From assembly GCF_001650875.1 (NCBI RefSeq), contig NZ_LXYI01000042.1, positions 1 to 64,000 on the forward strand: a DNA stretch of 64,000 nt, written 5' to 3'. Made by a program: the position numbers and the translations under genes. Of the stretch, positions 1 through 64,000 are shown in pieces; positions within the stretch are counted from its first letter, which is position 1; each line of letters opens with the position of its first letter. Source of the DNA: Sulfitobacter sp. EhC04. Its GTDB lineage: Bacteria; Pseudomonadota; Alphaproteobacteria; Rhodobacterales; Rhodobacteraceae. The notes beneath the pieces are model-generated. The model was not told where the DNA came from and did no database searches. It saw only the letters and a list, made by a program, of their open reading frames with translations.

Positions 1-240
1 GTGGTCAGTTCGCAAAATCCATGCCGTTCACATCAGCACGCAACACCCACCACAAGCACCAATACCGCGAGAGCGGTTTCGTCCAAGTCCGCTCAGCGGA
101 CATTACCCCGTCCCGCGGCAAATGTCCGGTTTGGATCGGAAATGCTGGAGAGTTGGGCCCCGCAACCTGGGAGGTGACGTTCGACCAGGACAAGGCGGTG
201 GGCCCGTAACACGGCAAGCGGGGTGCCCCCTGAGCGCGTC
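1..240. other. Window-edge stretch with no supported gene
   Basis: Short open frames exist on both strands, but none has a convincing ribosome site or a recognisable protein. The stretch ends at the stop codon of the leftward MORN-repeat gene. I see no clear terminator, RNA gene or repeat. It may hold the 3' flank of a gene lying outside the window. Confidence 0.5.
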
Positions 241-1710
241 TTAGCCGCCGTTGGTCGATGCACCCTCGGTCGTCGCGCCCTCGGCCGGTGCATCCCCGGT
301 TGCGGCATTGCCATCCTGCGCAGGATCGGTCAGCGCGCCGTTATCCCAGTCGCCAGAGGCCTCTTCGCCCGTGGCATAGCGCATGGTGCCGGTGCCCTGG
401 CGCTTGCCTGCCTTGAAGGTGCCTTCGTAGATATCGCCATTGGCGTAGGTCGCCATGCCCTGGCCCTCGATCTCGCCCCGCGTCCATTCTCCGTCATAGA
501 CAAAGCCGTTGGCCATGCTGATCTTGCCGCGCCCGTGGCGCTTGCCGTCTTCGAAGTTGCCCTCATAGACCGTCCCGTCGGGATAGGTGGCCGTGCCCAT
601 GCCGTGGCGCTGGCCGTCTTTCCACATGCCCTCATAGCGATAGCCGTCGGCATAGGTCATCACGCCCTGCCCCTCGTTGCGGGCATTGGAAAAGCCCCCC
701 TCGTAGACAACCCCGTTGGGATAGGTGGCGCGGCCCTCGCCCTCGATCACGCCCGCCTCCCATGATCCTTCGTAGGTCGACCCGTCGGGATAGGTGATCT
801 TGCCCTGTCCATCGGCCAGATCGTCGCGGAACGACCCCACATAGACCGACCCGTCGGGATAGGTCACCTGGCCTTCGCCCTCGATCTGTCCGGCAACCCA
901 GGACCCGGTGTAGATATATCCATCCGCGCCGGTAAAGGTGCCCTGCCCGTCGCGCCGGTCATCCTTGAACGACCCGACATAGGTGTCGCCATTGGCATAG
1001 GTCACCTTGCCCTCGCCTTCGCGGCGACCGGCAATGAGGTTGCCCTCGTAGACATCGCCATTGGGCTGGGTCAGCGTGCCGGTGCCCTCGATCTGGCCAT
1101 CCTGCCAGAGCCCGACATAGACCAGACCGTCGGGCATGGTCAGCGTGCCCTCGCCGTTGCGCTTGCCCGCCTCGATCGCACCCTCGTAGACCGCACCGTC
1201 AGGATAGGTGATGGTGCCGGTGCCCTGTTTGACGCCCTCGATCCAGTCGCCCTTGTATTCATAGCCGCCGGGGCTTTGCATCACGCCCTTGCCGTGGTGC
1301 TTGGCATTGCGGAAACCGCCTTCGTAGCGCACGCCGTTGGCATAAAGCGCGACACCCTGGCCCATGATCGCCCCTGCCACCCAGTCGCCTTCATAGGTGC
1401 CGCCGTCGGCAAAGGTGATCTTGCCGAAACCGTCCGGTTTCCCTTTTGAGAAATTGCCCTCGTAAATTGACCCGTTGGGAAAGCGCGCAACGCCCTCGCC
1501 CTTGATCTCGCCATCTTCCCAGTTGCCGGAATATTCATAGCCGTTGGGCAGCTTGTAGGTGCCCTGTCCATGTTGCAGCCCACCACGGAACGCCCCTTCA
1601 TAGACGCCGCCATCGTCATATTGCTTGGTCAATACCTGCCCCTCCTGCGCCAGGGCTGGCACAGCAAGCAGGGAAAGGCACAGGATCATCGAACGAAAGG
1701 ACATCGGCAT
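241..1710 (-). CDS. Secreted MORN-repeat protein (19 tandem repeats)
   Basis: A 489-residue protein. Residues 1-21 form a signal peptide ending ALA before QE. From about residue 30 to 467 there are 19 tandem 23-residue MORN units of the type (P/A)(D/N)G..YEG.(F/W)..G...G.G. The last unit is degenerate (ATGEEASG). A low-complexity tail rich in Gly, Ala and Thr follows. MORN repeats make extended beta-hairpin rods used for protein or lipid contacts. The signal peptide puts this one in the periplasm or outside the cell, so a surface or envelope scaffold is likely, with no known partner. ATG at 1710 was chosen because it opens the signal peptide; in-frame starts also exist at 1704, 1734 (ATG) and 1737 (GTG). 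It is divergent from nadE. Confidence 0.85.
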   Translation of the reverse strand: MPMSFRSMILCLSLLAVPALAQEGQVLTKQYDDGGVYEGAFRGGLQHGQGTYKLPNGYEYSGNWEDGEIKGEGVARFPNGSIYEGNFSKGKPDGFGKITFADGGTYEGDWVAGAIMGQGVALYANGVRYEGGFRNAKHHGKGVMQSPGGYEYKGDWIEGVKQGTGTITYPDGAVYEGAIEAGKRNGEGTLTMPDGLVYVGLWQDGQIEGTGTLTQPNGDVYEGNLIAGRREGEGKVTYANGDTYVGSFKDDRRDGQGTFTGADGYIYTGSWVAGQIEGEGQVTYPDGSVYVGSFRDDLADGQGKITYPDGSTYEGSWEAGVIEGEGRATYPNGVVYEGGFSNARNEGQGVMTYADGYRYEGMWKDGQRHGMGTATYPDGTVYEGNFEDGKRHGRGKISMANGFVYDGEWTRGEIEGQGMATYANGDIYEGTFKAGKRQGTGTMRYATGEEASGDWDNGALTDPAQDGNAATGDAPAEGATTEGASTNGG

Positions 1711-1960
1711 ACCCGTATTGTTTGCACCACGCATCACGCGGGGTCGCCGATAAGCCTAAGCAATGGGGCATAGAGGGGCAATCGTCTTTTGCGCCACACC
1801 GGCTGATCCCGCGCCAAACCGCCACAATGGTGTTCTTCGCCCATGGGGCTGCCCGCTTTCTCCATTCATCCGACCGCGCCGGTGGTCCGGCACCCTTTGG
1901 GCTTTTCCCCCGTGCCTGATCTGCTACATCCGGGGCAGACCAAACCGCAAAGGCGTATTC

Positions 1961-3619
1961 ATGGCAGACCGTTTCCGCATCACCCTTGGACAATTGAACC
2001 CAACCGTGGGCGATCTTGCGGGCAACGCCGCGCTGGCGGCCAAGGCCTGGGCGGAGGGCAAGGCGGCCGATGCGGATCTGGTCGCACTGCCGGAAATGTT
2101 CATCACCGGCTACAACGCTCAGGACCTGGTGATGAAGCGCGCGTTTCAGCTCGATGTCATGGCCCATATCGAACAACTGGCCAGGGACTGCGCCGACGGT
2201 CCCGCGCTGGCCATTGGCGCGCCCTGGGCCGAGGGGGCAGAGCTGTTCAATGCCTACCTGATCCTCAAGAACGGCAAGATCGCCAACCGCACGCTCAAGC
2301 ACAACCTGCCCAATGAGACGGTATTCGACGAGGTGCGCATCTTTGATTCCGGCCCGCTGGGCGGCCCCTATGCTGTGGGCAATACCCGTGTCGGCAGCCC
2401 GATCTGCGAAGACGCCTGGCACCCGGAGGTGTCGGAGACACTGGCCGAAACCGGCGCTGAGTTCCTGCTGGTCCCTAACGGATCGCCCTATTACCGGGGC
2501 AAGCTGGACACCCGTCTGAACATGATGGTGGCCCGCGTGGTGGAAACCGGGCTGCCGCTGATCTACCTCAACATGGTGGGCGGACAGGACGACCAGGTCT
2601 TTGACGGTGCCTCCTTTGCGCTGAACCCCGGCGGCAAGCTGGCGATGCAGATGCCCGCCTTCGATGCGCAGGTGCATCACGTCGACTTGGAACGCGGTGA
2701 AAACGGCTGGCGGGTGGTGGACCAGCCGCTTGCCTCTCTGCCCGACGCCTGGGAACAGGATTACCGCGTGATGGTGCAGGCTCTGCGCGACTACATGGGC
2801 AAGACCGGCTTCAAAAAGGTCCTGCTGGGCCTGTCCGGCGGCATTGATTCGGCCATCGTGGCGACCATTGCGGTCGACGCATTGGGCGCGGAGAACGTGC
2901 GCTGCGTGATGCTGCCGTCGGAATATACCTCGCAATCTTCCCTCGATGATGCCGAGGCATTGGCAAAGGCGCTGGGCTGCCGCTACGACTATGTGCCCAT
3001 CAAGGAAGGGCGTCAGGCGATCACCAACACGCTGGCCCCCCTGTTCGACGGGCATGCCCCCGACCTGACCGAGGAAAACATCCAGTCCCGCCTGCGGGGT
3101 CTGCTGCTGATGGCGATGTCCAACAAGTTCGGGGAGATGCTGCTGACCACCGGCAACAAGTCAGAGGTCGCGGTGGGCTATGCGACGATCTATGGCGACA
3201 TGGCGGGCGGCTATAACCCGATCAAGGATCTCTACAAGACCCGCGTGTTCGAAACCTGCCGCTGGCGCAATGAAAACCATCGCGACTGGATGAAGGGGCC
3301 CGCAGGCGCGGTGATCCCCGACAACATCATCACCAAGCCACCCAGCGCCGAGCTGCGCGAGGATCAAAAGGACAGCGACAGCCTGCCCGATTATCCGGAA
3401 CTGGACGCGATCCTGAATATTCTCGTGGATCAGGACGGGTCGGTCGCCGATTGCGTCGCCGCCGGGTTTGAACGCGATGTGGCGAAAAAGGTCGAGCACC
3501 TGATCTACATCAGCGAATACAAGCGCTTTCAGTCCGCGCCCGGCCCGCGCCTGACCAAAGGGGCGTTCTGGCTGGACCGGCGATATCCCATCGTGAACCG
3601 CTGGCGCGATCCGTCCTGA
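1961..3619 (+). CDS. nadE: Glutamine-dependent NAD+ synthetase
   Basis: A 552-residue two-domain enzyme that makes NAD+ from deamido-NAD+, ATP and glutamine-derived ammonia in the cytosol. The N-terminal carbon-nitrogen hydrolase (glutaminase) domain carries the triad Glu45 (LPEMF), Lys113 (LKHNLP) and Cys149 (SPICEDAW). The C-terminal synthetase domain has the ATP pyrophosphatase loop SGGIDS at 292-297 and TTGNKSE near 396-402. The length is usual for the fused bacterial form. The ATG at 1961 starts exactly at the conserved MADRFRITLGQLNP N-terminus; upstream in-frame starts would add an unlikely Pro/Arg-rich extension. It is probably monocistronic, since the next gene is convergent. Confidence 0.95.
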   Translation: MADRFRITLGQLNPTVGDLAGNAALAAKAWAEGKAADADLVALPEMFITGYNAQDLVMKRAFQLDVMAHIEQLARDCADGPALAIGAPWAEGAELFNAYLILKNGKIANRTLKHNLPNETVFDEVRIFDSGPLGGPYAVGNTRVGSPICEDAWHPEVSETLAETGAEFLLVPNGSPYYRGKLDTRLNMMVARVVETGLPLIYLNMVGGQDDQVFDGASFALNPGGKLAMQMPAFDAQVHHVDLERGENGWRVVDQPLASLPDAWEQDYRVMVQALRDYMGKTGFKKVLLGLSGGIDSAIVATIAVDALGAENVRCVMLPSEYTSQSSLDDAEALAKALGCRYDYVPIKEGRQAITNTLAPLFDGHAPDLTEENIQSRLRGLLLMAMSNKFGEMLLTTGNKSEVAVGYATIYGDMAGGYNPIKDLYKTRVFETCRWRNENHRDWMKGPAGAVIPDNIITKPPSAELREDQKDSDSLPDYPELDAILNILVDQDGSVADCVAAGFERDVAKKVEHLIYISEYKRFQSAPGPRLTKGAFWLDRRYPIVNRWRDPS

Positions 3620-3634
3620 AATGCGCGCGGCGCC

Positions 3635-4030
3635 TCAGGTCTCCCACGGGGCGACGCGGGCGATTTCCGCGTCAGACCAGCCGAAATGATGCGCGAATTC
3701 GTGGATCGTGACATGGGCGATCAGTTCCTCGATCTCCACGTTCCCGCGCGCGCGCCACTCATGCAGGATGGGTTCGCGGAACAGCCAGACCGTGTCGGGC
3801 TGCGGTGCCATGTCGAGCACGGATTTACGGGTCATCGGGATGCCTTCGTAAAGCCCTGTGAGCCCGACAGGCTTGTTGATCCCCAGTGATGCCAGCATGT
3901 CATCGGTTGGCCAATCGGTGACGCGCAGCAGCACCTCGCGCGCGGCGTTACGGAAGGGCTGCGGAAAGCCATCGACCGTGCGCAGGGCGATATCTTCGAA
4001 CATGTCGAGGTCAGGGGTAACCGGGATCAT
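3635..4030 (-). CDS. Minimal zinc metallopeptidase-like protein (zincin domain)
   Basis: A 131-residue cytosolic protein of the small zincin-like metallopeptidase family found in many alphaproteobacteria. The hallmark is HEFAHH at residues 110-115, an HExxH zinc site followed by FGWSD, with the third ligand probably in the last residues. The N-terminal part has the conserved PEPILHEW-like stretch (EPILHEWRARG). Substrate and role are unknown for the family. It converges with nadE, leaving 15 bases between the stops. A GAGG lies only two bases before the ATG at 4030, so the start is uncertain by a few codons. Confidence 0.8.
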   Translation of the reverse strand: MIPVTPDLDMFEDIALRTVDGFPQPFRNAAREVLLRVTDWPTDDMLASLGINKPVGLTGLYEGIPMTRKSVLDMAPQPDTVWLFREPILHEWRARGNVEIEELIAHVTIHEFAHHFGWSDAEIARVAPWET

Positions 4031-4172
4031 GCCCTCGATATGGTCAGACGCGGGGCAAAGTAAAAGAGCAGCGGGCCGTTTCGCATAATTTCACACCCCC
4101 TGTGCACCCCTGAGCGGAACGAAACCGCGCGCCCGAGAATTTCCTCCGTGAACGACAGCCAAGGAGGCACAT

Positions 4173-4763
4173 ATGAGCACCCCCAAGATCGCCATTATCT
4201 TCTATACCACTTACGGCACAAACCATCAGATTGCGCTTGCCGCACAAGAAGCAGCGGAAGCTGCCGGGGCCGAGGTGCGGTTGCGCCGCGCCGCCGAGAC
4301 CGCGCCCCAATCCGTCATCGACGCCCAGGAACCCTGGAAGGCCCAGCTGGAAAAGATGCAGGACATTCCCGAAGTGTCCCATGATGACATGACATGGGCG
4401 GACGGTTATTTCTTTTCCGTGCCGACGCGCTACGGCAACCTGCCCAGCCAGATGGCGGCCTTTATCGACACGCTTGGCCCGCTTTGGCAGAAAGGCAAGC
4501 TGGTGAACAAGACCATCACCGCGACGACCTCGGCACAGACGGCCCATGGCGGGCGCGAAGGCACGATCCAGAACCTTTACAAATCGGCCATGCACTGGGG
4601 CAACATCATTGTCGCGCCGGGCTATGCGGACGAGATAAAGTTCGAGGACGGGAACCCCTATGGCTATTCCGGCACGGCGGCCAAGTTCGACGACCTTGGC
4701 AAGAAGGCGGTCAGTTTTCAGGCCAGGCGTCTGGTAGAGATAACGGCAAGGCTCAATAGCTGA
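4173..4763 (+). CDS. wrbA: NAD(P)H:quinone oxidoreductase, WrbA family
   Basis: A 196-residue flavodoxin-like FMN protein. WrbA enzymes reduce quinones by two electrons, which limits redox cycling. The phosphate-binding loop is IIFYTTYGTNHQIA (residues 8-21), the second FMN region is SVPTRYGNLPSQM (about 85-97), and the third is TTSAQTAHGG (about 112-121). The full family length is present. The upstream AGGAGG before the ATG (AAGGAGGCACAT) is a strong ribosome site. It looks monocistronic; the next gene starts about 95 bases on. Confidence 0.93.
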   Translation: MSTPKIAIIFYTTYGTNHQIALAAQEAAEAAGAEVRLRRAAETAPQSVIDAQEPWKAQLEKMQDIPEVSHDDMTWADGYFFSVPTRYGNLPSQMAAFIDTLGPLWQKGKLVNKTITATTSAQTAHGGREGTIQNLYKSAMHWGNIIVAPGYADEIKFEDGNPYGYSGTAAKFDDLGKKAVSFQARRLVEITARLNS

Positions 4764-4857
4764 CGCAGTGGCATTCGGGTCGCGTCGTGTTTGGCGCGGC
4801 TCCATGCAAACGATCATGTGATTTGTACCGCCAACGCCGGTATGCCAAAGGATGCCC

Positions 4858-5661
4858 ATGCGTATTTCAGCCCTGTTGCTCGCCCTGATCTCTGCCTCGC
4901 CCGCCTTTGCCTGTGGTGCCGACACGGATTGCGTGCTGGGCGACAGGACCTACCGCATCGCGATGCCCGACGGCCATGACGGCAAGACCCCGGTGGGGGC
5001 GCTGGTCTGGTCGCATGGCTATCGCGGCACCGCCGCCGGGGCGATGCGCAACGGCAGTCTGCGCCGCATGGTATCGGACGCAGGATTGGCCCTGATTGCC
5101 GCGCAGGGCGTGGACGGATCGTGGGATCTGCCCAAGGGGCCGGGCACTTTCGACAGCACTGGCGCAGCGGAGTTTGCCTATTTCGACGCTATGCTTGCCG
5201 ACGCACAGGCGCGTTTCGACATCGACCCGACCCGCATCATCGCCGCCGGATTCTCGGCAGGCGGGATGATGGTCTGGAACCTTGCCTGCACCCATCCCGA
5301 CCCCTTCGCGGGCTTCATCCCGATGTCCGGCACCTTCTGGATGGAGCCGCCCGAGACCTGCGCGCAGCCTGTATCCTCCATCGTCCATATTCACGGGGAT
5401 GCGGACAGAACGGTGCCCCTGAAAGGCCGCGCCATCGGAGAGACCAAGCAGGGCAAGGTATCGGATGCACTTGCCCTTTACACCGACTTTGGCGGCTTCG
5501 GCCCCGCCCGGCCTGTCAGCGCAGGAGACCTCGCCTGCGAGGACCGGAGCAATAAGGCTGGCGACATTCTGGATTTTTGCCTGTTTTCCGGCGGCCATTC
5601 ATTCCGTACCGAACATCTGCGTTACGGGATCGAACAGTTAAAGGATGCCGGGCAGCTTTGA
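4858..5661 (+). CDS. Secreted polyhydroxybutyrate depolymerase-like alpha/beta hydrolase
   Basis: A 267-residue esterase of the PHB-depolymerase/feruloyl-esterase-like (LpqC) group. Residues 1-18 are a signal peptide (ending SPAFA). The nucleophile elbow is GFSAGG with Ser133. The acid is probably in HGDADRTVP, and the histidine is in GGHSF near the C-terminus. An oxyanion-type HGY motif lies at about 53. Exported esterases of this family act on polyester or ester-linked aromatic substrates, but the actual substrate cannot be read here. AAAGGA five bases upstream favours ATG 4858 over ATG 4852. The mature protein would begin with Cys, but the preceding residues are not a good lipobox. Confidence 0.82.
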   Translation: MRISALLLALISASPAFACGADTDCVLGDRTYRIAMPDGHDGKTPVGALVWSHGYRGTAAGAMRNGSLRRMVSDAGLALIAAQGVDGSWDLPKGPGTFDSTGAAEFAYFDAMLADAQARFDIDPTRIIAAGFSAGGMMVWNLACTHPDPFAGFIPMSGTFWMEPPETCAQPVSSIVHIHGDADRTVPLKGRAIGETKQGKVSDALALYTDFGGFGPARPVSAGDLACEDRSNKAGDILDFCLFSGGHSFRTEHLRYGIEQLKDAGQL

Positions 5662-5676
5662 TTTGCGGCGGGCCAG

Positions 5677-6375
5677 TCAGGGGGCGGTTGCGCCCGACAC
5701 CCCGAACTGGCGATCGAATGCCGCGCGCCCTTTGGCGCTGAAGTCGATCACGCGGGTGCCCTCGACCCTTTTGCACCAGCCCAGAACCTGCATCCGCGCC
5801 AGCATCGCACGCCCGACGGCCCCTGCCAGATGATTGCGCCGCGCGCTCCAGTCCAGGCAGGGCCGGCATAGCGGCGCACGGCCCTTTTCCAATGTCGCGA
5901 CATCGACGCCGAAATCCGCCAGGAATGCATTGCCCTGATTGGTAAGGGCCACAGCCGACCCATGTTCGGCAATCGCGCCACGGGCCAGCAGCCCCTGATA
6001 GAGCGCAATGCCCCGTTCCCCCGCCAGATGGTTATAGCAGACGCGCGCCTCGCGCAGGGCCAGATCGCGCGGCCCGGTCCGGGTGCGCAGGTGTCCGGCC
6101 CCCGCCGCGAGGCCCATCAACGCCTCCAGCGCATGGCCGACCTCGGCACCGGCAAGGGTGAAATACTTGTGCCGCCCGGATTTGCGGTGGATGATCAACC
6201 CGCCACTCTCCAGCTTGGCCAGATGGGTGCTGGCGGTCTGCACCGTCACCCCCGCCTCTGCCGCCAGTTCGGTGGCGGTCAGGGCCTTGCCGCTCATCAG
6301 CGCGCTGAGGATATTGGCGCGTGCCGGATCGCCAATCAGGGCCGCAATGCGGGATATGTCAGGACCGTCTTTCAT
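5677..6375 (-). CDS. ArsR-family transcriptional regulator with extra C-terminal domain
   Basis: A 232-residue regulator. Residues 8-85 form an ArsR winged helix ([13 protein letters not shown]; recognition region [14 protein letters not shown]). The C-terminal half carries a second domain with a cysteine pair and the pattern [16 protein letters not shown]. This is seen in a subgroup of long ArsR proteins and is not the classic metal-binding CVC. It is divergent from the NIPSNAP/monooxygenase pair, which it probably controls together with itself through the palindrome at 6374-6397. The inducer is unknown. Confidence 0.85.
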
Positions 6376-6397
6376 ACTTCGATCCTAGTCGAAGCAT
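6374..6397. promoter_or_regulatory. Palindromic operator for the ArsR regulator
   Basis: Two 9-base arms, ATACTTCGA and TCGAAGCAT, flank a 6-base spacer with one mismatch between arms. This is the size and form of an ArsR dimer site. It touches the regulator's own start codon (ATG 6373-6375) and lies about 50 bases before the divergent NIPSNAP gene, so one site could repress both directions. Confidence 0.6.
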
Positions 6398-6447
6398 TAG
6401 TTGCAATCAATGGGCTAGACAGGCATGGCAAACATGAAGGACAGCCC

Positions 6448-6771
6448 ATGCTCACCTGCATCATCAAATACGAAATCGACCCGACCAAACACGACCAATT
6501 TCGCCAATACGCCCGCAATTGGGGTCAGGCGATCCCGCGTTGCGGTGCCGACCTGATCGGCTATTTCGCCCCGCATGAGGGGTCATCGACCCTTGCCTAT
6601 GGCATCTACAACATTCCCAGCCTGGCCGCCTATGAGGAATACCGCGCCCGGCTGGCCGAGGACCCGCTGGGCCGGGAAAACTATGCTTTCGCCCAGTCCG
6701 GGAAATTTCTCTTGCGCGAGGAACGCACGTTTCTGAAACTGGCCTCCACCCCGCATGGAGCCGCCACATGA
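6448..6771 (+). CDS. NIPSNAP-family small protein
   Basis: A 107-residue dimeric alpha+beta-barrel protein with the NIPSNAP signature: an N-terminal [10 protein letters not shown] strand, then [21 protein letters not shown], then [22 protein letters not shown] bacterial proteins have no settled function. It is the first gene of a two-gene unit; its stop overlaps the start of the monooxygenase-like gene by four bases (ATGA), implying translational coupling. It is divergent from the ArsR gene and probably controlled by it. Confidence 0.85.
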
Positions 6772-7112
6772 TCGCTGTCATCTTCGAAGTCATGCCGCAT
6801 CCGGATCGCCGCGACGATTATCTCGACATTGCCGCCGCGATGCGCCCGCTGGTGGATGAGGTCGAAGGGTTCATTTCTGTCGAGCGGTTCCAGAGCCTGA
6901 CCAACCCGGACAAGCTGCTGTCGCTCTCGTTCTTCGAGGATGAGGCAGCCGTCGAACGCTGGCGCAAGCTGACGGCGCATCGCGGGGCACAGGCGAAGGG
7001 GCGCGGCGGCATCTTTGCCGATTATCACCTGCGCATCGCCCATGTGATCCGTGACTACGGCATGTTTGACCGCGCAGAAGCCCCGCAAGACAGCCGCGCG
7101 GCGCATGATTGA
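6768..7112 (+). CDS. Antibiotic biosynthesis monooxygenase-like (ABM domain) protein
   Basis: A 114-residue ferredoxin-like fold protein of the ABM superfamily. Features are an N-terminal [17 protein letters not shown] strand, [14 protein letters not shown], and [21 protein letters not shown]. Family members are cofactor-free oxygenases or heme-degrading-like enzymes, often acting on quinols or aldehydes, but many remain uncharacterised. It overlaps the NIPSNAP gene by four bases, so the two small barrels are made together, perhaps as partners. Confidence 0.8.
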
Positions 7113-7262
7113 GACTTGATTGGTGGCACGGCCATGGACAGGCCATCGTGGGTCAATGCTTCTTTATGCCAAAAATACTCAAACCCGCCCACACCGCAGC
7201 CACAACGACAAAGGTGACAATGCCCCCTTTCCATTTGAAAAACGGGGCGTATAAATAGCGGC

Positions 7263-7349
7263 ATGACACACGCCGCCCATATCACAACCCTGCCGCGCCC
7301 CTGCGCGGCGCTGCTGCGTGCCAACCTGCTGCTGCTAATCCGCCTCTGA
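7263..7349 (+). CDS. leuL: Leucine-rich leader peptide of leuA
   Basis: A 28-codon open frame, MTHAAHITTLPRPCAALLR followed by ANLLLLIRL, with 8 leucines including a run of four (three CTG and one CTA). It ends 75 bases before leuA. A regulatory run of Leu codons just before a strong hairpin and a leucine biosynthesis gene is the pattern of attenuation: ribosome stalling at low Leu-tRNA would change the RNA folding. A TATAAA sits some 10 bases upstream of the start, as a possible -10. The gene is too short for standard gene calling. Confidence 0.75.
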   Translation: MTHAAHITTLPRPCAALLRANLLLLIRL

Positions 7350-7378
7350 GCGTGCCATCCGGCGCGTCCGCTCAGAGG
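7343..7378 (+). promoter_or_regulatory. Attenuator-type hairpin between leader peptide and leuA
   Basis: Perfect 10-base arms CCTCTGAGCG (7343-7352) and CGCTCAGAGG (7369-7378) with a 16-base loop. The left arm contains the stop codon of the leader peptide, so a ribosome at the stop would melt it. The right arm is followed by GATGGTC, not by a U run. It is therefore not a standard intrinsic terminator and may act through another mechanism. A smaller hairpin, CCGCGC-CCCT-GCGCGG, lies inside the leader at 7293-7308. Confidence 0.6.
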
Positions 7379-7424
7379 GATGGTCACGCGCCACGGATTT
7401 ACAGCAGAACAGAGAGAACCCAAC

Positions 7425-8990
7425 ATGAATACCCAACCCCAAGACCGCGTCTTGATCTTTGACACAACCTTGCGCGACGGCGAACAAAGCCCCGGTGCCA
7501 CCATGACCCATGCCGAAAAGCTGGAGATCGCCAGCCTTCTGGATGAAATGGGTGTCGATATCATCGAGGCCGGATTCCCCATCGCCTCGGACGGCGACTT
7601 TGCCGCCGTCTCCGAAATCGCGCGTCAGTCGCAGAACGCGGTGATCTGCGGGCTTGCCCGCGCGCAACTGCCCGACATCGACCGCTGCTGGGAGGCCGTG
7701 AAACACGCACGTCAGCCGCGCATCCATACGTTCATCGGCACCTCGCCCCTGCACCGGGCGATCCCGAACCTGACAATGGACGAAATGGCCGACCGCATCC
7801 ACGACACGGTCACCCATGCCCGCAACCTGTGCGACAACGTGCAATGGTCCCCGATGGACGCTACGCGGACAGAATTGGACTACCTGTACCGGGTCGTCGA
7901 GATCGCGATCAAGGCCGGGGCAACAACCATCAATATCCCCGATACCGTCGGCTATACCGCACCGCGCGAAAGCGCCGATCTGATCCGCAAACTGCTTGAG
8001 AATGTTCCCGGCGCGGACGAGATCGTCTTTGCCACCCATTGCCACAACGACCTTGGCATGGCGACGGCCAACAGCCTTGCCGCCGTCGAGGCGGGCGCGC
8101 GTCAGGTCGAGTGCACGATCAACGGATTGGGCGAACGGGCGGGCAATACCGCGCTGGAAGAAGTTGTGATGGCCCTGCGCGTGCGCAACGACATCATGCC
8201 CTATGAAACCCGGATCGACTCCACCAAGATCATGAACATCTCCCGCCGGGTGGCGACTGTCAGCGGCTTTGCCGTGCAGTTCAACAAGGCGATCGTGGGC
8301 AAGAACGCCTTTGCCCATGAATCCGGCATCCACCAGGACGGCATGCTCAAGAACGCCGAGACGTTCGAAATCATGCGCCCCGCCGACGTGGGCCTGGCCG
8401 AGACCAATATCGTCATGGGCAAACATTCGGGCCGGGCCGCGTTGCGTTCCAAGCTTGAGGATCTGGGGTTCGAACTGGGCGACAACCAGCTCAAGGATGT
8501 CTTTGTCCGGTTCAAGGAACTGGCCGACCGGAAAAAGGAAATCTATGAGGATGACCTTATCGCGCTGATGCGCACGGCAACCGACCCCGAGGAGGACCGC
8601 GTCACGCTGGTGTCGATGCATGTCGTCTGCGGGACCGAAGGGCCGAACCAGGCGCGGATGACGCTGAACGTGGACGGTGCCGAGCAGACCACCGAACAGA
8701 CCGGTGACGGTCCGGTCGATGCGGCCTTCAACTGCGTCAAGGCATTGGTGCCGCATGAGGCGCGGTTGCAGCTCTACCAGGTGCATGCCGTCACCGAAGG
8801 GACCGATGCGCAGGCCACCGTCTCTGTCCGAATCGAAGAGGACGGGCGGATCGTGACCGGCCAATCGGCGGATACCGACACGGTTGTCGCCTCCACCCGC
8901 GCCTATATCCACGCGCTGAACCGACTGCTGGTGCGCCGCGAAAAGGGCGGCACCGACAAGCGCGAGGTCAGCTACAAGGACGTGTCCTGA
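7425..8990 (+). CDS. leuA: 2-Isopropylmalate synthase
   Basis: A 521-residue enzyme for the first committed step of leucine synthesis: acetyl-CoA plus 2-oxoisovalerate to 2-isopropylmalate. The DRE-TIM barrel opens with FDTTLRDGEQ (residues 12-21). The metal-binding HCHNDLG is near 204-210, and GIHQDG plus the C-terminal regulatory LeuA dimer domain (leucine feedback site) follow. The length matches the long LeuA1-type enzyme. ATG 7425 has an AGAGAG-type ribosome site; the leader and hairpin upstream suggest leucine-dependent attenuation. A CoA-transferase gene follows after 39 bases, perhaps co-transcribed. Confidence 0.96.
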   Translation: MNTQPQDRVLIFDTTLRDGEQSPGATMTHAEKLEIASLLDEMGVDIIEAGFPIASDGDFAAVSEIARQSQNAVICGLARAQLPDIDRCWEAVKHARQPRIHTFIGTSPLHRAIPNLTMDEMADRIHDTVTHARNLCDNVQWSPMDATRTELDYLYRVVEIAIKAGATTINIPDTVGYTAPRESADLIRKLLENVPGADEIVFATHCHNDLGMATANSLAAVEAGARQVECTINGLGERAGNTALEEVVMALRVRNDIMPYETRIDSTKIMNISRRVATVSGFAVQFNKAIVGKNAFAHESGIHQDGMLKNAETFEIMRPADVGLAETNIVMGKHSGRAALRSKLEDLGFELGDNQLKDVFVRFKELADRKKEIYEDDLIALMRTATDPEEDRVTLVSMHVVCGTEGPNQARMTLNVDGAEQTTEQTGDGPVDAAFNCVKALVPHEARLQLYQVHAVTEGTDAQATVSVRIEEDGRIVTGQSADTDTVVASTRAYIHALNRLLVRREKGGTDKREVSYKDVS

Positions 8991-9029
8991 GCGCGGACGG
9001 TACAGGTTTCCACAAGACCGGAGGACGGC

Positions 9030-10157
9030 ATGAGCGGACCACTCAAAGGGCTGAAGGTCGTGGAAATGCAAGGGCTTGGCCCCGCCCCGCTGGCGGGCCA
9101 ACTCCTGGCCGACCTCGGGGCGGAGGTCACGCTGATCACCCGCGCATCCGGCCCCGCCGATCCGACGGACATCAACAACCGCGGCAAACGATCAGTTGCG
9201 CTGAACCTCAAATCCGACGCGGGGCGCGCCGTGGCGATGGCCATGATCGCCCGCGCCGATGTGCTGATCGAGGGGTTCCGCCCCGGCGTGATGGAGCGGA
9301 TGGGGCTGGGGCCGGCGGACTGCCACGCGCAGAATCCGGGCCTTGTCTTTGGCCGGATGACCGGCTGGGGCCAGGACGGGCCATTGGCGCAGACGGCGGG
9401 GCATGACATCAACTATCTGGGTCTGACCGGATTTCTGCAGGCCACCGGCGCGGCGGACAGCGTGCCAATGCCGCCGCTGAATATCGGGGCCGATTATGGC
9501 GGCGGCACGATGTTCCTGCTGTTTGGCATCATGGCCGCCCTGTTCGAGCGTCAGACATCCGGCAAGGGTCAGGTTATTGACGCCGCGATGGTCGATGGCG
9601 CATCCGCGATGATGGCGCTGGTGCACGCCTTTATCGCACGCGGTCAGTGGTCCGAAACCCGCGAGACCAACCTGCTGGATGGTGGCGCGCCCTTTTACCG
9701 GACCTATGAATGTGCGGACGGGAAATTCCTGGCGGTCGGCCCGCTGGAGCCGCAATTCTTTGCGGAACTGGTGCGCCTTGCCGACCTGCCGCAGGATCAT
9801 ATGGCCAGCCAGATGGACAGCGCCGCCTGGCCCGAAAGGCGCGCGGCCTATGCCGAGGTGTTCAAGCGCAAGACCCGCGACGCATGGGCTGCCATTTTCG
9901 ACGGCAGCGACGCCTGTGCAACACCCGTCCTGGCCTGGTCCGAAGCGCCCGCCCATCCGCAGATGGCCGCGCGCGGCACCTTCACCGAAGTGGCCGGTAT
10001 CGCACAAGCGGCCCCTGCACCCCGCTTCTCGCGCAGCACGCCGGGCGACCTGCAAAGCCCCCCGGCACCGGGCTCGGACACCGAAGCGGCCCTGCGCGAC
10101 CTCGGTTATGACGATGCTGCCATTGCCCGGTTGCGCGACGGTGGTGTCCTGACCTGA
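9030..10157 (+). CDS. Family III CoA-transferase, alpha-methylacyl-CoA racemase type
   Basis: A 375-residue protein of the CaiB/BaiF fold. It resembles alpha-methylacyl-CoA racemase: AGHDINYLGLTG supplies the His/Asp pair near 126-127, DAAMVDGA the Asp near 155, and EPQFFAEL the Glu. Such enzymes epimerise 2-methylacyl-CoA esters for beta-oxidation; true CoA transferases of this family have a similar fold, so the reaction is inferred. GGAGG sits seven bases before the ATG. It follows leuA closely and converges on the box cluster. Confidence 0.85.
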   Translation: MSGPLKGLKVVEMQGLGPAPLAGQLLADLGAEVTLITRASGPADPTDINNRGKRSVALNLKSDAGRAVAMAMIARADVLIEGFRPGVMERMGLGPADCHAQNPGLVFGRMTGWGQDGPLAQTAGHDINYLGLTGFLQATGAADSVPMPPLNIGADYGGGTMFLLFGIMAALFERQTSGKGQVIDAAMVDGASAMMALVHAFIARGQWSETRETNLLDGGAPFYRTYECADGKFLAVGPLEPQFFAELVRLADLPQDHMASQMDSAAWPERRAAYAEVFKRKTRDAWAAIFDGSDACATPVLAWSEAPAHPQMAARGTFTEVAGIAQAAPAPRFSRSTPGDLQSPPAPGSDTEAALRDLGYDDAAIARLRDGGVLT

Positions 10158-10170
10158 AACAGTGCCGCCG

Positions 10171-10683
10171 TCAGGCAGGGTCCAGGATTTCAGACACGCG
10201 GCCCTCTGGCAGATGCAGCCCTTTTGTCAGCGCCATGGCAAGCGCAGCCCGCGTCACCCCCTGCGACAGCAACAACCGGCACTCCGCCAACAGCGCCGCA
10301 TGCATGCGCTCAACCAGGTCCGCATCGCTCACTTCAGATCGTGTGACGCTGGCAAACCAGGCTTCCTCCAGGATCAGATCCTCGATCAGCGGGTCGATCA
10401 CGGCACCGCCGCCACCGGGATAGCGGTAATAGCCCACGCCGCCCGGCTTGCCCATGCGCCCCTCCGCCACCATCCGGGGCAGGATCGGCACCTGACGCTC
10501 CGGCCCGCGCGCCAGCACCTTGTCCAGCCCCAGCAGATCCTGCGCTTCGCAGGGGCCCATGTCATACCCCCAGCCGGTCAGCGCCTCGTCCAGTTCCCAG
10601 GGGTTGGTATGATGAAACAGCAGCACCTCGCCCCGCCGCCAGAACACATCCTGAAGCCATGCGGTCAGCACCGCCTGCTTCAT
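10171..10683 (-). CDS. Stand-alone C-terminal 3-hydroxyacyl-CoA dehydrogenase domain
   Basis: A 170-residue protein that matches only the helical C-terminal domain of 3-hydroxyacyl-CoA dehydrogenases (as in FadB/FadJ second halves): GWGYDMGPCEAQDLLGLDK, then GRMGKPGGVGYYRYP, then a second helical repeat with LIEDLILEEAWFASV. The NAD-binding Rossmann domain is absent. The start overlaps the boxR stop by four bases (ATGA), so it is intact and co-translated, not simply a broken fragment. It could dimerise with a full dehydrogenase or bind acyl-CoA in the lower box/beta-oxidation pathway. The function is unknown. Confidence 0.75.
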   Translation of the reverse strand: MKQAVLTAWLQDVFWRRGEVLLFHHTNPWELDEALTGWGYDMGPCEAQDLLGLDKVLARGPERQVPILPRMVAEGRMGKPGGVGYYRYPGGGGAVIDPLIEDLILEEAWFASVTRSEVSDADLVERMHAALLAECRLLLSQGVTRAALAMALTKGLHLPEGRVSEILDPA

Positions 10684-11567
10684 GTCACCGGATCGAGAAA
10701 GCTGTGTTTGGCAATGGTGGTCAGCAGATCGTTCAGCGACGAACTGATTGTCCGGTTCGATGTGTTCACCTGCGCCTCGGCCAGTTCGTAGAGCGGGCTG
10801 CGCGCATTCAGCAATTCCTTGAGATGCGCCATCGCCGCTGGGTTGCCCTGCATCGGGCGCACATCGCCCTGGGCGCGCACGCGCTGCATGTGTTCGGGGG
10901 GGCTGGTCCGTATCCAGACCGTGTGGAACCGCTCACGCAGCCGGTCATAGGTGTTTTTCTGCGCGACGATGCCGCCCGCAGCAGCCAATATGACGCGGTC
11001 ATGCACAGTTGAAATGCGGTCCAGCGCCTCGGATTCCAATCGGCGGTATCCGTCCTCGCCGTAAAACGCCATCACCTCTGCCAATGGCATATCGACCGCG
11101 TTCTCGATGTCTTCGTTCAACTCAACAAAAGGTATCTTCAGCGCTTCGCTTGCCATCCGTCCAAGGGTGGATTTGCCCGCACCGCGCAGACCGATCAGGC
11201 TGATGCGCCCCGCGCGCAGCAAACCGGGGTCACGCGGGGCCAGCATCGCGCTGACCTTGTGCTGCATCTCTGCCGGAGCGCTCCGATAGAGGGTCGCAAA
11301 ACGCTGCGCGTCATGGTCCATCGGGATTTCATCCGCCAAAAGCGCCTCAACCTTGAGGTCAAGCGCCGCCGCAACCCGCGACAGCAGAAGAATGGAAATA
11401 TTGCCCTCGCCCGATTCAAGCTGCGCAAGGTATCGCGGCGATACGCCCGACAATTCGGACAGCACACGGCGCGGCAGGCCGCGCTTCTTGCGGGCGGCAG
11501 CGACCCGTTCGGCCATGCGCGCGATCAGCGCAGCACCGGGGTCCTGGGTATCCGGCATGTCAGCCAT
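10680..11567 (-). CDS. boxR: BoxR/BzdR-type benzoyl-CoA-responsive regulator (HTH + shikimate-kinase-like)
   Basis: A 295-residue fusion. Residues 15-80 form an XRE helix-turn-helix (RYLAQLESGEGNISI). Residues 120-290 are a shikimate-kinase-like domain with P-loop GLRGAGKST at 126-134. In the BzdR/BoxR family the kinase-like domain senses benzoyl-CoA, releasing repression of benzoate genes; that is family knowledge. Here the gene lies downstream of boxA and the thioesterase, with its own upstream gap of 77 bases holding two TGCA-type half-palindromes that suggest autoregulation. It is translationally coupled to the 3HCDH-domain gene. Confidence 0.92.
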   Translation of the reverse strand: MADMPDTQDPGAALIARMAERVAAARKKRGLPRRVLSELSGVSPRYLAQLESGEGNISILLLSRVAAALDLKVEALLADEIPMDHDAQRFATLYRSAPAEMQHKVSAMLAPRDPGLLRAGRISLIGLRGAGKSTLGRMASEALKIPFVELNEDIENAVDMPLAEVMAFYGEDGYRRLESEALDRISTVHDRVILAAAGGIVAQKNTYDRLRERFHTVWIRTSPPEHMQRVRAQGDVRPMQGNPAAMAHLKELLNARSPLYELAEAQVNTSNRTISSSLNDLLTTIAKHSFLDPVT

Positions 11568-11589
11568 GAGGTGCTATCAGAGACATTAA

Positions 11590-11603
11590 TGCACTATTCC
11601 GCA
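11590..11603. promoter_or_regulatory. Candidate BoxR operator upstream of boxR (proximal)
   Basis: TGCA-CTATTC-CGCA, a 7-of-8 match to the TGCA-N6-TGCA pattern seen perfectly before boxC and benzoate-CoA ligase. It lies 23 bases before the boxR ATG, where it could serve for autorepression. Confidence 0.45.
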
Positions 11604-11640
11604 AAGCTGCTGCCCGATCAAGACCTCAACCACGCCAAAC

Positions 11641-11654
11641 TGCATTATTTCGCA
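11641..11654. promoter_or_regulatory. Candidate BoxR operator upstream of boxR (distal)
   Basis: TGCA-TTATTT-CGCA, with the same single-base departure as the proximal site, 51 bases away from it. It overlaps the last codons of the thioesterase gene. The pair suggests two dimers on the boxR promoter, but either could be chance. Confidence 0.35.
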
Positions 11655-12067
11655 CGAATGTGCGGCTCTACGATGGCGCGGAAGTCCGGCGGCACCGGTT
11701 GGCTCTTGAACTGGTCCGCGATGGTGAAAACACAGGTGAAACGGCCCTCGAAACACAGCACATCGTTTTGTGATCCGTTCACCGCAAAGCTGATGGATTT
11801 TTCGCCCAAGCGGGTCGGGAAAGTATCGCACATCAGGGTATGGCGCGGGGTGACCGGGCTGCGGAACTCCATCCCCAGGCTGACGAAAGGCGTGCCGACA
11901 TTGCGGTCGATCGCCATCTGGAACCAACCGTCGCCGCCCAGATGGGCCTCCCACCAGGCATTGATCGCATCCAGCGCGAAATAGGGCAGACGCGCCGTAT
12001 AGGCGATCCGTGCGGGATCGCAGTCCGCCCATGTGACGTTGACAGGATGGATAAAGGGATCAGACAT
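11645..12067 (-). CDS. Hotdog-fold acyl-CoA thioesterase (4-hydroxybenzoyl-CoA thioesterase-like)
   Basis: A 140-residue hotdog protein. MSDPFIHPVNVTWADCDPARIAYTARL has the Asp-containing active-site region (ADCDPARI) of 4-hydroxybenzoyl-CoA thioesterases, followed by the long helix YFALDAINAWWEAHLG. It probably hydrolyses benzoyl-CoA or a box intermediate, acting as a safety valve that frees CoA; related thioesterases are frequent in box operons. ATG 12067 overlaps the boxA stop by one base (TGATG), indicating translational coupling. A longer in-frame start at 12127 would lie inside boxA and is unlikely. Confidence 0.85.
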   Translation of the reverse strand: MSDPFIHPVNVTWADCDPARIAYTARLPYFALDAINAWWEAHLGGDGWFQMAIDRNVGTPFVSLGMEFRSPVTPRHTLMCDTFPTRLGEKSISFAVNGSQNDVLCFEGRFTCVFTIADQFKSQPVPPDFRAIVEPHIRAK

Positions 12068-13245
12068 CAATAGGTCTCCACGTGATACCGCCCGTCCTCG
12101 CGCATGGCATCGCGCAACGCGGTCCACTGCTGGCCCAGGCTTTCCGCGATGGAGGTCATGGCGCGCTCGACCCCTTCTTCCATCCCGCGCAAGCCGCAGA
12201 TGTAGATATGCGTGCGGTCATCCTCAAGCAGTTCCGCCACGCTGTCCTGTTCGGCCAGAATACGATCCTGCACGTACTCCTTGTCCTGTTCGGGCTGGCG
12301 CGAGAACACCAGATGCTGTTTCAACAGGGTTTCCGGCACCTTCTTGAGCGGGCCGAAATAGGGCAGGCTGTCGGGCGTGCGCGCGCCAAAGAACATGGTC
12401 ATGCCGCCTGTCGCACCGCTGCGCTGGCGCTGCATGGTAAAGGCGCGCATCGGCGCGGAGCCGGTGCCGGTACAGATCAGCAGCAGATGCGCCTCGGGGG
12501 TGGAGGGCATCAGGAAGGTGGCCCCGAACGGGCCGGTCACCTCGACCTCCGCCCCCTGTTCCAGATCGCACAGGTAATTGGAGGCAAGCCCCCCTTCCTC
12601 CCGTTTCACCGTCAGGGAGATGTTGTGATACCCCGCCCGCTCGCCATCGCGGGGCGAGGAGATGGAGTAAAGCCGCGGCAGATGCGCGTTGCCTTCCGCA
12701 TCCGTGCCGGGCGGGATGATGCCGACCGATTGCCCTTCGAGCACCGGAAACGGCAGCGCGCCGGGGTCCAGGATGATGTGGCGCACGTCATGGTCGGGGT
12801 CCTTGGTCAGTGGGTAATTGCCCTGCACCTTCATCCTGGCCGGTTTGCCGAGATTATACATGTTCACGGTTGGCTTGCCCGCGCTGACTGGCGCCTTGGC
12901 CTTGCCGCCCGCACCCTTGTGCGCCTCTGCCAGCAGAGCCGCAATCGGGTCGACCGCTTCCTCGTCATCGCTCGCAGGGGCGGCCTCGATGTCTTCCTGC
13001 TCGGGCAGTTCGTCCATCTCGTACTGCTGTTCCAGCGTGTATGGCGTGTTCACAACCCGCCATTCGTCGATGGAGCCTGTGGGGCAGACGGGGATGCAAT
13101 CCATACAGAAATTGCAGATGTCGGCGTTGACCACGACGTTGTTGTCGTCATGCTCGATTGCGTTGATCGGGCAAGTCATCTCGCAGGTATAGCAGCGGAT
13201 GCAGATCTCGGGGTCGATCAGATGCTGTTTGACGGGTTTGTTCAT
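12067..13245 (-). CDS. boxA: Benzoyl-CoA 2,3-epoxidase, reductase subunit BoxA
   Basis: A 392-residue NADPH-dependent flavoprotein that passes electrons to BoxB. The N-terminal 2[4Fe-4S] ferredoxin region has Cys15, 18, 21, 25 (CIRCYTCEMTC) and Cys44, 47, 50, 54 (CNFCMDCIPVC). An acidic, Ala-rich linker leads to a ferredoxin-NADP reductase domain with FAD motif RLYSISSPRDG and NADPH motif CTGTGSAPMRAF. The C-terminus ends in Tyr (HVETY). ATG 13245 with upstream GGGAGAG was chosen; a start at 13320 would add an unrelated extension. The order boxC-boxB-boxA-thioesterase is one transcription direction, with about 118 bases between boxB and boxA. Confidence 0.96.
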   Translation of the reverse strand: MNKPVKQHLIDPEICIRCYTCEMTCPINAIEHDDNNVVVNADICNFCMDCIPVCPTGSIDEWRVVNTPYTLEQQYEMDELPEQEDIEAAPASDDEEAVDPIAALLAEAHKGAGGKAKAPVSAGKPTVNMYNLGKPARMKVQGNYPLTKDPDHDVRHIILDPGALPFPVLEGQSVGIIPPGTDAEGNAHLPRLYSISSPRDGERAGYHNISLTVKREEGGLASNYLCDLEQGAEVEVTGPFGATFLMPSTPEAHLLLICTGTGSAPMRAFTMQRQRSGATGGMTMFFGARTPDSLPYFGPLKKVPETLLKQHLVFSRQPEQDKEYVQDRILAEQDSVAELLEDDRTHIYICGLRGMEEGVERAMTSIAESLGQQWTALRDAMREDGRYHVETY

Positions 13246-13363
13246 GGTCGCTCTCCCCTCCGTGCCCGCTGGACGGGCGGCATGTCCTTTGTATGCGAAA
13301 GGTGCGTGACAGGCACGCACCTCTCAAGATTGCCGTAAGGTGGGTTCGAAACCCACCCCACTT

Positions 13364-14815
13364 TCATGCCATATGCAGCTTCACATATTCGAAATCGCCC
13401 GGCTTGTTGTCGATCCCGACCTTGGGCGCGGCGATCCAGGAGGCGTATTTGCCCGGCTCATAGCAGGGCACCATCAGCGACTGGATGAAATCACCATCGG
13501 CCTTGGTCGGCAGCCATTCATCGCGGCGCTTGTGCCATTCGTCAGCCGAAATGATCTTGCCATCCGGGTCCACGGCCACGGTGCTGAAGACACCGATCTG
13601 GCGGTGAAAGCCCTCATGCGGCAGCTTCAGCTCAAAATCCACACCCGCCTTGGCGATCTGCTTGTTCCAGCGGCCCACGCCCCCGGCAGCATCGCGCACA
13701 TAATCGTCGCGCAGGCGCATGTTGATGGCGGTCAGGGCGGGGGCGTCCTCTGTCACGATTTTGCCGTCCTTGATGGAGGTCACCGGATAGGTGTCATCGG
13801 TCAGCTTGTGATCGTCGTCGATCCGCTGCTCCATGTACCGCCCCTTGATGCCGGAATTGAAGGCATTTGCGGCATTGGTCGACACCTCCTGCCCGAACAG
13901 GTCCAGCGACAGCGTGTAGTGCAGGTTCAGCTTTTTCTGCATCGTGGGCAGGTCGATCACACCCAGATCGCGGATCTTGTTGATGTCATAGGGGTCGGTG
14001 ATGCCATGTTTTGCCATCGCCTCAAGCGTTGCCTGAATGGTGCGGCCCACGCCGGTTTCGCCCACAAACATGTGGTGCGCTTCCTCGGTCAGCATGAAGC
14101 GGCAAGTGCGTGACAGAGGGTCAAAGCCGGATTGCGCCAGACTCTCCAGCTGCATCTTGCCGTCACGGTCGGTGAAATAGGTGAACATGAAGAAAGACAG
14201 CCAATCCGGCGTTTCCTCGTTGAAGGCGCCCAGCATCCGCGGGCTGTCGTCGGAACCGGAGGACCGCACCAGCAGGTCATCCGCCTCTTCCCGGCCATCG
14301 CGGCCGAAGTACTTTTGCAGCAGATAGACCATCGCCCAGAGGTGGCGGCCTTCCTCCACATTGACCTGGAACAGGTTGCGCATGTCGTAAAGCGATGGTG
14401 CCGTGAGGCCAAGGAAACGCTGCTGCTCGACTGACCCCGGCTCTGTGTCGCCCTGGATCACGATCAGGCGCTTGAGCATGTTGCGGTATTCGCCGGGCAC
14501 TTCCTGCCACGCCGGTTCGCCGTAATGTTCACCCATGGGGATCTTGCGGTCCTCGACGGCAGGGGCCAGCAACACGCCCCAGCGGTATTCCGGCATCTTC
14601 ACATAGTCGAACTTGGCCCAGCCTTTGGGGTCCACCGAAACGGCGGTGCGCAGATAGACCATGCTTTCCTGAAAGTTCTGCGGGATCAGGTCGTTCCACC
14701 AGTTGATGTAACCGGGGTGCCATTTTTCCAGCGCCTTGAGAACCTTTTTGTCCTCACTCAGGCCGACGTTGTTCGGGATTTGCGTATCATAACTTACGTT
14801 GATCAGATCGAGCAT
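13364..14815 (-). CDS. boxB: Benzoyl-CoA 2,3-epoxidase, oxygenase subunit BoxB
   Basis: A 483-residue di-iron oxygenase that adds one oxygen atom across C2-C3 of benzoyl-CoA. Its iron-binding helices show EEGRH (154-158) and TEEAHH (243-248), the two ExxH-type sites of ferritin-like di-iron enzymes. The length and sequence follow the BoxB family closely (ending VKLHMA). GGAGGAAACC precedes the ATG. It lies 69 bases after boxC, with palindromic repeat copy A in the gap, and works with BoxA as its reductase. Confidence 0.96.
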   Translation of the reverse strand: MLDLINVSYDTQIPNNVGLSEDKKVLKALEKWHPGYINWWNDLIPQNFQESMVYLRTAVSVDPKGWAKFDYVKMPEYRWGVLLAPAVEDRKIPMGEHYGEPAWQEVPGEYRNMLKRLIVIQGDTEPGSVEQQRFLGLTAPSLYDMRNLFQVNVEEGRHLWAMVYLLQKYFGRDGREEADDLLVRSSGSDDSPRMLGAFNEETPDWLSFFMFTYFTDRDGKMQLESLAQSGFDPLSRTCRFMLTEEAHHMFVGETGVGRTIQATLEAMAKHGITDPYDINKIRDLGVIDLPTMQKKLNLHYTLSLDLFGQEVSTNAANAFNSGIKGRYMEQRIDDDHKLTDDTYPVTSIKDGKIVTEDAPALTAINMRLRDDYVRDAAGGVGRWNKQIAKAGVDFELKLPHEGFHRQIGVFSTVAVDPDGKIISADEWHKRRDEWLPTKADGDFIQSLMVPCYEPGKYASWIAAPKVGIDNKPGDFEYVKLHMA

Positions 14816-14834
14816 TGGTTTCCTCCTTCGGGGG

Positions 14835-14878
14835 CCAAAATCTTTGAAGATTTTGGGCCGGATTTTTCGAAAAATCCG
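14835..14878. repeat. Two-hairpin palindromic repeat, copy A (boxC/boxB gap)
   Basis: Hairpin 1 at 14835-14856: arms CCAAAATCT and AGATTTTGG, loop TTGA. Hairpin 2 at 14859-14878: arms CGGATTTTT and AAAAATCCG around CG. It lies seven bases after the boxC stop, inside the box operon. It belongs to the same family as copies B-E. It could tune boxC versus boxBA message levels. Confidence 0.8.
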
Positions 14879-14884
14879 AGCCCG

Positions 14885-16543
14885 TTACACACGTTCCATG
14901 TCATATTCGCCGCGCTGTCCGCTGCCATAGCGTTGCAGCGCACCCTCCTTGCCCACCGCGTTGGGGCGCTGGAAAATCCAGTTCTGCCAGGCGGTCAGAC
15001 GGCCAAAGATGCGGGTTTCCATCGTCTCCGGCCCGGCAAAGCGCAGGTTCGCCTCCATCCCCGTCATCGCATCGGGGCTGAAGCTGGCGCGTTCTTCCAT
15101 GAACAGGCGCACCTCGTCTTCCCAGTCGATGTCGTCATAGGCATAGGTGACCAGCCCCAGTTCCTCTGCACCATCCGCTTCCAGTGCCTCGCCGATGCAC
15201 CCTTTCAGGCTTTCCACCTGCTCCGGCGTGCCCAGGAACCGCGTTTCCAGCCGCGTCAGGTCATTGCCCATCGGATAGGTGCCAAAGTTGCCATCCGACA
15301 GCGTGACAGTCGCCATGTGCCGGTTATCGCCGTCGAATTCCTCAAGCATCATATAGCTGCGGTCCACCGCCCAAAGCAGTTCGGCCAGCGGCCCGGCAAA
15401 GCACGATCCGTGCTCCACGATCGCCACCAGCGACCGCGAGGTCATGTCGATCCGCTTCAGCACGCGTTTCCAGTATTGCAGGGTTTCATTGGCCAGCCAG
15501 TGGTCCTTGTTGCCCAGCAGCAGCGCCTCATGCGCGATGACCTTTTCGGGGTCGCCCTGGGTCTGGAATTCGATCAGGCCCAGTTCCTTTTCGTTGTTGC
15601 GCAGATGCAGGATCGCGTCGTCCAACTCGCGCGCGCAGCGCAGGATCCAGGCTTCGGCTCCCTCGGCGACCAAAGCCTCCATATCGGCGGGCGCGTCCGC
15701 ATCCGGCCCCTTGATGGTCACCGTGGCGCGTGCGCCCTTGCGGTTCAGAGCAACCTCGACGGTGGAATAAGTGACGCCATCATCGGCGAACGTACGGCTG
15801 ATCGGGGTCAGTTCGATGCCCTGCGCCACATCCGCCTTGTCAGAGGAGGCCGCCATCTCGTGCGCGCGTTCCAGCACCGCCTCGTCGAACTTGGAATTCG
15901 GGAACACTTCGTCCACCAGCCGCCATTCGACTGCGCGCTTGCCCTTTACCCCTTCCTCGATGGAGCAGAAGACATCCGCAAGATCCCGGCGCACCTTGCG
16001 CTTGTCGGTCACGCGGGTCAGCCCCCCGGTGCCCGGCAGCACGGCCAGCAGCGGCACTTCGGGCAGGGCAACCGAGGATGTGCTGTCATCGGTCAGCATG
16101 ATGTGATTGCACGCCAGCGCCAGTTCGTAGCCGCCACCCGCGCAGGCCCCTTTCACCGCGCAGATGTAGTTCTGCCCGCTGTCGGCCAGCGCCGCCTCGT
16201 AGGTATTGCGGGTCTCATTGGTGAACTTGCAGAAGTTGACCTTGTGACTGTGCGCCGCGCCGCCCAGCATCCGGATGTTGGCACCGGCGCAGAACACCTT
16301 GTCCTTGGCCGATTGCATCATCACGACCTTGACCTCGGGATGTTCGAACCGCATCCGCTGCACCACATCGGCCAGTTCGATGTCCACGCCCAGATCGTAG
16401 CTGTTCAGCTTCAGCTCATAGCCGTCGAAAAGCCCGCCCTTTTCATCCACATCCATGAACAGATGCGCCACGGGACCGTCATAGGTCACTTTCCAGTGCC
16501 GATATTTCGACGGGTCGGTCTGAAAGTCGATGATCTTGGTCAT
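14885..16543 (-). CDS. boxC: 2,3-Epoxybenzoyl-CoA dihydrolase (benzoyl-CoA dihydrodiol lyase) BoxC
   Basis: A 552-residue crotonase-fold enzyme that opens 2,3-epoxybenzoyl-CoA by hydrolysis, giving 3,4-dehydroadipyl-CoA semialdehyde and formate. It has two crotonase-like halves. The first contains KDKVFCAGANIRML and CAVKGACAGGGYELALACNHIM, the oxyanion-hole region; the second carries HGSCFAGPLAELLWAVDRSYM. The usual BoxC length is present. ATG 16543 follows AAAGGAT. It appears to be the first gene of its unit: a TATAAT lies at 16582-16587 and a perfect TGCA-N6-TGCA site at 16643-16656. Confidence 0.96.
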   Translation of the reverse strand: MTKIIDFQTDPSKYRHWKVTYDGPVAHLFMDVDEKGGLFDGYELKLNSYDLGVDIELADVVQRMRFEHPEVKVVMMQSAKDKVFCAGANIRMLGGAAHSHKVNFCKFTNETRNTYEAALADSGQNYICAVKGACAGGGYELALACNHIMLTDDSTSSVALPEVPLLAVLPGTGGLTRVTDKRKVRRDLADVFCSIEEGVKGKRAVEWRLVDEVFPNSKFDEAVLERAHEMAASSDKADVAQGIELTPISRTFADDGVTYSTVEVALNRKGARATVTIKGPDADAPADMEALVAEGAEAWILRCARELDDAILHLRNNEKELGLIEFQTQGDPEKVIAHEALLLGNKDHWLANETLQYWKRVLKRIDMTSRSLVAIVEHGSCFAGPLAELLWAVDRSYMMLEEFDGDNRHMATVTLSDGNFGTYPMGNDLTRLETRFLGTPEQVESLKGCIGEALEADGAEELGLVTYAYDDIDWEDEVRLFMEERASFSPDAMTGMEANLRFAGPETMETRIFGRLTAWQNWIFQRPNAVGKEGALQRYGSGQRGEYDMERV

Positions 16544-16581
16544 GGGTAATCCTTTCACAGCCTGCCTGAACCTTTAGGTGT

Positions 16582-16587
16582 ATTATA
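16582..16587 (-). promoter_or_regulatory. Putative -10 box of the boxC promoter
   Basis: On the minus strand, TATAAT is preceded at 17 bases by GTTTAC, a weak -35. It lies 39 bases before the boxC ATG, in an AT-rich island within GC-rich DNA, downstream of the candidate BoxR operator. Confidence 0.5.
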
Positions 16588-16642
16588 ATTCCATCTCCCT
16601 GCGGGTAAACCAGTGATCTTGCCTGAATTCATCGCTATTTTT

Positions 16643-16656
16643 GCAGTATCATGCAC
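16643..16656. promoter_or_regulatory. Candidate BoxR operator before boxC
   Basis: A perfect TGCA-GTATCA-TGCA. The pattern TGCA-N6-TGCA is the one I recall for BzdR/BoxR operators. It sits about 55 bases upstream of the boxC -10 box and just after the DUF309 stop codon (16659-16661). Confidence 0.6.
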
Positions 16657-16658
16657 AT

Positions 16659-17108
16659 CTATCCTTTTTCCAGCGCCTTCCGGGTCTGCGCCACCCATTG
16701 CCGGACCTCGGAAACCTCCAACCCCAGAATCCTGCGGGTTGCATCGCAGCGGGCCAGGTGCCCCGACACCATATTGCACAAACGCCATGCCGCGCGGGGC
16801 CGCTGCATCGTGATCTTCAGCCGCGCGTTGGCCAGCTGGATCAGCGCCTGTGTCATGTCGCGTTCCTGCGACCCTTCGGGCGTGCGCATCCAGACCGCTT
16901 CCAGCACCTCGTGACACTCCCAATAGTAACCCGCATCGAAATAGGCCCGCCCCGCCTGCCATGCCGCTGTCTTGTGCAGGTCCGGGACCGCCATATCGTC
17001 GGTCACACTGGCCTTTACCCTGTCGAACCAACCTTCCGGGTGGCGTGGTGTCACGCCGGGGACATAGGCGTGCGGTGGTAGTTCAAAACCTTCCGGCGCG
17101 TCAGGCAA
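16659..17108 (-). CDS. DUF309 domain protein
   Basis: About 149 residues from a TTG at 17108, which has GAGG six bases upstream; an in-frame ATG-like start further up (17159) would overlap the preceding gene by about 58 bases. The DUF309 core is clear: YFDAGYYWECHEVLEAVW, then ERDMTQALIQLANARLK, an all-helical fold. The function of DUF309 is not known. It is the last gene of the ligase-hydrolase unit and overlaps the hydrolase stop by about eight bases, so it is probably co-translated. Its location between benzoate-CoA ligase and boxC suggests a role in the pathway or merely read-through position. Confidence 0.75.
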   Translation of the reverse strand: MPDAPEGFELPPHAYVPGVTPRHPEGWFDRVKASVTDDMAVPDLHKTAAWQAGRAYFDAGYYWECHEVLEAVWMRTPEGSQERDMTQALIQLANARLKITMQRPRAAWRLCNMVSGHLARCDATRRILGLEVSEVRQWVAQTRKALEKG

Positions 17109-17925
17109 TACGGACCTCTTCCCGCTCAAGCCGGTCCAGCCTTGCGCAGAATTCCACAATGGCTATCTCTGTCTGCTCGGGATGCTCAAGATGGGGCGCA
17201 TGGCCGCAGCCTTCCAGAATCAGCGTCTCCAGCGGGGAATAGATGCGCTCTTCGATCTCGCTGATCTGGGCGAGGGTGCCATAAGGGTCCTCACGGCCCT
17301 GAATCGCCAATACCGGAATACGCAGATGGTCGATGCAATCCGCCACGTTCCAGCTTGCAAACGCAGGGTCCGTCCAGGCATCGTGCCACCCGTTGAAAGC
17401 AACATCCACATTGCGGTGATACTTTGACAGACGCGCCCGCAGGTCGCCGTCACGGAACGCCTTGCCGGCCGCATGGATTGCCAACAACCCATCAGCTTCG
17501 ACAAAGAAATGCGGCGCGATCAGCACCAGACCCCGCACCCGCATGTCGGACACGGAACCGCCATAGATGGCGGCGATCGTGGCACCGTCCGAATGGCCCA
17601 GCAGCACCGCCTGAGAAATCCCGGCAGCATCCAGCAGCGGCCCCAAGGTATCCTCCGCCTCTCGCGTCATGTAGTTCAGCGGACGTGGCAACGTCACCGG
17701 GTCTGACCCGCCATAGCCCGCCCGCGCAAAGGCCAGCACACCAAACCCCGTGGTCGCCGCCAGACGCGCGGGCAGGTCACGCCACTGCGCGATGGACCCC
17801 AGACCTTCATGGAGCATGACCAGCGTCGGGGCCTGATCGGGTGCGGGGCCCCAACAGGCGTATTCCAGCGCGTGTCCCGCCAGTTTGATCCGGTCACCCG
17901 GCTTCTCGCGCCATTCGAATGCCAT
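17101..17925 (-). CDS. Alpha/beta hydrolase in the benzoate cluster
   Basis: A 274-residue alpha/beta-fold hydrolase. HEGLGS is the oxyanion region, GHSDGA (about residues 121-126) the nucleophile elbow, and a late GCGHAPHLEHPEQ carries the catalytic histidine. Related hydrolases in box clusters may cleave aromatic esters or ring-opened CoA products; the substrate here is inferred only from position. ATG 17925 overlaps the benzoate-CoA ligase stop by one base (TGATG), so the two are coupled. An upstream TTG would add only one residue. Confidence 0.85.
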   Translation of the reverse strand: MAFEWREKPGDRIKLAGHALEYACWGPAPDQAPTLVMLHEGLGSIAQWRDLPARLAATTGFGVLAFARAGYGGSDPVTLPRPLNYMTREAEDTLGPLLDAAGISQAVLLGHSDGATIAAIYGGSVSDMRVRGLVLIAPHFFVEADGLLAIHAAGKAFRDGDLRARLSKYHRNVDVAFNGWHDAWTDPAFASWNVADCIDHLRIPVLAIQGREDPYGTLAQISEIEERIYSPLETLILEGCGHAPHLEHPEQTEIAIVEFCARLDRLEREEVRIA

Positions 17926-19463
17926 CAACAGTCCTCTCTCAGCTTGAAACGCTGGATCTTGCCCGTTGCCGTTTTAGGTAGTTCTTCGACCACCTCGATC
18001 CAGCGCGGATATTTCCACTTTCCGATCTTCTCTTTCACGTAGTCTTTCAGCGCATCCCGTATCGCTTCCGGGTCTTCTCCTGATTGCAACACGACAAAGG
18101 CCAGCGGTTTTTCCAGCCCATCCTCATCACGCCTGGCCACCACTGCCGCCTCCAGCACAGCCGGGTGGCTGACCAGCGCGCCCTCGACCTCGAACGGGGA
18201 CAGCCAGATGCCCGACACCTTGAACATGTCATCGGTCCGCCCGCAGTAGACCAGCCGCCCGTCGGCGCGTTTTTCGTATTTGTCGCCGGTCCGCGTCCAG
18301 ACACCCTCGAAGGTGCTGCGCGACTTGTCGCGCTGGTTCCAATAGCAATTGGCCGCCGACGCGCCATTGACCAGCAATTCACCGATGCCGCCTGCCGCAA
18401 CCTCCTCGCCATTCTCGTCGACCAGCCGCAGGGCATAGCCCGGCACGGCACGGCCAGAGGTGCCATAAACAATGTCCCCCGGCGCATTGGACAGGAAAAT
18501 ATGCAGCATTTCGGTAGAGCCTACGCCATCAAGAATGCCCACCCCGGTGTGCTTTTCCCAGCGGGTGCCGACGTCCTCCGGCAGCGCCTCTCCTGCCGAG
18601 ATGCAAACCCGCAGCGGGGCGTCCGGCGCGCCGTCACGGTTCATCTGGGCAACCATCGCGGCATATAGGGTCGGCACGCCGCAAAAGACCGTGGGTCTAT
18701 GGGTGTTGATCGTCTCGATCATGCCCGGTGGCGTGGGCCTGCCCGTGAACAGGATCGTGCTGGCCCCTACCGACAGCGGAAAGGTCATCGCATTGCCCAG
18801 CCCATAGGCGAAAAAGAACTTTGCCGCCGACAGCACCACGTCATCCTCGCGGATGCCCAGCACCTCGGCACCATAGGTGTCAGCGGTGGCGCGCAGGGCG
18901 GAATGGACATGGGCCACACCCTTTGGCTGACCGGTTGAGCCTGATGAATAAAGCCAGAATGCAACCTCGTCGCTGCTGACCGGCAGAGTGTCCTGCCTTG
19001 GCGCATCCGCCGTGAAAGCCGCATAATCCTGCGTACCTTCCGGCGCATCGCCAATCACCACCACCTGGCGCAGATAGGGGTTATCGGCGACGGCGGGGGC
19101 CACCACCTCCCACAGGGGGGCCGACACAAAAAGGATCGCGGCGCGGGAATCGCGCAGGATCACGTCATAGACAGAAGTCGCCAGCAGGGTGTTAAGCGGG
19201 ACAGGCACGACACCCGCCTTGATCGCGCCCCAGAAAATCTGCGGGAATTCGATCTGGTCCAGCACCAGAATTGCCGCCCGTTCCTCGGGACGGATGCCCG
19301 CCTGGGTCAGCGCCCCGGCAACCGTGCCTGCCCCGGCTGCCATCTGCGCATAGCTCAGGGTGCGTCCGGTTTCAGCCTCGGTATAGGCAATCTTCTCCCC
19401 CCGCCCCTCGTTGATATGGCGGTCCACAAAATAGGTGACGGCATTCGCTTGTGTTGACTGCAT
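17925..19463 (-). CDS. bclA: Benzoate-CoA ligase
   Basis: A 512-residue AMP-forming ligase that activates benzoate to benzoyl-CoA, the entry step of the box pathway. The P-loop is YSSGSTGQPKGVAH, followed by an aromatic-ligase core (SAAKFFFAYGLGNAMTFP, GVGSTEMLHIF), the TGDKYE motif, and the catalytic Lys in PKTATGKIQRFKLR near the C-terminus. GSTEMLHIFLSN is typical of benzoate ligases. GGAGGAAGAG directly precedes the ATG at 19463. Two TGCA-type palindromes lie 28-82 bases upstream, so this unit is likely controlled by BoxR. Confidence 0.93.
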   Translation of the reverse strand: MQSTQANAVTYFVDRHINEGRGEKIAYTEAETGRTLSYAQMAAGAGTVAGALTQAGIRPEERAAILVLDQIEFPQIFWGAIKAGVVPVPLNTLLATSVYDVILRDSRAAILFVSAPLWEVVAPAVADNPYLRQVVVIGDAPEGTQDYAAFTADAPRQDTLPVSSDEVAFWLYSSGSTGQPKGVAHVHSALRATADTYGAEVLGIREDDVVLSAAKFFFAYGLGNAMTFPLSVGASTILFTGRPTPPGMIETINTHRPTVFCGVPTLYAAMVAQMNRDGAPDAPLRVCISAGEALPEDVGTRWEKHTGVGILDGVGSTEMLHIFLSNAPGDIVYGTSGRAVPGYALRLVDENGEEVAAGGIGELLVNGASAANCYWNQRDKSRSTFEGVWTRTGDKYEKRADGRLVYCGRTDDMFKVSGIWLSPFEVEGALVSHPAVLEAAVVARRDEDGLEKPLAFVVLQSGEDPEAIRDALKDYVKEKIGKWKYPRWIEVVEELPKTATGKIQRFKLREDC

Positions 19464-19490
19464 CTCTTCCTCCCACGGTAGAGGCAGTGT

Positions 19491-19502
19491 GCACTTGAGT
19501 GC
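19491..19502. promoter_or_regulatory. Candidate BoxR operator 1 before benzoate-CoA ligase
   Basis: GCACT-TG-AGTGC, a perfect inverted repeat; in the TGCA-N6-TGCA frame it reads TGCA-CTTGAG-TGCC. Its centre is 41 bases, about four helical turns, from operator 2, so two dimers could bind on one DNA face. Confidence 0.55.
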
Positions 19503-19529
19503 CGCAGCCGCAAGCGATGCGGACATGAA

Positions 19530-19545
19530 TTGCACTTTAGTGCAA
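19530..19545. promoter_or_regulatory. Candidate BoxR operator 2 before benzoate-CoA ligase (contains a stop codon)
   Basis: TTGCACT-TT-AGTGCAA, a perfect 16-base palindrome containing TGCA-N6-TGCA. The TAA stop of the upstream ligase gene (19537-19539 on the minus strand) lies within it. A regulator bound here would sit across the end of that gene. Confidence 0.65.
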
Positions 19546-21354
19546 GATGTGGATCACATCGGGGCTTTCCGGGGCGAACAGCCGTGCCACCAGCGCGGCC
19601 CGGCGGGACAGAAAGCGGGGAAAATTCAGGTTGCCTTTCGCCGTTGCCTCGCCTTCAGCTATCGACGCAGGCTCCGCCAGGACAATGGCCGCACAGACCC
19701 GCCCGGCGCTGCCCGCGGCAGAGCCGGCAAGCGTGGTCAGGCGTTGTGCCAGTTCGGCCTCCAGCCCGGCGCACCTGAGGATGCCTGCGGTCTCGGAGAT
19801 CTCCCAGCCCTGTGCGGCGATGGCGGCACGGTTCGGCAGGATCATCGCGCGCACGTCGTCACGCCCTTCGCCGGCAATCACGACGTCCTGTGCAAAGGGC
19901 GCCAGGGCCGACAGCACATCAAGCCGCAGGTTCGCCGCGCGCACCCATGTGCCGGAGGTCAATTTGAAATCTTCCGACAGGCGTCCGTCGAACCGCAAAC
20001 CCCGGTTCGCATCATTCGGGTCCACCAGCCGCATCGCATCACCGGTGATAAAGAACCCTTCTTCGTCAAAGGCATCGGCGGTCTTTTCGGGGTTGTCGAG
20101 ATAGCCGCCTGTAATGCTGGCACCGCGCACGCGCACGTCGCAGCGCATGTCGGCATCCGGCACCAGCTTGACCTCGATGCCGGGCATGGGGACACCGACG
20201 ATACCGGCCCCCTTGGCGGGCTGATGGCTGATCAGGCAACCGGGCGCGGTTTCGGTCAGGCCCCATGACGTGGTGATCAGCGGCAGCTTTCCGCCCGCCT
20301 CCATCGCCAGACGCTCAAGCGCCGCCCATGTGTCCTGCGGCAGGGACGCACCGGCATAAAAGATCATGTCGAGATCGGCAAAATAGGTATCGCGTAGGGC
20401 GGTGTCTTTCTCCAGGGCGCGTACCAACTGGGCAAAGCCCACCGGCACGTTGAAGCTGATCGTGCCCGACATCAGCCCCAGATTCTCGACCGTGCGGTCG
20501 AACAGCCCCGGCGCGGGTTTGCCATCGTCGACATAAAGACTGCCGCCATTGGCCAGCATGAGGTTGAAATTGTAGGAGCCGCCAAAGGTATGGTTCCACG
20601 GCAGCCAGTCCACGATGCGCGGCGCGCGGCTCGACAGGAACGGCAGGCAGGCCGCGATCTGCGCCTGATTGGTGGTCAGCATCCCATGGGTTGTCAGCAC
20701 CCCCTTCGGCTCTGAAGTCGAGCCTGAGGTCAGCAATATCTTGGCCAGCGTTTCCGGCCCCACCGCTGCGGCGGCGGCGGTGATGTCTGCCCCTGAGGGC
20801 ACCAGCAGATCGGCCAGGTCCGTGGCCCCGCTGTCACCGGGCGCGGCTGACAGCGTTTCGATCCCGGCAAAATCGTCCAGCGCGAGGGCCGCCGCGTATG
20901 GCGTGGCGTCGGCGGCAAAGACCAGACCGGGCCGCGCCAGCGCCGCCGCATGGGACAGGCGCGGATGGGCTGCCGGGATCAGGCTGTATTGTTCGGCCAC
21001 CGGGATCGTGGGGATGCCGACGTATTGGGCCGCCAGTGTCAGCAACCCGTGATCCACGCCATTGCCGGACAGGATCATGATGGGACAGGACGGGCCCAGG
21101 TCACGTTCCAGCAGATGGCTGGCAATCGCGCGGACATGGGTAAGCGCCTGCGCATAGGTCACCTCGCGCCAGCCCTGCCCCTGACGTTCTGCCAGAAAAA
21201 CCGCGTCTGGCGTTTCCGCCGCCCAATGATCCAGCCAGTCACCGGTACGGCGCGCCACCGACCCCAGCGGCAGGTTCGACCGCATCAGGACAGTGCCATC
21301 CGCCCGTTCCTGCAAGGTCACGTCATGCGGTTTCAGGTTCAGATGGGCCGTCAT
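19537..21354 (-). CDS. Feruloyl-CoA synthase-like acyl-CoA ligase
   Basis: A 605-residue AMP-forming ligase of the feruloyl-CoA synthase type: long N-terminal region, LERDLGPSCPIMILSGN, P-loop LLTSGSTSEPKGVLTTH, TSWGLTETAPG, and a C-terminus with ATAKGNLNFPRFLSRR (Lys) in place of the usual SGKxxR. Family members activate ferulate, p-coumarate or related arylpropenoic acids. Here it lies between a TRAP transporter and benzoate-CoA ligase, suggesting that imported cinnamate-type acids are activated and shortened to benzoyl-CoA. AAGGAG precedes the ATG. The gene's stop codon is inside operator 2. The exact substrate is not known. Confidence 0.82.
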   Translation of the reverse strand: MTAHLNLKPHDVTLQERADGTVLMRSNLPLGSVARRTGDWLDHWAAETPDAVFLAERQGQGWREVTYAQALTHVRAIASHLLERDLGPSCPIMILSGNGVDHGLLTLAAQYVGIPTIPVAEQYSLIPAAHPRLSHAAALARPGLVFAADATPYAAALALDDFAGIETLSAAPGDSGATDLADLLVPSGADITAAAAAVGPETLAKILLTSGSTSEPKGVLTTHGMLTTNQAQIAACLPFLSSRAPRIVDWLPWNHTFGGSYNFNLMLANGGSLYVDDGKPAPGLFDRTVENLGLMSGTISFNVPVGFAQLVRALEKDTALRDTYFADLDMIFYAGASLPQDTWAALERLAMEAGGKLPLITTSWGLTETAPGCLISHQPAKGAGIVGVPMPGIEVKLVPDADMRCDVRVRGASITGGYLDNPEKTADAFDEEGFFITGDAMRLVDPNDANRGLRFDGRLSEDFKLTSGTWVRAANLRLDVLSALAPFAQDVVIAGEGRDDVRAMILPNRAAIAAQGWEISETAGILRCAGLEAELAQRLTTLAGSAAGSAGRVCAAIVLAEPASIAEGEATAKGNLNFPRFLSRRAALVARLFAPESPDVIHILH

Positions 21355-21378
21355 GGCGCTGGCTCCTTTCGGAAGTCC

Positions 21379-22695
21379 CTAAGACAACAGGAACAGGGTG
21401 ATGCCGGGGAAAGCGACCAGCAGGATCACCCGGACAATGTCGGAACCCACAAAATAAATCACCGCCTTGTAGGTTTCCGTCATCGGGGTTTCGCGGTCCA
21501 TCGTGTTGATGATGAACAGGTTCATGCCCACCGGCGGCGTGATCAGGCCCACTTCGACCACGATCAGCACAAGGATGCCGAACCAGATCGCGACATGTTC
21601 CGCGCTCATTCCGAAATCCATGGCAGAGATTACCGGGAAAAAGATCGGCACCGTGAGCAGGATCATCGACAGGCTGTCCATCAGGCAACCAAAGATCAGG
21701 TAGAACAACAGGATGATGCTGAGCACCAGAAGCGGGCTGAAGCCCTGCGTCACCACCCAGTCAGCCATGAACTGCGGCACGCCCGACAGGGCCAGGAACC
21801 CGTTGTAGAACCCTGCTCCCAGCACGATGAAAAAGATCATCGCGGTGGTCTTTGCCGTCCCCAGCAGGCTGTCGCGCAGCACCGCCCAGTTCAGGCTGCC
21901 CGACACAAGGGCGACAAGCCCGGTCCCGGCGGCACCGATGGCCGAGCCTTCGGTCGGGGTGAACCACCCCAGATAAATACCACCGACCACGACAAAGAAG
22001 ATCACCAGCACCGGCCAGGTATCTGCCAGCGCGCGGAACCGTTCGGCCATGGGCACAGCGGGGCGCGTGCCTGCCGCCTTGGGGTTCAGGCGCACATAGA
22101 TCGAAATGGTGATGATATAGCCAAGGGCGGCAAGGATGCCGGGGATAAAGGCGGCCAGAAACAGCTTGGCAATGTTCTGTTCGGTCAGGATCGCATAGAT
22201 CACCAGGATCACCGAGGGTGGGATCAGGATGCCCAGTGTCCCGCCCGCTGCCAGCGTGGCCGTCGAAAAGCCGCCCGAATATCCATAGCGCCGCAGCTCC
22301 GGCAGGGCGACCTTGGACATGGTTGCCGCCGTGGCCAGCGACGAACCGCAGATGGCACCAAAGCCCGCGCAGGCCCCGACCGCCGCCATGGCGACCCCGC
22401 CCCGGCGGTGACCCAGAAAGGATTCCGCCGCCTTGAACAGTGCGCTCGACATCCCCGACAGGGTGGCGAACTGGCCCATCAGCAGAAACATCGGGATGAT
22501 GCTCAGCGAATAGCTGGAAAAGGTTGTGTAGGTTTCGGATTTCAGCTTCGCCAGAAGCGGCGTCGGGTTGCCGCCCATGAAGAAATACCAGCCGCCAAAA
22601 CCGCAGAGCATCATCGCAAGCCCGATGGGCGCGCGCAGGAAGACCATGATCAGCAGAACGGGAAAGGACCAAAAGCCCAGCTCAAGACCGCTCAT
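21379..22695 (-). CDS. dctM: TRAP transporter large membrane subunit
   Basis: A 438-residue multi-spanning membrane protein of the DctM family with about 12 hydrophobic segments. It includes RAPIGLAMMLCGFGGWYFF, CAGFGAICGSSLATAATM, LAAGGTLGILIPPSVILVIY and GLITPPVGMNLFIIN, all conserved in DctM. It is the sodium-coupled transport channel of the TRAP system. One base separates it from dctQ, and the ligase gene follows after 24 bases, so dctQ-dctM-ligase are one operon. Context suggests an aromatic carboxylate as substrate. Confidence 0.93.
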   Translation of the reverse strand: MSGLELGFWSFPVLLIMVFLRAPIGLAMMLCGFGGWYFFMGGNPTPLLAKLKSETYTTFSSYSLSIIPMFLLMGQFATLSGMSSALFKAAESFLGHRRGGVAMAAVGACAGFGAICGSSLATAATMSKVALPELRRYGYSGGFSTATLAAGGTLGILIPPSVILVIYAILTEQNIAKLFLAAFIPGILAALGYIITISIYVRLNPKAAGTRPAVPMAERFRALADTWPVLVIFFVVVGGIYLGWFTPTEGSAIGAAGTGLVALVSGSLNWAVLRDSLLGTAKTTAMIFFIVLGAGFYNGFLALSGVPQFMADWVVTQGFSPLLVLSIILLFYLIFGCLMDSLSMILLTVPIFFPVISAMDFGMSAEHVAIWFGILVLIVVEVGLITPPVGMNLFIINTMDRETPMTETYKAVIYFVGSDIVRVILLVAFPGITLFLLS

Positions 22696-22696
22696 G

Positions 22697-23278
22697 TCAG
22701 TGCCCTTCCGATTGATTTGGCAGTGTGTCGCGCCCGGTCAGCGCCCCCGACAGGCGCGCGATGGCGCAATAGACCGCCACGATACAGGCCACCACCCCGG
22801 CGGCAAAACTACAGGCATAGGCCCACCAAACCGGAAATTGCAGGAACAGCGTTGTCTCGCCATTGCCATAATAGCGCTCCAATCCGCCGAAAAGCCGCCA
22901 GATCAGCAGGATCACCACGGCGGTCAGAACGACCTCCCAGAACGCCGCAAGCCAGCGATTGAACCCGCCCGGCAGGGCAGCGGTGAAGATATCGACAGTC
23001 GCATGCGACCCGTGAAGCTGGCAGATCGGCAGAAAGGAAAAGATCGCAAAGGCGACCCCGGCCTCCAACAGTTCGTAGCTGCCGTTGATCTCGCCCACCC
23101 CGAGATCGAGCAGGAATTGCGAAAACCCGGTCAGCGCCGTGTCAAAGAAATCCGCATGCAGGACCTTGTTCACGGAGCGCCCGATGATCGACAGCGTGGT
23201 CAGCAGAATCAGCGCCAACAGAACAAAGCCCCCCAAAAGCGCCGTAACGCGTGCAAGGGCGTGGACAATACTGCGCAT
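22697..23278 (-). CDS. dctQ: TRAP transporter small membrane subunit
   Basis: A 193-residue four-helix membrane protein of the DctQ family, with hydrophobic stretches near residues 8-28, 70-88, 105-125 and 150-170. It forms the small partner of DctM. ATG 23278 lies nine bases after AAAGG and was preferred to a TTG nine bases earlier. It is separated from dctP by a strong terminator-type hairpin. Confidence 0.88.
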   Translation of the reverse strand: MRSIVHALARVTALLGGFVLLALILLTTLSIIGRSVNKVLHADFFDTALTGFSQFLLDLGVGEINGSYELLEAGVAFAIFSFLPICQLHGSHATVDIFTAALPGGFNRWLAAFWEVVLTAVVILLIWRLFGGLERYYGNGETTLFLQFPVWWAYACSFAAGVVACIVAVYCAIARLSGALTGRDTLPNQSEGH

Positions 23279-23304
23279 CCGCGACAACCTTTCGGTAAAA
23301 TAGT

Positions 23305-23344
23305 GCTAAAAAACCGACCCGCAGCATGATGGCTGCGGGTCGGT
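23305..23344 (-). terminator. Intrinsic terminator between dctP and dctQ
   Basis: A perfect 13-base stem, ACCGACCCGCAGC with GCTGCGGGTCGGT, a six-base loop, then six Ts on the minus strand. It lies directly after the dctP stop. Partial read-through would give more binding protein than membrane subunits, the usual need for such systems. Confidence 0.9.
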
Positions 23345-23359
23345 CAAACGCCGGGCGTT

Positions 23360-24391
23360 TTATTTCTGGTAGGCGTCCATCAACGACTTCGCCTCGTCGA
23401 TCAGGGCCTGACCGTCGATGCCCTTGCCCTGCATGTCCGCGATCCATTCTTCATAGATCGGCTGGGCCGCATCGCGCCACACCTGAGTCTCTTCGTCGTT
23501 CAATGTGACGATGTTGTTACCCAGATCAACGGCAAGCTGACGGGCGGGGCCATCGGCATCCGCCTGCGCGCCGCCCGCGAAGATCGAGAATTCCAGACCA
23601 GAGTTATCGTCGATCACCTTTTTCAGGTCATCGGGCAGGCTGTCATAGCGATCCTTGTTCATCGCCAGCACGAAGGTCAGCGTATAAAGCGCACCATCGA
23701 ATTCGGTGTGGTTCTTGACCAGTTCCGCAACCTTGAGCGCCGAGGTGACCTCCCACGGGATGGTGGTGCCGTCGATAACACCCTTGGACAGGCCTTCCGG
23801 GATCGCGGGGACCGGCATGCCGACCGGTGTCGCACCGGTGAGTTCCAGCAGACGGTTGACCAGACGAGAGCCGCCGCGGATCTTCAGCCCCTCCATGTCG
23901 TCGGGCGTGCGGACTTCCTTGTTGGCATGGATCAGGCCGGGGCCGTGGACCCATGTACCCAGAATGTGCAGGTCCTTGAATTCGCCGTCCTTCATGTGCT
24001 TTTCGAACATCTGCCAATAGGCGGAAGACGCCGCGCGCGCATCGTCCACCATGAAGGGCAGTTCGAATACTTCGGTCGACGGATAGCGACCCGGCGTATA
24101 GCCGACCACGGTCCAGACAATATCTGCAACCCCGTCAATGGCCTGGTCCATCAGCTCGGGCGGGGTGCCGCCCAGTTGCATGGACGGATAGCGCTCTACC
24201 TTGATGCGGCCTGCGCTGTCCTCTTCGACCTTGTCGGCCCAGACATCCAGAACCAGCCTGGGTACGTTGGCCTGCGGCGGCAGGAACTGGTGCATGCGCA
24301 GGGTGACATCCTGCGCCATGGCGGTGGTTGCTGTGAGCGCGGTTGCCAGTGCGGCACCCGCTGCCCCCAGAAGCGTTCTGCGAAACATCAT
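23360..24391 (-). CDS. dctP: TRAP transporter periplasmic substrate-binding protein
   Basis: A 343-residue DctP-family protein. Residues 1-26 are a signal peptide (RRTLLGAAGAALATAL, cleavage after AMA). The mature part begins QDVTLRMHQFLPPQANVPR and contains GTPPELMDQAIDGVADIVW and LKIRGGSRLVNRLLELTGATPVGMPVPAIPEGLSKGVIDG, the domain carrying the Arg that binds a carboxylate in this family. First gene of the TRAP-ligase operon. GGGAGAA lies six bases before ATG 24391. Aromatic acid binding is inferred from the neighbours. Confidence 0.93.
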   Translation of the reverse strand: MMFRRTLLGAAGAALATALTATTAMAQDVTLRMHQFLPPQANVPRLVLDVWADKVEEDSAGRIKVERYPSMQLGGTPPELMDQAIDGVADIVWTVVGYTPGRYPSTEVFELPFMVDDARAASSAYWQMFEKHMKDGEFKDLHILGTWVHGPGLIHANKEVRTPDDMEGLKIRGGSRLVNRLLELTGATPVGMPVPAIPEGLSKGVIDGTTIPWEVTSALKVAELVKNHTEFDGALYTLTFVLAMNKDRYDSLPDDLKKVIDDNSGLEFSIFAGGAQADADGPARQLAVDLGNNIVTLNDEETQVWRDAAQPIYEEWIADMQGKGIDGQALIDEAKSLMDAYQK

Positions 24392-24663
24392 GTGGTCTTC
24401 TCCCTTTAAGATTCCCGACCTCGCCCTTATCACCGGACAATGGCCTTTTGTGAATGCATCCGGATCAGACAATACCAGCGTATCGGCGTCAACAAAGGCT
24501 TGGCCCCAATCCGGGCAATTCAACGAAATCGCCAATTGCGCGCCGATTTCGGCACTATAGTTCCTGACTGCCTGCAGCTTATACGGGAAAATTCGGGCAC
24601 CGCAACACGGCAGCCTGCGGACCGCTGATGCGGGGCAGGTCACCTGGCGGGTAAAATGGGATA
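24392..24663. other. Promoter-side gap upstream of dctP
   Basis: About 270 bases between dctP and a tRNA gene. It should hold the promoter of the TRAP operon on the minus strand. I see no TGCA-N6-TGCA site here, in contrast to the box promoters, and no convincing gene. Confidence 0.5.
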
Positions 24664-24740
<77 letters not shown>

Positions 24741-24909
24741 ATGAGCGCGTGGACTATGCCAGCCCACCGCGCCCGTCAAGCATAAAACCGCGTTGTTTTT
24801 TCCTGAACGCAGCCGCAGCGGGACGTTTCGACGAAAGGTCCTGAAACTAATTCCCCACAGCCGTCGTTGTTAACCCATACGTACCGTTATTTTATGTTGG
24901 GAGACAGAA

Positions 24910-25467
24910 ATGAACACGATCAAGATGACTATTGCCGCCTCTGCCATCGCTCTGGGGACAACCGCCGCTTTCGCTGCAGAGAACCCGATGGTTGGCGGCG
25001 CGGAAATGTTCGCTGACAAGACCATCGTCGAAAATGCCGTGAATTCGGCGGATCACACAACCCTGATTGCCGCGGTAAAGGCAGCAGGTCTGGTTGAAAC
25101 CCTGTCGGGTGAAGGCCCCTTCACCGTCTTTGCGCCAACCAATGAAGGTTTCGAACGCCTTGAAGACGGCGCCGTCACCACTTTGCTGGAACCAGCCAAC
25201 CGCGATCTGCTGACCAAGACCCTGACCTGCCACGTCGTTGCCGGCAAGGTCACAGCCGAAGCGCTGACAGGCATGATCGCGGCGGACGGCGGCACGCATA
25301 TGATCCCCACGGTCGGTGGCTGCATGCTGTCCGCGTCGATTGCAGATGATGGCCGCGTGCTGATCACCGATGAAAACGACAATGGTGCCTTTGTGTCCAT
25401 CGCAGATGTGAACCAGTCGAACGGCGTGATTCACGTTATCGACGGCGTGATGCTGCCCAAGCAGTAA
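24910..25467 (+). CDS. Secreted fasciclin (FAS1) domain protein
   Basis: A 185-residue exported protein. Residues 1-22 are a signal peptide (ending AFA before AEN). One FAS1 domain follows: DHTTLIAAVKAAGLVETL, FTVFAPTNEGFERL (H1 region), LTCHVVAGKV, and the H2-type end NGVIHVIDGVMLPK. FAS1 proteins act in adhesion or envelope contacts; single-domain forms are common in marine alphaproteobacteria. It is followed by a terminator. AGA-rich bases before the ATG (GGGAGACAGAA) give the ribosome site. Confidence 0.92.
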   Translation: MNTIKMTIAASAIALGTTAAFAAENPMVGGAEMFADKTIVENAVNSADHTTLIAAVKAAGLVETLSGEGPFTVFAPTNEGFERLEDGAVTTLLEPANRDLLTKTLTCHVVAGKVTAEALTGMIAADGGTHMIPTVGGCMLSASIADDGRVLITDENDNGAFVSIADVNQSNGVIHVIDGVMLPKQ

Positions 25468-25496
25468 GCTCCACATCTGACATGATAAAATGCCTG

Positions 25497-25526
25497 ACCC
25501 CCAAGGTGCAAACCTTGGGGGTTTTG
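25497..25526 (+). terminator. Intrinsic terminator after the fasciclin gene
   Basis: Stem CCCCCAAGG with CCTTGGGGG around a six-base loop TGCAAA, followed by TTTTGTGTT. It lies 30 bases after the fasciclin stop and before the desaturase gene. Confidence 0.85.
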
Positions 25527-25591
25527 TGTTGGTTGATGCCGCTGGCCCCGGTGCGCTTGACCTGTCGATGCCTTTGGAACAACATGGGAAC

Positions 25592-26527
25592 ATGACACCA
25601 GGCAAAGCATATCTGGATGCTGAAACCATCCATCGGCTGGCAGGCCGATCCAACGCCATGGGCGCTTGGCTGGTGATCCATTGCTGGAGCGTGATTTTTG
25701 GCGCTGTCGCAGTCTTTGCCATCTGGCCCAACCCGCTGACCTTCCTGCTGGCGGTTGTGCTGATCGGGTCGCGTCAACTGGGCCTTGCCATCCTGATGCA
25801 CGACGCCGCGCATAACGCGCTGTTCAAGTCCCGCCGGATCAACGAATTCGCGGGCGAATGGCTCTGCGGTCGCCCGATCCTGGCGGAGCTCTCCAGCTAT
25901 CGCCATTACCACCTGACCCACCACCGCTATACCCAGACCGACAAGGACCCCGATCTGATCCTGTCCGCCAAGTTTCCGACAAGCCACGCCAGCCTGCGGC
26001 GCAAGTTCCTGCGCGACCTGACGGGGCAGACTGGCCTGCGGCAATTGATCGGGCAGATCGTCATGTCGTTTCGCCTGGCCGGTGATGACGACGCGATCGA
26101 GGCGGCCAACCAGGACGCCGCGCAGGCGTTCAAGGCGCGGGACCTGTGGAAATCGCTGCCGGTCTTTCTGGGGGTTGCCCTGCTGATGAGCGTCGTTGGA
26201 GAATGGTGGTACGGTCTGGCCTTTTGGCTGCTGCCGTACCTGACGTGGTTCCAGCTGGTCCTGCGCATCCGCAACATCGCGGAACACGGCGCGACGGAGC
26301 AGTCAGAGGACCCGCTGCAGAACGTCCGGACCACCCGCGCAGGCCCCATCGCCCGCGCGCTGGTCGCGCCCTATTGGGTCAACTACCACCTTGAACATCA
26401 CATGGTCATGCATGTCCCCTGCTGGCGTCTGCCCGACATGCACCGCGCGCTATGCGATGCGGGCATCGGGGACCGCATGCGCGTCTCGCCCAACTATGGT
26501 CACGCGCTGGCGGAGGCCGGTTGGTAG
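25592..26527 (+). CDS. Fatty acid desaturase family membrane protein
   Basis: A 311-residue integral membrane di-iron desaturase. The three histidine boxes are HDAAH (70-74), HLTHH (107-111, as HYHLTHH) and HLEHH near residue 268. Hydrophobic spans occur near 25-45, 50-68, and 185-215. It introduces a double bond (or hydroxyl) in a lipid acyl chain or a carotenoid-type substrate; the sequence alone does not say which. ATG 25592 is preceded by GGGAAC; ATG 25568 is possible. An earlier in-frame start overlaps the fasciclin terminator and is unlikely. Confidence 0.88.
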   Translation: MTPGKAYLDAETIHRLAGRSNAMGAWLVIHCWSVIFGAVAVFAIWPNPLTFLLAVVLIGSRQLGLAILMHDAAHNALFKSRRINEFAGEWLCGRPILAELSSYRHYHLTHHRYTQTDKDPDLILSAKFPTSHASLRRKFLRDLTGQTGLRQLIGQIVMSFRLAGDDDAIEAANQDAAQAFKARDLWKSLPVFLGVALLMSVVGEWWYGLAFWLLPYLTWFQLVLRIRNIAEHGATEQSEDPLQNVRTTRAGPIARALVAPYWVNYHLEHHMVMHVPCWRLPDMHRALCDAGIGDRMRVSPNYGHALAEAGW

Positions 26528-26692
26528 AGCAGTCGCTGGTCCAAACTGTTTCCTGAGTGTCGGCTACCACCTCAAGGCATGCTCAACTCAGAGAAAGAAG
26601 CCTTTCGACGTATAGTTGTGGTAAATGGTCTCATTCAACCAACTTGCTTTCCCGTCCCGGGTCATAAGCGCTGCAACAGCAGGGAAACGACT

Positions 26693-27082
26693 ATGAAAAA
26701 CATTGCATTGGTTCTTGTGGCCCTTATCGCCGCGCTCCACTTCTATATCGCCTGGTTTGAAATCTTCGCCTGGACCACACGTGGTCCGGAAGTGTTTACC
26801 TCGATGCCGCGCGAGCTTTTTGAACCGACCATCCAGATGGCCGCCAACCAGGGCTTCTATAACGCTTTTCTCGCGGCCGGGCTGGTCTGGTCTCTGCTGA
26901 TCAAAGAGGAGAGATGGCAGTTCAGAATTGCCGCCTGTTTCCTGACCTTCGTTGCCCTTGCAGGGGTCGGGGCCGCGGTGACTGTTGCGGTGAAATCCGG
27001 CCTTCCGCAATTCGTGCCCGCGAGCATTGCCCTGGCGTTGCTCGTGCTCTCAAGGAAGCAAGTCCCGTCTTCCCGGTCGTGA
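26693..27082 (+). CDS. DUF1304 small membrane protein
   Basis: A 129-residue protein with four predicted membrane helices (about 4-22, 50-70, 77-98, 102-120). The DUF1304 pattern is clear: LHFYIAWFEIFAWTT, the NQGFYNAFLAAGLVW motif and later a Gly-rich helix GVGAAVTV. The function is not established. AGGGAAAC lies before the ATG. It converges with the SDR gene, 13 bases between stops. Confidence 0.85.
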   Translation: MKNIALVLVALIAALHFYIAWFEIFAWTTRGPEVFTSMPRELFEPTIQMAANQGFYNAFLAAGLVWSLLIKEERWQFRIAACFLTFVALAGVGAAVTVAVKSGLPQFVPASIALALLVLSRKQVPSSRS

Positions 27083-27095
27083 CCTGACGGCCGGA

Positions 27096-27896
27096 TCAAT
27101 GCGCCGGGGCGGAGACCGCATCCAGCAGGGTGCGCCCGCCGTCGATCACCATGATCTCTCCGGTCATGAAGCCGGAACTGTCCGCAGCCAGGAACTGCAC
27201 CGCCTCGCACAGCTCGTTCGGTGACGCGATGCGCCCCAGCGGCGTGTTGTTGCGGATGTCGTCGCGCCATTCGCGGTTTTCAGCGACGGCGGCGCGCAGC
27301 GACGCGCTCATCACGCTGCCAAAGGAGATCGCATTGACCCTGATCCGGTGCTGGGCCAGCGACAGCGCCATCGACCGGGTCATCTGCTGCACCGCCGAGG
27401 CCGCGATGGCATAGCCCATCAGCTCCGGCCGGGTCTGTTTGCAGGCGGTGGAGCTTAGGTTGATGATTGAACCGACCTGCGCCTTGGATTCCGGATCCGC
27501 CTGTTTGATCATCCGCCGCGACACGGCCCGTGTCAGATGCAGGGCTGTCATCAGGTTGTGATCCAGCAAGGTCTCGACAGAGGTGTCCTCCACATCAAGC
27601 GCATCGGTGGTCATCACCTGGCGCGAGGCGTTGACCAGAATATCCACCTGATCGAAGGCATCTATGGTAGCTGAAATCAGGTTTGCGATGGTCAGGCGCT
27701 GGCGCAGGTCGCCCGCAAAGGTGCGGATGTTGCCGTCGTCCGGCTCATCGCCCAGTTCCTCCATCAGCATCTTTTCGTCCGCATCGGCACACATGACATT
27801 GGCACCCGCATTCGCTAGGTGCCGCGCAATCGACAGGCCGATGCCATTGGCCGCGCCGGTGACAATCGCGGTCTTGCCGGAAATCGAAAAAGACAT
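27096..27896 (-). CDS. Short-chain dehydrogenase/reductase lacking the catalytic lysine
   Basis: A 266-residue classical SDR by fold: TGAANGIG (13-20) binds the dinucleotide, ADAD at 37-40 follows beta-2, and IINLSS (144-149) supplies the serine. The active-site Tyr is Tyr162 in GYAIAASA, but the family Lys four residues later is Ala166. NNAG is replaced by VNAS. The fold and C-terminal MVIDGG motif are intact. It may bind a cofactor or substrate without the usual hydride chemistry, or use another base. No operon partner is evident. Confidence 0.85.
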   Translation of the reverse strand: MSFSISGKTAIVTGAANGIGLSIARHLANAGANVMCADADEKMLMEELGDEPDDGNIRTFAGDLRQRLTIANLISATIDAFDQVDILVNASRQVMTTDALDVEDTSVETLLDHNLMTALHLTRAVSRRMIKQADPESKAQVGSIINLSSTACKQTRPELMGYAIAASAVQQMTRSMALSLAQHRIRVNAISFGSVMSASLRAAVAENREWRDDIRNNTPLGRIASPNELCEAVQFLAADSSGFMTGEIMVIDGGRTLLDAVSAPAH

Positions 27897-27918
27897 CGCT
27901 ATCCCTTCTCAGATGTGG

Positions 27919-28908
27919 TCAGCGCCGCTGGCGCGTCGGTTTGGCTGCATGGAACAGCTTGAACCTTGCATCGCCACCCAGTTCATCGACATGGGCAAAG
28001 TTCTTCTTCAACTCGGCCTCATAAGGCAGGTGACGGTTGGCTACCATCCACAGATTGCCATTCGGCTGCAACAGTCTTGAGGCGGCGGCGACAAAGGCCT
28101 GGCCGATCTGCGGCTCGGCGGCGCGCCCCTGATGGAACGGCGGGTTCATCACGATTGTGTCCATCCGGTGCGGCGGAGCCCATTTGGTCGCGTCCTCCCA
28201 ATGGAACTTGGCGCGGTCGTCGGTCACGTTATGCCGCGCGCATTCCAGCGCGCTGTGCCCGGCCTCGACCAGATGTACTGTCTGAACGCTCTCGCGTGTC
28301 AGCACATGGGCCGCCAGAAAACCCCAGCCCGCGCCCAGATCAGCCACTTCCGCACCCAACTTGTCGGGCAGCGCATCGACCAGAAGCGCAGATGCCAGAT
28401 CGACCGCATCGGCGGAGAACACGCCCGGCGCGGTCCAGAAACCATCCTCCGTCTGCGCGGGCATTTGCATCCAGTCGGCAAAGAAATCCTTGGCGGCGGG
28501 GTCGATCCAGAACAGCTTGCCATGCGCCTTGGAAATCGGGCCATTCACGGTAACGCGCTGTTTCATCTCGCGGAAAATGGAATCGATGCCATCGGTCTTC
28601 TGACCGTCGATCACCACGATCCCGTCGCAGGTCTCGCAGGCCTGGGCGATCAGCGCACGCGCCTCTGCCTTGGCGCGGGGCAGGCAGACGATCGCGGCGG
28701 CATAGCGGTCGCTGATCATATGGACCGCGTTGTAACCGCGCGCCTCCCAGCTGTCGTAAAGCGGTTTGAAGTCCTGAATGATATGACAGCGCTCGGTGTC
28801 CAGCCCCGGCAGTTGCGCTTCGGCCTTGGGGCGGAATACAGCGATCAGGCCTTTCTCAGGCAGGTCGAGCCCGCCTTGAAGCGCCAGATCCAAGCGTGCG
28901 TCAATCAC
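27919..28908 (-). CDS. RsmC-like class I SAM-dependent methyltransferase
   Basis: A 329-residue protein with the two-part layout of 16S rRNA G1207 methyltransferase RsmC. The N-terminal pseudo-domain spans residues 1-160. The catalytic domain has ADLGAGWGFLAAH for the SAM loop and NPPFHQG for the target-base motif (NPPF). It probably methylates an rRNA guanine N2. The start is GTG at 28908, three bases after the clpS stop, so both are likely one transcript. Confidence 0.85.
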   Translation of the reverse strand: MIDARLDLALQGGLDLPEKGLIAVFRPKAEAQLPGLDTERCHIIQDFKPLYDSWEARGYNAVHMISDRYAAAIVCLPRAKAEARALIAQACETCDGIVVIDGQKTDGIDSIFREMKQRVTVNGPISKAHGKLFWIDPAAKDFFADWMQMPAQTEDGFWTAPGVFSADAVDLASALLVDALPDKLGAEVADLGAGWGFLAAHVLTRESVQTVHLVEAGHSALECARHNVTDDRAKFHWEDATKWAPPHRMDTIVMNPPFHQGRAAEPQIGQAFVAAASRLLQPNGNLWMVANRHLPYEAELKKNFAHVDELGGDARFKLFHAAKPTRQRR

Positions 28909-28911
28909 ACG

Positions 28912-29253
28912 CTATTCTTCTTTTTCCATGGTGCATTGCAGCGGATGCTGATGCCGGCGTGCAAAATCCATTACCTGCGCGACCTTGGTCTCTGCAATCT
29001 CGTGACTGAACACACCGACCACGGCCAGACCCTTCTTGTGAACGGTCAGCATGATCTCGAACGCCTGCGCATGGTTTAGACCGAAAAACCGCTCCAACAC
29101 ATGTACGACAAACTCCATCGGGGTAAAGTCATCGTTCAGCAGCAACACCTTGTACAACGGGGGCCGCTTTGTCTTGGGCTTGGTCTTGGTCAGCAGATCG
29201 GTCTGACCGTCATCGTCAGACTTGTCCGCCATCATGTGTTCTTCAAGGCGCAT
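28912..29253 (-). CDS. clpS: ATP-dependent Clp protease adapter ClpS
   Basis: A 113-residue N-end-rule adapter that delivers proteins to ClpAP. A flexible basic N-terminus leads to the ClpS core [24 protein letters not shown], then [20 protein letters not shown], and the ETKVAQV helix. The residues forming the hydrophobic N-degron pocket (Asn-Asp, Met) are present. In-frame Mets at 29235 and 29232 are alternative starts. It precedes the RsmC-like gene. Confidence 0.95.
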
Positions 29254-29335
29254 TGCTGCTCCGACAGGTTGCTGTGCGTTGGTGAGTCGTATGTGCGTCT
29301 ATATAACCTGTTCCTGTATTGAGAAAAGAGGCAGC

Positions 29336-30052
29336 ATGGAAATGTCAGTAGCATTAACCACAATCGGCTTTGATGCCGACGATACGCTTTGGCAAAACGA
29401 ACAGTTTTTTGCCCTGACCCAGGACCGTTTTGCCGATCTGCTGGCCGATCACGTGGAAAAACCCGACCTGATGGCGCGGCTGATGCAGGCGGAACGCCGC
29501 AACATTTCCCACTACGGTTTCGGGATCAAGGGTTTCACCCTGTCGATGATCGAAACTGCGATCGAGATCACGGATGGCAAAGTCCCTGCGGCCGTGATTG
29601 CCGAAATCCTGGATGCAGGGCGCGATATGTTGTCCCACCCGATCGAGCTGTTGCCGGGGGTGCAGGACACGCTGGCCGCACTCCGGCCCGATCACAAGCT
29701 GCTGCTGATTACCAAGGGCGACCTGCTGGACCAGATGCGCAAGGTGGAACAATCCGGGCTGCGCGACCATTTCGACGCCATCGAGGTCGTGTCACACAAG
29801 ACACCCGTTGAATACACCGAGATCTTCAGGCGTCATGGCACAGGTGTCGATGAGGGCCTGATGGCGGGCAACTCCATGTCCTCGGACGTTCTGCCGATGC
29901 TGGACGCGGGCGGATGGGGTGTTTTGATACCGCACGGCCTGACCTGGGCGCTGGAACACGCCAAGGCACCAGACGACCATCCCAGGTTTGCAGAGATCAC
30001 CGATCTGACCCAACTGCCGGAGCTGGCCGCGCGGTGCAAATCAGCCGACTGA
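29336..30052 (+). CDS. HAD-family hydrolase
   Basis: A 238-residue haloacid-dehalogenase-type phosphatase. Motif I is FDADDTLW (nucleophile Asp at about 13), motif II LLLITKGD, motif III the Lys in VVSHKT, and motif IV the acidic pair in MAGNSMSSDVLPM. A helical cap (residues 20-95) is present. The substrate is unknown; the group includes small-metabolite phosphatases. AGAGG precedes ATG 29336. It is divergent from clpS. Confidence 0.88.
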   Translation: MEMSVALTTIGFDADDTLWQNEQFFALTQDRFADLLADHVEKPDLMARLMQAERRNISHYGFGIKGFTLSMIETAIEITDGKVPAAVIAEILDAGRDMLSHPIELLPGVQDTLAALRPDHKLLLITKGDLLDQMRKVEQSGLRDHFDAIEVVSHKTPVEYTEIFRRHGTGVDEGLMAGNSMSSDVLPMLDAGGWGVLIPHGLTWALEHAKAPDDHPRFAEITDLTQLPELAARCKSAD

Positions 30053-30302
30053 ACGGCCAAGCGCGCCAAGGATTCAAAAGAGGCAACTCCGCCCAAGTAC
30101 TGCCATAATCTCGCCTTAATCGCCCCTATTGTGGCATCAAATTTCCCGCCCCCTAGATGTGGACGGCGCTCACCCCCGATTTCGCTGATTTACCAGTACG
30201 TTATGCCTTTCCCGAAATTGGTTCCTGTGTTACCTTAACTGTAATCAAATCGTGGCCAGTCGAAAAATCGGCGGTCCAGAGGCAGTAAAAGGCAGGTTTC
30301 CA
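30053..30302. other. Intergenic region before the D,D-carboxypeptidase
   Basis: About 250 bases with no supported gene. The 3' half is AT-richer (GTTACCTTAACTGTAATC near 30229-30246) and probably contains the promoter of the carboxypeptidase. No clear terminator or repeat was seen. Confidence 0.45.
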
Positions 30303-31766
30303 ATGAAGGCGCGGCGCATTCAGCCGGCCCGTTTCGGGCTATTTTTCCTCGCGGCAATATGGCTTCTGGTCATTCTGCCCCTCAGTGCCATTGCCGCCCC
30401 CTATGCTGCTTATGTGATCGACGCCAGGACCGGAAAGGTTCTGCATGCGCAGAACGCCGATACCCGGCTGCACCCTGCTTCCCTGACCAAGATGATGACC
30501 CTCTATATCGCTTTCGAGGCGATCCAGCGCGGTGAAATTTCGCTCGACACCAAAGTCACGGTTTCCAAGAATGCCGCCGCCGAACCGCCCAGCAAGCTGG
30601 GCCTGCGTCCGGGCCAGAAGATTGCGCTGCGCTACCTGATCCGCGCTGCTGCCGTGAAATCCGCCAACGATGCCGCCACCGCCATCGGCGAGGCAATCGA
30701 AGGGTCCGAAGCCAAGTTCGCCCGCCGGATGAACCGCACCGCCAAATCCCTGGGCATGACGCGAACGACCTTCAAGAACATGCACGGGCTGACCGAGGCA
30801 GGCCACCTGTCCACAGCCCATGACATGACCCTGATGGGGCGGCATCTGCTGTATGATTTCCCGCAGTATTACAACCTGTTCTCCCGCATCGAGGCGGATG
30901 CCGGGGTCAAGAGGGTCAGCCACACCAACCGGCGCTTTCTGAGCTCCTACAAAGGCGCTGACGGGATCAAGACCGGCTATACAAGGGCTGCGGGCTTCAA
31001 CCTCACGGCCTCTGCCGAGCGTGGAAACGAGCGCATCATCGTGACCGTCTTCGGTGGCCAGTCCACCGCATCACGCAACGCCAAGGTGGCCGAGTTGATG
31101 GACCTTGGGTTCCGCCGCGCACCCTCGAACGCACCGCTGCGCAAGCCCCAGCGCGAAACCGTCTATGCCGATGTCGAAGACGATAACGCAGGCTCGGTCG
31201 CGGGCGGCGCGGGCAAGACCATCCGCCTGGTCGGCGCAGTCAAAAGCTCCAAGCGCCCGCAATTGCGCCCCGGCAGCGAAGCCCCCGTCATGGTGGCCTC
31301 TGCCGAGCCTGTCGTGACGAATGCAGACATCACCGCAGCCCTGAAGGAAGCGGTTCAGACCCCTACCCCGTCGCCGCAGGCAAAACCCGCCGAAACCGAC
31401 GCTGTGGTCACCCTCGCCTCCGCCGCACAGGCCTCCGTGCGTCCGACACTACGACCCAGGGCGGCGCAGGCACCCGCAGCAGCGGCCCCCGTCGAACAGG
31501 AAGTTGTCAGCCGGATTTCGACATCGGGCGGGCGGCAATGGGGCGTCAACGTCGGCCGCTATCCCAGCCGGTATGCGGCGGAAAAGATCCTGCTCAAGAC
31601 CGCGCTGGCGGAAATGGCGACCCTGGATGGCAGCCTGCGCAAGGTGGTGCAGCGCCCGCAGGGGTTTGATGCCAATTTCCTCGGCATGACCCGCGACAGC
31701 GCCGACCTGGCCTGCCGCAGGCTGGCGGCGCGCAACGTCAGTTGCTTTATGATCGGGCCGGGCTGA
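30303..31766 (+). CDS. D-alanyl-D-alanine carboxypeptidase with C-terminal SPOR domain
   Basis: A 487-residue exported penicillin-binding protein of the DacA/PBP5-6 serine peptidase S11 family. Signal/anchor region about 10-32 (ends AIAAP). Active motifs: SLTK with Ser60/Lys63, SAN at 120-122, KTG at 223-225. After the peptidase domain comes a Pro/Ala/Thr-rich linker (320-400). The last 75 residues (from WGVNVGRYPS) look like a SPOR peptidoglycan-binding domain. It trims pentapeptide stems, probably at septal, denuded glycan targeted by the SPOR domain. It overlaps the convergent LysR gene by 20 bases. Confidence 0.9.
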   Translation: MKARRIQPARFGLFFLAAIWLLVILPLSAIAAPYAAYVIDARTGKVLHAQNADTRLHPASLTKMMTLYIAFEAIQRGEISLDTKVTVSKNAAAEPPSKLGLRPGQKIALRYLIRAAAVKSANDAATAIGEAIEGSEAKFARRMNRTAKSLGMTRTTFKNMHGLTEAGHLSTAHDMTLMGRHLLYDFPQYYNLFSRIEADAGVKRVSHTNRRFLSSYKGADGIKTGYTRAAGFNLTASAERGNERIIVTVFGGQSTASRNAKVAELMDLGFRRAPSNAPLRKPQRETVYADVEDDNAGSVAGGAGKTIRLVGAVKSSKRPQLRPGSEAPVMVASAEPVVTNADITAALKEAVQTPTPSPQAKPAETDAVVTLASAAQASVRPTLRPRAAQAPAAAAPVEQEVVSRISTSGGRQWGVNVGRYPSRYAAEKILLKTALAEMATLDGSLRKVVQRPQGFDANFLGMTRDSADLACRRLAARNVSCFMIGPG

Positions 31767-32649
31767 TCATCTGATCCTGCGCTGCCTCACGGCGAATCCA
31801 ACGCACGAAATTCTTCAGCGCGGGCCGCATCACGCCGGGCCGCGTAACCATGTTGTAACCCGATCCGGGCCTTTCCGTCCGGTGCAATTCCCGCAGGCGT
31901 CCGGCAGCGATGTCGCGTGCCACGAACAACAGCACCGTGACTGCCACCCCCTGCCCGTTCCGCGCCCCGTCCAGCAGCAGATTGCCGGGGACCTGCATCA
32001 GCGCCTTCGGCGCCAGCGCGCCATTCCCAAAGCGTCGCAGCCAATCCGTGCTTTCCGACGTGCTCGCCTCTTCCAGCCAGGGATAGTCTGACAGGACGTC
32101 AATGGGCGGCAAGGGCCCCTCCCCCACCAGTGAAGGCGCGGCAATCACCACCATGGGAGACGCGATCAGCAGCTCCGTCTCCAACCCCGGCCAGGGGCCG
32201 ACACCATAGCGGATCGCGATGTCGATCCCGTCTGGCGAAAGCGGCGCAAGCGCGGGCGTGGGATCAAGGCGCAGGTTCGCTTCGGGGTGCTGGGCCCGGA
32301 AAGACGGCAGGCGCGGCATCAACCACGAGGCGGCAAAGGTCGGCGTGCAGGAGATATGCAAGGGCCGCTCGTCCCGTGTCCCGGTGATGTCCTGCGCCGC
32401 CTCGATCATCGCGGCGAACCCCGCGTGCAGCGCCTTGGCCAGCACTTCGCCCGCCGGGGTCAGGCGCATCGACCGGCCCGACCGATCCAGCAGCGCCACG
32501 TCCAGATGCGTCTCAAGCACACGCAACTGCTGGCTGATCGCCGCATGGCTGACCCCCAGCGCATCGCCCGCCGCCTGCACGTTGCCGCATTGCGCAAAGG
32601 CCGAGAAAGCGCGCAGCGCGGCCATCGGGGGAAGGTACTTCCAATCCAT
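31747..32649 (-). CDS. LysR-family transcriptional regulator
   Basis: A 300-residue LysR regulator of the GcvA-like group. The N-terminal winged helix is LPPMAALRAFSAFAQCGN and ALGVSHAAISQQLRVLE; the effector domain starts near residue 90 (LHISCTPTFAASWLMPRLPSF). ATG 32649 begins at the conserved DWKYLPPM. It is divergent from a 48-residue small gene, which is the obvious target. The effector is unknown. Confidence 0.9.
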   Translation of the reverse strand: MDWKYLPPMAALRAFSAFAQCGNVQAAGDALGVSHAAISQQLRVLETHLDVALLDRSGRSMRLTPAGEVLAKALHAGFAAMIEAAQDITGTRDERPLHISCTPTFAASWLMPRLPSFRAQHPEANLRLDPTPALAPLSPDGIDIAIRYGVGPWPGLETELLIASPMVVIAAPSLVGEGPLPPIDVLSDYPWLEEASTSESTDWLRRFGNGALAPKALMQVPGNLLLDGARNGQGVAVTVLLFVARDIAAGRLRELHRTERPGSGYNMVTRPGVMRPALKNFVRWIRREAAQDQMISPARS

Positions 32650-32749
32650 CCTTAAGCCTGCCTTACATGCCTGAACAATCCATGAGTCGCATTTTGCCGC
32701 CTTATGCACAGTATTGGAAGGGTGAAATACAATTCCAGGAGGACCTGAC

Positions 32750-32896
32750 ATGTTAAGTATTTACGCATCCGCCATGCACACAGCGACCCGGACCGGCTGC
32801 ATCAGCGTCCGCAGCCTGCCGCCAAAGGCAAAGGAAAAGCGCCGGCGCTGGTGGCAGCGCGGCGAAACCATGTGCATCGACCCGAACCGGTTGTAA
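32750..32896 (+). CDS. 48-residue small protein divergent from LysR
   Basis: MLSIYASAMHTATRTGCISV begins a 48-residue protein; it ends with a basic, Trp-containing stretch (KAKEKRRRWWQRGE) and TMCIDPNRL. A perfect AGGAGG stands seven bases before the ATG, and the 100-base gap to the divergent lysR start leaves room for a shared promoter. I do not recognise the family. Two cysteines and the positively charged WW stretch could mean a nucleic-acid or membrane contact. Its strong translation signal is the main evidence. It lies upstream of repeat copy B. Confidence 0.55.
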   Translation: MLSIYASAMHTATRTGCISVRSLPPKAKEKRRRWWQRGETMCIDPNRL

Positions 32897-32944
32897 CGGG
32901 GCACACTTGGATGAAAATACGCGTCGGGGCCGCGGGGGCCTGCG

Positions 32945-32989
32945 CCGTTTTATTCGAATAAAACGGTCCGGAATTTTCGAAAATTCCGG
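32945..32989. repeat. Two-hairpin palindromic repeat, copy B (after the peptide ABC operon)
   Basis: Hairpin 1 at 32945-32966 (11-base arms, CCGTTTTATTC and its complement) and hairpin 2 at 32968-32989 (arms CCGGAATTTTC and complement); both are perfect palindromes. It lies nine bases after the stop of the ATP-binding protein and probably works as a terminator or mRNA end-stabiliser, besides being one of five family copies. Confidence 0.8.
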
Positions 32990-32998
32990 GCCCGCTGC

Positions 32999-34582
32999 TC
33001 AGGTCGTGGCCTGCAGCAGAGTCCGGGTATAGTCGGTCTGCGGATTGTCATAAAGATCATCCACCGGCCCGTATTCGATCACATCACCCCGCTTCATCAC
33101 CATCACCTTGTGCGACATCGCGCGCACCACCCGCAGGTCGTGACTGATGAAAAGATAGGCCAGACCGTATTTCTCTTGCAGGCCGCGCAGCAGCTCCACG
33201 ATCTGAACCTGTACGGTCATGTCCAGTGCCGATGTCGGCTCGTCCAGCACCAATAGACGCGGGCGCAGCACCATGGCGCGGGCAATCGCGATGCGCTGCC
33301 GCTGACCGCCGGAAAACTCGTGTGGATAGCGATCCATCGTGGCGGGGTCGAGACCGACCTCCACCATCACCTCATGCACCAGAACGCGCTGGTCCTCGCC
33401 CCTGCCGATGCCGTGAATTGCAAGGCCCTCGGCGATGATCTGGAAACAGGTCATGCGCGGGCTGAGCGATCCGAACGGGTCCTGGAACACAATCTGCATG
33501 TCCGCACGCAGGCGCCGCAACTGCCGGGTGGACCATTTACGCAGGTCTTGCCCCATGAAGGTGATCTGCCCGTCCGACTGGATCAGCCGCATGATGGCAA
33601 GCGCCATTGTCGTCTTGCCCGACCCGCTTTCTCCCACGATGCCCAGGGTTTCCCCCGCGCGCACCGTCAGAGTGGTATCGTTGACCGCCTTGACATGGCC
33701 CACGGTGCGCCGCAGCAGCCCGCGCTGGATCGGGAACCAGACCTTGAGGTTCTCGGTCGATACGATTTCCGCCGCGTCCTGCGGCACCGGCTCGGGGCTG
33801 CCCGTGGGTTCGGCGCTGAGCAGTTTCAGCGTGTAGGGGTGCTGCGGGTTCTCGAAAATCTCCCGCGTGGGGCCTTGTTCGACGATCTCGCCATGCTGCA
33901 TCACGCAGACGCGATCAGCGATGCGGCGCACGATGCCAAGGTCATGGGTGATGAACAGCAAGCCCATGCCTTCGCTGTCTTTCAGGTCCTTCAGCAAGTC
34001 GAGGATCTGCGCCTGGATCGTGACATCCAGCGCCGTGGTCGGCTCGTCAGCAATCAGCACATCGGGCTTGTTGGCAAGCGCCATTGCAATCATCACACGC
34101 TGGCGCTGACCGCCGGACAATTGGTGTGGGTAGGCCCCCAGACGGCTTTGCGCATCGGTGATGCCGACCTTTTCCAGCAGTTCCAGTATGCGCGCCCGCG
34201 CCTGCGCCCCCGTCAGGCCCTGATGCAGCGCGATGCTTTCGGCCAGCTGCTTTTCGATGGTGTGCAGTGGGTTCAGCGATGTCATCGGCTCCTGGAAGAT
34301 AAAGCTGATGTCGTTGCCGCGCACCTTGCGCAGCAGTGCCGCATCCGCGCCGATCATCTGCTGGCCGTCATAGGTGACAGAGCCCGACACCTCGGCGCTG
34401 TCGCCCAGAAGGGAGACGGTCGACAGGGCCGAGACGGATTTGCCCGATCCGCTTTCGCCCACCAGCGCCACGGTCTCCCCCCGCTCTACGGAAAAGGACA
34501 CGCCGCGCACCGCATGGGTCAGCGCGCCGTCCTGCCGGAACGAGACGTTCAGGTCGCGGACATCCAGAAGCGCTGTACTCAT
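32999..34582 (-). CDS. yejF: Peptide ABC transporter, fused dual ATP-binding protein (YejF type)
   Basis: A 527-residue protein with two ABC ATPase domains in tandem. Domain 1 has Walker A GESGSGKS (about 38-45) and signature LSGGQRQRV; domain 2 has GESGSGKTT and FSGGQRQRI, each followed by Walker B (VLIADEP, LLVLDEP). It energises the YejB/YejE permease for oligopeptides, such as microcin-C-type peptides in known systems. ATG 34582 begins [11 protein letters not shown]. It is the last gene of the operon, separated from yejE by repeat copy C. Confidence 0.92.
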
Positions 34583-34597
34583 CCGCGCGCCCCCTGC

Positions 34598-34641
34598 CCG
34601 ATTTCTTCGAAGAAATCGGTCCGGAATTTTCGAAAATTCCG
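34598..34641. repeat. Two-hairpin palindromic repeat, copy C (between yejE and yejF)
   Basis: Hairpin 1 at 34598-34619 (arms CCGATTTCTTC and complement) and hairpin 2 at 34622-34641 (arms CGGAATTTTC and complement), both perfect. It lies within an operon, eight bases after the permease stop, and could set the ratio of ATPase to permease. Confidence 0.8.
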
Positions 34642-34649
34642 ATCCTGCG

Positions 34650-35831
34650 TCATGTGAAGGTCTTTCTTGGGTCAAAGGCGTCGCGGATGCCTTCAAAGAT
34701 GAACACCAGCAGCGACAGCATGATCGCAAAGGTGAAAAAGGCGGTGAAGGTCAGCCAGGGCGCCTGAAGGTTCTGCTTCGCCTGCAAGGTCAGTTCACCC
34801 AGCGAGGGGGCAGAGGACGGCAGGCCGAAGCCCAGGAAATCGAGGATCGCCAGCGTGCTGATCGTGCCGGTGATGATGAAGGGCAGCATGGTCAGCGTCG
34901 CCACCATCGCATTGGGCAGCATGTGGCGGAACATGATCTTGGCGTTGCCGACACCCAGCGCGCGGGCGGCGCGGACATATTCAAGGTTCCGGGCGCGCAG
35001 GAACTCGGCGCGCACCACGCCCACCAGCGCGGTCCAGGAAAACAGCGTCAGCAGGATCACCAGCAACCAGAAACTTCGCCCCAGGATCGCGAACATGATG
35101 ATGATGACATACAAGGAAGGGGTCGATGACCAGATCTCGATGATCCGCTGAAAGATCAGGTCGAGCCAGCCGCCGAAAAACCCCTGCACCGCACCGGCAA
35201 AGATGCCGATAAGCGACGCAAGCCCCGTGACAATCAGGGTAAAGACAATCGACAGGCGGAAGCCATAGATCACCCGCGCCAGCACGTCGCGCTTGGTGCC
35301 ATCGGTGCCCAGCAGGTTCTGACTGTTGGGTGGCAGCGGCGCGGCACCGGGCCGGTCCACGGCTGTGTTGAAGGAATAGGGGATCGGCGGCCAGATGCTC
35401 CAGCCCTTCTCGATCGCCGCGCCCGCCACCATGCCGTCCTGCGCATCGGCAATCAGCGCCTCGGGGTCGTCGAAACACTGCTCCAGCCCGCCGGTCGCGA
35501 TCAGGCATTTCACCTCCGGGTCGCGGTAAACCGCTTCGGTCTGGAAATCGCCGCCAAAGGCTGTTTCGGGATAGAAGCTGAAGATCGGCATGAAATATTC
35601 GCCGCGGTAGTTCACCAGGATCGGCCTGTCGTTGGCGACAAATTCGGCAAACAGCGAGATGCCGAACAGGATGGCGAATATCCACAGGCTCCAATAGGCC
35701 CGGCGGTTGCGGGTGAAATTGCGCCAGCGCCGCTTGTTCAGCGGCGACAGCCAGCCACGCGGGGCCTTTGGCACCGGCGGCGGCGCATCCTGGCCGGGGG
35801 CGCGTTCGGGGATCAGATCGACCTGTGACAT
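34650..35831 (-). CDS. yejE: Peptide ABC transporter permease (YejE type)
   Basis: A 393-residue permease with the N-terminal extended region (first TM about 45-65) and a long periplasmic loop typical of YejE. The transmembrane core follows from about residue 195 (VFTLIVTGLASLIGIFAGA). The EAA-type loop is EYVRAARALGVGNAKIMFRHMLPN. ATG 35831 overlaps the yejB stop by one base (TGATG), so the permeases are coupled. Confidence 0.93.
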   Translation of the reverse strand: MSQVDLIPERAPGQDAPPPVPKAPRGWLSPLNKRRWRNFTRNRRAYWSLWIFAILFGISLFAEFVANDRPILVNYRGEYFMPIFSFYPETAFGGDFQTEAVYRDPEVKCLIATGGLEQCFDDPEALIADAQDGMVAGAAIEKGWSIWPPIPYSFNTAVDRPGAAPLPPNSQNLLGTDGTKRDVLARVIYGFRLSIVFTLIVTGLASLIGIFAGAVQGFFGGWLDLIFQRIIEIWSSTPSLYVIIIMFAILGRSFWLLVILLTLFSWTALVGVVRAEFLRARNLEYVRAARALGVGNAKIMFRHMLPNAMVATLTMLPFIITGTISTLAILDFLGFGLPSSAPSLGELTLQAKQNLQAPWLTFTAFFTFAIMLSLLVFIFEGIRDAFDPRKTFT

Positions 35832-36919
35832 CAGCCTTCCCGCCGTTCGAAATCAATGCGCGGATCCACCAGCACATACATCAGGTCCGACAGGATGCCG
35901 ACAACCAGCCCGATCAGGCCAAAGATGAACAGCGTGCCGAAGACGATGGGATAATCCCGCGCCACCGCCGCCTCAAATCCGAGCCGTCCGAGGCCATCCA
36001 GCGAAAAGATCGTCTCGATGATCAGCGAGCCGCCAAAGAAGACGCCGATGAACACGGCCGGAAAGCCCGCGATTACGATCAGCATGGCGTTGCGGAACAC
36101 ATGGCCATACAGCACGCGCCGCTCTGACAGGCCCTTGGCCCGCGCGGTCATGACATAGTGTTTCTTGATCTCGTCGAGAAAGCTGTTCTTGGTCAGCAGG
36201 GTCAGTGTGGCAAAGGCGCTGATGGTCGAGGCCAGCACGGGCAGCGCGATGTGCCAGAAGTAATCGCCCACCTTCGCCAGCGGGCTCAGCTGGTCGAAAT
36301 TGTCGCTGGTCAGCCCCCGCAGCGGAAAGACCTGCCAATAGGACCCGCCCGCGAACAGCACCAGCAGCAGGATCGCGAACAGGAACCCCGGTATCGCATA
36401 GGCCGCGATAATCGCACCCGATGTCCAGGTATCGAAGCGGCTGCCGTCCTTGATCGCCTTGCGGATGCCCAGCGGGATCGACACGATATAGGCAATCAGC
36501 GTCGACCAAAGCCCCAGCGTGATCGACACGGGCAGCTTTTCCTTGATCAGGTCGATCACCGAGATCGAGCGGAAATAGCTGTCGCCGAAATCGAACCGGG
36601 CGTAATTCCAGAGCATGTTGAAGAACCGTTCGACCGGCGGTTTGTCAAAGCCGAATTCGCGCTCCAGTTCCGCGATGAATTCCGGCGGCAGGCCGCGGGA
36701 GCCTACATAGGCGCTGTCATTGGCCGTGAGCCCGCCCGACCCGGCATCTTCGTTGGCCCCGGCAAAACCGGCAAAGACATCACCGCCGCCCTGAATTCGG
36801 GCGATGGCCTGTTCGACCGGGCCACCGGGAACAAACTGGACCAGGGCAAAGTTGATCAGCATGATCCCCAACAGGGTCGGGATGATCAGCAGCAACCTGC
36901 GAAGGATATAGGCACCCAC
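35831..36919 (-). CDS. yejB: Peptide ABC transporter permease (YejB type)
   Basis: A 362-residue permease with a first membrane helix [20 protein letters not shown], then a longer periplasmic insert (residues 40-125) and six-helix core. The cytoplasmic coupling loop is [21 protein letters not shown]. The start is GTG at 36919, six bases after the substrate-binding gene, which gives tight operon spacing. Confidence 0.93.
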
Positions 36920-36925
36920 GCCGCG

Positions 36926-38857
36926 TTACCTCAATGCGCCAGAGGCCTTGAGGGCGTCCGCCTTCTCCTGATTGTACCACCAGAAATCGAGATAGCCCAA
37001 AGAGAACGGCGGGATCTCCTCCGGGTGTTCATACTGATTGTAATAGGCCACCCAGAATGTCGGTTTGTACCAGGTCGGGATCATGATGAATTCATACCTC
37101 AGCGCCCGATCCAGCGCGCGCAGGGCGACATCGGTATCCTCCAGCGTTTCCGCCCGCAGCGACTTTTCAAGGATCGCATCGACCAGCGGGCTGGCCAGAC
37201 CGGCGGGGTTGAACAGCGAATATGCCGCATCTTCCGACCCGAAACGCTGGGTCAGGCCACCGCCGGTGCTCAGATAGGACGAATAGGCGTCATAGACGAG
37301 GTCATAGTCGCGATCGCGTTCGCGCAGGGTATATTGCGACGGATCAACAGTCTGCAATTCCGCATCTATGCCAAGGTTGTTCACGTTGGAGATGAAGTTT
37401 TCCATCACCGCCCGCAAAGTGGCCGAGCTTGACGCGTTGAACAGGTATGTCAGCTTCAGCGGCTCCCCCTCTGCATTGCGGCGTTTGCCGTCCGACCCTA
37501 CCGGCCAGCCAGCCTCGTCCAGCAGCCCCATGGCGCGCCGCAGGTTCCGTCGATCCAGCAGACGGGACGGGTCAGAGGTATGCGGCATGCGCACCTCTTC
37601 GGTCAGCATTTCAGGCGGCACCAGATCACCAAGGGATTTCAGCAACTCCAGCTCTGCCCCTTCCGGCGCGCCCGTCGCCATCAGTTTGGTATCCTGCGAA
37701 AAGGACGCCCGCTGCTTGAACAGCCCGTATTGCAGTGACTCGTTGGTCCATTCGAAGTTGAACGCCAGCGCCACCGCTTCCCGCACACGCTTGTCCTGCA
37801 GCACTTCACGGCCCAGGTTGAACACGATCCCCGAGGCATCGGGCGGCGCGCCGTCGGGAAGCTCCTCCTTGATGACATCGCCGCTCCTGACCTTGGGAAA
37901 GTCATAGCCTGTCGCCCATTTCTTTGAATCGCCTTCGGATTCAAAGGTGAACTCACCCGCCTTGAAAGCCTCGAAAGCAGAGGTATCGTCGCCGAAATAC
38001 TCGATCCGAATGGTGTCAAAATTGTTGCGGCCCACGTTGAAGGGCAGGTCCTTGCCCCAGTAGTCGGGGTTGCGCTTGTAAACGATGCGGCGGTTCACGT
38101 CGATGCTGTCGACCATGTAGGGGCCGGAACCAGGCGATATTTCCAACCGGGATTCATCCAGCCGCGCACCGGTTTCCTCGTACCATTTCTTTGACCAGAT
38201 CGACATGTTGCCGACCGTTTCAACCAGGCTGCGGCGCGAGACATCGGGGGCAAAGTGATACTTGATCGTATGTTCATCAAGCACTTCGATCTTGGGGATC
38301 AACTTGCGCACCGCATCGGCATAGGACTTCAGCCCCTGCTCAAGGATCAGGTTCTGGCTGAACTCGACATCATAGGCCGTCAGGGGCGTGCCATCGGAAA
38401 ACCGCGCCTCCGGGCGAAGATGGAAGATCACCCAATCCTTGTCTTCGGGATATTCCAGGCTTTCGCAGACCAGGCAATAGGCTTCGCCATAGACATCCGC
38501 AGGCACGGCAGAGTTCACGCCTTCGCCCAACATGCTTTCGTACATGACCGTCGACAATGCCCCGCCACGGCCCTTGCGGGTATAGGGGTTCATGGAATCG
38601 AAGGTGCCGACGACACCAAGAGAAATCTCGCCACCCTTGGGCGCATCGGGGTTCACATAGTCGAAATGGGGGTAATCCGGCGGATATTTCAGATCGCCGT
38701 AAAAGGAGTATCCGTGGCTCTTGATGATCTTTTCGTCCTGGGCGGTTGCAACAGTGGCAACACCAAGCGCCAGACCGATCACCAACAGCGCGCTCCAGGC
38801 TGTCCAAAGCCGGTTTGCAGGGGGCAGATCGGCGGCGCGGGACTGGGATCGGATCAT
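36926..38857 (-). CDS. yejA: Peptide ABC transporter substrate-binding protein (YejA type)
   Basis: A 643-residue periplasmic protein of the SBP_bac_5 family. The signal region is about residues 15-40 (LLVIGLALGVATVATAQ). HGYSFYGDLKYPPDYPHFDYVNPDAPKGG begins the mature protein in the pattern typical of YejA. It binds oligopeptides for the YejBEF membrane complex. ATG 38857 has AAGGAGAG in good position. It is the first gene of the yejABEF operon; the promoter lies before 38880. Confidence 0.93.
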   Translation of the reverse strand: MIRSQSRAADLPPANRLWTAWSALLVIGLALGVATVATAQDEKIIKSHGYSFYGDLKYPPDYPHFDYVNPDAPKGGEISLGVVGTFDSMNPYTRKGRGGALSTVMYESMLGEGVNSAVPADVYGEAYCLVCESLEYPEDKDWVIFHLRPEARFSDGTPLTAYDVEFSQNLILEQGLKSYADAVRKLIPKIEVLDEHTIKYHFAPDVSRRSLVETVGNMSIWSKKWYEETGARLDESRLEISPGSGPYMVDSIDVNRRIVYKRNPDYWGKDLPFNVGRNNFDTIRIEYFGDDTSAFEAFKAGEFTFESEGDSKKWATGYDFPKVRSGDVIKEELPDGAPPDASGIVFNLGREVLQDKRVREAVALAFNFEWTNESLQYGLFKQRASFSQDTKLMATGAPEGAELELLKSLGDLVPPEMLTEEVRMPHTSDPSRLLDRRNLRRAMGLLDEAGWPVGSDGKRRNAEGEPLKLTYLFNASSSATLRAVMENFISNVNNLGIDAELQTVDPSQYTLRERDRDYDLVYDAYSSYLSTGGGLTQRFGSEDAAYSLFNPAGLASPLVDAILEKSLRAETLEDTDVALRALDRALRYEFIMIPTWYKPTFWVAYYNQYEHPEEIPPFSLGYLDFWWYNQEKADALKASGALR

Positions 38858-38974
38858 CAGGCTCTCCTTTGAGGGTCTCAAATCGTCTGTTCAAACCACA
38901 TGTAAGCTAAAGGCCCCTGCTGCCAAGATACAAGTTGCGAATATGTAATCTTGGGAATGGGCCGCCACAGATAT

Positions 38975-39007
38975 GCAAAAGGCCGCCCAAACTGGACGGC
39001 CCTTGCC
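38975..39007 (-). terminator. Terminator of the cytochrome c gene
   Basis: On the minus strand, GGGCCGTCC and GGGCGGCCT pair (one G-U) around AGTTT and are followed by TTTTGC. It lies just after the cytochrome stop at 39024. Confidence 0.7.
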
Positions 39008-39023
39008 ATAATCGCGTTATTTT

Positions 39024-39530
39024 TCAGCCACCGAGGCCCTGAAGATAGGAAATCACATTGGCGCGATCTTCGGGCTTTTTCAGCCCGGCAAAGCCCATTG
39101 TCGTGCCTGGTGCCCAGCCTTTGGGGTTGGTCAGGAACGCGCTCAGCGTCTCGGGTTCCCATGCGCCTTCCTTGCCGGACAGGCCACCGGAATAGCTGAA
39201 CCCGCCAACCGAAGCGATGTCACGCCCGACCACACCGTTCAGGTGCGGGCCAACCGCGTCGTTGCCGTCAACCTTGTGGCAGGCTGAACACTTGCGGAAA
39301 ACGCTTTCGCCCTTGCCGGGATCGGCCGCTTCCATCAGCGCCGCGAAATCAATCTGCTCCTCGGGCTCACCGGAATCGGCGCTGGCCACTTCAATGACAT
39401 ACGATTGGTCGCCATGCGCTTCGGCATGATAGATCTCTTCGCCGGCCCATTTGCCCAGCAACAGGATCAGCCATGCACCAAACAGGCCGCCGGCAATTTT
39501 TGTTATTGTCATCGTATCGAACATGGGCAT
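39024..39530 (-). CDS. cycM: Membrane-anchored cytochrome c (CycM type)
   Basis: A 168-residue cytochrome with one N-terminal membrane anchor (residues 8-28) that stays uncleaved, an acidic spacer, and one heme site CSACH near residue 82. The distal Met ligand is in GTTMGFAGLKKPEDR. CycM-like cytochromes carry electrons between the bc1 complex and aa3-type oxidase in alphaproteobacteria. The start at 39530 or two codons later (39524) is possible. It is divergent from pheA, and the gap holds both promoters. Confidence 0.92.
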   Translation of the reverse strand: MPMFDTMTITKIAGGLFGAWLILLLGKWAGEEIYHAEAHGDQSYVIEVASADSGEPEEQIDFAALMEAADPGKGESVFRKCSACHKVDGNDAVGPHLNGVVGRDIASVGGFSYSGGLSGKEGAWEPETLSAFLTNPKGWAPGTTMGFAGLKKPEDRANVISYLQGLGG

Positions 39531-39652
39531 GGTCCATTACTTCTGTGGCTATCTTGGGCGGGTATCTATTGCTTTCCCTCTCGCGGGGCAAGGTGTAGTT
39601 ACCGCGACCAAACGCCCCTGCCGGCGCAATTTGTCGAAGGATGTTCAGAAAG

Positions 39653-40492
39653 ATGGCACAAACCCCGCCGCGCATCGCCTTTCAGGGCGCTTTGGGCGCC
39701 TATTCCCACGAGGCCTGCATCCAGGCCGTCCCGGAAATGATTCCCGTGCCCTGCACCACCTTCGAAGGGGTCATCCGCGCTGTCCGCGAGGGGCGCGCCG
39801 ATCTGGCCATGCTGCCGGTCGAGAACACCACCTATGGCCGGGTTGCCGACATTCACCGCCTGCTGCCGGAAAGCGGGCTCAAGATCGTGGCCGAGGCTTT
39901 TGTGCGGGTGCGCATCGCGCTGATGGCCCGCCCCGGCGTGACGCTGGAGGAGGTCAAGCATGTGCGCGCCCATCTGGTGCTTTTGCCCCAGGCGCGCAGC
40001 TTTCTGGATGCGCATGGCATCACCTCGGAAGCCGCCGCCGACAGCGCCGGTGCCGCCGCCGATCTGGCCGAGACAGCAGGCAGCCATGACGGCGTGCTGG
40101 CCAGCGAGGTCGCCGCCGACATTCATGGCCTTGAGGTGCTGGCCCGCGACATCGAGGACATGGACCACAACACCACCCGTTTCCTGCTGATGTCGCCGCA
40201 GATCGACACGGCGCGGCGCGGGGACAAGATGCTGACCACCTTCGTCTTCGAGGTCCGCAACATCCCCGCAGCGCTTTACAAGGCGATGGGCGGTTTTGCG
40301 ACCAACGGCGTCAACATGACCAAGCTGGAAAGCTACATGGTCGGCGGCTCCTTCACCGCGACACAGTTCTATGCGGATATCGAGGGGCACCCGGAAGATC
40401 CGGCGGTCAAGCGGGCGCTGGATGAGCTGGGGTATTTCACCAATATGCTGAATGTTCTGGGGGTCTACCCCGCCCATCCCGATCGGGGCTGA
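39653..40492 (+). CDS. pheA: Prephenate dehydratase
   Basis: A 279-residue monofunctional enzyme converting prephenate to phenylpyruvate for phenylalanine synthesis. The catalytic domain (FQGALGAYSHEA, LPVENTTYGRVADIHRLL, DHNTTRFLL with the essential Thr) is followed by a regulatory ACT domain (FEVRNIPAALYKAMGGFA, then NMTKLESYMVGG). There is no chorismate mutase part. ATG 39653 (MAQTPPRI) was chosen; ATG 39641 adds four residues. The 3' end overlaps the DMT transporter gene by 28 bases. Confidence 0.95.
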   Translation: MAQTPPRIAFQGALGAYSHEACIQAVPEMIPVPCTTFEGVIRAVREGRADLAMLPVENTTYGRVADIHRLLPESGLKIVAEAFVRVRIALMARPGVTLEEVKHVRAHLVLLPQARSFLDAHGITSEAAADSAGAAADLAETAGSHDGVLASEVAADIHGLEVLARDIEDMDHNTTRFLLMSPQIDTARRGDKMLTTFVFEVRNIPAALYKAMGGFATNGVNMTKLESYMVGGSFTATQFYADIEGHPEDPAVKRALDELGYFTNMLNVLGVYPAHPDRG

Positions 40493-41364
40493 GGGTCGCC
40501 CGTCACGCCCCCCCGACCCGGTCTCAGCGCATATTGGCCCAGGAAAACGCTGCCCAACACCAGGGCCATGCCGAAAGCCTGCGGCAAGGTCAGGGTTTCG
40601 TTCAGGACCAACCAGCCGAGAAGGGCCGCACTCATCGGGCTGAGAAAGCCAAGGACGGATACCGCTGAGGGTTGAAGAAGCCTGATCCCGCGCAGCCAGA
40701 TGACATAGGTCAGGCCAGCGCCGATCAGACCCAGATACAACAGCCCCAGGATGTTCGTCCCGGACATCGTTGCCCATTGCGTCGGGGCCACAAGCGCAAA
40801 CGGCAAGAGCAACACTCCGCCTGCCGTCAGTTGCCATGCCGTGAAGGTCAGGGCAGAGACCGGCGGCTGCCATTTCCGGCTCAGCACCGTGCCCAGCGCC
40901 ATGCTGGCGGACCCGGCGATCCCGGCGATGACACCAAGGGCGTCAAGCCCGGCTGCCGGTGTGAGAACCAGCAGCGCAACCCCGACACCCCCCGCCGCAA
41001 TGGCCACCAGCGACAGCTTTCTGATCGGAGAGCCCAGCAAGGCGCGGGCGGCGAAAATGACGACCAAAGGCTGCAGCGCCCCCATGATCGCCGCCACCCC
41101 GCCGGGCAGCCGATAGGCCGCGAAGAACAGCAACGACCAGAAGATCGAAAAGTTTAGCGCGCCCAGGGCGAACATCCTGGGTATCCATCGCCCGCGCGGC
41201 AGTTGCCGGACCAGACACAGCAAAAGCAACCCGGCAGGCAGGGCACGCAGAAACGAAATCGTCAGCGGATCAAGGTTCGGGAGCAATTGTGTCGTGACGA
41301 TGTAGCTGCTGCCCCAGATGACCGGAGCGACCGCCGTCAATGCGAGGTCGAAGGTGCGTGACAT
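40465..41364 (-). CDS. EamA/DMT-family transporter
   Basis: A 299-residue membrane protein with ten predicted helices in two EamA repeats; the first starts AVAPVIWGSSYIVTTQLL, the second near TFTAWQLTAGGVLLL. The DMT superfamily exports amino acids, metabolites or drugs. It is divergent from a MarR regulator and shares two palindromes with it, so the regulator probably controls this exporter. The substrate is unknown. Confidence 0.88.
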   Translation of the reverse strand: MSRTFDLALTAVAPVIWGSSYIVTTQLLPNLDPLTISFLRALPAGLLLLCLVRQLPRGRWIPRMFALGALNFSIFWSLLFFAAYRLPGGVAAIMGALQPLVVIFAARALLGSPIRKLSLVAIAAGGVGVALLVLTPAAGLDALGVIAGIAGSASMALGTVLSRKWQPPVSALTFTAWQLTAGGVLLLPFALVAPTQWATMSGTNILGLLYLGLIGAGLTYVIWLRGIRLLQPSAVSVLGFLSPMSAALLGWLVLNETLTLPQAFGMALVLGSVFLGQYALRPGRGGVTGDPQPRSGWAG

Positions 41365-41378
41365 GATGGAATCCTGTT

Positions 41379-41396
41379 TATCTTGAGGTCAAGATA
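41379..41396. promoter_or_regulatory. MarR-type operator 1 (perfect 18-base palindrome)
   Basis: TATCTTGA-GG-TCAAGATA, a perfect palindrome 14 bases upstream of the transporter ATG in the divergent gap. The form fits a MarR dimer. Confidence 0.65.
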
Positions 41397-41404
41397 GTTG
41401 CGAA

Positions 41405-41422
41405 TACCTTGACGTCAAGATA
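41405..41422. promoter_or_regulatory. MarR-type operator 2
   Basis: TACCTTGA-CG-TCAAGATA, the same 18-base element as operator 1 with one changed arm base; centres are 26 bases apart. It lies immediately before the MarR start, so it should repress the regulator itself. Confidence 0.65.
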
Positions 41423-41425
41423 AAA

Positions 41426-42007
41426 ATGCGCTGTGGTCCCTTCATGTACGATATCGACCAGATCAAAGCGCAATGGGCCAAGCAGCGGCCTGACCTTGAT
41501 ACCGAGCCGATGGCCCTCATCGGACGGCTGATGCGGCTCTCTGCCCTTCTGTCCGAAGAAATGGGCAGGACCTTTGCCCGCCACGGGCTGAACGGCGCGA
41601 GCTTTGACATGCTTGCGACGCTGTTGCGGTCCGGTCCGCCGCATGCGCTGTCGCCCAACCAGTTGCTTGAGACCATGATGGTCACCTCAGGGACCATGAC
41701 GAACCGCATTGACCAGCTTGAAAAGGATGCTCTGGTCACCCGCGTGAAGAACCCGGACGACAAGCGCAGCGTGCTGGTCCAGCTGACCGAAAAGGGGCGA
41801 AAGATTGTTGATGCGGCGGTGACGGATCATGTCGAAACGCAGAAAAAGCTTGTAGCGGACCTTTCCGAGGGTGAGCGCGGCAAGTTGAACGCGCTGCTCC
41901 AGACCTACCTGGCTGTTTTCGAAGAAGATCAGCAGCGGGACCGGGAAGGCCAGAGTCTGCTGCCATCGGCGCAGTCGCAGCAACGGTCAGGAGAAACCCC
42001 GGCGTGA
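41426..42007 (+). CDS. MarR-family transcriptional regulator
   Basis: A regulator of 193 residues from ATG 41426, or 187 from ATG 41444 (MYDIDQIKAQW). Winged-helix core: ASFDMLATLLRSGPPHALSPNQLLE, recognition helix VTSGTMTNRIDQLEKD, wing VTRVKNPDDKRSVLVQLTEKG. It probably represses the divergent DMT exporter and itself through the two palindromes at 41379-41422. The ligand is unknown. Confidence 0.9.
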   Translation: MRCGPFMYDIDQIKAQWAKQRPDLDTEPMALIGRLMRLSALLSEEMGRTFARHGLNGASFDMLATLLRSGPPHALSPNQLLETMMVTSGTMTNRIDQLEKDALVTRVKNPDDKRSVLVQLTEKGRKIVDAAVTDHVETQKKLVADLSEGERGKLNALLQTYLAVFEEDQQRDREGQSLLPSAQSQQRSGETPA

Positions 42008-42117
42008 CATGAGGCTCAGGCCGGGTGTTTGGGTGGCACCAACCCAAGAGATTTTCGTCCGCCCAAGAGATATTGGCGCGGGTTACGGTGATGGCTTAAC
42101 GCGCCCTCCGGCCCCGT

Positions 42118-42585
42118 TCAGACCGACCGGGAATAGCGTTCTTCCATCGCCTTGGCATGTTCGGCCACTCGCAGTTTGTATTTTCGGGTGATCGAATTCT
42201 TGGCCAGCTTGAGCGATTGCACCAGCAGACGTGCGCTCAGGTTCAGCGGCTTGACCTCAAGCTCGACAAGAATCCGCGTGCGGCTGCGCGACAGCGGCAT
42301 CAGTTCGAAACTCATCTGCCCCAGCAAACCCGGCGAGGTGCTTTCCAGCACCATTTCGTTGGGCTTGTCAAAGGTCACCATCTCCAGTTCCATCTCGCGC
42401 CGCTTGCCGCGCAAATCGAAAGCCACGCGCCAGGTCATGCCCGTGCCCGGTACTTTCATCTGGTCCACGCGCTGGACTTCGGCACCGCGCCGCATGGCCG
42501 AGCGTTCAAAACTCTCGAAATCGCAGAGCATTGCAAAAACGGCGTCAATCGGCGCTTCAACATCTTCCTTGGTCGAAAACTTCAT
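42118..42585 (-). CDS. SRPBCC-family (START/polyketide-cyclase-like) protein
   Basis: A 155-residue protein with the helix-grip fold pattern: MKFSTKEDVEAPIDAVFAMLCDFESFERSAMRRG, then beta strands MTWRVAFDLRGKRREMELEM and a long C-terminal helix (LAKNSITRKYKLRVAEHAKAM). Such proteins bind lipids or hydrophobic ligands; no specific role can be given. It probably precedes nothing in operon, as it ends in a 110-base gap. Confidence 0.8.
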   Translation of the reverse strand: MKFSTKEDVEAPIDAVFAMLCDFESFERSAMRRGAEVQRVDQMKVPGTGMTWRVAFDLRGKRREMELEMVTFDKPNEMVLESTSPGLLGQMSFELMPLSRSRTRILVELEVKPLNLSARLLVQSLKLAKNSITRKYKLRVAEHAKAMEERYSRSV

Positions 42586-42662
42586 AAACCCGCCTCGAAC
42601 TCCACAACCTCAAACATTCCGGTCACCATTAGCCTGCTGACCTTTTGTTCTTCACTTTTGCC

Positions 42663-43631
42663 TCAATCGAGCCTGTCCGCAAGCCAGTTCTCAAGCAGAA
42701 AATGCGCGATGGCCCCTTTGCGGGCTGGAAGTATCCTAGCATGGTTGCCTGCGAAAATCTCCATCATATCCTCCCGCGAGACCCAGAGCGCGTCCTCGAT
42801 CTCGACCGGGTCAATGGTGATGTCACGGCTCAGCGCCTCGCCCGCGCAGCCGAACATCAGAGAGGCCGGAAAGGGCCATGGCTGGCTGGACAGGTAATCG
42901 ACTTGCCCGACCCTGACGCCCGCCTCTTCAAAGACCTCGCGGCGCACAGCGGCTTCCAGCGTCTCGCCCGGTTCGACGAATCCGGCCAGCAGGGAATACA
43001 TGCCCTCCGGCCAGCCCGGCGACCTGCCCATCAGGACCGAATTGCCATGCGTGATCAGCATGATCACAACCGGATCGGTGCGCGGGAAATGCCCGGCCTT
43101 GCAGGCTGGACAGACCCGCTGCCAACCCGCCTGTGCCATATCGGACCTGTGGCCGCAGGCCGCGCAGAAACCGTGGCTGCGGTGCCAGCTGAACATCGCC
43201 CGACCCGTTGCCGCCAATTCGGCGTCGCGCGGGTTGAGCCAGGTCATCACCCGGCGCAGTTCCGCGAATGCCATATCGTCGCCCAGCGCCGGGTGGCGTT
43301 GTTCGCTGGGATCCAGAAAACCGCCAAGCGCCGCTTCGTCCAAATTGTCGGGCTGCCAGGAGGACAGGTCATAGGCGAAACGCGGCGCGCCGTCCTCGCG
43401 CCCCAGCAGGATGATGTCTTCGCCCGCGTCGGCAAGCGCGGGATGGTCCATCGGCAACCGAGCAAGATGGGCAGGACGGGCCGTCGCAATCAGCGGTTTG
43501 CCCCGCCAGAACAGGATCGCCCGCGCTTCGGGATCCGCCAGCGCCGCGCGGACGGCTTCGGGATTGCTGCGTATTTCCCCGGCCCTGTCCAGCGCCGATC
43601 CCCCGAAAGTCACCGTTTCCGCATGTCGCAT
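42663..43631 (-). CDS. nudC: NAD+ diphosphatase / RNA deNADding Nudix hydrolase NudC
   Basis: A 322-residue Nudix enzyme that hydrolyses NAD(H) and removes NAD caps from RNA. The zinc ribbon has CAACGHRSD and CPACKAGHFPRTDP; the Nudix box is GFVEPGETLEAAVRREVFEEAG. The N-terminal domain is divergent, as usual. ATG 43631 begins MRHAETVTFGG; a longer reading frame upstream is probably untranslated. Confidence 0.93.
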   Translation of the reverse strand: MRHAETVTFGGSALDRAGEIRSNPEAVRAALADPEARAILFWRGKPLIATARPAHLARLPMDHPALADAGEDIILLGREDGAPRFAYDLSSWQPDNLDEAALGGFLDPSEQRHPALGDDMAFAELRRVMTWLNPRDAELAATGRAMFSWHRSHGFCAACGHRSDMAQAGWQRVCPACKAGHFPRTDPVVIMLITHGNSVLMGRSPGWPEGMYSLLAGFVEPGETLEAAVRREVFEEAGVRVGQVDYLSSQPWPFPASLMFGCAGEALSRDITIDPVEIEDALWVSREDMMEIFAGNHARILPARKGAIAHFLLENWLADRLD

Positions 43632-43760
43632 CCTGCCGTCCTTATCCTTGCCAGCCTCGTCCTGGGGTGTGCACCAAGCCAGCGGGGAGGGCAATGGCAT
43701 CAGCGTCCGGGCCTGGCCTTCGCAACCCTTGCGTTCCGAAAACCGCGCCCTTATATCCGG

Positions 43761-43855
43761 GATTGAGAGGTTGGTGCGGGCAGGCGCCTCGCCAACCCGG
43801 TCAGATCCGGAAGGAAGCAGCCGTAACGAGTCCCGCTTGGGTCGTTATCAATCTC
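43761..43855 (+). ncRNA. ffs: Signal recognition particle RNA (4.5S type)
   Basis: A bacterial small SRP RNA. The apical domain contains GGTCAGATCCGGAAGGAAGC and then AGCCGTAACGAG, the Ffh-binding internal-loop motif with a GGAA tetraloop. The ends pair through GATTGA (43761-43766) and TCAATC (43848-43853), and GCGGG with CCCGC inside. About 95 nt. It lies upstream of dnaX as in many alphaproteobacteria, although here two genes intervene. Confidence 0.92.
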
Positions 43856-43980
43856 TCACCACAGCTTGGTTTGCGCAGCAAGACGAGCGTAGGCCCGGCA
43901 GGGGCATCCACAGGATGCTCCCGAGACGGCAGCGACCCATTTCAGATCATCATAACTTACCCGTGGGTGACTTCATCCGC

Positions 43981-44841
43981 TTACAACCGCTCTGCCGCGA
44001 AGGTATCGCAATCGCCCACCTGCCCGCTGTCGTAGCCCCGGTCGAACCAGCGCGCGCGTTGTTCGGACGTGCCATGGGTAAAGGTATGCGGTTGCGGCAC
44101 CCGGCCCGCCTGTTTTTGCAGATGATCATCACCGATCTTGCGCGCGGCGTTCAACGCCTCGTCCAGATCGCCACGTTCCATCAACCCCTGCACGTTCATC
44201 GCCCAGACGCCTGACAGGCAATCGGCCATCAGTTCCAGCCGCACAGTGAGCGCATTCGCCTCCGTCTGCGAGGACTGCTGCCGCGCGGCGTTGACCTTGG
44301 GCAGGATGCCAAGCTGGTTCTGCACATGGTGCGCGACCTCATGCGCGATCACATAGGCGGCGGCAAAATCCCCCTCCGCGCCCATGCGCTGGCTGAGCAT
44401 GGTAAAGAAACTGGTGTCGAGATAGGCCTTTTCATCCGCCGGGCAGTAGAACGGGCCGGTGGCCCCGGAGGCACCGCCACAGGGGCTTTGCGTTACGCCG
44501 GAAAACACCACGAGGCGCGGGGGTTCGTAGGCGCGGCCAAGTTGTTCCCGAAACACCTTGTCCCAGACGTCCTCGGTGGTGGCCAGCACCTGCGCTGTGA
44601 ATTGCGTAGCTGCGTCATCCTCGGCCGAGACCGGCGCGCTTTGCTGGGTGGGGGCACTGCCGCCGCTACCGTTCAGAAGCGGGGTCACGTCGATGCCGGT
44701 GAAATAACCGATGCCCAGAACAAAAAGGACGCCCACGAGGCCAAGACCGCCTGCCCTCGCACCGCCGCCGCCTCTGCCGCCTCTGCCGCCTCCGCGCCGG
44801 ACTTCGACATTCTTGCTGCGCCGGATGCCACGTAGCCGCAT
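43981..44841 (-). CDS. Neutral zinc metallopeptidase (YpfJ family)
   Basis: A 286-residue membrane-anchored protein. A short basic, Gly/Arg-rich N-terminus leads to one membrane helix (about 32-50), and the zinc site HEVAHH in YVIAHEVAHHVQNQLG follows near residue 165. CGGASGATGPFYCPADEKAYLDTSFF is the family's conserved substrate-side region. Biological substrates are unknown. AAGGAAAA precedes ATG 44841. It is divergent from the DUF202 gene. Confidence 0.88.
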   Translation of the reverse strand: MRLRGIRRSKNVEVRRGGGRGGRGGGGARAGGLGLVGVLFVLGIGYFTGIDVTPLLNGSGGSAPTQQSAPVSAEDDAATQFTAQVLATTEDVWDKVFREQLGRAYEPPRLVVFSGVTQSPCGGASGATGPFYCPADEKAYLDTSFFTMLSQRMGAEGDFAAAYVIAHEVAHHVQNQLGILPKVNAARQQSSQTEANALTVRLELMADCLSGVWAMNVQGLMERGDLDEALNAARKIGDDHLQKQAGRVPQPHTFTHGTSEQRARWFDRGYDSGQVGDCDTFAAERL

Positions 44842-44905
44842 GATTATTTTCCTTGCTGTGTCACGGGATATTGTCAGGCAAACGCAGCCGCCGCACAATG
44901 GTTCA

Positions 44906-45268
44906 ATGAGCACTGATAATGAATTGGCCGAGGATCGCACGGACTGGGCCGAAGACCGCACGATCCTGGCCAATGAACGCACCTTTGCGGGATGGATGCG
45001 CACGGGCATGGCGTCGCTTGCCGTGGCGATCGGTCTGCGGGCGGTTTTTGGTGATTTCGAACCGACATGGGCAGCCAAAGCAGTGGCGACAGTGTTCATC
45101 GTCGCGGCGATCTATATCTTCTGGGCCGCGCATGACCAGGCCACCAAGACCCTCAAGCGGCTGAGCGATCACCATGCAGAAGCGCAACCCAACAGCCGCA
45201 TGCGCACGTTGGCGATCATCCTGAGCATCGCGTCGGTGGCGGTCGGTGCGGTACTTTGGGCGCTGTGA
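44906..45268 (+). CDS. DUF202/YidH-family small membrane protein
   Basis: A 120-residue protein of the YidH/DUF202 family: NELAEDRTDWAEDRTILANERTFAGWMRTG is the conserved N-terminus, followed by three membrane helices (about 30-48, 57-76, 98-118). Function unknown. It ends 65 bases before dnaX. Confidence 0.85.
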   Translation: MSTDNELAEDRTDWAEDRTILANERTFAGWMRTGMASLAVAIGLRAVFGDFEPTWAAKAVATVFIVAAIYIFWAAHDQATKTLKRLSDHHAEAQPNSRMRTLAIILSIASVAVGAVLWAL

Positions 45269-45332
45269 CGGCGGTGGACGCGCCCCGCCCGAAGGCCTAA
45301 CTTGGCCCCTGGACCGAATCCGAAGGACGCCC

Positions 45333-47072
45333 ATGACCGACAGCACTGCCTACCGCGTTCTTGCGCGCAAGTACCGCCCCGAGACCTTTGCCGATCTGGT
45401 CGGCCAGGACGCAATGGTGCGGACGTTGAAAAACGCCTTCGAGGCCGACCGCATCGCGCAGGCCTTTATCATGACTGGCATCCGCGGCACCGGGAAGACG
45501 ACGACGGCGCGCATCATCGCCAAGGGGATGAACTGCATCGGGCCGGACGGCAATGGCGGGCCGACGACGGAACCCTGCGGGGTCTGCGAACATTGCGTGG
45601 CGATCATGGAAGGGCGGCATGTCGATGTGATGGAGATGGACGCCGCCTCCAACACCGGGGTCGCGAACATTCGCGAGATCATCGACTCTGTGCATTACCG
45701 GGCGGCTTCGGCGCGCTACAAGGTCTATATCATCGATGAGGTGCACATGCTGTCGACGGGCGCGTTCAACGCGCTGCTCAAGACGCTGGAAGAACCACCC
45801 GAGCATGTGAAGTTCATCTTTGCCACCACCGAAATCCGCAAGGTGCCGGTGACGGTGCTGTCGCGCTGTCAGCGCTTTGATCTGCGGCGGATCGAGCCGG
45901 AGGTGATGATCACGCTTCTGCGCAAAATCGCAGGGGCCGAAGCGGCCGAGATTGCCGATGACGCGCTGGCGCTGATCACCCGCGCGGCGGAAGGGTCGGC
46001 ACGCGATGCGACCTCGCTGCTAGACCAGGCGATCAGCCATGGCGCGGGAGAGACGACAGCGGTGCAGGTGCGCGCGATGCTGGGGCTGGCGGACCGGGGC
46101 CGGGTGCTGGACCTCTTCGACATGATCCTGCGCGGCGATGCGGCGGGGGCGCTGACCGAGCTTTCCGGTCAATATGCCGACGGCGCCGACCCGATGGCGG
46201 TGCTGCGGGACCTGGCCGAGATCACCCATTGGGTCTCGGTGGTCAAGATCACGCCGGAAGCGGCCGAAGACCCCACCGTGTCGCCCGAAGAACGCAACCG
46301 CGGCACGCAGATGGCGGAAACCCTGCCGATGCGGGTGCTGACGCGCCTGTGGCAGATGCTGCTCAAGGCGCTGGACGAGGTGGCAAGCGCGCCCAATGCG
46401 ATGATGGCCGCGGAGATGGCGATCATAAGGCTGACCCATGTGGCCGATCTGCCCAGCCCCGAGGAACTGGTGCGCAAGTTGCAGAATGCCACGCCGCCGC
46501 CCCCGGCACCCACTGGGGGCAACATGCCGCAGGGTGTCGGTGCCTCTGGCGGCGCGCCCCGGCAGGCGCACATTACCCCGACGGCACAATCCTCCGGCGC
46601 GGTGACGGCGCTGGCCCCGCAGGCAGATGCGGCGCTGGCGCGCTTTCCCAGCTTTGAACATGTGGTCGAACTGATCCGCGCGAACCGCGATGTCAAACTG
46701 CTGGTGGAGGTGGAAACCACCCTGCGCCTTGCGGCCTACCAGCCGGGCCGTATCGAGTTCACCCCGACCGACAGCGCCCCACGCGACCTTGCCCAGCGCA
46801 TCGGGGCCAAGTTGCAGCAGTGGACCGGCAATCGCTGGGCGGTCAGCGTGGTGAACGGGGCGGAAGCCAGAACGATTGCCGAGGTACGTGACGCCAAGGA
46901 AAACGCCCTGCGTGCCGATGCCCAGGCGCATCCTCTGATGCAGGCCGTATTGGCGACCTTTCCCAAGGCCCGGATCACCGCCATCCGCACCCCCGAACAG
47001 GTCGCAGCCCTGGCCGAAACCGAGGCGCTGCCCGAAGTCGAAGACGAATGGGACCCCTTCGAGGACAGTTGA
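45333..47072 (+). CDS. dnaX: DNA polymerase III subunits gamma/tau
   Basis: A 579-residue clamp-loader ATPase. The N-terminal AAA+ domain has Walker A GIRGTGKTTTARI (about 49-61), zinc cysteines around CEHCVAIMEGRH, and Walker B YIIDEVHML, with SRC sensor motif. Domains III-V (tau C-terminus) follow after a Pro/Gly linker near 390-430. I found no A-rich slippery site of the E. coli kind, so gamma by frameshift is not evident. First gene of the dnaX-ybaB-recR unit. Confidence 0.95.
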   Translation: MTDSTAYRVLARKYRPETFADLVGQDAMVRTLKNAFEADRIAQAFIMTGIRGTGKTTTARIIAKGMNCIGPDGNGGPTTEPCGVCEHCVAIMEGRHVDVMEMDAASNTGVANIREIIDSVHYRAASARYKVYIIDEVHMLSTGAFNALLKTLEEPPEHVKFIFATTEIRKVPVTVLSRCQRFDLRRIEPEVMITLLRKIAGAEAAEIADDALALITRAAEGSARDATSLLDQAISHGAGETTAVQVRAMLGLADRGRVLDLFDMILRGDAAGALTELSGQYADGADPMAVLRDLAEITHWVSVVKITPEAAEDPTVSPEERNRGTQMAETLPMRVLTRLWQMLLKALDEVASAPNAMMAAEMAIIRLTHVADLPSPEELVRKLQNATPPPPAPTGGNMPQGVGASGGAPRQAHITPTAQSSGAVTALAPQADAALARFPSFEHVVELIRANRDVKLLVEVETTLRLAAYQPGRIEFTPTDSAPRDLAQRIGAKLQQWTGNRWAVSVVNGAEARTIAEVRDAKENALRADAQAHPLMQAVLATFPKARITAIRTPEQVAALAETEALPEVEDEWDPFEDS

Positions 47073-47125
47073 TCCCGACCGCTGCGGCCCTCATATAACA
47101 GATAACCAGATACAGGAGAGAACAG

Positions 47126-47470
47126 ATGTTCAAAGGACTAGGCGGGCTTGGCGACATGGCCGGGATGATGAAGAAAGCCCAGGAAATGCAGGGCAAGATG
47201 GCTCAATTGCAAGACGAGATGCACAACATCATGGTCACCGGCGAAAGCGGCGCGGGGCTGGTCAAGGCAAGCTGCACCGCCAAGGGTGAGCTGAAGACGC
47301 TGGACATCGACCCGTCGATCTTCAACGGCGACGACAAGGAAGTGGTCGAGGACCTGATCCTTGCCGCGATCAAGGACGCACAGGCCAAGGCCAGCGAGCG
47401 CGCGCAAGAGGAAATGTCGAAACTCACCGAAGGGCTGGGCCTGCCTGCGGGCATGAACCTGCCGTTCTAA
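47126..47470 (+). CDS. ybaB: YbaB/EbfC-family nucleoid-associated protein
   Basis: A 114-residue DNA-binding protein: MFKGLGGLGDMAGMMKKAQEMQ forms the first helix, and LKTLDIDPSIFNGDD with VEDLILAAIKDAQAKA the tweezer core. It lies between dnaX and recR, the classic synteny. AGGAGAG lies before the ATG. Confidence 0.95.
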   Translation: MFKGLGGLGDMAGMMKKAQEMQGKMAQLQDEMHNIMVTGESGAGLVKASCTAKGELKTLDIDPSIFNGDDKEVVEDLILAAIKDAQAKASERAQEEMSKLTEGLGLPAGMNLPF

Positions 47471-47527
47471 GTCCGGTCTTCTGGTTCTTAATGCCCCAAC
47501 ACAACAGCCGCCGCCGGGAGCACGTGC

Positions 47528-48121
47528 GTGAGTTCAACCCGCGACATTGACGCCCTGATCGAGATGATGGCGAAACTGCCCGGACTTGGCCCCCGGTCGG
47601 CCCGGCGCGCGGTGCTGCATCTGATCCGCAAACGCGCGCTGCAACTGACCCCGCTGGCCGACCTGATGCAGACCGTTGCGGCGACGGCGCGCGAATGCCT
47701 GAACTGCGGCAATGTCGGCACGGCGGATGTCTGCGACATCTGCACATCGGAAAAACGCGCCAATGGCGAGATTTGCGTGGTCGAAGACGTGGCAGACCTC
47801 TGGGCGATGGAACGCTCGGGCGTCTTCAAGGGGCGTTATCATGTGCTGGGCGGCACGCTTTCGGCGCTTGATGCAATCGGCCCGCAGGAGTTGCGCATCC
47901 CCAGGCTGATCGACAGGGTCACCAATGAGGGGATATCAGAGGTGATCCTGGCGCTGAATGCCACCATCGACGGGCAGACCACGGCCCATTACATCGCCGA
48001 CCGGCTGGAAGGGCAAGTGCGCCTGACATCGTTGGCACAGGGGGTGCCGATTGGCGGCGAGCTGGATTATCTCGATGACGGGACGATCACGGCGGCGATG
48101 CGTGCGCGTAAGGCGCTGTAG
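47528..48121 (+). CDS. recR: Recombination protein RecR
   Basis: A 197-residue protein that works with RecO and RecF in loading RecA at gaps. [14 protein letters not shown] is the helix-hairpin-helix; four Cys (CLNCGN, CDIC) form the zinc finger; the Toprim region ([15 protein letters not shown]) follows. The start is GTG at 47528 with GGGAG upstream. Two palindromic repeats follow its stop. Confidence 0.95.
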
Positions 48122-48122
48122 A

Positions 48123-48165
48123 CGTTTTCTTTGAAGAAAACGGTTCGGAGTTTTTGAAAACTCCG
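48123..48165. repeat. Two-hairpin palindromic repeat, copy D (after recR)
   Basis: Hairpin 1 at 48123-48142 (arms CGTTTTCT and AGAAAACG, loop TTGA); hairpin 2 at 48146-48165 (arms CGGAGTTTT and AAAACTCCG). It starts one base after the recR stop. Confidence 0.8.
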
Positions 48166-48198
48166 GTGGCACGTTTACAAAACCTGTCGCCCCCAAGT

Positions 48199-48241
48199 CG
48201 TTTTCTTTGAAGAAAACGAAGCGGAATTTTTGAAAATTCCG
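48199..48241. repeat. Two-hairpin palindromic repeat, copy E (second after recR)
   Basis: Hairpin 1 at 48199-48218 is identical in stem to copy D; hairpin 2 at 48222-48241 uses CGGAATTTT and AAAATTCCG. D and E form a near-tandem pair 76 bases apart. Differences in hairpin 2 between D and E are paired, so the stem is kept. Confidence 0.8.
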
Positions 48242-48261
48242 GCCCCGGTCCCGGCCCGAAA

Positions 48262-48300
48262 ACAACGCAGGCCGCCCGCTCCTCCCAAAGCAGGCGGCCC
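48262..48300 (-). terminator. Terminator-like hairpin after the ornithine decarboxylase gene
   Basis: On the minus strand, GGGCCGCC and GGGCGGCC form an 8-base stem, with a loop of about 15 bases, followed by a weak T-rich stretch (GTTGTTTTC). It lies some 25 bases after the decarboxylase stop. It may end transcripts coming from the right. Confidence 0.55.
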
Positions 48301-48323
48301 GTCCGTCGCGATCTTCCGTCCTC

Positions 48324-49496
48324 TCAGAGGACGATCACATCAAGCGGCGGAAACCCGTTGAACCCGACAGAGCTGTAAGAGCTGGTATAGGCCCCACAGC
48401 AGCGGATCATCACCTTATCGCCCGACTTGAGGGCAACTGGCAAGTGAATCGGGCGTTTCTCATACAGGATATCCGCAGAGTCGCAGGAAGGTCCAGCCAG
48501 GACACAGGGGCCGGTTTCACCACCGTCATGCGGCGTCGTAATCTGATAGCGGATCGCCTCGCCTTCGGTTTCCGCCAGGCCGGAAAACCGGCCGATGTCC
48601 AGATAGACCCAGCGGTGCAGATCATCGGCAGACTTGCGCGACACCAGCATGACTTCCGCCGCGATATGCCCGGCTTCGGCCACCAGACCGCGGCCCGGCT
48701 CTGCCATCACCTGCGGGACCGCGCCAAAGCGTGCCTCGACCGCGCTCATCACGGCAGCGGCATAGGCGCGGGGCGCTTCGATGCTTTCGCCGTAGAATGC
48801 CGGGAAGCCACCGCCGAGGTTGAGCAGTTGCAGGTCGTGGCCGTCAGCCTGCGCTGCGTGCCACAGGGTCGATACCTGGTCCAGGACCGGGTTCCAGTAT
48901 TCCGCCTTGCGGGTTTGCGAGCCGACGTGGAAGGACAGACCGTAGGGGACCAGCCCCAGGGCCTTGGCGTAATCCAGCAGACCCGGCAGCGACGCGGGCG
49001 CACAGCCGAACTTGCGGCTCAGCGGCCAGTCGGCCATGGAGTTTTCCACGATCAGGCGGATGTAGACCCGTGCACCCGGCGCATGGGCCGCAATCTTTTC
49101 CAGTTCCGCGTCCGAATCGGCTGCGAAGAGGGTCACACCGGCGGAATGGGCAAATGCGATGTCGGATGCGCGTTTGATGGTGTTGCCAAAGGAGATGTTC
49201 TGAGGCTTTGCGCCCTGGGCCAGGCACAGTTCGATTTCCTGACGCGATGCGGCGTCAAAGCCCGAGCCCTTCTCGACCAGCAGGCGAATGATCTGCGCTG
49301 CCGGGTTCGCCTTGACCGCGTAGTGGATATGCGCATGGCCCAGGCCCGCGTGCAGCGCATCGTACTGCGCAGAGACACGGTCGCGGCTGACCACCAGCGT
49401 GGGGCGGTCAAAGTCGTTTGCGGCAATGTAGGCAGCAGCAGGATCGGCGTAGACGGAGGTGGCGGCGCGCAGGGCGCCGGGTACTGTAGCGTTCAT
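48324..49496 (-). CDS. Ornithine/lysine-type PLP decarboxylase (fold III)
   Basis: A 390-residue alanine-racemase-fold decarboxylase. Lys62 (HYAVKANP) forms the PLP Schiff base, HVGSQ and GGGFP follow, and GPSCDSAD has the cysteine that joins the other subunit's active site. It makes putrescine (or cadaverine) from ornithine (or lysine). ATG 49496 has GGAG at six bases; ATG 49502 is an alternative. The upstream 250 bases hold no gene, and a regulatory leader is possible there. Confidence 0.9.
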   Translation of the reverse strand: MNATVPGALRAATSVYADPAAAYIAANDFDRPTLVVSRDRVSAQYDALHAGLGHAHIHYAVKANPAAQIIRLLVEKGSGFDAASRQEIELCLAQGAKPQNISFGNTIKRASDIAFAHSAGVTLFAADSDAELEKIAAHAPGARVYIRLIVENSMADWPLSRKFGCAPASLPGLLDYAKALGLVPYGLSFHVGSQTRKAEYWNPVLDQVSTLWHAAQADGHDLQLLNLGGGFPAFYGESIEAPRAYAAAVMSAVEARFGAVPQVMAEPGRGLVAEAGHIAAEVMLVSRKSADDLHRWVYLDIGRFSGLAETEGEAIRYQITTPHDGGETGPCVLAGPSCDSADILYEKRPIHLPVALKSGDKVMIRCCGAYTSSYSSVGFNGFPPLDVIVL

Positions 49497-49746
49497 GGTC
49501 ATCTCCAAAGAGCAGGTGAGGGACATTCCCCCAGAAGTCGTTTCAAGAGACGTTACCGTCGCTACATAAACGCGGGTCAGTCAGTTCTGATCTGACCGGC
49601 CAGAGGCGCGTGCGTTGGCGTCTGTATCTCGCCATTTAGGCCCTTTTGAGATTCGTACAAGTGAAAAATCAGTCGATTTGAAAAAGCTGCCGCTGCCGCC
49701 GCCCCTGTCGCCAAACCGCACCACTTTCGGGGGATCTGGCAGGGCC
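49497..49746 (-). other. Gene-free leader region of the ornithine decarboxylase
   Basis: About 250 bases between the EEP-family gene and the decarboxylase, both leftward. I see pyrimidine-rich stretches and a GTCAGATCAGAACTGAC-like partial palindrome near 49578-49596. Alphaproteobacterial ornithine decarboxylase genes can have a conserved speF-type RNA leader; I cannot prove one here. Confidence 0.35.
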
Positions 49747-50859
49747 CTATTCGTCTTCCCAATCACTGCCGATTGCCTCGCGGTCGCGCGCCTTTTCTTC
49801 CTCGATCATGTCCTCGGCTTCTTCGACCTCATCTTCTTCACAGTCGCCCGGATCGCTTTCGCAGGCGTCTTGCCCGGTCAGGGCCAGGACAAACCACATT
49901 GGAAAGTGGTCCGAGCCGATCTTGCCCAGGCGCGCCATGTCGACCAGCCGGAACCTGGGATCGTGAAACAGGTGGTCCAGCGGCCAGCGCATCCAGGGCA
50001 TGGTGGCGCTGAAGGTATTGTAGAACCCGCGCCCGACGCGCGGATCCAGCAGACCCGAGAGCCGCTGAAACCGCCGCGTGGTGGTGGACCAGGCCACATC
50101 GTTCAGATCACCGGTGACGATCACGGGCAATTTGTCCTGTTCCGCCTCCAGCCCGACCAGCGCGATTTCGCTGTCGCGCCCCTTGGTGTCATGGTCGATG
50201 ACCGGCGGTTCGGGATGCACGACATAGAGGCGGCAGGGCAAACCGTTGCGCAGCGTGACGATGGTGCGGATGGAGGGCACATCATCCACGATCAGATCGC
50301 GCACTTCGGATTCGCGCAGCGGTAGTTTCGACACCAGACACATGCCATAACCGTTGTCGCGGGGGGCCTCAATCCAATGGGCGTATTGCGCGCCGAGCCC
50401 CTGTTTGAGTGCGGCGACCCAGTCGTCGTCGACCTCGATCGCCATCATGACGTCGGGCGCACGCTGCAGGGTCAGGTCGATCAGCCGCCCGTAATCGCGG
50501 TTCGATTTCTTGATATTGGCGGTCAGCAGGCTGATCTGCCTGTCCTTGTCCTGTTGCAATTCCGGATCCGCCGCAACGGACTGGCGCGGCCAGATCGGTG
50601 TGAATTTCAGGATGAACGCCAACTGGACAATCGCGACCATCACCAGGATCGCCGCCGCCACGCTGCCCAGATGATACCTCTGGGTGGTGGCCATGACGGC
50701 CGCCATGGCCACCGCCAGAACAAAAATCTGTTCGCGGGGAAACTCGCCCCCGCGCACGATGCCATGCGGCAGTTTGCTGAGCGGCAGCAGCGTCGCGATC
50801 AACAGCAGTGTGGCGATGACCCAGATCGCGCCATCAATTGCCCATTCAACCCAGCCCAT
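49747..50859 (-). CDS. Membrane-associated endonuclease/exonuclease/phosphatase-family protein
   Basis: A 370-residue protein. Three N-terminal membrane helices (about 8-24, 44-62, 67-88) are followed by an EEP-fold domain: LLTANIKKSNRDY, VMAIEVDDDW (Glu), VVHPEPPV, TGDLNDVAWS (Asp-x-Asn), GSDHFPMWF (Asp-His). The catalytic set of EEP hydrolases is thus present. The C-terminus is unusually acidic with a stretch of Glu/Asp. Proteins of this kind act on phosphoesters at the membrane; the substrate is unknown. Confidence 0.85.
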   Translation of the reverse strand: MGWVEWAIDGAIWVIATLLLIATLLPLSKLPHGIVRGGEFPREQIFVLAVAMAAVMATTQRYHLGSVAAAILVMVAIVQLAFILKFTPIWPRQSVAADPELQQDKDRQISLLTANIKKSNRDYGRLIDLTLQRAPDVMMAIEVDDDWVAALKQGLGAQYAHWIEAPRDNGYGMCLVSKLPLRESEVRDLIVDDVPSIRTIVTLRNGLPCRLYVVHPEPPVIDHDTKGRDSEIALVGLEAEQDKLPVIVTGDLNDVAWSTTTRRFQRLSGLLDPRVGRGFYNTFSATMPWMRWPLDHLFHDPRFRLVDMARLGKIGSDHFPMWFVLALTGQDACESDPGDCEEDEVEEAEDMIEEEKARDREAIGSDWEDE

Positions 50860-50945
50860 CCGACGCTCCCGACCAATCGCGGGGACGCGCCCCAGTGGTG
50901 ATCAACTCGAAAGCCCCGTTTGGGGTTCCCCCGCCGGGCAAAGGA

Positions 50946-51716
50946 TCAGGACTTTGACGTGTCTTCCTCGTCCTCGTCTTCCTCGCTTTCGGGCAGAGAG
51001 AAGAAACTGTCGGCGTCGGAATAATCGCCCTTGCTGTCTGCTTCATCCTCTTCGTCGTCGCCACCCGCCAACGTAAAGGTCTCAAGCCCTTCGATCGCCG
51101 TCGGGATCTTCGGCTCCGCTTCCATCCCGAGGCTCTGCTCGGTGCTGACCAGCTTGCGACGCTCGTCATCGCTCATCACTTCGCCAGCCGCGGCCTTCTT
51201 GGCTGCCGCCTTCTGAACCGCCATGTCCAGTTCGGACTGTTTGCACAGGCCCAGCGCCACGGGATCAATCGGCTGGATATTGGAGATGTTCCAATGGGTC
51301 CGCTCGCGGATCGCCTGGATCGTGGGCTTGGTGGTGCCCACCAGCTTGCTGATCTGGCCATCGGTCAGCTCGGGATGGAATTTCACCAGCCACAGGATCG
51401 ACGCGGGACGGTCTTGGCGTTTGCTGAGCGGCGTATACCGCGGACCACGGCGCTTTTCCTCACCCTGGGCTGCGGCGTTGAACTTTAGCTGGATCTTGTG
51501 CAGCGGATTGTCCTGCGCCGCGTCGATCTCTTCCTGGGTCAGCTGGTTGTTCGCAATCGGGTCGAACCCCTTGACGCCCTGCGCCACGTCACCATCAGCG
51601 ATGCCCTGGACCTCCAGTTCATGCAGGCCGACGAAATCGGCAATCTGCTTGAAGCTGATCGTCGTATTGTCCACCAGCCAGACGGCGGTGGCCTTGGCCA
51701 TAATCGGTTTTGCCAT
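50946..51716 (-). CDS. trcR: Cell-cycle transcriptional regulator TrcR (DUF1013)
   Basis: A 256-residue DUF1013 protein, alphaproteobacteria-specific. Two HTH-like parts are visible: ISFKQIADFVGLHELEVQGIADGDV and LTDGQISKLVGTTKPTIQAIRERTHW. A Lys/Ala helix, then an acidic tail (EEDEADSKGDYSDADSFF onwards) follow. TrcR is described as a sigma/RNA polymerase-associated regulator in this group; details here are inferred. Many conserved residues start at MAKPIMAKATAVWLVDN. Confidence 0.9.
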   Translation of the reverse strand: MAKPIMAKATAVWLVDNTTISFKQIADFVGLHELEVQGIADGDVAQGVKGFDPIANNQLTQEEIDAAQDNPLHKIQLKFNAAAQGEEKRRGPRYTPLSKRQDRPASILWLVKFHPELTDGQISKLVGTTKPTIQAIRERTHWNISNIQPIDPVALGLCKQSELDMAVQKAAAKKAAAGEVMSDDERRKLVSTEQSLGMEAEPKIPTAIEGLETFTLAGGDDEEDEADSKGDYSDADSFFSLPESEEDEDEEDTSKS

Positions 51717-51843
51717 TTTATCTCTCCTGAACGTCGCAACTTTCCCGTCGCCTGAAAGGGCTTTCCCGGCGGGCCGGGACGGTTTCCATTGTCGGGGAAC
51801 TCGCGCGCCTTATAGTGGTCCCGCACATCAAAGGAAAGACCCA

Positions 51844-52491
51844 ATGCGCGCGCTTGCCCTGATCCTCGCCCTGCTTGGCACCGCAACCGCCCCCCGCGCC
51901 GAAGGCGAAGCCGCCGGTGAATTCGACTATTATGTCATGGCGCTCAGCTGGTCGCCGAACTGGTGCGCGCTGGAGGGAGACGCGCAGCGCTCGCCACAAT
52001 GCGCGCAGGGCATCGGTCACGGGTGGATTCTGCATGGCCTCTGGCCGCAGTTTCACCGTGGATACCCCGCTTTCTGCCCGACCGCGCAGCGCCCGCCCTC
52101 GCGGGCGATGACGGCGGATATGGCCGATATCATGGGGACAGCCGGGCTGGCCTGGCACCAGTGGAAAAAACACGGAAGCTGCAGCGGCCTTTCTGCCGCC
52201 GCCTATTTTGCGCTGTCCCGACAAGCCTATGGCACGGTCGTCCGGCCCAGCGTTTTTCGCAAACTGCCCAAGGACATCCGCCTGCCCGCGTCGGTGGTCG
52301 AGGCAGCATTCCTCAAGGACAATCCCGCGCTGGAGCCGGACGGTATCACCATCACCTGCCGCGACGGCCACATCCAGGAAGCGCGCATCTGCCTCAGCCG
52401 GTCATTGGACCCCGTTCCCTGCGGCCAGGACGTTGTGAAAGACTGCCGTATGAAGGATGCCCTGTTCACGCGAATCCGCAACACCCCCTGA
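51844..52491 (+). CDS. Secreted RNase T2-family ribonuclease
   Basis: A 215-residue protein with a signal peptide (residues 1-19) and the RNase T2 fold. The first catalytic block HGLWPQ carries His64. The second block is WHQWKKHGSC with His105, Lys109 and His110, where most family members have Glu in place of Gln106. Cysteines are paired as expected for a periplasmic protein. It degrades RNA outside the cytosol, giving 2',3'-cyclic phosphates. AAAGGAAAG precedes the ATG. Confidence 0.88.
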   Translation: MRALALILALLGTATAPRAEGEAAGEFDYYVMALSWSPNWCALEGDAQRSPQCAQGIGHGWILHGLWPQFHRGYPAFCPTAQRPPSRAMTADMADIMGTAGLAWHQWKKHGSCSGLSAAAYFALSRQAYGTVVRPSVFRKLPKDIRLPASVVEAAFLKDNPALEPDGITITCRDGHIQEARICLSRSLDPVPCGQDVVKDCRMKDALFTRIRNTP

Positions 52492-52796
52492 CCCAGCGCC
52501 CTTCGTCGGCGTCGGCGTCGGCGTCGGATGGATATTTAAAGCCAAAAAGAGAAGGGGGGACATCATGCCCCCTCCTCCTTCCGGAAAGCATCGCTCTCTT
52601 TCTGGCGCGGTCATCGGCGTCCCCGCCTGTACCGCAGAACCAACCTGCCCAAAGAAGGTTAAGTTTTCCTTACCCTCTCTTTTTGGCAGGCAAATATCCC
52701 TGCGCCACGGTGGCACCGCAAAAGACCTCACCGGCGGTGGGCTCAGGCAAGCCACCGGCACCCGGAATCGTGTCGCGCGTCAGCGCGGCCTTTGGG
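52492..52796. other. Gap with a GTCGGC hexamer run
   Basis: About 305 bases between the RNase T2 stop and the quinone oxidoreductase stop (convergent genes). A short tandem run of GTCGGC (three exact units and a partial, 52505-52527) stands near the start. I see no gene with a believable start and no clear terminator. Confidence 0.5.
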
Positions 52797-53783
52797 TCAG
52801 GGGGCAACCTCCAGCACGATCTTGCCGATGTGCCCACTGCCTTCCATCCGCGCATGGGCGGCGGCGGCCTCGGCCAGGGGATAGCTGCTGTCCATCACCG
52901 GGGCCACACGCCCCGCCGACAACAGCGGCCAGACCGCCTCTCGCAGTTCCTGCGCAATCCGGGCCTTGGCAAGGTCGCTCTGCGGGCGGAGTGTCGATCC
53001 GGTCATGGTCAGCCGTTTGGTCATCAGCATGGCAAAATTCACCTCGACCTTCGGCCCTTGCAGAAAGGCGATCTGCACAAGGCGGCCGTCCGGGGCCAGC
53101 GCCTTGAGGTTGCGCGGGATATACTCCCCGCCCACCATGTCGAGAATCAGGTCGGCACCGCCCTCGGCCTCCAGCACATCCACGAAATCCATGTCGCGGT
53201 AGTTGATCGCCGCCTCCGCGCCAAGCTCCATGCAGGCGGCACATTTCTTGTCCGTACCCGCCGTGACAAAAACCCGCGCGCCAAAGGCATGGGCAAGCTG
53301 GATCGCCGTTGTGCCGATCCCGGAAGAACCGCCGTGTACCAGAAAGCGTTCCCCGGCCGTCAACCCGCCCCGCATGAAGACGTTGGACCAGACGGTAAAG
53401 AAGGTTTCGGGCAAGCATGCAGCCTCTTTCAGCCCCATGCCATCGGGCACCGGCAGGCAATGCGCCGCAGGTGTGGCCACGTATTCGGCATAGCCGCCGC
53501 CGGGCAGCAGCGCGCAGACCTGATCGCCCAGGGCAATGTCGCTGACGCCTTCGCCCAGCGCCACAACCTCGCCCGAGGCCTCCAGCCCCGGCAGGTCACT
53601 GGCCGTGGGCGGTGGTGCATACATGCCCGCACGCTGCAAGGCATCGGGGCGGTTCACACCGGCATAGGCCACCTTGATCACCACCTGCCCATGGGCAGGC
53701 ACCGGCACCGGGCGGGTTGTCGGTTGCAGGACCTCAGGCCCACCCGGCTTGGTGATCTCGATCGCGGTCATTGTTTCGCTCAT
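52797..53783 (-). CDS. Zeta-crystallin-like NAD(P)H:quinone oxidoreductase
   Basis: A 328-residue medium-chain dehydrogenase/reductase. The conserved sequence VIKVAYAGVNRPDALQRAGMYAPPP and PGLEASGEVVALGEGV mark the group of PIG3-type quinone oxidoreductases; GSSGIGTTAIQLAHAFGARVFVTAG is the NADPH site. There are no zinc ligands, consistent with a quinone or enoyl reductase. AAAGGAA precedes ATG 53783. It is divergent from the acyl-CoA ligase gene. Confidence 0.9.
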   Translation of the reverse strand: MSETMTAIEITKPGGPEVLQPTTRPVPVPAHGQVVIKVAYAGVNRPDALQRAGMYAPPPTASDLPGLEASGEVVALGEGVSDIALGDQVCALLPGGGYAEYVATPAAHCLPVPDGMGLKEAACLPETFFTVWSNVFMRGGLTAGERFLVHGGSSGIGTTAIQLAHAFGARVFVTAGTDKKCAACMELGAEAAINYRDMDFVDVLEAEGGADLILDMVGGEYIPRNLKALAPDGRLVQIAFLQGPKVEVNFAMLMTKRLTMTGSTLRPQSDLAKARIAQELREAVWPLLSAGRVAPVMDSSYPLAEAAAAHARMEGSGHIGKIVLEVAP

Positions 53784-53891
53784 CGGAATTCCTTTCACAT
53801 CACTTGCATTTCAGCATAGGTCTTGCGCGCGCCGCGTCGACCCCGATAACTCTGCGCGAGGGTCAGGAACACCGGAGCAAGAGACAACCGC

Positions 53892-55127
53892 ATGACAGAT
53901 CAGGACAGGTTCAACTGGCATGCCGATGCCCGCCTCTTTGCCGGAGCCGCGCAAGTTCCGCGGCCCGGTGCGGCGGATGTGCCCGCATTCCTGCAGATCG
54001 CCGCAAGCCCGACGGGGGCCTGCCTGACCCGGTTGACAGCCCAGATCGCAGCGCGGGGCAGCTTTTGCGTGAGCGACGGCACGCCGCTGACAGACGCAAA
54101 TGTCCCGCCAACCCATTTCGTCACGCTGACCGGCGGCACCACAGGCCAGCCCAAAGCCATCTTGCGCAGTCAGAGGTCATGGGCTGCCAGCTTCGCGCAA
54201 AATGCGGTGACCTTCGGCATTGGCCCTGAGGACAGCATCGCGGTGCTGGGCAGGCTCAGCCATTCGCTGGCCCTATACGGTGTCCTCGAAGGGCTGCAAC
54301 TGGGTGCGGATGTGCATGTGCTCGACGCTCTTTCGCCCCGCGCGCAGATTGCCCATTGCCTGCGCCATGGGGTGCGGATTCTGTACGCGACGCCAACGCA
54401 ACTGCTGCGCCTCGCCCGCGCTGCAAAAGGCCAGCGCCTGCCGGACCTGCGGCTGATCCTCTGCGGCGGGGGGCCGTTGCAGGCAACGGGCCGCGACGCC
54501 GTCATGCCGTTTGCTCCGAATGCGGCGCTGCATGTCTTTTACGGGGCCGCCGAGACCAGCTTTGTCACCCTCGACGGCGCGAACACCCCCGATGGATCGG
54601 TCGGGCGTGCCTATCCGGGAGTGACGCTGAAGATACTGGACGAGGCCGGGCAGACCACCGACGGGGTCGGCGAGGTCTGGGTGCACAGCCCCTATCTGTT
54701 TGACGGCTACCTCGGTGCGCCGGGTTCTGAGGCCGGGAGACGGGACGGTTTCGTATCTGTGGGCGAGATGGGCCATCTGGATGGGAACGGGCAGCTTTGG
54801 CTCAGGGGGCGCAAAACGCGGATGGTCACGATTGCGGACCAGAATGTGCATCCCGAAGAGGTCGAAAATTTCATCACCGACCTGCCCGGCGTGACCGCCT
54901 GTGCGGTTCTGCCCCGGCCTGACGCCCTGCGGGGTCATCGGCTTGTTGCCTGTCTCGAAGGCCCTGCCGACCCGGCTCTGACTGCCGAGGTCACGGAGGC
55001 CTGCCGACAGAGCTTTGGCCCCCTTGTCGCGCCCCGGACCATTCACTTTTTCAACGATTTTCCCAGGCTGTCATCGGGCAAGACCGATCATACCGAGTTG
55101 ACCCGCTGGCTGGAGGGCAGGCCATGA
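53892..55127 (+). CDS. Short AMP-dependent acyl-CoA ligase (YhfT-like)
   Basis: A 411-residue ANL-superfamily ligase lacking about 100 N-terminal residues of the usual fold. TGGTTGQPKAI is the P-loop, YGAAETSF the A5 motif, GEMGHLD replaces the usual TGD-type motif, and SSGKTDHTELTRWL keeps the catalytic Lys. Family members activate carboxylates to acyl-CoA via AMP. It overlaps the thiolase by four bases (ATGA). Together with adjacent bioY it recalls the yhfT-yhfS-yhfU (bioY) genes of Bacillus, pointing to a pimelate-like or biotin-related acyl substrate. Confidence 0.8.
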   Translation: MTDQDRFNWHADARLFAGAAQVPRPGAADVPAFLQIAASPTGACLTRLTAQIAARGSFCVSDGTPLTDANVPPTHFVTLTGGTTGQPKAILRSQRSWAASFAQNAVTFGIGPEDSIAVLGRLSHSLALYGVLEGLQLGADVHVLDALSPRAQIAHCLRHGVRILYATPTQLLRLARAAKGQRLPDLRLILCGGGPLQATGRDAVMPFAPNAALHVFYGAAETSFVTLDGANTPDGSVGRAYPGVTLKILDEAGQTTDGVGEVWVHSPYLFDGYLGAPGSEAGRRDGFVSVGEMGHLDGNGQLWLRGRKTRMVTIADQNVHPEEVENFITDLPGVTACAVLPRPDALRGHRLVACLEGPADPALTAEVTEACRQSFGPLVAPRTIHFFNDFPRLSSGKTDHTELTRWLEGRP

Positions 55128-56224
55128 GCGCCTATCTGGCCGCAGCCTGCCGCAGTGCGGTAGCACCGCGTGACGGCGCGCTGTCCGCCCTGTCGCTGCA
55201 TGAACTGGGCGCGCCGGTGATCACCGCCGTTCTGGCGCAGGCGGGGCTGGCTGGCGAGGATGTCGATGAGTTGATCGTCAGCAATGCGCTGGGGGCGGGC
55301 GGCAATCCGGCGCGGGTGCTGGCGCTGGCCGCCGGTCTGCCCGAACGGGTGGCAGGGCTGAGCATCGACCGCCAATGTGCAGGCGGTCTGGATGCGGTTG
55401 TCCTGGCGCGGCAGATGGTTCTGGCGGGCGCTGCGGATGTTGTTGTGGCGGGGGGCGTCGAAAGCTACTCGCGCCGCCCCCTGCGCCTGCGGCGCTTTGC
55501 GGATGGCCGCCCGCCAGAGGCTTATGAGCAGGCCCCTTTCACCCCCTGGCCCGACCGTGACCCCGACATGGCAGAGGCCGCGCAGGCGCTGGGGGCCATG
55601 CTGGGCATCAGCCGGGAAGAACAGGACACCTGGGCCATGGCCAGCCATGCCAAGGCGCGGGCGCATGTAGCGGCGGCCGGAGAGATCACCCCCGTCGCGG
55701 GGCTGACGGTGGATGCCTTTACCCGTGATCTGCGGCCCGCATTATGTAGGCGTGCCAAGGTTCTGACCGGCGACATCACCACGGCCAATACCGCCGTGGC
55801 CGCAGATGGCGCGGGATTTGTGGTTGTGGTGTCCAACCGGGTTTCCCGGCACCTGCACGGGCCAACGATAAAAATCCTCGGCGGGGCGACGCGCGGCGGC
55901 ACCCCGGACATGCCCGGTCTGGCCCCGGTCGCCGCAATTGAACATGTGCTGGCCAGTGTCGGCAGGGCCGCGCGTGACCTGCAGGCCGCCGAGGTGATGG
56001 AGGCCTATGCGGTGCAGGCCATCGCCTGTGTGCGCGGGGCTGGCATTGATCCGCAGATCGTCAACACCGGCGGCGGGGCGCTGGCGCGCGGGCATCCTGT
56101 GGGAGCCTCCGGCGCGATCAACGCCGTGCGGCTTTATCATACGCTTTGCAGGACGGGCGGGACCGGGCTGGCCGCCATTGCCGCTGCCGGCGGCATCGGG
56201 ACCGCCCTGTTGTTATCCGCGTGA
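55124..56224 (+). CDS. Thiolase-family protein with altered catalytic residues (YhfS-like)
   Basis: A 366-residue thiolase. The nucleophile Cys85 (DRQCAGGL) and His324 (GGGALARGHPVGASG) are present, but the usual NEAFA Asn is Met292 (VMEAYA), and the C-terminal CxGGGxG Cys is replaced by Ala (about Ala353, AAAGGIG). It may be a condensing or acyl-transfer variant instead of a normal beta-ketothiolase. Size and pairing with an acyl-CoA ligase match YhfS/YhfT. Its 3' end overlaps bioY by 12 bases in convergent orientation. Confidence 0.82.
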   Translation: MSAYLAAACRSAVAPRDGALSALSLHELGAPVITAVLAQAGLAGEDVDELIVSNALGAGGNPARVLALAAGLPERVAGLSIDRQCAGGLDAVVLARQMVLAGAADVVVAGGVESYSRRPLRLRRFADGRPPEAYEQAPFTPWPDRDPDMAEAAQALGAMLGISREEQDTWAMASHAKARAHVAAAGEITPVAGLTVDAFTRDLRPALCRRAKVLTGDITTANTAVAADGAGFVVVVSNRVSRHLHGPTIKILGGATRGGTPDMPGLAPVAAIEHVLASVGRAARDLQAAEVMEAYAVQAIACVRGAGIDPQIVNTGGGALARGHPVGASGAINAVRLYHTLCRTGGTGLAAIAAAGGIGTALLLSA

Positions 56225-56758
56225 CAGCAGGCTTGCGGGACGTGCCCGCGCCAGACCGGCGGTGATCAGGCCTGCCAGGACGGCCTTGACCAGATCCCCT
56301 GGAATGAAGGCGGTCACCAGGGACAGCGACTCAAGCGCGCTCTTGTCCAGCGCTCGCATCAGGCCCGCGACGCCGAAAACATAGATCACGACGATCCCGC
56401 CCAGCACCGATGCGATCCCGGCGGCCCATGCCACCGGCAGGCGGCGGCTCCGCTCCATGATCAGGCCACAGACAAAGGCACCGACCGGCCAGCCGATCAG
56501 AAAGCCGGTGCTGGGTGTCGCAAAGACGCCGAGGCCGCCGCGCCCGCCCGCCAGCAGGGGAAGGCCAAGGGCCACCAATGCGATGAACAGCAGCACGGCC
56601 AGACCGCCGCGCCGAGCGCCCAGAACCGTCCCGCAGAGCATGACGCCCAGCGTCTGCGCCGTGATCGGCACGCCGAAGCCCAGGGTGAACTTGGGGATCA
56701 GGCCAAGTGCCGCGATCAGGGCCGCGAACAGGGCGATGAGGGTCAGTGAGCGTTCCAT
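56213..56758 (-). CDS. bioY: Biotin ECF transporter substrate-binding (S) component BioY
   Basis: A 181-residue membrane protein of six helices with the BioY core FGVPITAQTLGVMLCGTVLGARRG, LPLLAGGRGGLGVFATPSTGFLIGWPVGAF and FIPGDLVKAVLAGLI. It binds biotin and associates with the BioMN module encoded by the next two genes upstream in the same operon (bioM-bioN-bioY). 59 bases separate it from bioN. Confidence 0.93.
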   Translation of the reverse strand: MERSLTLIALFAALIAALGLIPKFTLGFGVPITAQTLGVMLCGTVLGARRGGLAVLLFIALVALGLPLLAGGRGGLGVFATPSTGFLIGWPVGAFVCGLIMERSRRLPVAWAAGIASVLGGIVVIYVFGVAGLMRALDKSALESLSLVTAFIPGDLVKAVLAGLITAGLARARPASLLSRG

Positions 56759-56817
56759 GGGCAGGTTCCTTTTTTCTGTGACCCGCAGCGGTAGGGGCTG
56801 CTGGCGGAGCCGTCAAG

Positions 56818-57414
56818 CTACAACCCGCCCCGCGCGCGCAGGGCGTCGGCCACATGTTCCGCATCGTCAATGGCCAGCACCGCGAAGGGCGTGATGATGC
56901 GCCAGCCCACGCGCCGGACGGCGCGGGCGCGCCATGCCAGTGCCAGCATGCGGCCCTTGTCGGCAAGGACGGGGGTAAAGCGGATCACCAGCGCCATCGC
57001 CAGTTCCACCACATCCGTGCGCAGGCCAAAGGCCCGAAACGGGGTGAGCAGCCAGCGCACAACACCCATCATGTCGCTGAGGCGGGTGGTCATGGTGACC
57101 AGATTGGCCAGCGCCACGGCGGTCATCATGCGCATCACGATCACCAGCCCTGCCAGAAGGTCGGCGGTCACCAGATGCCACAGCAGGATCACCGCCGCAA
57201 AGATCCACAGCGGTTTGAGCCGGACAACCCCAGTGCGCAGGAACAGCGCCCCCGGCAGCGCGTAAAGCCCCAGTGTCAGGGCCAGAAAAACCCCGTGCCA
57301 CAGCAGCGCATCGGTGGCGAACAACACCACCGTCGCCGCGCAGAGCGCCGCCAGCTTGGCCCCGGCGGGCCAGCCGTGGGCGCGGGTCTCAACCGGCGAG
57401 GTCAGAGAGATCAT
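56818..57414 (-). CDS. bioN: Biotin ECF transporter transmembrane (T) component BioN
   Basis: A 198-residue EcfT/CbiQ-type protein with about four helices and the coupling motif AWRARAVRRVGW and ALRARGG near the C-terminus, where the Arg sites dock on the ATPase. It links BioY to BioM. It overlaps the bioM 3' end by 26 bases, an unusual length for coupling. Confidence 0.9.
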   Translation of the reverse strand: MISLTSPVETRAHGWPAGAKLAALCAATVVLFATDALLWHGVFLALTLGLYALPGALFLRTGVVRLKPLWIFAAVILLWHLVTADLLAGLVIVMRMMTAVALANLVTMTTRLSDMMGVVRWLLTPFRAFGLRTDVVELAMALVIRFTPVLADKGRMLALAWRARAVRRVGWRIITPFAVLAIDDAEHVADALRARGGL

Positions 57415-58108
57415 CAGCCGCCCCCAGTTCCATCATGCGTGTCTCGAATGCCTGCAATACGGTCTGCGGCCTGCCCTGCTGCATCACCGCGCCCCCCTCC
57501 AACCAGAGCACATGATCGTAGTCGCGCACCATGCCGGGATCGTGGGTGATATGAACAAGGGTCGCGTCCAGCCCCTTCAACACCCGCGACAGGTGCATGG
57601 AGGTGGGAATATCGAGCCCGGCAAAGGGTTCGTCCAGCAGGATCACCTGCGGGCGCATGGCGAGGATCGACATCAGGCAGACCAATTGCCGCTGGCCCTG
57701 CGACAGCTGATGGATCGCGGCGCGTGCCCAATGGCCCTTGTTGAATTGCCCAAGGATCGCCTGCACCCGATTTGTCACCTTTGCAGGCGCAAGGCCCATC
57801 TGGGTAAGGCCAAAGGCGATTTCCTCTTCCACGGTGGGAAAGATGATCTGGTGGTCAGGGTTCTGGAACAGGATGCCCACGGCAGAAAGCGCCGCCTTGC
57901 GGTCCTTTGCCACCTTGGTCCCGGCGATGCGGACCTGCCCGCTGTCAGCCGCGACCAGCCCTGCGAGCACACGTGCGAAGGAGGTCTTGCCCGATCCGTT
58001 GCGCCCCACCACGCCGATGCGGCGCGCGTCGCTGACCAGGGTAACATCGGACAACACGGTCGCACCATTCGGCGCATATGTGATGTTCTGTGCGTCTATC
58101 AGCGGCAT
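57389..58108 (-). CDS. bioM: Biotin ECF transporter ATP-binding component BioM
   Basis: A 239-residue ABC ATPase. Walker A GRNGSGKTSFAR (about 35-46), Q-loop FQNPDHQII, signature LSQGQRQL, Walker B VILLDEPFAGLD. Neighbours identify it as BioM of a biotin-specific (or biotin-precursor) ECF transporter. It is the first gene of bioMNY; I found no TTATAGATAA-type BioR site in the 110 bases upstream. Confidence 0.92.
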   Translation of the reverse strand: MPLIDAQNITYAPNGATVLSDVTLVSDARRIGVVGRNGSGKTSFARVLAGLVAADSGQVRIAGTKVAKDRKAALSAVGILFQNPDHQIIFPTVEEEIAFGLTQMGLAPAKVTNRVQAILGQFNKGHWARAAIHQLSQGQRQLVCLMSILAMRPQVILLDEPFAGLDIPTSMHLSRVLKGLDATLVHITHDPGMVRDYDHVLWLEGGAVMQQGRPQTVLQAFETRMMELGAADDLSDLAG

Positions 58109-58221
58109 GAGACGAGACTGTTCCGGCTGGGTTCAAGGCGCTATCGCCTAGCATGTCTGGCCGGGGTGTAAAGACAACGGCGGCCGATTGCACCCGTTTT
58201 GGCCCGCGTTCCTGAGGCGGA

Positions 58222-58920
58222 TTAATCCCGTGGCGCAGTCCAAGACCCGGGCAGATCGCCCTTGGGAAAGCGGTTGGGGGCCTTGATGTGGCTGAGAATC
58301 CAGTTCGGGCCCGCCATCAGCTTGCTCAGGGTCGGGCTCTGGTTCACCTGCGCCTTGAGCTTTTCGATCTGCATCACATTGTCGACGCGCCGGTCCAGAA
58401 AGGCCCAGCTGCGCGCGTGGCCTTCGCTGTCGTCACCCAGCCAATACAACACGGTCGAGGAATAGACACCGGCCAGGGTGGCCCGTTTGGTGTACCAGTT
58501 TACATCCTCGGAGGTGTCGCCCAGCGCATCCCAGATGGCATCGCAGGTTTCCCAGATCAGTTTCGCCCCATCGGGCGCATATTGCGGCAGGGCAAACAGG
58601 GTGGTGCCGCGCCGGACCAGTTCCTTGTCCTGCACCTGCTCCAGCCGCAGGCGAACCGCCCGTGCCACGCGGTCGCGGAACCGCAGGTCCTGAAGGTTTT
58701 CGGATTTCAGCGCGGCCAGCATCGCGGCGTCCCCCTGCCGGTGATAGGCCACGGCCAGATCGACCGCCCCGCGCGGACAGACCGCGCGCGCCACTGTCGG
58801 GTCCACACCGCTCTCGTCGATGGCGGCCTTGAATGTCACCTCCGACCAGCCATCGAAGGGCACATGCATCAATGCCGCATCCAGCAGTCTGAGCTTGGGG
58901 TCGCTTGGTGCCTTGGTCAT
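58222..58920 (-). CDS. COQ9-family ubiquinone biosynthesis protein
   Basis: A 232-residue protein of the bacterial COQ9 family: an N-terminal TetR-like helical part (LLDAALMHVPFDGWSEVTFKAAIDESGV), and then a lipid-binding C-terminal domain with YWLGDDSEGHARSWAFLDRRVDNVM. In mitochondria COQ9 assists hydroxylation of ubiquinone precursors; the bacterial role is probably similar. AAAGGAG precedes ATG 58920. Its 5' leader has a 30-base tandem duplication (58936-58982). It is divergent from rpsU. Confidence 0.88.
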   Translation of the reverse strand: MTKAPSDPKLRLLDAALMHVPFDGWSEVTFKAAIDESGVDPTVARAVCPRGAVDLAVAYHRQGDAAMLAALKSENLQDLRFRDRVARAVRLRLEQVQDKELVRRGTTLFALPQYAPDGAKLIWETCDAIWDALGDTSEDVNWYTKRATLAGVYSSTVLYWLGDDSEGHARSWAFLDRRVDNVMQIEKLKAQVNQSPTLSKLMAGPNWILSHIKAPNRFPKGDLPGSWTAPRD

Positions 58921-58935
58921 GTTGCGCTCCTTTTT

Positions 58936-58982
58936 TGCGGTCCTGTCGGACTTGTTTTCTTTTTCTGCGGTCCTGTCGGACT
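58936..58982. repeat. 30-base-period direct repeat in the COQ9 leader
   Basis: TGCGGTCCTGTCGGACT occurs at 58936-58952 and 58966-58982 with T-rich sequence between. It lies 15 bases upstream of the COQ9 ATG, in the divergent gap shared with rpsU, and could be a regulatory duplicate or slip-repeat. Confidence 0.7.
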
Positions 58983-59063
58983 CGACAAACAGTTTCAAGG
59001 TTGATATAGGGCCATTTCCTGCAAATCCTTGCAACTTTTTCCTAGAAAGGTGGTGACAACCAC

Positions 59064-59270
59064 ATGCAGGTTAGTGTTCGCGACAACAATGTCGATCAGG
59101 CCCTCCGGGCTCTGAAGAAAAAGCTCCAGCGCGAAGGCGTGTTCCGTGAAATGAAGCTCAAGCAACATTTCGAGAAACCGTCCGAGAAAAAAGCGCGCGA
59201 GAAAGCTGAAGCGATCCGCCGTGCCCGCAAGCTGGCACGCAAAAAAGCGCAACGCGAAGGCATGATGTAA
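59064..59270 (+). CDS. rpsU: 30S ribosomal protein S21
   Basis: A 68-residue, very basic protein: [20 protein letters not shown] is the conserved N-terminus, and the tail [17 protein letters not shown] is typical for alphaproteobacterial S21. Assembly factor of the small subunit with a role in mRNA selection. A terminator follows. Confidence 0.96.
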
Positions 59271-59296
59271 ATCATTCCCGCGATGCCGGAAATCAG

Positions 59297-59328
59297 AACC
59301 CCCGTGGCCCCGTGCTGCGGGGGTTTTT
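59297..59328 (+). terminator. Intrinsic terminator after rpsU
   Basis: Stem AACCCCCG with CGGGGGTT and a 13-base loop, followed by TTTTTC. It begins 27 bases after the rpsU stop. Confidence 0.85.
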
Positions 59329-59492
59329 CATTGGCCGCAGGGCCTGACCCGCGGGCGACACATCTGGTGGCCGGTGTGGCGCAGCGCCATAGCACCCCGC
59401 CTCAAATTTGCTTCGCCAATTCCCTGCCGCGCTACGCGCTCTCCGTACATTGGCGATGTGGTCTACCTCAGGTCAAAAGCGGGACGCTGTAG

Positions 59493-59951
59493 TCACACTG
59501 GAAGCGCGGTTGTCTTGCAAACGGTGCGCAGGGCAAAGCTGGACTGCATTGTCTGTACACCCGGCAGCCGGGCGAGGTGCTGGCGGTGGATGCGTGCGAA
59601 GTCCTCGGTGTTTTCGGCCACCACTTTCAACAGGTAATCCGCAGAGCCCGCCATCAGGTGGCATTCCAGCACATCGGGAATCCGCGCCACCGATTTTTCA
59701 AATGCGTCCAGTGTTTCGTCGGCCTGGCCTTGCAGCGTGATCTCGACAAAGACGGTTGTCGGCACACCCAGTTTTCTGGGGTTCAGCAGGGCGACATAAT
59801 CGCTGATATACCCGGCCCGTTCCATCCGCTGGACCCTGCGGTGGCAGGCGGAGGGGGACAGGTGGACGTCGTCCGACAATTCGGCGTTGGACATGCGTCC
59901 GTTGCGTTGAAGTGCCCGCAGGATACGGCGATCAATCTCATCAAGAGTCAT
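59493..59951 (-). CDS. Lrp/AsnC-family regulator of alanine dehydrogenase
   Basis: A 152-residue Lrp family protein. The HTH is DEIDRRILRALQRNGRMSNAELSDDVHLSPSACHRRVQRME, then a RAM ligand-binding domain (VFVEITLQGQADETLDAFE). ATG 59951 gives the usual N-terminus; TTG 59990 is possible. It is divergent from ald, a common arrangement in which the regulator activates alanine dehydrogenase in response to alanine. Confidence 0.92.
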   Translation of the reverse strand: MTLDEIDRRILRALQRNGRMSNAELSDDVHLSPSACHRRVQRMERAGYISDYVALLNPRKLGVPTTVFVEITLQGQADETLDAFEKSVARIPDVLECHLMAGSADYLLKVVAENTEDFARIHRQHLARLPGVQTMQSSFALRTVCKTTALPV

Positions 59952-60088
59952 CGGCGCAATACTTTGGCGTGTTTGTTCATCATGACGCAATGATATCCTG
60001 AATAATACCGATCACACCACCTAAATTCGTGCCCCTTTGCATGCCGGATCGCCCATGCTTCCGCCAATCAATCAACAGGGGAAACATC

Positions 60089-61207
60089 ATGAAAATCGGC
60101 TGCCCGAAAGAGATCAAACCGCAGGAATTCCGCGTTGGGCTGACCCCGTCGGCGGCGCTTGAGGCAACGACAGCGGGGCACGAGGTCCTGATCGAAACCG
60201 GCGCAGGTGTTGGCGCAGGTTTCGAGGACAGCGATTATCAGGCCGCCGGTGCGCAGATCATCGGCACCGCGAAGGAGGTTTTCGCCGCCGCCGACATGAT
60301 CGTGAAGGTCAAAGAGCCGCAGGTCGTGGAGCGCAAGATGCTGCGCGAGGGCCAGGTGCTGTTCACCTATCTGCACCTTGCCCCCGACCCCGAGCAGACC
60401 CGCGACCTGATGGAATCCGGCGCGACTTGCATCGCCTATGAAACCGTGACCGACCGCATGGGTGGCCTGCCCCTGCTGGCACCGATGTCAGAGGTTGCGG
60501 GACGTCTGGCACCGCAGGTCGGCGCATGGACCCTGCAAAAGGCCAATGGCGGGCGCGGTGTGCTGATGGGCGGCGTGCCCGGTGTGAACCCCGCCCGCGT
60601 GATGGTGATCGGCGGCGGTGTTGTCGGCACACATGCGGCGCGGATCGCGGCGGGCATGGGCGCGGATGTGACCGTGCTGGACCGGTCCCTGCCCCGGATG
60701 CGCTATCTCGACGATGTCTTCGGCGGCACCTTCAAAACCGCCTATGCCTCGGCCCAGAATACCATGGACCTGGCGCGTCAGGCCGACATGATCATCGGCG
60801 CGGTGCTGATCCCCGGTGCCGCGGCCCCCAAGCTGATTTCCCGCGCGCAGCTTTCCGAACTGAAACCCGGTGCAGCACTTGTCGATGTGGCGATCGACCA
60901 GGGCGGTTGTTTCGAGACGTCAAAGGCGACCACCCATCAGGACCCGATTTATGAGGTTGATGGGATCATGCATTACTGTGTGGCCAACATGCCGGGTGCG
61001 GTTGCGCGCACCTCGACCATCGCGCTTGGCAATGCGACCATGCCCTTCATGCTTGCACTGGCCAACAAGGGCTGGCGTCAGGCCTGCGAAGAGGACGAAC
61101 ACCTGCTGAACGGGTTGAACGTGCATGCGGGCAAGCTGACCTATCACGCGGTGGGCAAGGCGCTGGGGATCGACGTCTTGTCGCCCCGGCTTGCGCTGAA
61201 GGCCTAG
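60089..61207 (+). CDS. ald: Alanine dehydrogenase
   Basis: A 372-residue NAD-dependent enzyme interconverting L-alanine and pyruvate plus ammonia. KIGCPKEIKPQEFRVGLTPSAA is the N-terminal motif with the substrate residues, and the NAD site is VIGGGVVGTHAARIAAGMGA (about 170-190). YLHLAPD carries the catalytic His. AGGGG precedes ATG 60089. The divergent Lrp gene probably regulates it. Confidence 0.95.
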   Translation: MKIGCPKEIKPQEFRVGLTPSAALEATTAGHEVLIETGAGVGAGFEDSDYQAAGAQIIGTAKEVFAAADMIVKVKEPQVVERKMLREGQVLFTYLHLAPDPEQTRDLMESGATCIAYETVTDRMGGLPLLAPMSEVAGRLAPQVGAWTLQKANGGRGVLMGGVPGVNPARVMVIGGGVVGTHAARIAAGMGADVTVLDRSLPRMRYLDDVFGGTFKTAYASAQNTMDLARQADMIIGAVLIPGAAAPKLISRAQLSELKPGAALVDVAIDQGGCFETSKATTHQDPIYEVDGIMHYCVANMPGAVARTSTIALGNATMPFMLALANKGWRQACEEDEHLLNGLNVHAGKLTYHAVGKALGIDVLSPRLALKA

Positions 61208-61274
61208 CAGCAGCGAGGCGGCTTGCGCTGCAAGCCGCCGGGCGACAACTGCCTTGGCCGGAAACAGGAACGGA

Positions 61275-61709
61275 TCACTTGCCCTTGGCAAGCTGGTCGC
61301 GGATTTCCAGCAGAACATCCAGTTCCGACGGGCCGGTTTCGACTTCTGGAGCGACCTCTTCTGGGCTTTCGGCAGCCGCTTTGACGCGATTGACCATCTT
61401 GACAAGCATGAACACCACAAAGGCAATGATCAAAAAATTGATGACCGCCATGATGAAGGCACCATAGGCAAAGACAGCGGCACCCGCCTCGCGCGCCGCT
61501 TCCAGTGAGGCACCGGCAGGCACGTCACCGGCCAGCACGGCATAGTTGTTGGTAAAATCCGCACCGCCCGAAACCAGGCCGATGATCGGATTGATCAGAT
61601 CGCCGACCAGCGAGGTCACGATGGCGGTAAAGGCCGCGCCGATGATGATACCGACGGCCATGTCCATGACATTGCCCTTGGCGATAAAGTCCTTGAATTC
61701 GTTAATCAC
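61275..61709 (-). CDS. mscL: Large-conductance mechanosensitive channel
   Basis: A 144-residue channel. [22 protein letters not shown] leads to the pore helix [20 protein letters not shown], the second helix follows [21 protein letters not shown], and an acidic cytosolic tail ([25 protein letters not shown]) ends it. It releases osmolytes under membrane tension. The start is a GTG at 61709 with AGAGGGA upstream; the longer reading frame has no homologous N-terminus. Confidence 0.95.
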
Positions 61710-61854
61710 AACATGTCCCTCTCTCCGGTTTTCGCGCGGACGGCTTGCGGTCCGTTCAACGATGCACATTTGTTAGCACACCTTTGCACAGGCGGAAGTC
61801 TGTTACTGCGGGGAAAAACAACTACGTTGCATCATGGAACCAAAGGAGCCCTCC

Positions 61855-62553
61855 ATGTCAGCTTTCGATTCTTTCCCCATCGCCCGCAAATGGCCCCCGC
61901 AGGACCCAAGCGTCCTGCAGCTTTATTCCTTTCCCACCCCGAACGGGGTCAAGGCCTCCATCGCGCTGGAAGAAATGGGAATTCCCTATGAGGCACACAA
62001 GGTCACCCTGTCAGACGCCGATGTGAAAAGCCCGGAGTTCCTGTCGCTCAATCCCAACAACAAGATTCCGGCGATCATCGACCCGAACGGGCCCGATGGC
62101 ACGCCCATAGGCCTGTTCGAATCCGGCGCGATCCTGATTTATCTGGCGGAAAAGTCAGGCAAGCTGATCGGCAGCACCGCGACCGAAAAGGCGCAAATCA
62201 TCCAGTGGCTGATGTTCCAGATGGGTGGCCTTGGCCCGATGCTGGGCCAACTGGGGTTCTTCTACAAATTTGCCGGGTCCGAGTGGGAAGACAAGCGACC
62301 CCGGCAACGTTACATCGACGAGGCCAAGCGCCTGCTGAATGTGCTGAACCTGGAACTTGCCGACAAGGACTGGATCGCCGGTGACTATTCGATCGCCGAC
62401 ATCGCCATCGCACCCTGGCTGCGCGCGCTTGATTTCTATGGCGCGAAAGACGTGCTGGCCTGGGAAGACCATACCAATCTCGTGGATTACCTGAAACGGT
62501 TCACCGACCGACCGGCAGTGCAGAAGGGTCTGGTGACACCCCCGAGGGAATGA
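61855..62553 (+). CDS. yghU: YghU-type glutathione S-transferase / disulfide reductase
   Basis: A 232-residue GST: an N-terminal thioredoxin-like domain starts LQLYSFPTPNGVKASIALEEM (TPNG is the GSH-binding motif replacing a catalytic Cys), then NPNNKIPAIID and FESGAILIYLAE. The C-terminal helical domain follows. The group acts as glutathione-dependent disulfide-bond reductases. AAAGGAG lies six bases before ATG 61855. Its last 53 bases overlap the convergent DMSP-lyase-like gene. Confidence 0.9.
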   Translation: MSAFDSFPIARKWPPQDPSVLQLYSFPTPNGVKASIALEEMGIPYEAHKVTLSDADVKSPEFLSLNPNNKIPAIIDPNGPDGTPIGLFESGAILIYLAEKSGKLIGSTATEKAQIIQWLMFQMGGLGPMLGQLGFFYKFAGSEWEDKRPRQRYIDEAKRLLNVLNLELADKDWIAGDYSIADIAIAPWLRALDFYGAKDVLAWEDHTNLVDYLKRFTDRPAVQKGLVTPPRE

Positions 62554-63184
62554 CTGGCACCACCTCCGGGACGGCGGGCAAGCTGTCTGTCAGCATTGGC
62601 GGCATGTCAAAGCCGTTGCGCCAGACCACATAAGCCATGATCGGCTGCGCCCCGGTTTCCATCGCATGGGGCTGGTTGCTGGCATGCGTGCTGGTGTCGC
62701 CCGCGTGCAGGACTTCGGGTTCGCACCCGGCGCGCATGAACAGGGCATCCCCCGCCACGGTCAGGTACATTTCCTCGGCCGGGTGGTGGTGCCAGCGGTA
62801 GTGCAGGTGTGGCGGCATATAGACCATCCACGCGCGCATCCGGTCACTGTGAAACGCGCCGCCCTCGCCGATCAGGCAAAAGCAGCCAAACCGGTCCATG
62901 AAATCCTGGCCGATGTCCGTATCCTTGTAGGTTTCGTGCCAAAGCGCTTGGGCACCGGCGGCAAGGAAGGCATCGCGCAGCGCGTCGTTACACCCATCGT
63001 ACAGCCCGTTTTCAGCCGCCATAAGGGCCGCCGCAGGCACATCGAACGGCACGACATCCTGCCCGCGCAGATCGTCCGGAAAAGGGCAAAAGGCCTGAAG
63101 GTCGGGATGCGCCTCGTGGGTGGCGCGGGCCGTGGCCAGAAGATGGTCCCAGACTTTCCGATCCGCCGCTATCGTTTGCATCAT
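62501..63184 (-). CDS. dddL: DddL-like cupin, dimethylsulfoniopropionate lyase family
   Basis: A 227-residue cupin. The metal and active-site region is YRWHHHPAEEMYLTVAGD: His132-134, Glu137/138 and Tyr140, with a late His173 in NQPHAM. Family enzymes cleave DMSP to dimethyl sulfide and acrylate. Length and motifs fit DddL better than the shorter DddQ/DddW/DddK. GGGGGAGG precedes the ATGATG start (63184 or 63181). It is the strongest ecological marker here. No acuI or dmd gene is adjacent, so the assignment rests on the motif. Confidence 0.7.
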   Translation of the reverse strand: MMQTIAADRKVWDHLLATARATHEAHPDLQAFCPFPDDLRGQDVVPFDVPAAALMAAENGLYDGCNDALRDAFLAAGAQALWHETYKDTDIGQDFMDRFGCFCLIGEGGAFHSDRMRAWMVYMPPHLHYRWHHHPAEEMYLTVAGDALFMRAGCEPEVLHAGDTSTHASNQPHAMETGAQPIMAYVVWRNGFDMPPMLTDSLPAVPEVVPVIPSGVSPDPSALPVGR

Positions 63185-63277
63185 CACGCCCTCCCCCAAG
63201 CTGGCCGGAGATGTACGAAAGGGCGCATCGCGCGACGCGCCTGATTGCGACGCGGAAAGGTCGAAAACGGGCCGTTC

Positions 63278-63724
63278 TCAGCCTGGCAGCTTGCCGGTCA
63301 GGACATAGCGCAGGATCTGCACCACCTGCGCCGGTTCCGAGGCGACCGCGAGCGCCGCGGCATCCACTTCCTTCAGCGCATGAGCATGGTCAGGCCCGTG
63401 CAGGATGATCAGCGATTTGCCCAAGGCGGCGGCATATCCCGCGTCGAATGCGGCGTTCCATTGCTTGTACTGATCGCCAAAGCGCACAACCACCACATCC
63501 GCATCCGCAATCCCCTTGCGGGTGCGGATGGCATTCATCTGCGCGCCCTTGCGGTCGTGCCAGAACTTGTCCGCCTCCGCACCCAGGATCGCCACGCCGC
63601 AATCGTCGCTGGCGGCGTGATCGGTGACGGGGCCGCTGAACGTCACATTCAGCCCTTTCGCACCTTCGACAATCTGTTCACGCCAGTCGGTGTGAATTTC
63701 ACCGGACAGATAGACCTTGAGCAT
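63278..63724 (-). CDS. ytoQ: YtoQ-family protein
   Basis: A 148-residue protein of the YtoQ family (the Bacillus form is also 148 residues), nucleoside 2-deoxyribosyltransferase-like fold: LKVYLSGEIHTDWREQI, GPVTDHAASDDCGV, KGIADADVVVVRFGDQYKQWNAAFDAGYAAALGK. The activity is not established. It is 10 bases after the pheT stop and may be in its operon. Confidence 0.88.
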   Translation of the reverse strand: MLKVYLSGEIHTDWREQIVEGAKGLNVTFSGPVTDHAASDDCGVAILGAEADKFWHDRKGAQMNAIRTRKGIADADVVVVRFGDQYKQWNAAFDAGYAAALGKSLIILHGPDHAHALKEVDAAALAVASEPAQVVQILRYVLTGKLPG

Positions 63725-63734
63725 CTGTTCCCCC

Positions 63735-64000
63735 TTAACCGCGCAGAACGCCGCCGGTGGCCTTGGTGACCTTCTCGATCACCTTTGCCCCGACCGCCTC
63801 GATATCCGCGTCTTTCAATGTGGCTTCGCTGGGCTGCATCCGTACCGTGATCGCCAGCGACTTTTTGCCCTCGCCCAGCGATCCGCCGATGAATTCGTCG
63901 AAAACGCGCACATCCTCGATCAGCGCCTTGTCGGCCCCCAGAGCTGCGTTCACCAACGTCAGGGCCTCGACTTCGGCATCCACCACAAAGGCAAAGTCAC
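63735..64000 (-). CDS. pheT: Phenylalanine-tRNA ligase beta subunit, C-terminal part (runs off the window)
   Basis: About 88 residues, the C-terminal anticodon-binding (FDX-ACB) domain: [52 protein letters not shown], then [15 protein letters not shown], which closes at the stop. The rest lies beyond position 64000. It is the beta subunit of PheRS. Confidence 0.93.

Follow-up and report, generated by a model that had tools for sequence, protein, structure and literature searches.

A short AMP-forming ligase of the YhfT type and a thiolase homologue of the YhfS type are encoded beside the biotin transporter genes of Sulfitobacter sp. EhC04. Judged by its active-site residues, this YhfS is no ordinary thiolase: unexpectedly, the catalytic base Cys378 is missing. 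Protein trees show a common origin of the pair in the window (the whole 64,000-nt stretch of DNA analysed) and the Bacillus pair. Also unexpectedly, most alphaproteobacterial carriers look like biotin auxotrophs from their gene content. It is possible, and is tentatively proposed here, that BioY imports biotin together with shortened vitamers (norbiotins) and that the pair starts the rebuilding of the side chain.

Organization of the locus

The genes of the ligase (53892–55127, plus strand, 411 amino acids; assigned from its ORF, Pfam and a tree) and of the thiolase homologue (55124–56224, plus strand, 366 amino acids; assigned from the same evidence, active-site residues and a structural model) share an ATGA at 55124–55127 (plus strand) as stop and start, making their translational coupling likely. 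The pair converges on bioY (S component, 56213–56758, minus strand, 181 amino acids; Pfam BioY, 121.5 bits) with a 3′-end overlap of 12 bases (56213–56224), so that no single transcript with bioY is possible in the window. Beyond bioY lie bioN (T component of the CbiQ family, 56818–57414, minus strand, 198 amino acids; Pfam CbiQ, 30.6 bits for a cut-off of 25) and bioM (A component, an ABC ATPase, 57389–58108, minus strand, 239 amino acids; Pfam ABC_tran, 90.9 bits). Coordinates and matches, all three above the Pfam cut-offs, thus agree with the earlier note, which described an overlapping pair converging on bioY of a full ECF transporter. BioMNY of the Rhodobacter capsulatus type is a biotin ECF transporter with dedicated A, T and S genes, which the single run of bioMNY in the window resembles by description. 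Divergent from the ligase, a flanking gene (52797–53798, minus strand) encodes a PIG3-type MDR NAD(P)H:quinone reductase (NCBIfam TIGR02824, 469.7 bits, above cut-off). Its position is kept in a genome of the same genus (L208), and it is a candidate member of the module.

A thiolase homologue lacking its catalytic base

Window YhfS matches Thiolase_N (126.7 bits) and Thiolase_C (84.8 bits) in Pfam, and PRK06690 of NCBIfam with 214 bits, below the cut-off of 498. PRK06690 was discarded as a YhfS finder: in 118 relatives, the best of the matches listed belong to other thiolases, which outscore the window protein with up to 284 bits. The top structural matches of the predicted YhfS structure (pLDDT 90.9) are biosynthetic thiolases, namely Zoogloea ramigera PhaA, with which it has the fold, the nucleophilic cysteine (Cys85) and a GHP-type histidine (His324) in common. 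In Zoogloea numbering, Cys378 is replaced by Ala353 and, in the window protein, Asn316 by Met292.

The base is absent in 44 of 45 readable YhfS proteins and kept in 53/53 control thiolases, and the nucleophilic cysteine is kept in 46/46 YhfS. The one YhfS keeping Cys378 belongs to L. grayi, which has the most complete operon. In close relatives, the pattern of conserved cysteine and histidine with a replaced Cys378 is identical in 120/120. A tree separates the 45 YhfS rows from the 53 controls (support 100/96, in 100% of 200 bootstrap trees). One locus (L212), in which the thiolase reads in two frames, was left out of the residue count and the tree. A neighbouring ligase match (7 of 30 loci) served to set Bacillota YhfS apart from the control thiolases; this sorting preceded the residue count but was made with the motifs in view. 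Altered catalytic residues also occur in the Sal/Ltp2 thiolase-like aldolases, which act on acyl-CoA side chains and have lost the nucleophilic cysteine that YhfS retains (PMC12329534, in excerpt).

A conserved cysteine and histidine combined with loss of Cys378 is the pattern expected of an acyltransferase. Together with the tight linkage to an importer, this would suit a system in which the ligase activates biotin and YhfS shifts the biotinyl group from CoA via its cysteine to an acceptor, or a trapping variant in which a CoA ester holds imported biotin without any C–C chemistry. Both versions are rather unlikely, since a biotin ligase already exists in every carrier searched and the reductase- and dehydratase-like neighbours described below are left unexplained.

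A short ligase of the ANL type

The ligase is recognized by AMP-binding (119.1 bits) and AMP-binding_C (48.8 bits) of Pfam and has both ANL features, the adenylation core and the C-terminal lysine. Its N terminus is short, with a Pfam match that starts at profile position 166 of 384, and its best NCBIfam match (PRK07638, 208 bits) lies under the cut-off of 518. Residues Gly82, Lys88, Glu221, Gly396 and Lys397 are invariant in an alignment of 24 rows, and the predicted structure has a pLDDT of 90.5. In the ligase tree, 51 YhfT rows (the window and 50 others) split from 13 control ligases with support of 100/99, with long branches in four Bacillota rows and others. According to a review consulted in excerpt (PMC10988940), B. 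subtilis YhfT converts 3-hydroxy fatty acids to acyl-AMP without forming the CoA thioester, and hands acyl groups to ACP.

Linkage with BioY across phyla

The earlier note had proposed counting how often the three families co-occur, and a statistical linkage is indeed present: in a survey of 149 genomes of the family, the ligase occurs in 25, and among the matches listed BioY lies within the fetched ∼18 kb in 22 of these. The binomial p-values (3e-48 for random placement and 3e-26 at a tenfold rate) overstate independence because the genomes are related. Because most of the 16 ligases behind the search profile (A3) adjoin BioY, linked members may be over-represented in the survey. Scoring covered the best 4 candidates per genome in the class and the best 10 in the family, among the matches listed. 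Carriers were delimited by score gaps, at ≥398 bits in the class (next 330) and ≥307.8 bits in the family (next 290.8). Below these gaps, three of 17 class matches (307–330 bits) and five of six family matches (279–291 bits) were opened; among the latter, G579 (279 bits) is truly linked, and counting it brings the alphaproteobacterial total to 34. Neighbours in GC-rich loci were read by tblastn of a reference set. Of the 124 family genomes that lack the pair, 102 still have BioY.

In Bacillus halotolerans (L195) and Bacillus sp. SKDU12 (L196), bioY, yhfT and yhfS stand in tandem. The B. subtilis yhfUTS genes (YhfU/PanU, YhfT and YhfS) represent the same three families and, via these Bacillus relatives, the same tree groups, so that the parallel with the yhf operon drawn in the earlier note holds for the families. 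It does not extend to gene order: yhfUTS is co-directional and bound by BirA (PMC4016012, in excerpt), whereas the window pair is convergent with bioY and has its own bioMN. Cys378 is missing from YhfS in both Bacillus genomes, as in the window, where YhfS has lost Asn316 as well and the ligase is shorter.

Biotin genes in carriers of the pair

In the window genome (99.9% complete), bioB stays below cut-off (best 30.3 bits versus 225) and bioD has no match at E 1e-4. A biotin ligase is present, and the BioY of the locus is the only one found. On this gene content, BioMNY is a predicted biotin importer, and precursors short of the biotin ring would be dead ends. Over cut-off, bioB is found in 5/34 and bioD in 3/34 alphaproteobacterial carriers, all 34 of which have BioY and a biotin ligase. 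Among the Bacillota carriers, bioB reaches the cut-off in 5/7 and bioD in 3/7; L. grayi and Alkalibacillus also have no bioB over cut-off. Across all carriers searched, BioY and biotin ligase are found in 41/41. In the family survey, bioB-less genomes show no enrichment of the pair (2/25 versus 18/124, p 0.53).

These counts bear on the idea that the pair feeds biotin synthesis by making or activating pimeloyl-CoA (e.g. from glutarate or pimelate). The Bacillota carriers with bioB and bioD would suit it, but bioB is missing over cut-off in 29/34 alphaproteobacterial carriers, in L. grayi and in Alkalibacillus, and bioD in 31/34; the window genome lacks both. There, pimeloyl-CoA cannot be converted to biotin by the known route and pimelate activation would be useless, which excludes it unless another route replaces both genes. 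The pair accompanies BioY even in genomes lacking bioB and bioD, which argues against precursor activation in them and narrows the possible substrates; as a general explanation, such activation is very improbable. Of the earlier proposal of import and CoA-activation of a pimelate-like acid, the cross-phylum linkage and the general idea of BioY import followed by ligase activation find support; the pimelate-like precursor finds none in the window genome.

A cargo other than biotin would be a further option, with a PanU-like BioY and a pair acting on pantothenate or another acid related to CoA precursors. Indeed, a B. subtilis panC mutant needs YhfU, the BioY encoded next to yhfTS, to take up pantothenate (PMC11487621, in excerpt), and nadABC and panBC adjoin the cluster in Pseudosulfitobacter (L034). 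However, panBC adjoins the cluster in just one of seven annotated plasmid loci opened. The window genome has a single BioY and a biotin ligase but neither bioB nor bioD over cut-off, so this BioY is the obvious biotin route. This cargo is quite improbable.

Neighbouring genes and regulation

Genes beside other loci resemble ketoreductases (FabG-like), dehydratases (MaoC/FabZ-like) and FabK-type enoyl reductases, names given from NCBIfam scores below cut-off. Genes of these three kinds occur together in L. grayi and singly elsewhere, and suggest chain extension. A shared-neighbour search over 33 loci retrieves an MDR gene in six and an SDR gene in five (three of them from one genus). A nitroreductase is attached in 11/33 alphaproteobacterial carriers, a thioesterase and an MDR gene in the S. 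meliloti locus, and MaoC-type hydratases in Alkalibacillus and Microvirga. In some relatives, metF/aroQ are seen by eye to adjoin the cluster. The window has only the flanking MDR reductase, with neither a ketoreductase nor a dehydratase attached. In an unsystematic annotation of neighbours, no acyl-CoA dehydrogenase was recognized beside the loci.

No BioR-type site is present in the window when up to one mismatch is allowed. A BirA-type box precedes the pair with bioY at three loci, all in Bacillota, and the pair is present in only 3 of 40 BirA-box loci with BioY. Excerpts of two studies report that BirA of B. subtilis requires biotin and ATP to bind the yhfU operator (PMC4016012) and that the S. 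aureus yhfS–yhfT promoter is biotin-repressed (PMC6391492); expression is therefore expected under biotin scarcity.

Such expression sits poorly with side-chain degradation, the other function offered in the earlier note, by which the pair would activate imported biotin or its analogues and shorten them by beta-oxidation. Ligase and thiolase are the textbook first and last steps of that pathway, and the MaoC-type hydratases of Alkalibacillus and Microvirga would serve it. Yet the attached genes resemble those of reductive enzymes (FabK- and FabZ-like), the pair occurs in genomes without bioB, and the cysteine that protonates the leaving enolate is gone. Degradation thus fits badly and is improbable.

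Low-biotin expression could also point to lipids. Under scarcity of biotin, with acetyl-CoA carboxylase failing, the ligase would activate scavenged or recycled fatty acids, which YhfS and the reductive enzymes would elongate, protecting membrane lipids without making biotin. Biotin repression of the pair together with bioY in Bacillota, partners of reductive type, the acetyl-CoA-deprotonating Cys378 of L. grayi YhfS and the activation by B. subtilis YhfT of 3-hydroxy fatty acids for surfactin (PMC10988940, in excerpt) are all consistent with this role. But the base for acetyl-CoA use is lost in 44 of 45 YhfS, and a malonyl-CoA donor would be self-defeating. In addition, a lipid role alone leaves the alphaproteobacterial linkage to bioMNY unexplained, where neither BirA nor BioR control is seen. 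Such a role, in activation as in elongation, is unlikely.

A possible salvage of biotin vitamers

Side-chain rebuilding fits better than degradation. Under this proposal, the five genes would constitute one module for the acquisition of biotin vitamers. BioMNY would take in biotin and derivatives with a valeryl chain that beta-oxidation has shortened (bisnor- or tetranorbiotin), and YhfT would adenylate the short carboxylate and load it onto a thiol, be it CoA or another. The nucleophilic cysteine of YhfS would next receive the acyl group for a two-carbon extension. Since YhfS lacks Cys378, its donor may be one that needs no deprotonation, e.g. malonyl-CoA undergoing decarboxylation. Attached or general enzymes would then carry out reduction, dehydration and enoyl reduction, and after release the final product, biotin, would go to biotin ligase. 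Gene content and order, recurrence and residue changes are observed here; substrate, direction, carbon donor, later steps and regulation in the window species are inferred. With a little more reserve, it is conceivable that BioY import, the ligase and a thiolase-derived condensing enzyme devoid of the acetyl-CoA-deprotonating cysteine together accomplish biotin repair, including in many auxotrophs.

Salvage is favoured by the linkage to BioY, by a single BioY and a biotin ligase in a window genome without bioB or bioD above cut-off, by the BirA-type boxes and biotin repression in Bacillota, by the likeness of attached genes to a reductive cycle and by the replaced Cys378 beside a kept nucleophile and histidine. 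Several points count against salvage: the Cys378 of L. grayi, the small share of BirA-box loci with the pair and the frequency of BioY without it. So do the lack of an attached ketoreductase, dehydratase or BioR-type site in the window, the missing enrichment of the pair in bioB-less genomes and the sub-cut-off scores behind the partner names. The need for YhfU in pantothenate uptake also counts against it, as does the acyl-AMP end point described for YhfT in the excerpted review.

Known systems and implications

The window pair has a described counterpart in S. aureus, where yhfS–yhfT, an acetyltransferase homologue and a ligase, are under BirA control with bioY and, unlike in the window, separate from it; the likeness is one of description (PMC6391492 and PMC7235819, in excerpt). 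Where excerpts of the literature mention yhfS–yhfT of the Bacillus or Staphylococcus biotin regulon, the functions are either named as putative or left out (PMC6391492, PMC7235819, PMC11089781 and PMC4016012). Vitamer salvage is reported for roseobacters with bioB only, auxotrophs that use desthiobiotin (PMC9561691, in excerpt); this requires bioB, which the window genome lacks over cut-off. Among the matches listed in the open-licence literature, titles and the starts of abstracts do not name norbiotin salvage in bacteria.

The missing catalytic cysteine offers a sharp and cheap handle for enzymology, and the role of a so far unexplained gene pair becomes testable. If repair is true, it would explain the role of yhfTS and provide a biotin route that needs no bio synthesis genes. 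Breakdown products of thiamin are reported to be part of the vitamin economy (PMC10470507, in excerpt). If norbiotins are salvaged, biotin catabolites would join the vitamin economy of sea and soil.

The ligase–thiolase–bioMNY module

In the window, the short ANL ligase YhfT (53892-55127) and the thiolase homologue YhfS (55124-56224) lie on the forward strand, and bioY (56213-56758), bioN (56818-57414) and bioM (57389-58108) of the biotin ECF transporter on the reverse strand. ORF coordinates and Pfam, which agrees with all five assignments, bear out the five-gene layout of the earlier note. ATGA is common to the ligase and thiolase ORFs, and the 3′ ends of the thiolase and bioY overlap by 12 bases. 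BioY is single in this genome, whose closest named relatives at the protein level suggest a Sulfitobacter-like roseobacter. No BioR-type site was found in the window, and no ketoreductase or dehydratase genes are attached to the module there; P. denitrificans bioMNY is likewise without a predicted BioR site, according to an excerpt of PMC4554459. Across the whole window, only tRNA-Met (24664-24740) and small SRP RNA (43764-43861) score above the gathering threshold of an RNA family.

Flanking the module are a PIG3-type MDR reductase (52797-53798) and COQ9 (from 58222 on). Insertion sites differ, since the module is flanked by a qor-type reductase and coq9 in the genus of the window (window 52797-58920 and L208) versus apparent metF and aroQ, identified by eye, in some relatives (L215, L217, L219, L222 and L225).

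Recurrence in alphaproteobacteria

A plasmid search with the ligase matched 147 records. Among the eight opened, bioMNY adjoins the pair in seven, the remaining one (R. leguminosarum, L039) having the pair without it; L038, unannotated, was read from its ORFs, and in S. meliloti the ORF of the ligase carries no annotation. The 16-row ligase profile A3 was run against 385 class and 149 family genomes, and carriers were delimited at score gaps (class ≥398 bits, next 330; family ≥307.8 bits, next 290.8). Thirty-three genomes, that of the window among them, lie above these gaps, and a further linked case below (G579, 279 bits) brings the carriers to 34. The thiolase adjoins the ligase in 30 of the 33 stretches, BioY is present in 26, and a nitroreductase accompanies the set in 11. 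In three of the seven BioY-less stretches (G101, G345 and G247, all of one genus) the thiolase is missing too, and SDR and MDR genes are present, with a thioesterase in two of them (tblastn). As controls, seven ligase loci of lower score (L231-L234, L236-L238) were opened, none of them with BioY.

YhfT is present in 25 of the 149 family genomes. All 25 have BioY, versus 102 of the 124 non-carriers (Fisher p 0.026; family sample), and in 22 of the 25 it lies within the same stretch as YhfT.

Several loci have particularities. In L201 (7330-7950) and 10 similar loci, a nitroreductase-family protein of ∼226 residues, with no close NCBIfam model, is encoded between the pair and either bioY or bioN. 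In L203, L204 and L205, from three genomes of one genus that have bioB and bioD, YhfT occurs without YhfS or a nearby BioY, next to SDR and MDR genes and, in two of the three by tblastn, a thioesterase. In one genome, a thioesterase separates two YhfT genes, and bioMNY and YhfS are present as well (L213:4787-13053). The thiolase of L212:8801-9836 is read in two frames (frameshift or sequencing error), and the G574 ligase match contains one in-frame TGA. On a Pseudosulfitobacter plasmid (L034:1-9830), nadA, L-aspartate oxidase, nadC, panB and pantoate–beta-alanine ligase genes run into a ligase–thiolase–nitroreductase–bioYNM set, which is a plasmid-borne vitamin island.

Common descent with the Bacillota loci

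A scan for BirA-type boxes gave at least 120 loci, and 40 of the 120 listed contain BioY (tblastn). YhfT follows bioY in three of these 40 (L064, Listeria grayi; L078, Alkalibacillus; L157, Metabacillus). YhfS then follows inside L064 and L157; L078 stops within the ligase, the Alkalibacillus thiolase being visible in L163 and L192. Seventeen BirA-box genomes were searched and seven regions opened: two Bacillus genomes, Alkalibacillus and L. grayi have the tandem bioY-yhfT-yhfS, Pelosinus has bioY-yhfS-yhfT, and the regions from Alicyclobacillus (pair adjacent) and Terrilactibacillus (pair divergent) contain no bioY.

In phylogenetic trees, 45 YhfS separate from 53 non-YhfS thiolases found in the sampled genomes (support 100/96, and 100% of 200 bootstrap trees), and 51 YhfT from 13 control ligases (100/99), the ligases of L. 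grayi, Pelosinus, Alicyclobacillus and Terrilactibacillus being closest to the controls, some on long branches. Because both trees group the pair apart from controls, the likeness to the Bacillus yhf operon noted earlier holds, and reflects common descent, not mere resemblance. Alphaproteobacterial and Bacillota YhfS are interleaved, which suggests transfer.

Active site of YhfS

In thiolases, Cys89 (Zoogloea numbering) acts as nucleophile, the oxyanion hole consists of Asn316 and His348, and the substrate proton is removed by Cys378, as reported in PMC3406046. All 46 YhfS rows retain Cys89 and His348. Among the 45 readable ones (frameshifted L212 left out), Cys378 is replaced in 44 (28 Ala, 13 Gly, 3 Pro), and position 316 holds either Met (31 rows) or Asn (14 rows). 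Control thiolases have Cys-Asn-His-Cys in 53 of 53 cases (52 distinct); the YhfS of the window and the 119 relatives listed have Cys-Met-His-Ala (120/120). The sole readable row with Cys378 is L. grayi YhfS (L198:6547-7725), on a long branch beside the control thiolases. The best matches of the predicted structure of the window's YhfS (pLDDT 90.9) are biosynthetic thiolases. Judged from its residues, YhfS is not an ordinary thiolase, and uniform replacement of Cys378 alongside an intact nucleophile argues for selected new chemistry rather than decay. Decarboxylating ketosynthases are likewise not known to carry this cysteine.

Apparent biotin auxotrophy and the possible substrate

BioY and biotin ligase are present in all 41 carriers searched. 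In these, bioB exceeds the cut-off in 10 (5 of 34 alphaproteobacterial, 5 of 7 Bacillota) and bioD in six (three of each); the bioD search may miss some genes, since it gave no match in two bioB-positive genomes, Bacillus sp. SKDU12 and Alicyclobacillus. Across the family sample bioB is uncommon in any case (20/149), and carrying the pair shows no association with lacking bioB (bioB in 2/25 carriers versus 18/124 others, p 0.53). The pair is thus retained in genomes without bioB and bioD but is not enriched in them. In the window's genome, pimelate, KAPA and desthiobiotin would be dead ends via the known pathway, which speaks against the pimelate-like precursor suggested in the earlier note for this genome.

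Where the pair has extra neighbours, these resemble genes of a reductive cycle, within a non-systematic annotation that may have overlooked acyl-CoA dehydrogenases. Best NCBIfam models, all below cut-off, are 3-oxoacyl-ACP reductase (158 bits) for an SDR and FabK (162 bits) for a flavoprotein in L. grayi, FabK (297 bits) in Alicyclobacillus and FabZ (66 bits) in Pelosinus. L. grayi additionally gives a weak MaoC match (22 bits, under the cut-off); MaoC domains lie near the pair in Alkalibacillus and Microvirga, and thioesterase and MDR genes in the S. meliloti locus.

BirA binding to the yhfU operator is reported to require biotin and ATP (PMC4016012), and the S. aureus yhfS-yhfT promoter to be biotin-repressed in a reporter strain (PMC6391492); expression of the yhf genes is therefore to be expected when biotin runs short. 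In cells seemingly unable to build the ring, the combination of import, activation and reductive extension at such times leads us to infer, as candidate substrates, acids already holding the biotin ring, with a short side chain. On this rests the proposal that BioY imports norbiotin, a side-chain-shortened biotin, and that the pair begins rebuilding the side chain. Several points count against the norbiotin proposal. Most BioY genomes are without the pair, and L. grayi YhfS keeps Cys378. B. subtilis YhfU is reportedly needed for pantothenate uptake (PMC11487621), so that BioY beside the pair need not be biotin-specific. Given 3-hydroxy fatty acids, B. subtilis YhfT is described in a review (PMC10988940) as making acyl-AMP without a CoA thioester, and as feeding ACP; this, and the lack in the window of an attached ketoreductase, dehydratase and BioR-type site, also speak against it.

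Neither the pair nor its biotin regulation is new, and the name YhfT is already given to some relatives in the database. In the excerpts consulted of the literature on yhfT, yhfS and biotin, functions are putative or absent, and family-wide loss of Cys378, bioB-less carriers and recurring reductive partners were not found. The unexplained function of the YhfT–YhfS pair is now testable.
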